Below, one piece after another: positions 1 through 22,618 of a stretch of 22,618 bases of DNA. The stretch comes from a virus. Position numbers and translations under genes: made by a program. The stretch covers positions 1-22,618 of the IMG/VR virus record IMGVR_UViG_3300037233_000050; one strand, given 5' to 3'. Under the pieces are notes generated by a model that worked only from the letters and a program-made list of their open reading frames with translations, ran no database searches and had not been told where the DNA came from. Each line of letters starts with the position of its first letter. Within the stretch, counting starts at the first letter, position 1.

Positions 1-1556
1 GGTGTGGCCCCGGGCGGGGACTCAGCCGCGGTGCCGGTGACGATGAGGGCGCCCGAAGCCCAGGACTCCCAAGACGACGTGTTGTCGCCCGAGACGAGCC
101 TCGCGGGACCCGCCGTGCCGCCGCCGGCCGCGCCGCCGATGATCGCCGTTGTGCCGCCCTCCGCGCCGGTGCCACCGGCCGACGAAGTCACGATGGTGTT
201 GCTCCCGTTCGTGCTGGCCGGCGTGACGTTCGACCCGCCGATGGTGATCGCGGCGAAGGTGTTGGTAGTCCCGATGTTGATTGGCGAGTGCGCCGCGCTC
301 GTGATGGCGTCGATCGTAATCGACCCGTCTGCACTCATTATCGCCACACCCAAGGCCGACGTCGTAATAACCGACGTGCCGTCGCCAGATTCGATCCCGG
401 CACTGCCCGCGGTACCGGAGCCCGTCTTCGGCCCGCCAAGGATTGCTACGTTCAACCCGCTCGTGTTGCTGGCCGTGGGCGCGGCGGGCTGGATCGGAAA
501 CGTTCCGCTCGTGCCGGCAAAAGCTGGGATCACGATCCCGTACGCGTCGATTCCGAGGCTCCCGGTCGTCGGGTCGCCGTAGACGTAAATGTTGCCCTTC
601 GTAATAGGCAGCGAGGTCGGTTTCGTCGTCGACTTGAAGATCCCAAGGCCGCCGTAGCCGCCGCCGAAATCCTGCCCTCCTATTCCGACCGAGTAGCCGC
701 CCGGCTCAAGTACCATTCCGGTGGCCGCAAACGTTGCGTGGTCCACGTTGGCGGTCCGAATGTTGACGCCGAGTGCGCCATTGACGTACGTGTCGGGACC
801 GGACGACAGGAGCGCGTAATTCGAGATGCTCGGCGAGGCGATGTTCATCCAGAGCGAGGGGTAACTTCCATTCGGGCCGAACTGAGCGACGGGCGTGCCG
901 GTACCGATCGTCATGCCGCTCGACGCAACAGGGAAATTACCGCTTGCGCCCGTGGCGGACACGACGGCCGTGGCGACTGCGCCGGAGCCGGAGGAGATCA
1001 CGTCCCCGGTCGTCGAGGTGTAGCCTCCGCTGCCGCCTCCCGTGGGGCCCGTGGGTCCAGTCGGACCCGCCGATCCCGTGGGGCCCGTGGGACCCGCACT
1101 GCCGGTCGCTCCGGCCGGGCCCGTAGCGCCGATTCCCGTGGCTCCGGCGGGTCCCGTGGGACCCGCACTGCCGGTCGCTCCGGCCGGCCCCGTGGGGCCC
1201 GTAGCGCCTCCACCCCCTGCGCCCCACGTGATCACTCCCGCGTTGTACACGGGCGTCGTGTTGCTGCCCGTGGGACCTGGGAGAGCGACGCCTCCTAGAT
1301 GCGTGTCCACGTAGGCCTTGTTGGCTGCGTCGGTCGACCCCACCGGAGCTGCCACGCGAGCAATGCCCAGGCTCAAGCCGTTCTTGACCTCGAGAACGCC
1401 CGCGTTGTCGTTGAGGGTGATCGGCGTGAGGCCGCTCTGTCCGATAAGCCAGAAGGGTCCCAGGGTGCCCTGCTGATTCGTGTAGGGCTGGGCCTCCACC
1501 CCCTGCGCCCATCCAAGCGCGACGAGAAGAGACGCGGAAATCAGGGAGTATTTCAT
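1..1556 (-). CDS. collagen-like tail-fibre-type protein with signal peptide (3' end outside window)
   Basis: An open frame of 518 complete codons running off the left edge. The N-terminus [18 protein letters not shown], ending V-E-A before Q23, is a good Sec signal peptide with a signal peptidase I site. Then comes a tail-fibre motif ([17 protein letters not shown], near residue 80), a collagen-like Gly-X-Y run of 56 codons (1041-1208; 8 triplets, a Gly-Ile break, 10 triplets, mostly G-P-T and G-A-T), a Gly/Ser linker and a long Gly/Ser/Thr-rich beta region ([19 protein letters not shown]). Collagen-like stems are known in phage fibres and surface filaments; a signal peptide is not usual for virion proteins. 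An in-frame ATG at 1568 would add MGAR. Either an exported surface protein or an unusual fibre. Confidence 0.75.
1084..1187 (-). repeat. 69-bp tandem duplication in the collagen-like stem
   Basis: A 35-bp segment at 1084-1118 recurs exactly at 1153-1187, a period of 69 bp (23 residues). Since 23 is not a multiple of three, the duplication leaves the Gly-Ile break seen in the Gly-X-Y register. Confidence 0.85.
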
Positions 1557-1573
1557 ACGGGCACCCATAGAGA

Positions 1574-1590
1574 GATGGCCGATAGCCATC
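1574..1590 (-). other. small hairpin just before the collagen-like gene
   Basis: GATGGC and GCCATC pair around a 5-nt loop, 6 nt upstream of the first possible ATG (1568). No purine-rich SD is visible near either ATG (1568 or 1556), so the hairpin occupies the place where one would be expected. Confidence 0.4.
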
Positions 1591-1623
1591 GGAAAGTGTA
1601 CGTAGCGGGAGATCCGAAGCCGG

Positions 1624-2265
1624 TCACACGGAGCCCGCTTCGACGAAAATCTCCGCGACGCCCGACGTCGGCAACCCCGTGACAGTCGCCAGGACTCCGA
1701 GAGCGGACGATCCCCAATTTCCGATCACGTCGAAAACCTGGAGACCCGCCACCTGCAAATTGCATGCGGGATTTACTGCGTTGCCCAGGATCAGGGTCGC
1801 GGCTCCGAAGTAGCCTAGATTGAGTGTCACGGCGCCCTCTGCCGTGAAGGCGCCGATCACGTTGACGTAAACCCGCCAATATTTGCCGCCAGCCGGAATG
1901 AGTTGCGGGCTCGTTCCGCCTCCAGGCCCGATCGTAAAATCGACAGGTCCAAAATTTCCCGTGCCTTGCGGCCCCGGCTGATACTGAATGCTCCCATCGG
2001 GCTGGAGGGTAGCGACGAGGATTTGCCCCACCGTGGGAGCCGTGGGCTGCACCGGCGTGCCCTGGATCGCGTTCGCGTCGACGGCGAGCGGATTGCTCGG
2101 CGGGGAGATCTGCTGCTGGCTGGCGATCTGAATATTCTGGAGCTGTCCAAAATACCCGCTCTGCGCGCCCGTCAGATCCGGCGTCCCATAAACGAGCCAC
2201 GCGACCGTCTGGTACGGCGGGATGACGAGCTGTCCCACCATGCTGTAGGAATAGAGCGGATACAT
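1624..2265 (-). CDS. beta-rich structural protein, unknown
   Basis: A 213-aa protein. The first ~50 residues ([20 protein letters not shown], then [11 protein letters not shown]) and the C-terminal third ([29 protein letters not shown]) show alternating beta patterns; the middle is Pro/Gln/Gly-rich with [14 protein letters not shown]. Its start follows TGAGCC after the previous stop, identical to the junction of the 1039-aa gene. With its neighbours it makes a set of small beta proteins before the collagen-like fibre, so it is probably an appendage subunit. No family is recognised. Confidence 0.65.
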
Positions 2266-2268
2266 GGC

Positions 2269-2703
2269 TCAGGACTGCATCGGCCCGTTGAAATAAACGG
2301 AGGCGCTTTGGCCCGCGGCCGAGGTCGTGGCCGTGTACACAACTCGGACCCATCTGGACCCGATCGGGAACTCCGGGATCCACTGGTAGGCACCTTGCGC
2401 CGCGACGGCGAGACTCACGCCCGGAACGGTCACGGCATCGTCCGGGTTGCCTGCGGTTCCCGTTGCCCCCGGAGCCGGGATGCCTCCCATTCCGCCGCCG
2501 CCGAGTTGGCCCGGCTGACCTCCATCGAGGGCGTTCGACGTCTGGAAAGTGATCGCTCCGGCAATCGTCCCGGTCCCCCGGATGACGACGGAGACCCCGA
2601 AGAAGGCAATGGATCGCTTGTCGACCCAATTCGACTTGAATGAGTTGTTCGCCGCCGTCAGCGCGGCGTTATCGGGAACGAGTAAAAGGACGTTCGTGTT
2701 CAC
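2269..2703 (-). CDS. small beta-rich structural protein
   Basis: A 144-aa protein started by GTG behind the strong SD. The pattern LLVPDNAALTAANNSFKSNW, a Gly-rich loop in the middle (GQPGQLGGGGMGGIP), AYQWIPEF and GSRWVRVVYTATTSAAGQSA matches small beta-sandwich proteins found among the appendage genes of many environmental phages, with a conserved W-x-x-x-x-x-G-x-R-W-V-R-x-x-Y-T ending. The Gly-rich loop looks inserted. Likely a virion surface or baseplate-like component; function is inference. It is separated by TGAGCCATG from the next gene. Confidence 0.7.
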   Translation of the reverse strand: MNTNVLLLVPDNAALTAANNSFKSNWVDKRSIAFFGVSVVIRGTGTIAGAITFQTSNALDGGQPGQLGGGGMGGIPAPGATGTAGNPDDAVTVPGVSLAVAAQGAYQWIPEFPIGSRWVRVVYTATTSAAGQSASVYFNGPMQS

Positions 2704-2709
2704 CTCACC

Positions 2710-2716
2710 ACCTCCT
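2710..2716 (-). promoter_or_regulatory. strong SD for the GTG-started gene at 2703
   Basis: AGGAGGT, a 7-nt match to the anti-SD, 6 nt upstream of GTG. It is the best SD in the window and fixes the start of the 144-aa protein, which has no suitable ATG. Confidence 0.75.
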
Positions 2717-2719
2717 AGA

Positions 2720-2736
2720 ACGCACGTTACGTGCGT
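2720..2736 (-). other. perfect 7-bp hairpin after the ejection cluster
   Basis: ACGCACG and CGTGCGT pair around a 3-nt loop in the 47-nt gap between the 846-aa gene and the next SD. The minus strand continues TTCTAGGAGG, too poor in T to be a strong terminator. It may attenuate or protect the mRNA at the boundary between the ejection and appendage genes. Confidence 0.5.
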
Positions 2737-2750
2737 CTCAGCCTATCACG

Positions 2751-5291
2751 TCAAGACCCGTTGACCAGAGCCTTCTGACTTCCGGTCAAAAAGCTCTGGA
2801 GGGCTCGATCCTGGCCCTTCGGATGGTTCCCGGAGTTCTGCACCCCGTGCTTCGGACCGAGGGCCGCGTTGCCGGGCGAGTTGAATGTGCTCTGAAGCGT
2901 GGCCGTCGTCGCTCGGGATTTCTCGTCCAGGTCCGTTCCCATGAGGATGCCCATCGAAAGGCGCTGCTGGTAGGTCAAATCCGGCTTGCTCTTCATCGCC
3001 TCGTCAACAAGAGCCATCCGCATCTTTTGCAGCGCGCTCGGATTCGTAGCGGCTGCGATAGCCACGTCGTAGGGGCTGATCGTGTTCGACTTCACGAGGC
3101 CGAGGAGCGACGTGGGATCGGCCGCGAGAGTCAGGACCCGTTCGTAGCGCGCCTTCACCGAGGGCGAGACGCCGGGATCGACCGACGATGCCGCGAACGG
3201 GTGCGCCTGACCCATGCTCTGATCGACAGGCATCACGGACTGGATGACCTTCATCAGCCGGATCTGGTGCTCCGTGTAGGCGTCCGCTACGGGTCCAAGC
3301 CCTTCGTTCCGAAGGGGTGCGGTCACGGCGGCCAGGTGATCGGCCACCTGTTCCGGGTGCGCCTCGTATTGCGAGACCGCACGGCGAAGGACCGTAATCT
3401 GATGCTCTCTCGTCTGTCCGACGCCGCCGCCTGGAATGAACCGGCCGATCGACGCCTCGATGTTCGCGCGATGGGTCACGCTCTCTCGAGCTCCAAGCGA
3501 CGCGAGAAGCTCTTTCGCCTTCGTCGCGATGCTGCTTTCCATCGCCTTCATCGCATCGAGAGCGAGGCTCGTGTTGGGCGTTGTGGATCCTTTGGCAACC
3601 TTCACGGCATCACCAAACGCGTTCCCCTCGTAGGCGAGGCCGCGGAGCTTGCCGAAAATCAGCGCTCCCTTGATGCCAGCATGTGCGGCCACCGAGACCG
3701 GACCCCAGCCCATCATCGAGGCCGCCATGTGAACCACAGACCATTCTGTCAGCCGACGCGTGGCGCCCCTGGCGAGGATTTGGGCGATCTCCTTGATCGG
3801 TAAACCCATCGCCTTTGCTGATCCAGGCTCCGCGCTCACGTGATCGAGGATCATGTTGAAGGCCGAGAGAGCGCGCTCCTTTTTGAGCCCCTCCAGAATC
3901 TTCGATCCGCCAATCTCCGTCGCTGCCTTGTCCTCGGCCGCCAGGAGGTTCTGACGTACGATCCCAATGGCATCGTGGCGGACCTGATCCGATACCCCCT
4001 GGAGCACGGCCGGATCCTCCACGAACGCCTTGAGCTTGTGCGCGTCGGCGAAACCGACCTCGGGATCGCGAAGTAACTCTCCAACGTATTCTTGCACCTT
4101 GCCGAGCTGGCCCAGCTTGTCGACCGCTCCCAGATCTTCGCTGATTTTCGTCAAGGCGTCGCTCACGGTCGCCGTCTTGCCGTCGAACTTGTCGAGCGCG
4201 CCGATCGCCTTCTCGGCCTCTACGCGAGTCGACTTCAGGTCGTTGATCTTCTCGATGGCGTCGCCGAGCTTCGTCGAGTCCTTGACGCCAGCTTCCTCCA
4301 GCATGGGGGCAATCTGCAGACGGATCTTGTCGACCACTTCCGGCTTGATGCCGAGCTTGTCCGCGATGACATCCTGCGCCGCGCTGATGGCCTCGGGCGC
4401 TGCCTGCTCGGCTCGAGATGCCAGGGCCCCTACGGCCTTGCCTCCGAGTGAGAAAATCGCATGCAACCCGATGTTGCCCCCGACGCCCAACGCCAGCGAT
4501 TCGGCCGCATGCGCCGCGTCCCCGTTGATCGCGTTGGCCGCAGCCTCGGGAGCCGCGTACACGGCACCCTCGATCGCCAGCTTGGCGGCGGTCCCGAGCT
4601 TGGCGATCCGTGTCGTCGCCGTGAGTGCCTTCGCCGCCTCCCCCGCTCCGAGAGCTCCCGCAATCTCGGAGGGGATACGAGCGGACCAATAGACGGCAGG
4701 GTGCTTGGCCTCTTCCGCAGAGCGAGCCGCCTCGACGGCTTCTTGCTGCTCCGGCGTGCGACCTCCAGGCAACCGATTCCGAAGGGCATCGGTGAGCGGC
4801 TGGAACGGAGCCGCCACCGCCGCCGCCGCGACGTCCAGAGGACCGGATCCGAGTCCGGTGATCCCTCGCTTGGCGTAGTCCTCCTTGAGAGCCTCCGGGC
4901 TGTAGCCCTCGATCCCAAGCTTGGCTTGCTTCTCGGCCTCGGCCGCCTGCGCCGTGGCAGCGGTTCGCGCATCGAGCGCCCGATCGCTCGCGAGCGTGTA
5001 GCCCTTGTCTCGGATGGCCTGTATATCCGAGAGCGAATGTCCCTCGACGTGGAATTCTTGACCCGACTTGTCGAACGCGCGGATCAATCCGTCCGGCGTC
5101 AGATCGGCATCGCTAACCGCCGTAGGAGCCTGGACCTGGGCCGGCGTCTGCGGCGCAGAGGGCGCGACCGGAGCCGATGGCGCAGCCCCATCGGATGCCG
5201 GCGCGTACCCCTTCGCCTTCGCCGCCTCGAGCTCGGAAGCGTCGATCGTAAATCTCTCACCGGCCGGGTTGGCGATCTGAATGTCAGGCAT
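2751..5291 (-). CDS. large probable ejection protein with N-terminal repeat
   Basis: An 846-aa protein. Residues 3-33 and 70-102 are two copies of a short module (IQIANPAGERFTIDASEL...KGYAPAS and IRAFDKSGQEFHVEGHSL...KGYTLAS), separated by an Ala/Pro linker. The rest is helical, with amphipathic or hydrophobic stretches that could enter a membrane (DVAAAAVAAPFQ near 155, SLALGVGGNIGLHAIFSLGG near 265, HMAASMMGWGPVSVAAHAGI near 520) and coiled-coil-like parts between. Large size, low-complexity ends and last place in the ejection cluster suit a P22 gp16- or T7 gp16-type protein; no peptidoglycan-hydrolase motif is seen, unlike T7 gp16. Short TAGCCGATG junction upstream, weak SD. Confidence 0.68.
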   Translation of the reverse strand: MPDIQIANPAGERFTIDASELEAAKAKGYAPASDGAAPSAPVAPSAPQTPAQVQAPTAVSDADLTPDGLIRAFDKSGQEFHVEGHSLSDIQAIRDKGYTLASDRALDARTAATAQAAEAEKQAKLGIEGYSPEALKEDYAKRGITGLGSGPLDVAAAAVAAPFQPLTDALRNRLPGGRTPEQQEAVEAARSAEEAKHPAVYWSARIPSEIAGALGAGEAAKALTATTRIAKLGTAAKLAIEGAVYAAPEAAANAINGDAAHAAESLALGVGGNIGLHAIFSLGGKAVGALASRAEQAAPEAISAAQDVIADKLGIKPEVVDKIRLQIAPMLEEAGVKDSTKLGDAIEKINDLKSTRVEAEKAIGALDKFDGKTATVSDALTKISEDLGAVDKLGQLGKVQEYVGELLRDPEVGFADAHKLKAFVEDPAVLQGVSDQVRHDAIGIVRQNLLAAEDKAATEIGGSKILEGLKKERALSAFNMILDHVSAEPGSAKAMGLPIKEIAQILARGATRRLTEWSVVHMAASMMGWGPVSVAAHAGIKGALIFGKLRGLAYEGNAFGDAVKVAKGSTTPNTSLALDAMKAMESSIATKAKELLASLGARESVTHRANIEASIGRFIPGGGVGQTREHQITVLRRAVSQYEAHPEQVADHLAAVTAPLRNEGLGPVADAYTEHQIRLMKVIQSVMPVDQSMGQAHPFAASSVDPGVSPSVKARYERVLTLAADPTSLLGLVKSNTISPYDVAIAAATNPSALQKMRMALVDEAMKSKPDLTYQQRLSMGILMGTDLDEKSRATTATLQSTFNSPGNAALGPKHGVQNSGNHPKGQDRALQSFLTGSQKALVNGS

Positions 5292-5294
5292 CGG

Positions 5295-6794
5295 CTACCG
5301 AGCCGGAGGGAGATCGGCGACAGAGACCTTTTTCGGAGCGCCCGAAGTGGGTGACTTGATCTCGTGCTCTGCCTCGAACGCGGCGAGATTGGCTTTGGCC
5401 TCCTTGAGGAGATGTGCCAATCGCTCCGTGTTGTCACCCTTCCCCCAATAGTGAAAGATGGCAGGATTACTCAACCCTAGGGATTCCTTCTGTTCCTTGA
5501 TCATCGCCGGCTTGACGCCCGTCTTTGCATCCGGGTTCACGGACCTGGCCGAAGCTTCGGCAATCCGCTCGATGAGGTCCTCTCCCTTCGTGTTGGCCGT
5601 AGCGTCCGTACCGGGACCTCTATCTTGGTCGAGTTCCTGCGCCTCCTTCAAGGAGGCAACGTAGTCCGTCAAACCCTTGTGCTTGGAGTCGACCTCGATC
5701 TTCTTATCCCTCTCCTTCGCGGATTCAGGAGTCTCTGGAGTCGCGTAGCTGGGCCGCTCGTAAGCTCCCGTTGTCGGATCGCCCTTGACCCCGAGCCCCT
5801 CCATGTACGGCCCGAGTGCCCGCGTTGAAAGTCCAGCGCCTTGCATGGCGTTGGCTACCGCCGCATTGCGGTCGGCCTGCGGAAGCTTGGCGAATTCAGC
5901 CGAAGCCTTCTCGTGAACCTCGAACGCCTTTTTGTCCTCTGCCGCTTGGGCCGCGCGAAGAGCGGACCCAGCATTCGCCTTCGCCTTCGCCTGGAGTGCC
6001 GACAACGCCATCCGCCGATCGATACCCTGCTGGTCGAGCCCTTCGATCGTGTTCTTCGCCAATAGGCGCTGATTCTGTCCGAGGGCCGTGTTCTTGACGG
6101 TCTCAAGATCGTGCTTGATGTGCTCGGACGCCAGATCGTACCCGTGAAGTTTCGCCTCCTGGCCGAATCGTTGCCACGAATCGTCCGAGTCCTCGATCTT
6201 CCCAGCCGCTACTTGCTTCTCGTACAAGTCCTTAATGTTCTGACGGTGCGCATCGAAATTCTTGTCGGTCTGCTTGTTCAGGTAGTCGAGGTAGGGATTT
6301 CCGGCCTGCCCAAGCAACCCGGAACCCATTCCCGATGCGAAGGCCGCAAGACCCGATAGCACGCGGGCGCCTTGGCCCTTGTCGGCCCAGAATTGCGAGC
6401 TCGGGTCTTTGAGCGATCCGGCCGCCTTCCGATAGTCTTGGTAGGCGTCCTCGAGCTGCGCGTGATTCTTGTCGTGCCGCGAGGCGGCTTCCACGAGCGC
6501 CGCCTGATAGTCGGCATCGTGCGCCCGCTTCTCTTGCGCCGCCTCGGACTCCACACCAGCGAGCTTGTCGGCCGCGTTCGCTGCGACCTCTCCCTGCGCG
6601 CCTGCGATGCCCTTCTGAGCCGCAAACGTGTTGAGAAATTCGGCCGTGCCCTGGCTGGGCGTGGCGGTAATGGACCCAGGAGGCGCACCACCCGCATAGG
6701 GTTGCGTGTCCGGTCCGGGAGGCGGCGGGAGGCCTTGCGCAGCCTGACCGGAGAGCGCGTCCGCCGAGTCCCATCCGAGTTGCGGCTGACTCAT
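5295..6794 (-). CDS. probable ejection (internal virion) protein
   Basis: A 499-aa largely helical protein. The N-terminal 50 residues are Pro/Gly-rich; residues 60-130 are an Ala/Glu coiled-coil-like stretch (ANAADKLAGVESEAAQEKRA); residues 143-164 form a hydrophobic Gly-rich segment (ARVLSGLAAFASGMGSGLLG) followed by NPYLDYLNKQTDKNFDAHRQ, an arrangement I associate with phage DNA-ejection proteins; a second helical bundle follows (KANAGSALRAAQAAEDKKAF). It is translated in ATGA overlap with the preceding gene and is followed after 3 nt by the next one. No lytic transglycosylase motif is visible. Assigned by composition and position. Confidence 0.68.
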   Translation of the reverse strand: MSQPQLGWDSADALSGQAAQGLPPPPGPDTQPYAGGAPPGSITATPSQGTAEFLNTFAAQKGIAGAQGEVAANAADKLAGVESEAAQEKRAHDADYQAALVEAASRHDKNHAQLEDAYQDYRKAAGSLKDPSSQFWADKGQGARVLSGLAAFASGMGSGLLGQAGNPYLDYLNKQTDKNFDAHRQNIKDLYEKQVAAGKIEDSDDSWQRFGQEAKLHGYDLASEHIKHDLETVKNTALGQNQRLLAKNTIEGLDQQGIDRRMALSALQAKAKANAGSALRAAQAAEDKKAFEVHEKASAEFAKLPQADRNAAVANAMQGAGLSTRALGPYMEGLGVKGDPTTGAYERPSYATPETPESAKERDKKIEVDSKHKGLTDYVASLKEAQELDQDRGPGTDATANTKGEDLIERIAEASARSVNPDAKTGVKPAMIKEQKESLGLSNPAIFHYWGKGDNTERLAHLLKEAKANLAAFEAEHEIKSPTSGAPKKVSVADLPPAR

Positions 6795-7261
6795 CGGGCG
6801 CCCCCGAAGCGCGCCTGTAAAGCCGCCTGCATCTGCGCCTGCGCTGGGGTCAAGGCCGGGGCCTGCGCCGCTAGCTGGGGAGGGGGCAGCGGGGCGGACT
6901 GGAGCGCCGCGAGCTGCTGGGGGCTCACCGGGATCTGGCGCGGGGCCGCCTGGTGGATCGGCTGCGGCTGGAGTAGTGGCGGCTGCGGGATCGGTACCGG
7001 GGTCCGCGTTTTATCCGCCGCGAGCTCAGCGGCATGCTTGGCGGTCCATTGCGGATCGCTGGGGTCCGGGTGGGAAGGCTTCGGCCGAGGCGATTCGGGA
7101 TCTCTCGGCGCAGGAGCCCCCTGCATCGTCGCGCCTGCGCCTTCCAGCGCGTTCGCGGCCCCTGCCGTCGCCTTCGCCGCCGGAGTCGGTGGCGGGGCGG
7201 GTTGGGCCCCTGCGCCCGTGTCCACGAGGTGCTTGCCGAGTAGATCCATGAAGTCGCTCAA
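6791..7261 (-). CDS. Pro/Ala-rich small virion protein, probable ejection-module member
   Basis: A 156-aa protein, mostly Pro, Ala and Gln and probably disordered, with short helices at both ends (MSDFMDLLGKHLVDTG; LTPAQAQMQAALQARFGG). The start is TTG at 7261, overlapping the upstream stop as TTGA; GGGAGG sits 6 nt before it, which favours TTG over the ATG at 7249. It ends in an ATGA overlap with the next gene. It may be an adaptor or chaperone for the ejection proteins around it; nothing specific is recognised. Confidence 0.65.
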   Translation of the reverse strand: MSDFMDLLGKHLVDTGAGAQPAPPPTPAAKATAGAANALEGAGATMQGAPAPRDPESPRPKPSHPDPSDPQWTAKHAAELAADKTRTPVPIPQPPLLQPQPIHQAAPRQIPVSPQQLAALQSAPLPPPQLAAQAPALTPAQAQMQAALQARFGGAR

Positions 7262-8025
7262 AGGAATCCTCCCACAAGGCCTCCGGCTCCTTGGAGTGCG
7301 GCGCCTGCAAGCTTAGTGTTTGCCTGGGCCGCGTTGTTGAACGCGGTGGACTGGATCTGGGAATTGCCGAGCTGGCTCTGCACTCCGAGCTGTTGCCCGG
7401 CGATAGACCCTTGCTGCTGCGCGAGATCGGCCGCTTGCTGGGCGCCGAGCTGGGTCGTGTTCGCGGCGAGGTTCGTCGCCTGATTGCCTTGGGCGATCTG
7501 ATTCGCTTGCCCGCTCGCCTGGAGCCCCTGTCCCGCGACGCTCCCATAGAGTCCACCCTGCGCCGAGAGCGCGCCGAGTTCCTCTGCGGTACGTCCCTGG
7601 ACCGCGTTTTGCGCCACCTGTTGCTGGCCTTGCGTGAGAGCATTGCGAGCGGCGAGCTGGGCAGCGGCTGGATCGCCTGCACCCCTCGCGCTCCCAAGCA
7701 TCGATTGCGCGGCGGCAAGATTCTGTTGGCCCTGCTGCTGCGCCTGCACGTTCGCGAGCGACGGCCCGTTGCCGGCCGCCATCTGTCCGTAGGTGTTCGC
7801 CAGGCCTAGCTGCCCGTTGATGCCGGCCGTGGTTGCCGCGTTCGTGTTGGCCTGGATCGGCCCTCCCGCATTGGCTACGAAAGAGCCCGCGCCCGTTTGC
7901 CCTAGCTGCATTCCAAGCTGGCCCGCGAAGGCTCCGGCCGGATTGTTGAAGGCCTGCTGATTGATGTTGTACGGGTTATCTTGATACATGCCCGTACCGA
8001 GCATCGAGGGACCGGCTTGCGTCAT
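7258..8025 (-). CDS. Gln/Ala-rich probable ejection (internal virion) protein
   Basis: A 255-aa protein composed largely of Ala, Gln, Gly and Asn, with a helical middle (QQGQQNLAAAQSMLGSARGA, AARNALTQGQQQVAQNAVQG) and a hydrophobic Gly-rich C-terminus (LAGAALQGAGGLVGGFL). It is the first of four consecutive genes of this kind after the tail hub, the same place as the ejection proteins of P22-like phages (gp7, gp20, gp16), which leave the head with the DNA and form a conduit in the cell envelope. The C-terminal segment could insert in a membrane. It overlaps its neighbours by 4 nt on both sides (ATGA before, TTGA after). Confidence 0.7.
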   Translation of the reverse strand: MTQAGPSMLGTGMYQDNPYNINQQAFNNPAGAFAGQLGMQLGQTGAGSFVANAGGPIQANTNAATTAGINGQLGLANTYGQMAAGNGPSLANVQAQQQGQQNLAAAQSMLGSARGAGDPAAAQLAARNALTQGQQQVAQNAVQGRTAEELGALSAQGGLYGSVAGQGLQASGQANQIAQGNQATNLAANTTQLGAQQAADLAQQQGSIAGQQLGVQSQLGNSQIQSTAFNNAAQANTKLAGAALQGAGGLVGGFL

Positions 8026-11000
8026 TTGCTGTACCCGCTCGTTCGGATTAGGTTACTCGTCGGCATGCGAACCCCGCCCGGCAAGCTTAGCACTTCCAGA
8101 TTGATCCCGTTCAAGGTGTAGCAGGGGCCTGCCTGAGGGTTCAAGGCCGTCAGTGCGAGCTGGATCGCCTGACACCTCGGGTTCTTGAAATTCAACTGAA
8201 ACTGGAGGTTCGCGAACTGCCGGTTCGCCCAGGTCCCGGCCGGGAATCCCCACACCGGGAGCCCTCCCCAGCGATTTCCGGCAATCGACGAGTTCACGAT
8301 CGCGCTCTCCACGATCGACGGATCGTAGTCGTAGGCCACATCGACCTGCATCAGGCACGGACTCTCGAACTGACCGAGGATCGTGGCGCTGTAGCAGGCC
8401 ATGTACCCCTGCAAATTCCCGTTCAGCTTGAGCCAGGGAGTCGTCACCTTCATCGCTACGGGCGTCACGACGCCGCCGTAAGTCGAGTCCTCCCAGACGG
8501 TGCCGGTCGTGTCCTGCACCTGGCACGAGCCGTCCTCGCGCAGGAGGACGAGCTGGTCTTCCCACACCGTGGCGTCGACCGCGGGAAGTCCGGCCCATGT
8601 GGTCCAGGCGCCGAACAGGTAGTTGTAGACGAGACACGTTCCTTCGGCCGTCGTGAAGGCGACTTCATTCGTCTGGGCCAGGAGGTTCGCGCTGGTGATC
8701 TCCAGCCCGTTGTACTCCTCTACCGGAGCGCCAATGTACGTGACCGATGTGTCCCGGCCGAGCAGATAAATCCCCTTCGCGCTCTTGAAGAGGAGCCCTC
8801 CCGGACTCCCGGTACAGAAGACCAGCGAGTTCGGGTTCGTGCATCCCACGTCGCTTACCAGGAGCTGCGCGTCGTTGAACTGGCCCGACGTGTCGAGCGG
8901 ATTCGGTCCGTCGCCGGCCAAGAGGAAGATCGACGTCTCCTTGAAGATGGCGAGCTGCGCATCGAGTAGACCGATCGCCGTGATGGCGCCTCCGCGCGAG
9001 TCCACGCCCTGCACGAAGCTCGTGTTCCAGTCGAGCGGAAGGGTGTTGTACTGCGAGAGGTCGAACTTGTTTTGGCTGTACCAGAGGACGTTCGGATCTT
9101 CGTCCGAGTTGATGAACAGCCGTTGCTGGTAGGCCGCGATGAGGGAGCATGCGGGCGGCCCGGTGTTCGAGAGCTGAGAGCCCGTGTAGTCGTTCTCGTT
9201 GGCCGCGATGTCCGCATCCGAGAGGGTGTCCAGGAAGCCCACGGCGTCAAGGGCCGTGTTGTTGATGAGCGGGGCGTTGTCGTTGGTGATCTGGTAGAAG
9301 ATCGGAAGGTTCGCCTGCGTCCGAAGGATCGCGATCGAGACGGGGGATCGGGGGTTCTGCTTGTCCGTCAGGCAGAGCGTTGGAACCACGATGTTCGCGG
9401 CCTGCCCTGCCGTGGCGGTCACCGTGACCGCCACGCCGTCTCCGCTCCGTTGAACCTGTCCGTAGTTGTCCGTCCACTTGTAGATCACCTTATATTGGTA
9501 TTGACCCGCCGAGAGGTTTCCGCCCGAGGTGAGGGCGACAATGCAGGAGTTCCCGCCGTTCGGGGCCGGACCGATCACCTCGGGAAATACGTGGAAGTTG
9601 TCCTCTACGACCGAGATCCCGTCGTAGATCTTCTTGACCCCGCCCACTATGTGCAGGTTGTTGTTGCTCTGCACAGAGTTGAACGCGTTGTCGTCCGCGA
9701 AGCCGGTCGAATACCCCGAGACGCCGAGGTTGACCGTCTGGGCGTTCTGAAAGCTCGTAAAGGGTCCCTTACGTTGTGCGGCAAATAGAAACGAGCCGTC
9801 TTCGAAGGGGTCGCACTGCGACAGGAGGGAGTTATTGCGAAGGCCTCCACCGTTGCTCGGGGCGTGCTTGGCGACCACCGTGAACGACGTGGCCCCGATC
9901 ACTCGTGTGACGGGGTTGGCCCCCGACCCGATGGGGTCGGTCAAACACAGCGTGAAATACGTGGCCTGGAGCGCGCTCGGGTAGACGACGTTGACGAAGA
10001 GGTTTCCCCCGCTCCTGAAGGGCTTCGATGCGAGCCCAGCGGACCGCTGCATCCCCACATAGGTCGCCACACCCGTCGAGGTAACCGTGTAGTTGTTGAG
10101 CGAGTTGGGGTTGTCCGGGCCGAACCCGCCGTTCGAGACCTCGCACGTGATGTTGCACGAGCCGGGGTCGATGCCCTCGATAACCGCGATATTGACCGAC
10201 GGCGCCGTTTGCAGCGTGATGGGTGCGAAGTAGGGCGTTAACGCGAGGTTGAATCTCTGGACGTGCGTCCCCGTGGCGTCGGACCATGCTACCCACGCGT
10301 TGGTTGCCGCCGGGTAAAGTCCCTCGGTACACATCGCGACCGTTTGCACCGTGAGGGTCGAATTGACGGGGGCGTTGCCACCCCAAAGTAGCCACAGCCC
10401 TGCGGTCGAGGCGTAGACGATTCCCCCGATCGGTGCGTCGTATGGGATCTGTTGGGTACCCGGGACGAACGGAAGAGCGTTATCCGACGGTAGCCCAGCG
10501 ATCCGCCGCGTGATGTAGATGGCGTCGGGTCGGTTAGCAAGGATGAGCGTCTGAAGGAACTGTGTATCACTGATGACGTAGACAATGGCCCACCCGGGCC
10601 CAATGAAGCTCGTGACCTTCGGACGTGAGCCGAACGCGTAGAGAAGCTGATCCTGAACGATGAAGGTCCCGGTCGTGTTGTCGATGATCGAGTAACGGAT
10701 CCCCTGCGATGCTGCTGGGAACGCCCGGTTGTCCTCCCAGACATACAGCGTCATGTTGTCGATCGTGGACGCGTCGGGGTTCGACTGCGTGGCAATCTGC
10801 GTGTTGATGACTCGCTGTTCGCCCGCGATGGCAGAGAACGCCGTCCCTTTGCTGACCCACACGCCTTGATCGGGATTCCACGAGTAGAGCGTCTCCCCAT
10901 CGAGGACGAGAAGCTCTCCGTTGAACGTGGTAATCGCCGCGCCGTTCGAGATGTTCCCGCCGCCCATGATGTTGGTCGACAGGGCGCTGAATCCCGTGCG

Positions 11001-11141
11001 AGGCTGGATCTGCCCCTGCACGAGGTACCGCGCATTGACGGCATCCTCCAGGTTCGGTTGATCTAGCGTGAACTTGGCGATCTTCGACTGAAGGCCGCCG
11101 TCGAACGCAAGCGCAAGAGACTGGGTTCCAGGGAACGGCAT
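8022..11141 (-). CDS. large tail-hub / packaged-DNA stabilisation-like protein
   Basis: A 1039-aa protein, the largest of the window. The opening (GLQSKIAKFTLDQPNLEDAV, NARYLVQGQIQPRTGF) and the later part (FINSDEDPNVLWYSQNKFDL near residue 675; GGLLFKSAKGIYLLGRD near 780; TCLVYNYLFGAWTTWAGLP near 835) are the style of the propeller-like proteins that close the portal in podoviruses (P22 gp10-type place). P22 gp10 is about 470 residues, so this one is roughly twice as long; residues ~200-560 look like inserted beta domains. It has at least 16 Cys. The start is an ATG 3 nt after the upstream stop (TGAGCCATG); its end overlaps the next gene as ATGA. Function in retaining DNA and seating fibres is inference. 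Confidence 0.7.
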   Translation of the reverse strand: MPFPGTQSLALAFDGGLQSKIAKFTLDQPNLEDAVNARYLVQGQIQPRTGFSALSTNIMGGGNISNGAAITTFNGELLVLDGETLYSWNPDQGVWVSKGTAFSAIAGEQRVINTQIATQSNPDASTIDNMTLYVWEDNRAFPAASQGIRYSIIDNTTGTFIVQDQLLYAFGSRPKVTSFIGPGWAIVYVISDTQFLQTLILANRPDAIYITRRIAGLPSDNALPFVPGTQQIPYDAPIGGIVYASTAGLWLLWGGNAPVNSTLTVQTVAMCTEGLYPAATNAWVAWSDATGTHVQRFNLALTPYFAPITLQTAPSVNIAVIEGIDPGSCNITCEVSNGGFGPDNPNSLNNYTVTSTGVATYVGMQRSAGLASKPFRSGGNLFVNVVYPSALQATYFTLCLTDPIGSGANPVTRVIGATSFTVVAKHAPSNGGGLRNNSLLSQCDPFEDGSFLFAAQRKGPFTSFQNAQTVNLGVSGYSTGFADDNAFNSVQSNNNLHIVGGVKKIYDGISVVEDNFHVFPEVIGPAPNGGNSCIVALTSGGNLSAGQYQYKVIYKWTDNYGQVQRSGDGVAVTVTATAGQAANIVVPTLCLTDKQNPRSPVSIAILRTQANLPIFYQITNDNAPLINNTALDAVGFLDTLSDADIAANENDYTGSQLSNTGPPACSLIAAYQQRLFINSDEDPNVLWYSQNKFDLSQYNTLPLDWNTSFVQGVDSRGGAITAIGLLDAQLAIFKETSIFLLAGDGPNPLDTSGQFNDAQLLVSDVGCTNPNSLVFCTGSPGGLLFKSAKGIYLLGRDTSVTYIGAPVEEYNGLEITSANLLAQTNEVAFTTAEGTCLVYNYLFGAWTTWAGLPAVDATVWEDQLVLLREDGSCQVQDTTGTVWEDSTYGGVVTPVAMKVTTPWLKLNGNLQGYMACYSATILGQFESPCLMQVDVAYDYDPSIVESAIVNSSIAGNRWGGLPVWGFPAGTWANRQFANLQFQLNFKNPRCQAIQLALTALNPQAGPCYTLNGINLEVLSLPGGVRMPTSNLIRTSGYSK

Positions 11142-11144
11142 GGC

Positions 11145-12731
11145 TCAGGTCACGAAGTTCTGAACGGTGATCGGCCCGTAGCCGAGTGCCACGGCAAACC
11201 AGATGTTACTGTCCATCGAGTTCGAACCGTGCTCGTCCGTAATGGTCAAGAAGTAGCAATATTGGGTCGAGTCGATCGCGTTGTTCTGGTTACAGACATA
11301 CGACAGCACGTTCGTTAGGCCGGAGTTGTTGTACGCCGTGACGTTGGCAGCGCCGAACGACTGGACGGAACTTGTCGAGAGGTCCACGAAGATCGACCCA
11401 GGGTTGTTGTTGTTCCCGAGCTGCATCCGCTGAACCCGGATCGTGGGCTGACTGGCCGGCAGGGCGCTATGCGTATTGGTCGCCCACGTCACGCCGATCT
11501 CGTTGAGGATGGCCCCTTGATGCATGACCGGTAGGGCGAACTGTTGAGGGCCGGAAAATCCGGCCCCGCCGTTTTTGGTGGTGAATCCAAAGTCAGCCGC
11601 GTTCCACCCAATGGCTCCGTTGGGGAGCGACGAGGCGTCGTTATTCAGGACCCCGTAGCTTACGGTGCCCCAACCGATGGGCTGCAACGGAAAGCAGACG
11701 ATCTTGGTTCGTGCGGGGAACGTTAGCCAATCGTTCGCGCCGCCCGTGAGATGGATCCCGCCCTGTATCCCGCTCGCGATTCCCCCACCGACGCCCGCTG
11801 TGATACCGCCCGCCACGTTGCCGGTAATGACTCCGCCGGCCGTCGTCTGAATTTGACCCGCGCTGACGTTCAGATTGGCGTTAACCGTCCCGGCTACGAT
11901 GGTGTTCGAGAACGCGACGCTAGACGCGCTGTCCATTTCGAGCGTGCCACCGATAAACGTCTCTGTCCCCTCGACCGCGATGAATGCACCCGGGAGAACA
12001 TTGAGAACCTGACCCGCATTGTAGGTGTTCTGGGACCAGGCAAACCACTTGGAAACACCGTCCGTGAAGATGCAGGTGTAACCGAACTGCGTGTCGATGG
12101 TGAGCGACGTGGAGCCTCCCTCGAACGTGTTCCCGGAGGCCACGGCTACCTGGATCGTAATGGCGTGCGACGACGCGGCGCCGCTCGTGTCCTTAAACAG
12201 GAACAGTCGTCCGACAGCCGCCGGGGTAATGGCTGCTGCGACTGGCAAGGTGATCGTGAGTGCTCCGCCCGTCGAGTCAACCGCAAGGAGGTTGAACACC
12301 GCCGTTGGCAGGATCGTGTAGTTCGCCGTAACCGACTGCGGACCCCAGTTCTGAAGCTCTTGGAATGCAATGTTGAGATTGTTGCCGCTCGTAATCTGAA
12401 CGAAGATCCCGTTCGAGTTGTTGAACCCGAGGTTGTTTTGGTTCACGTAGACGCAATTGACATCCTGCGACCCGGTGAGCTGGCTCGGTTGGCTCTGAAA
12501 CTCGACCGATCGGGCGTTCGTCAAGTTGTGGTCATCGAGCGACACGTCCGCCTCGACGAGCTGTTGATCGAGACGGATGAGGGCCCCACCCGCGGGCGGA
12601 CCCGAGTGCGTATGCGCGTCGATCGCGTTCAGTGACGTGTTGACGTTGTTCGCGTAGTCGGGGCCCGGATCCGTGGGATTCGGAACCGGCAGCGCCATGT
12701 TCGGAGTCACCGTCACGTTCGGATTCGGCAT
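11145..12731 (-). CDS. tail fibre / tail surface protein with Gly-rich repeat
   Basis: A 528-aa protein. The start at 12731 (MPNPNVTVTPNMALP) overlaps the upstream stop (TGATG); the frame continues upstream but inside that gene. The N-terminal ~100 residues include PGPDYANNVNTSLNAIDAHT and HSGPPAGG, a virion-attachment module seen in many phage structural proteins. The middle is Ser/Thr/Asn-rich beta sequence. Residues ~299-332 are four degenerate 8-residue units starting GG-I/V (GGVITGNVA, GGITAGVG, GGIASGIQ, GGIHLTGG), like the Gly-rich turns of trimeric fibres. The C-terminal ~190 residues look like a globular beta domain (IRVQRMQLGNNNNPGSIFVD), a candidate receptor-binding tip. No depolymerase motif is seen. 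Confidence 0.72.
   Translation of the reverse strand: MPNPNVTVTPNMALPVPNPTDPGPDYANNVNTSLNAIDAHTHSGPPAGGALIRLDQQLVEADVSLDDHNLTNARSVEFQSQPSQLTGSQDVNCVYVNQNNLGFNNSNGIFVQITSGNNLNIAFQELQNWGPQSVTANYTILPTAVFNLLAVDSTGGALTITLPVAAAITPAAVGRLFLFKDTSGAASSHAITIQVAVASGNTFEGGSTSLTIDTQFGYTCIFTDGVSKWFAWSQNTYNAGQVLNVLPGAFIAVEGTETFIGGTLEMDSASSVAFSNTIVAGTVNANLNVSAGQIQTTAGGVITGNVAGGITAGVGGGIASGIQGGIHLTGGANDWLTFPARTKIVCFPLQPIGWGTVSYGVLNNDASSLPNGAIGWNAADFGFTTKNGGAGFSGPQQFALPVMHQGAILNEIGVTWATNTHSALPASQPTIRVQRMQLGNNNNPGSIFVDLSTSSVQSFGAANVTAYNNSGLTNVLSYVCNQNNAIDSTQYCYFLTITDEHGSNSMDSNIWFAVALGYGPITVQNFVT
11739..11837 (-). repeat. degenerate 8-residue Gly-rich repeat inside the fibre gene
   Basis: Four consecutive units beginning Gly-Gly-Ile/Val are encoded here. 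Nucleotide copies are diverged, so it is recognisable mainly at protein level. Such Gly-rich runs can pack as polyglycine-II or beta-helical turns in fibre tips; this is inference. Confidence 0.55.
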
Positions 12732-13069
12732 CAGAAGACCTCCAGGTCCACGACCACGGGGGCCGATGCTACCAGCGTCAGGTACGTGCTTGGAAGAGGC
12801 TGCGCCTGGACATCCCAAACAGCCACGTTCGCGCGGAGTCTCGTCAGCTTCCAGCCCGTAAGCGTGCGGCCCAGCGTGTGAGGCACCTGATTCGACCCCG
12901 CCACGAGCGACACCGACTGAAGGAGTATCGAGTCAAGCTGGACGCGTTTCAGGAGCGCCGTGAATATATCCGCCAGATTCGACGCCTGCGCGTTGAACGC
13001 ACGTACGGTTTGCTGGGCCGTGGCTCCCGTCTCGGCCAGCGTCTGCTTGATGAAGGAGGGAAGGGTCAC
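12731..13069 (-). CDS. small tail-associated protein with fibre-type C-terminus
   Basis: A 112-aa protein with an N-terminal helical half (IKQTLAETGATAQQTVRAFN) and a beta C-terminal half (VSLVAGSNQVPHTLGRTLTG, WKLTRLRANVAVWD). The second half recalls a short module found in many podovirus genomes near tail-fibre genes, in which a conserved N-x-V-x-H-x-L-G-R-x-x-x-G-W pattern recurs. GTG start; the junction to the adaptor is TGATCCGTG and to the fibre gene TGATG, so all three are likely co-translated. It may be a short fibre subunit or a tail-shaft plug. Role is inference. Confidence 0.7.
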   Translation of the reverse strand: MTLPSFIKQTLAETGATAQQTVRAFNAQASNLADIFTALLKRVQLDSILLQSVSLVAGSNQVPHTLGRTLTGWKLTRLRANVAVWDVQAQPLPSTYLTLVASAPVVVDLEVF

Positions 13070-13072
13070 GGA

Positions 13073-13786
13073 TCACCACACCCCGCCGACACCGCCTTGG
13101 CCAAAGGGGTAGCTCGTGTCCGAGAGGTTCCGCACGTTCGTCATGCACTTTGGACCCTGTGCCATCCGGTTCGATGCGCCGTTTCTAACGACGTCCTCGT
13201 AGTACGCGCGATCCGCGAGGAACGGCTCCGCGTTCAGCAGGAGCTTCGTGTAGATCTTCACGCCCGCGCTCGAGACCGCGTACTCGATCCATCCCTCCGC
13301 ATCCATGTAAAGCGGGAGCGGATCGGTCGGATTCACAAGCGGCTGGAACTTGGGCGTGTACCAGACCTGATACTGGCCTCCGCTCATCATCGCGGGCTCC
13401 ACGTAGATGAACTGATCCATAGCGCGGACCGTGACGACGGCGCCGTACGAGTAGGGCACGTACGCGAGCGCGATCGGATTCGTGTTCCGGTTACGCTCCT
13501 GCATGCCGAATCCGTAAATCGTGACCCACTGATTTGGGCTCCCGCGATCGACGCCGCGGAGCTTCAAGAAGTCGGTCGGAAGCGGGATCCGGTTCGCGTT
13601 GTAGCCCCCCGAGATCGTCGCCAGGTACGCCGTCAGGCGGTAGTCCTCGTACTGGGTTGCGAGGACCAGATCCAGGTTCCCGAGCGCAAGATTGACCATC
13701 GTCGTCAACTCGGCGTCCGTTACGACGTCGTTATTGACGATGCCGCACCGCTGGCGCGTGTAGTCGAGAACGTCCTGGAGGTTCAA
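13073..13786 (-). CDS. head-tail adaptor protein
   Basis: A 237-aa protein resembling the adaptor that sits under the portal ring of podoviruses (P22 gp4-like place). The N-terminus is a two-helix segment (DVVTDAELTTMVNLALGNLD), followed by LPTDFLKLRGVD (residues 69-80), a landmark of this protein type, and a beta region with VYV-type strands (QFIYVEPAMMSGGQYQVWYT, then NPTDPLPLYMDAEGWIEYAV). The position after capsid genes and before tail genes fits. The start is TTG at 13786; GAGGAG lies upstream with suitable spacing and no in-frame ATG is near. It seals the head and joins the tail hub. A role in the capsid-tail interface is well supported by order and motif; the exact family is not verified. 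Confidence 0.78.
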   Translation of the reverse strand: MNLQDVLDYTRQRCGIVNNDVVTDAELTTMVNLALGNLDLVLATQYEDYRLTAYLATISGGYNANRIPLPTDFLKLRGVDRGSPNQWVTIYGFGMQERNRNTNPIALAYVPYSYGAVVTVRAMDQFIYVEPAMMSGGQYQVWYTPKFQPLVNPTDPLPLYMDAEGWIEYAVSSAGVKIYTKLLLNAEPFLADRAYYEDVVRNGASNRMAQGPKCMTNVRNLSDTSYPFGQGGVGGVW

Positions 13787-13798
13787 GGGTAACTCTCC

Positions 13799-14146
13799 TC
13801 AATGCGGAGGAGAGCCGAGCCCCGCATCGTTGAAGAGCGGAACCCAATACCCGCCAGGCGCCGCAGGCAGGTAGGACGAAGCATCCACCGCCATGGGGTT
13901 ATAGTAGTAGTACACCACCGTGCCCGCGTCGTTGGCCACGCCCGCGAGCGTGCCCGCCGGCATCGCCGTCTGCGGAGGCATCAGGGTGGAGAGCACCGTG
14001 GGAGCCTGGACCGTCACCACGAAACTTTGCTGAGCTCCAGGATTGGCCATGGCGCCCATTTTGTGGGGAGCCGAAGCCGAGGTTTCGCAAGCCCCCATCG
14101 CAAAGGCGAGGACTACGGAGGCGAGTAACGCACAGACGATCTTCAT
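13799..14146 (-). CDS. predicted phage-encoded lipoprotein
   Basis: A 115-aa protein with a lipoprotein signal: M-K-I-V start, hydrophobic core CALLASVVLAFA and lipobox M-G-A-C, with C20 as the lipidated residue after signal peptidase II cleavage. The frame is open to an ATG at 14167 that overlaps the upstream stop, but AAGGAGA lies 5 nt before the ATG at 14146, and only that start gives a clean signal peptide. The mature part has QQSFVVTVQAPTVLSTLMPP, DAGTVVYYYYNPMAVDAS and a Pro/Gly-rich end, perhaps one small beta domain. Glu follows the Cys, so outer-membrane sorting would be expected in a Gram-negative host. Known phage lipoproteins include spanins (Rz1) and exclusion proteins (T5 Llp); neither is recognised here. 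Confidence 0.75.
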   Translation of the reverse strand: MKIVCALLASVVLAFAMGACETSASAPHKMGAMANPGAQQSFVVTVQAPTVLSTLMPPQTAMPAGTLAGVANDAGTVVYYYYNPMAVDASSYLPAAPGGYWVPLFNDAGLGSPPH

Positions 14147-14151
14147 CGAAA

Positions 14152-14158
14152 TCTCCTT
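14152..14158 (-). promoter_or_regulatory. SD deciding the lipoprotein start
   Basis: AAGGAGA on the minus strand with a 5-nt spacer to the ATG at 14146. It lies inside the longer open frame, so it argues that the upstream ATG (14167) is not the main start. Confidence 0.65.
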
Positions 14159-14163
14159 GAGTT

Positions 14164-14442
14164 TCATGCCGCCTCGTCGCCGCCCATGGACATCGCGGAC
14201 TTGCCTTTGCCCGTCATCCGCTCGACGAGCTCCACAAGAAACTTGGCCGCCTCGTCCTTCGATCCTGACTGGATCGCGTCGATGCAGTCGCCGGCAATTT
14301 CGTGCATGACGTCCGTCTCGCCGTCTTCCGAGGACATGGCCGGCTCGCTGTCGGGCGCCGGAGACGCCTTGCTAGAGCCGATGCCCTTGGACGACATGCT
14401 CGAGGCCAGGTCCGCCACTGCGCCCTCCGAAAGCGCCATCAC
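14164..14442 (-). CDS. 92-aa Ser/Gly-rich acidic protein, unknown
   Basis: The start is either GTG at 14442 or the adjoining ATG at 14439, both overlapping the upstream stop. The N-terminal 40 residues are Ser/Ala/Gly-rich with acidic stretches (PAPDSEPAMSSEDGETDV) and probably disordered; residues 45-75 predict an amphipathic helical pair (EIAGDCIDAIQSGSKDEAAKFLVELVERM). It overlaps the lipoprotein frame at its end. The composition suggests a small head-associated or chaperone-like protein, but nothing specific is recognised. Confidence 0.65.
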   Translation of the reverse strand: MMALSEGAVADLASSMSSKGIGSSKASPAPDSEPAMSSEDGETDVMHEIAGDCIDAIQSGSKDEAAKFLVELVERMTGKGKSAMSMGGDEAA

Positions 14443-14837
14443 GCCACCGACGTTTCGCTGTAGATGACCGTCACCTGGAACTCTTTACTGACTCCGATGT
14501 CGGCCGCCGTATCGGTGCCGATCGTCGTGAAGGTCCAGTGAAGCACGAGCTGCCCCGTGCTGTTGTTCGTCGGCGGCTGCATCACGACACCCACGGCGCC
14601 AGCGGCAACCGTAAGCGGCGTGACGTGGCAGTCGATAACCCGGAAGGCCGGATCGCGCATCGTCACGGACCAGACGCCCACCGCCGATCGCTTCGGAACC
14701 CCCAGGAATGCCGAATACGACGACGGGATCACCGGAACGCTGAACCCGTCCGTCGCGCTCGTGGTGTAGATCTCCCCGTCGATGACGACGGCGCCCTTGG
14801 CGTAGAAGCCTTCGCGAAAGCTGCTGAAAGTAGGCAT
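14439..14837 (-). CDS. small beta-rich virion protein, possible capsid decoration or head fibre
   Basis: A 132-aa protein directly after the capsid gene. The ATG at 14837 is preferred over longer frames because TAAGGAGAG, which includes the capsid stop codon, sits just upstream. The sequence is rich in beta-strand patterns (VGVWSVTMRDPAFRVIDCHV, TGQLVLHWTFTTIG, EFQVTVIYSET). In many phages a small beta-sandwich protein in this place decorates the capsid or caps a head fibre; the VWSVTLxDP...VxxxxV pattern recalls such proteins. That role is inference. Its stop overlaps the next start (GTGATG/TGATG). Confidence 0.72.
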   Translation of the reverse strand: MPTFSSFREGFYAKGAVVIDGEIYTTSATDGFSVPVIPSSYSAFLGVPKRSAVGVWSVTMRDPAFRVIDCHVTPLTVAAGAVGVVMQPPTNNSTGQLVLHWTFTTIGTDTAADIGVSKEFQVTVIYSETSVA

Positions 14838-14848
14838 CGCGACTCTCC

Positions 14849-16285
14849 TTACGGGTTGACGTTCGCGACCGCGTTGGCCGAGGGCCGGTTGCATACCGTG
14901 TTGCCGAAGCTGAAGAACCTGAGCCCCTGCGCGTCCATGTCGGCCTCGCGCAGACTCGCGTTCCCGTCCAGCGTGTTCTGCTCAACCGGATCGCCCAGAT
15001 GGATGTAGCTCCAGCTCGGCATGTGGAGGCCGTACACGCGGTTGACTCCGCAGTTGCGGTTGGGGACGATCATTGCCGGACCCGCGCCCGTCATCACCTC
15101 GAGCCCCTTGAATGAGAGGCTCGGGATGCTCGTCCCGATCTCCACCACCGTACGCGCCACGTTCGACTTGAGCAGCTTCAACTGGTTGTTGAAATTCATC
15201 GCGAACGTGTCGATCTGCTTGTCCGACTGCATGTTGACCTGGACGGTCATCGTGAGGAGCGTGTCCTCGATGTTCAGCGTCGTCCCAGCGGTCGGTCCGA
15301 TGGCGCCGGTCGAATCCAGCCAGTTGCCGGACAAGCGCGTCACGTCCCCGATGTTCCGATTGATCCCGCAGAAGGGATTGGCGTTCGAATCCGAGACCGG
15401 CCCACCGAAGGGCACCCAGCTCTCGAACCCGAGGATCTTCCCGCTTCCGCTCGTACCCGTCGCGGCGCCCTGATTGAAGTCATTGGTGACGCAGATGAAG
15501 TCACCCACCGCGGCATCGGAGAATACCGAGTTGATGGCGATCGGCGTCCCGGCCGAGTTCACGATCGTCGCGATCCCTTGCGTGCGATCGATCGAGCCCA
15601 CGAACAAGCCGTTGCCGGCAATGTTGATGCGCTTGGTGATCGTCCCGCCGTTGTTCCAGTAGAGATCCAACTCCTGGCCGAAGCTGAACTTGTTCGCGTC
15701 GAACGTGAACCCGAGATACAGGAGCCCCGCGGCACTGGCGACGTTCGTCGCGGCTCCGATGGTGGAGATAAATCCCGTCGCGGCCGTGCTGACGCCGTTC
15801 GACGTGACCGATCCCCCGAAGAGGGAGATCTCCTGATCGTTGCCGAGGACGTTCAGCGCCGAGTCCGTGATCTCCGTGATCGCGGAATCGAACGCGCCAC
15901 GCTTCGTCCGGCTCGAGAGCTGGAGAGCCGTGGAGATCGTCGCGTAGGCGAAGTTGTATGCGCGAGGCACGCTGAACTGAGTCACCCCGATCGATCCAAC
16001 GGCCGGCGGACCCGCCGTGGTCGACGTGAACGCGCTCTGCGAGTACGCGCTCAGGCCTCGGCTCTGCGCCTGGGCGCTCGAGAAGACCGTGTTACGCGCC
16101 TGCCCATCGTTCGTCTTCAGGGCAAACTGGAAGGTCGTACCCTCGACCGTCGAGGAATCGGCCTGCTTCGTCAGGGTCGCCCAGTAGAATCGATCGACGA
16201 ACGTGGTGGTGACGAGTCCGCCATCGCGGTACCATCTTTTGAGCAGACCTGAAACGGTGTTGGTGTTGTTACCGGGCGTGGGCAT
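14849..16285 (-). CDS. major capsid protein
   Basis: A 478-aa protein that should form the icosahedral shell, with the HK97 fold expected of tailed phages. The N-terminus (GLLKRWYRDGGLVTTTFVDR, then TLTKQADSSTVEGTTFQF and AQARNTVFSSAQAQ) matches the style of capsid proteins from environmental phages, and the later part has ATISTALQLSSRTKRGAFDS, a long spine-helix candidate. The 3' part (RNCGVNRVYGLHMPSWSYIH) is also typical. It follows scaffold and precedes small head and connector genes. The start is ATG with GAGGAT about 6 nt upstream. There is no obvious N-terminal delta domain, consistent with a separate scaffold. Identity rests on position, size and style. Confidence 0.85.
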   Translation of the reverse strand: MPTPGNNTNTVSGLLKRWYRDGGLVTTTFVDRFYWATLTKQADSSTVEGTTFQFALKTNDGQARNTVFSSAQAQSRGLSAYSQSAFTSTTAGPPAVGSIGVTQFSVPRAYNFAYATISTALQLSSRTKRGAFDSAITEITDSALNVLGNDQEISLFGGSVTSNGVSTAATGFISTIGAATNVASAAGLLYLGFTFDANKFSFGQELDLYWNNGGTITKRINIAGNGLFVGSIDRTQGIATIVNSAGTPIAINSVFSDAAVGDFICVTNDFNQGAATGTSGSGKILGFESWVPFGGPVSDSNANPFCGINRNIGDVTRLSGNWLDSTGAIGPTAGTTLNIEDTLLTMTVQVNMQSDKQIDTFAMNFNNQLKLLKSNVARTVVEIGTSIPSLSFKGLEVMTGAGPAMIVPNRNCGVNRVYGLHMPSWSYIHLGDPVEQNTLDGNASLREADMDAQGLRFFSFGNTVCNRPSANAVANVNP

Positions 16286-16307
16286 CGGGCGATCCTCGGG
16301 AGAGAAG

Positions 16308-16420
16308 GACCCTCAGCTCGCGCGAGGGTCACATGGCTCTATCCCCATGGATCGCGGGGAAGTCCCGTTGCCGGGACCGGCCGTGAATCGTTTGGCCTGA
16401 CGCTAGGCTGGCTCAGCCAG
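16308..16420 (-). other. three hairpins in the scaffold-capsid gap
   Basis: The 144-nt gap between scaffold and capsid genes holds three inverted repeats. In minus-strand order: CTGGC-TGA-GCCAG (16420-16408); GTCCCG-GCAA-CGGGAC (16377-16362), a perfect 6-bp stem with a GNRA-type tetraloop; and GACCCTC with GAGGGTC around a 9-nt loop (16330-16308). None is followed by a clear T-run. They lie 5' of the most highly needed gene of the operon, so mRNA stabilisation, processing or partial termination would all make sense. Confidence 0.6.
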
Positions 16421-16429
16421 AAACGGATG

Positions 16430-17521
16430 TCAAGCGCGACGTGCGGCCCGATCTTCTTCGGCCATCTTCGCGATCCGCTCCTCTCGAGACAGGAGCGCGA
16501 ACGGTACGTTGCCGGCGCTCACGCTGGCGACGCGACGAACCGCCTGTTTCGGCGCAGGCTTCGGCTCGTTCAAGGGCTCCGGCTCGGGTTCCGGTTCGGG
16601 TTCCGGTTCCTCGATCTCTTCCACAGCATCGGCACCCAGCACAGCGGCAGGCTCCTGAGTCTCTGCCGCCGGTTCTTCGGTCGCCTCATCGCGGAAATAC
16701 TTCGCGGCCTTCTTGAGCTTCCTGCTCTTCTCGACGCTGGCCACGAAGTTCTTCTCCAACTGCTTTTCGATCTCCTCCGCAACATCCGCCGCGGAGAGCT
16801 CCACCGCCGTCTTGCCGAAATGCGCGTTCATGAAGTCGTACACATAGGCCGCCATCTTCTCGGCGCCCTCCAGGTGGATGAACTCGAATTTCGCGGCGTC
16901 GGCGAGCGCCGGAGCGATCTTGTCCTTGATGTACGTCGATCGGATCACATGCGATCGGAACTGCTCTTGCTCCTCCTTGAATTTCTTCGTGTCCGCGCGG
17001 AATGCGGTCTCGTCCGCCTCGCGCTTCTGCTCCGGCGTGAGCGCCTTGTCCGGCGTCGGCACCGTCAGAAGAACGTTCTGCGCGTACTCGCGGAACTCGC
17101 TCGGCTGCATGCCGAGAGACTTCGCGGCGCCCACCAGGTCGCCCTTCCTCAAGAAGTCCCGCGCCAGCGCCTGAGACTCGGCCGTCTTCGCCGTCGACTT
17201 GGCTTCGCGCGCTTCTCGAGCGGCCTTCTGTTCGGCTTTCCACGTCTCGTGCCTCGACGGAGTCCCAGCCGCCGGCTTCGGCTCGACCTTCGCCGGCTTC
17301 GCGGCCGGAGCCGGAACGCCTTCCTTGCCGGTCCATCCACCGGGAACATTATCCACGGTCCCGGTCTTGTCATTGTAGATCGTGGGCCCTCCCACGGACC
17401 TCGTACGCGTCTGGACGACAGGCGCCGCTTGCGGAGTCGCCGGAGTCGCCGGAGCGGTCAGGGAGGCTACGGCCTTCGGAGTCGTCGTGACGTTGAAGTT
17501 GGAGGGTGCGGGCGCGGGCAT
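16430..17521 (-). CDS. scaffolding-like protein
   Basis: A 363-aa protein lying between portal and major capsid genes, where head scaffolding proteins are normally encoded. The first ~120 residues are Ala/Pro/Lys-rich and probably disordered; residues 120-300 are charged and largely helical (REAREAKSTAKTAESQALAR, FKEEQEQFRSHV, VEEIEKQLEKNF); then comes an acidic tract ending in six Glu-Pro pairs (coded by a GGTTCC-type repeat at 16576-16611); and the last ~40 residues are basic (AVRRVASVSA, EERIAKMAEEDRAARRA). A basic C-terminal helix that binds coat protein is known in P22 scaffold, and the same arrangement is inferred here. No protease motif is visible. A capsid-assembly role is likely; the exact family is not recognised. 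Confidence 0.7.
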   Translation of the reverse strand: MPAPAPSNFNVTTTPKAVASLTAPATPATPQAAPVVQTRTRSVGGPTIYNDKTGTVDNVPGGWTGKEGVPAPAAKPAKVEPKPAAGTPSRHETWKAEQKAAREAREAKSTAKTAESQALARDFLRKGDLVGAAKSLGMQPSEFREYAQNVLLTVPTPDKALTPEQKREADETAFRADTKKFKEEQEQFRSHVIRSTYIKDKIAPALADAAKFEFIHLEGAEKMAAYVYDFMNAHFGKTAVELSAADVAEEIEKQLEKNFVASVEKSRKLKKAAKYFRDEATEEPAAETQEPAAVLGADAVEEIEEPEPEPEPEPEPLNEPKPAPKQAVRRVASVSAGNVPFALLSREERIAKMAEEDRAARRA

Positions 17522-17527
17522 GGGCAT

Positions 17528-17532
17528 TCCTT
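17528..17532 (-). promoter_or_regulatory. SD that sets the scaffold gene start
   Basis: AAGGA directly abuts the first in-frame ATG (17527) but lies 6 nt before the second ATG (17521). The normal spacing favours the second, which shortens the protein by two residues. Confidence 0.6.
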
Positions 17533-17536
17533 CGGG

Positions 17537-19507
17537 TTACGCGGCCTGCGCCGGCTGGAGGCCGGACTGCGGAGCCGTGGGGGGCGGGGGAGCCTGGGCA
17601 GGCTCGGCAAACATCTGTTGAATGAGAGCGAGCTGCGGATCGGGCGCTCCGAGCATCGTGCAGAGCTCGTCAATCCACATCCGCACGAGCTGCAAGCGCT
17701 CCTCGGGGCACCCGTCGATCTGAAGTTGATTGTACGTCGCGGTCGAGACCGCAAGCGCCAGCTTCAGGTTCATGTATTTCTCCGGGTGCGTGTACTTGTT
17801 CTCCTCCACCATCTCCGCAAGCGACTTCTCGCAGAGGCGCAGAGAGCTCGTCGCGAGCTCGATCTCGTCCTGCAAGTCGGGATCGATGTTGAGGAGCTCC
17901 ATGCCCCTCTCGAACGAGATGTAGTGATTCGAGATGAAGTCCGTGACCGTCTGAATGCGACCGGCGGCCGTCGCCGGGAAGCCGGATACGGTATCGCACT
18001 TGATGACGAAACAATCGTTCGCGGCGGCAATCTTCGACCACGGGATCGACTTGATGAATTTGTTTTGCTTGTCCGTGTAGTCGACCGCGTATTCCTTGTC
18101 CTTCTCGTAGGCTTCCTTGCCGAGCTCGACGACGATCTCCGCGCAGTCGACAAAGAACTTCTCCCAATTCTTGCTCACCTGAATGAAGCGCGAGCTCTCG
18201 ACGTCGACCATCGTACGCATCGCGATGGCGCTGTTGACGCCCGGCTGCTTGTTCCCCTGGGCGCTCGTCGCGCTGACGCCGATCTTCCCGTAGCCGTTCG
18301 TAATCCACCACTGGAGGTGATTGTAGATCTCGGGCCCGGTCGACTGCGGAGAAATGAACGTCGGCGGCATGACGCCATTTGAGAAGCGGCCCTTGACCAT
18401 GCGCGCGATGTTGTTCGATAGCAGCACGTCCTCGGATACCTGCGATGCCGTATCCACGAGAATGAGCGGCGATGCCTGGAGCTCCTGACACTGCTGAATG
18501 AACATCAAGATCTTGTTGATCTCGAGCTGACACGAGAGGAGCTCCTCCGCGATGCCGCGACCCACGAACCCGGCCGCCTTTTTGTACCAGCGAAACCAGG
18601 CGAATGGGAACTTCTCGCGCTTGTACTCCTTATTCTCGAGTACTTCGTCATCGATCGTCACGACGTAGCGGCCCGGCGTCTTGCCGCATGCGAGGTGCCA
18701 CGACTTCCGAATGACGGAGAACCCAACCACCGAATCCTGACCGCGGAAGATGATCGGCCGCTGCTGGCTCGTACGCTGGATCTTCTCGAGCGCTTCGGGA
18801 TTGTCCCGGTACCGCTCGAGGAGTAGCTCCGTCTGGAGCATGATCACCCGATGCATCGACCGAGGCTTGCCCTTGGCGCCGTCGTAGCGGTCGATTTTCA
18901 CCTCGTCGATGAAGGACCAGTCGGCCTCGATCCGGTTCGTCTGCGGATTCAGGTACCATTCGATGCCGCCGAGGCCGTACAGGCTCCCGTCACGGAACAC
19001 GTCATTGTTGGCGATCTCGTAGAGGCCGCACTCCTGAAAGACGCCGTTGACGAACTGAGTCTGCTTCTCGGCCTTCAGCTTGTCGAAATAGTCCGCGCCC
19101 GACGTGATGAAATAGGGCGCCGGGTTGTCGCGGGCGACCTTGGAGTTCACCGTGTCGATACCGGATTGAATGATGTTGTAGACCGGCCGATTCCCGGTGC
19201 TGTTTGCGCCACCACCCGGCGTCAGGCCCGACCATCCAAGCGCCTCGTAGTTGCCGTAGAGACGCGCATACCGCATGAAGTCGTTGCGCTGCTGGTAGTT
19301 GTTATTGTCGATCCGATCCACGAGCTGCGCGATGGCGCCCCCAACCCTGTCATCCGGGAGCGTCCACCAATCCTGGTAGTCCTCCGCACTCCCGTTCAGG
19401 CTGCGGAATCTTCGCTCCGGCTTGGCGTCGGTGTCCTTGATCGACGTGGCATATTTCGTCTTGCCCGTCTTCTTGCTGGTGACCTTCGCCGTGTAGTTCT
19501 CAGGCAT
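17537..19507 (-). CDS. portal protein
   Basis: A 656-aa protein that should form the dodecameric ring at one head vertex through which DNA is packaged and ejected. Evidence is its size, its place between terminase and scaffold/capsid genes, and portal-type stretches: a long helical N-terminus (residues 55-90), NIIQSGIDTVNSKVARDNP (111-129), the wing strands around GSLYGLGGIEWYL, a long helix with LSCQLEINKILMFIQQCQELQ, and VGVSATSAQGNKQPGVNSAIA-like sequence before the C-terminal helices. The C-terminus is Pro/Ala/Gln-rich and probably flexible. An AAGGAG lies 7 nt before the ATG. The length suits P22-type portals, which carry a long C-terminal barrel, though I cannot confirm a barrel here. 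Confidence 0.88.
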   Translation of the reverse strand: MPENYTAKVTSKKTGKTKYATSIKDTDAKPERRFRSLNGSAEDYQDWWTLPDDRVGGAIAQLVDRIDNNNYQQRNDFMRYARLYGNYEALGWSGLTPGGGANSTGNRPVYNIIQSGIDTVNSKVARDNPAPYFITSGADYFDKLKAEKQTQFVNGVFQECGLYEIANNDVFRDGSLYGLGGIEWYLNPQTNRIEADWSFIDEVKIDRYDGAKGKPRSMHRVIMLQTELLLERYRDNPEALEKIQRTSQQRPIIFRGQDSVVGFSVIRKSWHLACGKTPGRYVVTIDDEVLENKEYKREKFPFAWFRWYKKAAGFVGRGIAEELLSCQLEINKILMFIQQCQELQASPLILVDTASQVSEDVLLSNNIARMVKGRFSNGVMPPTFISPQSTGPEIYNHLQWWITNGYGKIGVSATSAQGNKQPGVNSAIAMRTMVDVESSRFIQVSKNWEKFFVDCAEIVVELGKEAYEKDKEYAVDYTDKQNKFIKSIPWSKIAAANDCFVIKCDTVSGFPATAAGRIQTVTDFISNHYISFERGMELLNIDPDLQDEIELATSSLRLCEKSLAEMVEENKYTHPEKYMNLKLALAVSTATYNQLQIDGCPEERLQLVRMWIDELCTMLGAPDPQLALIQQMFAEPAQAPPPPTAPQSGLQPAQAA

Positions 19508-19787
19508 CGGCGCGCTCCTTCTCGATCTTCGCCTGCGTCACGAGATCGGCCACCGTGCGCCTCGGCTCGTAAGACGAGTGAAAAAGCACCTCATCATCCG
19601 AGGGTTCCTCGTCGATCGGGTTGCTGCGCGAGGGCTGCTTACGCTCCATCGGCTCCGGCTGTTCGAGCTCATGGATCGACTTCTTCAGCGTGACCCCGCC
19701 GCCCTCTCGCAAGTCGCCCGTGGAAATCTCCGCCAGGCGGTAGTCCACCATGATGCGGGCGAGAGCTTCGATGTCATGGACGTTCAT
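19500..19787 (-). CDS. 95-aa hypothetical protein upstream of the portal
   Basis: The protein starts with a helix (MNVHDIEALARIMVDYRLAE), has a Gly/Thr turn, then an acidic, Pro-rich, probably disordered middle (EQPEPMERKQ...DEEPSDDE) and a charged C-terminal helix. It ends 8 nt inside the portal gene, and its last codons hold the portal's SD (AAGGAG), so translation of the two is probably coupled. Its own SD is weak. No enzymatic motif is visible. It may be a portal-associated or packaging factor by position only. Confidence 0.7.
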   Translation of the reverse strand: MNVHDIEALARIMVDYRLAEISTGDLREGGGVTLKKSIHELEQPEPMERKQPSRSNPIDEEPSDDEVLFHSSYEPRRTVADLVTQAKIEKERADA

Positions 19788-19835
19788 TCGACACCGAATA
19801 ATCGATGGAGTCCTAGCCGGATCGTCTTCATGCGG

Positions 19836-20285
19836 TCAGGTCTCCTGCCAAAGGATTTCGTCGTAGATGGCGCGGCTCACGAAGTGCCGCATCGCGTTTT
19901 CGTTCCGCGCAGGGCGCGTGAAGACCCACGGTAGCCCCTCCGGGTTAGCCAACGCAAGGAGGGACGAGACGTGCCCCTGGCGCCTGGCGCCGTCCTTCGT
20001 GTAGGCGAAGTGCGCGATGCAGATGTCTCGGCGGCGCAGGAAAACGAGGTAGGACACGATCTCGTCCGGCTCGTTCTCAAGGTAGGCGATCAAAGTGTTC
20101 GCCCGCTGGATATGGGCCGTCACGTCGCCAATCGCCCGAGGGAAATAGTCGAGCGCGTACTGATTCGGGTAGATGCCCCGGAGCGTCGAGACCCAGCTCG
20201 AGACCACGAAGCGGAGATCGCTCTCCAGACCCACCCGTACAGAAACCGGGATCGGTGCAGACCTGGAGACAGCGACGGCGCTCAA
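19836..20285 (-). CDS. GNAT-like acetyltransferase
   Basis: A 149-aa protein that reads like a GNAT N-acetyltransferase: an N-terminal strand and helix (VRVGLESDLRFVVSSW, residues 16-31), a strand pair SYLVFLRR and ICIAHFAYTK, then RRQGHVSSLL (101-110), which resembles the acetyl-CoA pyrophosphate-binding loop (Q/R-x-x-G-x-G/A) with the last Gly replaced by Val. The proposed start is TTG at 20285, overlapping the upstream stop as TTGA; the frame is open further upstream to 20438 but that would overlap the zinc-ribbon gene by 157 nt. The SD is poor, so the start is uncertain. GNAT-like genes between terminase and portal recur in phages; the substrate is unknown. Confidence 0.7.
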   Translation of the reverse strand: MSAVAVSRSAPIPVSVRVGLESDLRFVVSSWVSTLRGIYPNQYALDYFPRAIGDVTAHIQRANTLIAYLENEPDEIVSYLVFLRRRDICIAHFAYTKDGARRQGHVSSLLALANPEGLPWVFTRPARNENAMRHFVSRAIYDEILWQET

Positions 20286-20524
20286 TCGCTCTGGCTTTCG
20301 CTCGATTTGCGCCAGGGGAGCTTCCCCTCGTACCGCTGCCTGATGAGCGAATATTTGCTCATTACCTTGGACATCACGGGGTCGAGCGGTTGCGTCGGAC
20401 GGAAACTGATCGCGTGCGCTCGCATCGGCGCTCCGCATTCGGCGCAGCTCTCATCGCCCAAGATCTCCGCTTGCTTTCGGCATCTGGAACACGTGGCATC
20501 ACGAAGGATCATCGAACCCATCAT
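20282..20524 (-). CDS. short zinc-ribbon protein
   Basis: An 80-aa protein with CxxC-x11-CxxC (C12, C15, C27, C30), the signature of a small zinc ribbon, followed by a basic tail with no recognisable domain. I chose the ATG at 20524 because GGGAG lies 4 nt upstream; an ATG further in (20512) and a longer frame back to 20548 are also open. It overlaps the end of the terminase gene by 26 nt and ends in a TTGA overlap with the next gene, so it is translationally coupled on both sides. Small zinc-ribbon proteins next to terminase genes are common in phages, but their role is generally unknown. It may assist packaging or bind nucleic acid; this is inference. Confidence 0.75.
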   Translation of the reverse strand: MMGSMILRDATCSRCRKQAEILGDESCAECGAPMRAHAISFRPTQPLDPVMSKVMSKYSLIRQRYEGKLPWRKSSESQSD

Positions 20525-22073
20525 ACTGCTCCCGGTTTCGCTGGACAAGTTGCCTCAAGAGGGCCTTTACCGGGTCGGCCTTCATCGTGGGCTTGGGCGC
20601 CGAGAGCCGCGAGGCTTCCGACAGCGCCAACATCGCGGGCCAGGCATAGGAAGGGTACCGCTCGACGTCCGCCATCCCGACAGAGAACCCGGATGCCGTA
20701 TCGAGCTTGCGAAGCGCCATCAGATCGCCGCGCACGTTCGCGTTCGGTGGGAGCTCGAACGCGCCACGTCCTAGTCCCGCTAGCATCTCGTTCGCGAGAT
20801 CGGGAAGCGTCGCATCCATCGTTCGTACGTGGACCCCCATCCCTTCCGCTTGCTCGACGTGCGCAGCGCCATCGGAATGACTGAACACGGAGTCGAGACC
20901 GTATTCCGAGAGTCGCTCCTTCACAGAGTAGAGAGCGAGGAGCGGATCGATAAACCCTCGGCATTCGCCGAAGTCGACGATCGTGCATCCGCCTGGGCCA
21001 TCGTGTCGTTTTGCGGCAATGACGAGAGCCCAGGCGCCATGCGCAAGAAGGGGCGCCATCGTAGCGACGTACTCGACGCCTTGCTCGCGCGGAAGCCGAT
21101 CGTCTGCTCGAGTGCGGAGCGTAAGCACTTCAGAATCGAAGAGCGCATCTTCCGTACCCTCCGATGGGATCGCCGCGTACTCCCGCAAAAATTCTTTCTC
21201 GCTCGAACAGAGGCGCCGAGACATCTGCTTCGTGAGCTCGGGACGAGCGATCCATGTCTCAGCGAAGGCCACGCACTGGAATTCCGAATCGCCCTCGTCG
21301 AAGGCGCGAGCGTGCGCATCCACCCTTGTCATCGGGCTCGAGATAAGGAAAATCTTCGCGCCCTTCACGCCGGCCATCGTAGGCCGCACGCTCGCGAGAA
21401 CCTCCGTCGCCACCGGGTTATTGTTCTTGTCACGCCACTTGGATACCTCGTCGCATACGATGACGATGCTCGTGAACCCGGACACGGCGCCCACCGTCGC
21501 CGCGTACACGACGAACGCGATCTCCGCTTCCGTGAGATCGATGCGCTCGGTCAGTGATTTGTGCGCGATGCCGAGCGCGCTGAGGATGCCATCGATCGTC
21601 TTGATCCGGTCTTTCGCTTGCTCTTTGTTCTGGCTGATGATGGCAGCGACCGCGGTATCTCCCGGAGGGATCTGGTGCGAGCCCATGAGCGCCTCGAGAA
21701 CGACCATGCGGCAGATCGTCGAGCTCTTGCCCCCACGGCGCCCCACGCGCAACACGAACTGAATGCACGCGGCCATGTAGAATTTGGCAAGCGCCTGCCT
21801 CCACCATGCCGTGCTCTCGGGCCAGCCCGCAATCACCAGGCGCCGGTCCAGCTCCTCCAGGTAATCGAAGGGGCACGTGGCGTGGGGTACCGCTTCGCGG
21901 AAGCTCGCTCGCACACGCTCAAGCGTCGAGTCACCAGGCGCTACGTCCCTCTTCGGCGCCCGCTTCGGTGCGGCTCTAGGAACCGGGATGGCGTCGAAGT
22001 CAGGCTCGAAAAGCTCCGAAGCCACAAAGGCCTCGAGCCACTTGTCCGAAGGGGCCGGCGGGATCTTGGCCAC
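20499..22073 (-). CDS. terminase large subunit (DNA-packaging ATPase)
   Basis: This 524-aa protein is the motor that pumps phage DNA through the portal into the empty head and cuts it. The N-terminal ATPase has a Walker A motif GRRGGKSS (residues 111-118), a Walker B IVIVCDEV (203-210, D208 and E209) and a coupling motif LISSP (243-247). The C-terminal half from about residue 330 follows the RNase H-like nuclease layout: a strand YVATMAPLLAHGAW (335-348), FSHSDG (397-402) and RYPSYAWPAMLAL (472-484). In related terminases the first and third of these carry Asp (as in DPA and HADYAPA); here Ala340 and Ser475 sit there, so the nuclease centre looks incomplete. The start is GTG, 2 nt after the upstream stop; length is normal for the family. 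The next gene begins inside its 3' end. Confidence 0.93.
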   Translation of the reverse strand: MAKIPPAPSDKWLEAFVASELFEPDFDAIPVPRAAPKRAPKRDVAPGDSTLERVRASFREAVPHATCPFDYLEELDRRLVIAGWPESTAWWRQALAKFYMAACIQFVLRVGRRGGKSSTICRMVVLEALMGSHQIPPGDTAVAAIISQNKEQAKDRIKTIDGILSALGIAHKSLTERIDLTEAEIAFVVYAATVGAVSGFTSIVIVCDEVSKWRDKNNNPVATEVLASVRPTMAGVKGAKIFLISSPMTRVDAHARAFDEGDSEFQCVAFAETWIARPELTKQMSRRLCSSEKEFLREYAAIPSEGTEDALFDSEVLTLRTRADDRLPREQGVEYVATMAPLLAHGAWALVIAAKRHDGPGGCTIVDFGECRGFIDPLLALYSVKERLSEYGLDSVFSHSDGAAHVEQAEGMGVHVRTMDATLPDLANEMLAGLGRGAFELPPNANVRGDLMALRKLDTASGFSVGMADVERYPSYAWPAMLALSEASRLSAPKPTMKADPVKALLRQLVQRNREQYDGFDDPS

Positions 22074-22075
22074 GG

Positions 22076-22429
22076 CTATTTGCCGGGCTTTTGGCTCGAA
22101 CGCACCACCTCGGCCAAATCTCGGACGCCAACCGGCTCCGCAGGCGTGCGCGGCGCCGGAGGAGTGGAAAGGGCCGCCGCAGCCTCGGCCAAATCTCGGA
22201 CGCCAACCGGCGCCGGAGGAGTGGAAAGGGCCGCCGCAACCACGGCCATCAGCACGGCCCGCTCGGCGCTCCGGTCCTCGTAGGCCGCCTGGAGCGCGTC
22301 GATCGCCGCAATCCTCGCCTGCGCTGTCTCTACGATGCCCTGCACGGGCGTTTTGAAGGCGGGAGCGGGGACAGGGGGCGCGGGGACGGGGGCACGGGTG
22401 CCTCCAAATGCGGGGCGGCCTACGTTCAT
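22076..22429 (-). CDS. small Ala/Pro-rich protein upstream of the terminase, unknown function
   Basis: A 117-aa protein with a good SD (AGGAGAT) 5-6 nt before its ATG. Residues 1-28 are Pro/Ala-rich, residues 30-66 look like one amphipathic helix (VETAQARIAAIDALQAAYED), and residues 65-108 are two copies of a 19-residue unit, AAALSTPPAP...VGVRDLAE, the second carrying a six-residue insert (RTPAEP). It is the first gene of the visible operon and stops 2 nt before the terminase GTG. Its place is where a small terminase subunit is often encoded, but I see no helix-turn-helix DNA-binding domain, so that role is only a possibility. The repeat points to recent in-gene duplication. I do not recognise the family. 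Confidence 0.7.
   Translation of the reverse strand: MNVGRPAFGGTRAPVPAPPVPAPAFKTPVQGIVETAQARIAAIDALQAAYEDRSAERAVLMAVVAAALSTPPAPVGVRDLAEAAAALSTPPAPRTPAEPVGVRDLAEVVRSSQKPGK
22108..22238 (-). repeat. imperfect in-frame tandem repeat (57/75 bp units)
   Basis: A 29-bp segment at 22108-22136 recurs exactly at 22183-22211, and a 31-bp segment at 22151-22181 recurs exactly at 22208-22238. The two units differ by an 18-bp insert, so both remain in frame and encode the duplicated VGVRDLAE-type protein repeat. Confidence 0.9.
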
Positions 22430-22452
22430 GGGCGATCTCCTAGGTGAGGGAG

Positions 22453-22505
22453 AGAGCGGCCACCCGCATTAGGGTTCTGAGGCCCGTCAGGGGGTGGCGC
22501 GCTCT
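22453..22505 (-). other. long imperfect hairpin in the leader of the operon
   Basis: The arms AGAGCG-GCCACCC (22453-22465) and GGGTGGC-G-CGCTCT (22492-22505) pair over 13 bp with one bulged G and a 26-nt loop. It lies between the possible promoter and the SD of the first gene. No T-run follows on the minus strand, so it is not a standard intrinsic terminator. A leader structure, an RNA-processing site or a protein-binding site (for example for packaging) are all possible; the sequence does not decide. The rest of 22430-22618 shows no gene. Confidence 0.4.
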
Positions 22506-22568
22506 GCTCTCGCCAAGAAGAGCTACCAGGACCGGCCCGGTAGCGCAACATGCCCCTCATTCCCCGCC

Positions 22569-22598
22569 TATCTACCGCGGTGCGTCAACGTTTGTCAA
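22569..22598 (-). promoter_or_regulatory. possible sigma70-type promoter for the structural operon
   Basis: Read on the minus strand, a perfect TTGACA (22598-22593) is followed after 18 nt by TAGATA (22574-22569), a 3-of-6 match to TATAAT. A second TTGACG lies 10 nt downstream of the first, so the two form a short direct repeat. It sits about 140 nt upstream of the first gene start and could drive the whole leftward operon. The -10 element is weak and the window ends just upstream, so this is a tentative call. Confidence 0.3.
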
Positions 22599-22618
22599 AT
22601 TGGCAGAATCGGCAAGAT

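Follow-up and report, generated by a model that had tools for sequence, protein, structure and literature searches.

The window analysed here, an IMG/VR virus record of 22,618 bases whose main genes all lie on the minus strand, ends in a gene for a collagen-like, fibre-class protein (P0001) that begins with a predicted Sec signal peptide. The usual view of dsDNA tailed phages is that their tail fibres assemble inside the cytoplasm without being exported. The reading favoured here, which we hold at about even confidence, is that P0001, encoded by a podovirus-like phage, is an accessory protein of the fibre class that is exported by the Sec pathway, cleaved, and either acts at the host envelope or is released at lysis. 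Collagen-like phage fibres themselves are well known (PMC3368898). The new element is a predicted Sec signal peptide heading such a fibre; a search of the open literature, with most subscription papers outside its scope, found no description of any tailed-phage fibre-class protein headed in this way.

The collagen-like protein and its signal peptide

The P0001 gene is the last of the window and has the following features:

3..1556, minus strand: P0001, collagen-like fibre-class protein with signal peptide, 518 aa, running off the contig (open reading frame; PHROG tail-fibre matches via the collagen stretch)
1557..1589, minus strand: possible N-terminal extension, 11 residues to ATG 1589, used if the start is 1589 or 1568, with the signal peptide kept either way
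1491..1556, minus strand: predicted Sec/SPI signal peptide, residues 1-22, cleavage VEA↓Q (sequence; crude score; codon usage in the coding range)
1305..1337, minus strand: phage fibre motif, 11 residues (residues 74-84), recurring as 130 matches listed in fibre-type ORFs of viral contigs (sequence)
1035..1208, minus strand: collagen-like stem of about 20 Gly-X-Y triplets, whose register breaks once (sequence; PHROG)

The open reading frame spans 3..1589 and is 3'-open at base 3. Its 518 residues are counted from the ATG at 1556, and alternative in-frame ATGs are found at 1568 (four codons upstream, the start used in the original prediction) and at 1589. The fibre motif and the Gly-X-Y stem that had been predicted are both present, with the stem spanning roughly residues 117-174 as two blocks between which one residue is missing. 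The predicted mature N-terminus is QPYTNQQ..., with about 51 aa between the cleavage site and the fibre motif, and the stem is followed by some 340 Gly/Ser/Thr-rich residues for which no family match was found. All PHROG matches of P0001 are to tail-fibre or tail families and pass through the collagen stretch, while a Pfam search returned no domain, N-terminal attachment domains included. A single-sequence AlphaFold model has a mean pLDDT of 33. No homologues were found in viral contigs, in plasmids or in INPHARED, the last giving weak matches to tail fibre and minor tail proteins around the motif, and two genome scans for a prophage route to the host were without a match. The protein contains no cysteine and thus no lipobox. 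Because cysteine and homologues are both absent, the mature part of P0001 gives no independent sign of export.

The N-terminus itself shows the full anatomy of a Sec signal peptide: MK (or MGARMK) forms the n-region, a hydrophobic core free of charged residues follows, and the c-region ends in VEA↓Q. A home-made, crude Sec score, which combines a positive n-region, the mean hydropathy of a 10-residue uncharged core and an A/V-x-A site, gives 3.89 from each of the three possible starts. This value was equalled or exceeded by 3 of 20,000 composition-preserving shuffles and, in a background of 1,362 phage ORFs no shorter than 150 aa, by 2. The original prediction of a Sec signal peptide is supported by both the anatomy and the rarity of the score. 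P0001 also has the best score, and is the sole credible case, among the 130 matches listed in the motif survey, in which ORFs with several motifs are counted repeatedly and both the window and a copy of it, L001, figure as well. Likewise, it carries the sole credible sense-frame signal peptide among the 156 phage ORFs with complete N-termini listed in a survey of collagen-like sequences. The other scores above 3.2 among those ORFs belong to L001, which is identical in sequence, and to an ORF of L237 that was discounted because its GPVGPVGP repeats are the pattern of a collagen gene read in antisense.

The fibre locus in related phages

P0001 lies on the same strand as, and adjoins, fibre-locus genes that are syntenic in four relatives, and further virion-type genes extend down to this locus:

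1624..2265, minus strand: fibre/adaptor protein, 213 aa, N-terminus conserved in four relatives (YTMVGQL...TPDxTGxxSGYFGQL)
2269..2703, minus strand: 144-aa protein, in the place of the relatives' 134-137 aa proteins by synteny
2751..5291, minus strand: virion-type protein, 846 aa, lying upstream of the fibre locus, with syntenic counterparts in four relatives
8022-11141, minus strand: virion protein, 1039 aa
14849-16285, minus strand: 478-aa protein, taken as the major capsid protein from its place and conservation
17537-19507, minus strand: portal (phrog_156)
20499-22073, minus strand: terminase (phrog_2)

Searches with the portal, virion protein and fibre converge on one small clade of uncultivated phages that share this virion operon (G001, G002, G004 and G005, together with fragments and one distant genome), and a search of INPHARED with the portal and capsid gave no match. 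The four named genomes are 36-40 kb long, and their best-conserved virion proteins have 46-66% identity to those of the window phage. In all four, an internal protein is followed by a fibre protein with the YTMVGQL...GYFGQL N-terminus and then by variable fibre-type genes; in G001, G004 and G005 the 134-137 aa protein lies between the internal and fibre proteins. The relatives' own fibre genes in the locus lack a signal-peptide-like N-terminus, as does one of the variable genes of G005, which encodes a 132-aa collagen protein, and no signal peptide was found in the fibre locus of three of the four fully read relatives (G001, G004 and G005).

The fourth, G002, has two. Its 643-aa gene (L015:7885-9816) starts 10 bases past the fibre gene and encodes a protein beginning MNNTRYITFAAAAIAIAAMVFG...TVGA, whose signal peptide was flagged in an all-frame scan with a score of 3.99. 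The next gene (L015:9813-11321), whose start overlaps the preceding stop (ATGA), encodes a 502-aa protein (P0002) beginning MNARTHRVILSLIVIASAMSAAISWRNPEARASA. This second signal peptide is the weaker call because it was recognised by eye and is absent from the scan's list; its start is buried well within a longer open frame, and charged residues stand between core and cleavage site. Each of the two proteins contains 16 cysteines (2.5-3.2%, versus 0-1.6% in other G002 virion proteins), a content to be expected if they fold outside the cytoplasm. Since the 643-aa protein and P0001 do not align, the arrangement seems to have arisen from different modules.

The 502-aa protein matches the tail-fibre family phrog_4201 over residues 153-384 (E=2.6e-20). 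Together with the motifs GGQSLSNGG, HGEAD and YAHMTLPGY, read by eye, this match makes it a putative SGNH/SASA esterase-like protein; Pfam and PDB searches returned nothing on that identity, and the single-sequence AlphaFold model has a mean pLDDT of 35. A lectin-like similarity between P0003 of G002 and a 266-aa protein of G001 was considered and dropped, as BLASTP gave it no support. Searches for further copies of P0002 and P0003 found only G002 itself.

Both signal-peptide phages are GC-rich members of the clade, the window phage at 63% and G002 at 65%, with G001 at 49%, G004 at 40% and G005 at 38%. Related hosts of the two phages could explain this pairing, as could two independent gains; five genomes are too few to tell.

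Several other observations were made in these genomes. Midway through the virion operon of the window, a 115-aa ORF beginning MKIVCALLASVVLAFAMGAC... (13799-14146, minus strand) has an exported or lipoprotein-like N-terminus and a strong Shine-Dalgarno before its ATG at 14146; it is a second signal-peptide gene of this phage and has no family match. BLASTP finds no counterpart of the large terminase subunit (20499-22073, minus strand) in the four relatives, unlike the portal, capsid and large virion protein, which are 46-66% identical; a terminase exchange is possible. In G001, a lipoprotein-like ORF (LVVSTLTGC; 35396-35800, plus strand; L013:15796-16200) lies on the opposite strand beside the gene for the 902-aa internal protein and is a candidate envelope protein.

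Export of a fibre-class protein and competing explanations

Since P0001 and two proteins of the G002 fibre locus start with secretion signals, the sequences suggest that phages of this lineage may export fibre-type proteins, beyond only building them into the particle. P0001 would be made in the cytoplasm alongside the late virion genes, directed by its signal peptide to export late in infection, and cleaved at VEA↓Q. Outside the inner membrane it would probably form a collagen-stemmed trimer, destined for the periplasm, or for the surface if an outer membrane is crossed or the host has none; read to the contig edge, P0001 shows neither an outer-membrane anchor nor a means of crossing that membrane. 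There it would act at the envelope of the infected cell, or lysis would release it. Against this reading stand three of the four fully read relatives, in whose fibre locus no signal peptide was seen. As its most likely role, P0001 would occupy or modify a surface receptor, so that neither re-adsorption nor superinfection takes place. The 502-aa companion in G002, related to tail fibres and bearing esterase-like motifs, would suit a role as an enzyme that attacks surface glycans. Host coating, shielding or aggregation by P0001 is a guess.

A broader proposal, which we advance tentatively and as somewhat doubtful, is that the lineage keeps a cassette slot for exported fibre-class proteins immediately behind the fibre gene, filled by the collagen fibre in the window and by the cysteine-rich and the tail-fibre-family, esterase-like proteins in G002. 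Receptor-binding modules would thereby have become secreted tools, used on the surface of the host or in its surroundings while infection proceeds or at lysis. If fibre-class proteins are indeed exported here, receptor-binding modules would be in use at the host surface before lysis, whether in receptor occupation, surface enzymology or egress.

The main rival, which we consider unlikely, is that the hydrophobic N-terminus remains uncleaved and serves as a tail anchor, not an export signal, with P0001 staying in the virion or in a membrane. The virion operon, the fibre motif and the collagen stem would all suit a virion protein, and uncleaved SAR-type signals do occur in phage proteins (PMC6116005). 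However, the relatives' fibre proteins attach at this locus without such a segment, no other fibre among those listed in the motif survey carries one, VEA↓Q suits a cleavage site that would be superfluous in an anchor, and the cysteines of the two G002 proteins point away from the cytoplasm. The virion anchor mimicking a signal peptide, offered with the original prediction as its alternative, is thus weakened by the relatives and by G002. Quite improbable, in our estimate, is the capture of a host surface adhesin as a moron, a non-virion protein resembling the Bdellovibrio MAT fibres and made to alter the host surface, although here too P0001 would be exported. MAT fibres are an example of tail-fibre-like trimers that carry signal peptides and are exported by bacteria (PMC10769870), and the signal-peptide phages are the GC-rich ones. 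The codon usage of P0001, however, fits that of the other genes of the same phage, the plasmid search was without a match, and the stretch before the motif is far shorter than the MAT domain described below. P0003 of G002 has a D/A/S/G-rich linker of a kind associated with secreted proteins of some GC-rich bacteria, which would favour such a capture.

It is very improbable that the start is misplaced, with translation beginning at a GTG at residue 20 or a TTG near residue 61, which would make the hydrophobic stretch untranslated or artefactual. The GTG is present, and no clear Shine-Dalgarno precedes 1556, 1568 or 1589, but several well-supported genes of this phage likewise lack one. The codon usage of the 22 signal codons looks coding, standing at the 13th percentile of in-frame stretches and surpassing 87% of +1-frame and 98% of +2-frame stretches, and such a signal rarely forms by chance. 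A misplaced start is also unlikely because genes of the G002 fibre locus, at the syntenic position, begin with independent signal peptides. A promoter and terminator scan found nothing.

Likeness to known fibres and envelope proteins

The closest phage parallels are the collagen-like tail fibres of phages and prophages, such as EPclA and EPclB of E. coli (PMC3368898; PHROG 366/819/8745), which share with P0001 a Gly-X-Y stem between non-collagenous parts and a place in a phage structural operon. The EPcl proteins begin with a phage-fibre N-terminal (PfN) domain, whereas P0001 starts with its signal peptide and matches no N-terminal domain in Pfam; a signal peptide is unmentioned in the text of the EPcl paper (PMC3368898). 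The Bdellovibrio MAT fibres (PMC10769870) resemble P0001 in that a signal peptide precedes phage-tail-fibre-like, trimer-type sequence, but their genes are bacterial, whereas that of P0001 lies in a phage operon. Moreover, all 21 MATs have a beta domain of about 130 aa right after the signal peptide where P0001 has about 51 aa before its motif, a comparison made by description. The place where a MAT fibre would bear an S74 or adhesive tip domain, the C-terminus, falls beyond the contig edge in P0001.

Phage proteins with signal peptides are known among endolysins (PMC6116005), the antiholin RI (PMC8385771) and Porphyromonas phage proteins (PMC10367356). Cleavage at the predicted site of P0001 would expose a Gln (window 1488-1490, minus strand), in keeping with the Bacteroidota 'Q rule' (PMC10367356); this agreement may be chance because both G002 signal peptides break the rule. 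For the putative role of P0001, the superinfection-exclusion proteins Llp of T5 (PMC9586334) and Ltp of TP-J34 (PMC3952083) are the nearest likeness, being envelope-bound phage proteins with a proposed effect on adsorption. Llp, which blocks the FhuA receptor (PMC9586334), is unrelated to P0001. Llp and Ltp are both small lipoproteins, in contrast to P0001, which is long and of fibre type and whose cleavage site is SPI-type, without a lipobox. Finally, the streptococcal adhesins Scl1 and Scl2 share with P0001 a signal peptide and a Gly-X-Y stem but, unlike it, are LPXTG-anchored; the NCBIfam match of P0001 to Scl arises through the collagen repeats only (24 bits versus a cut-off of 325).
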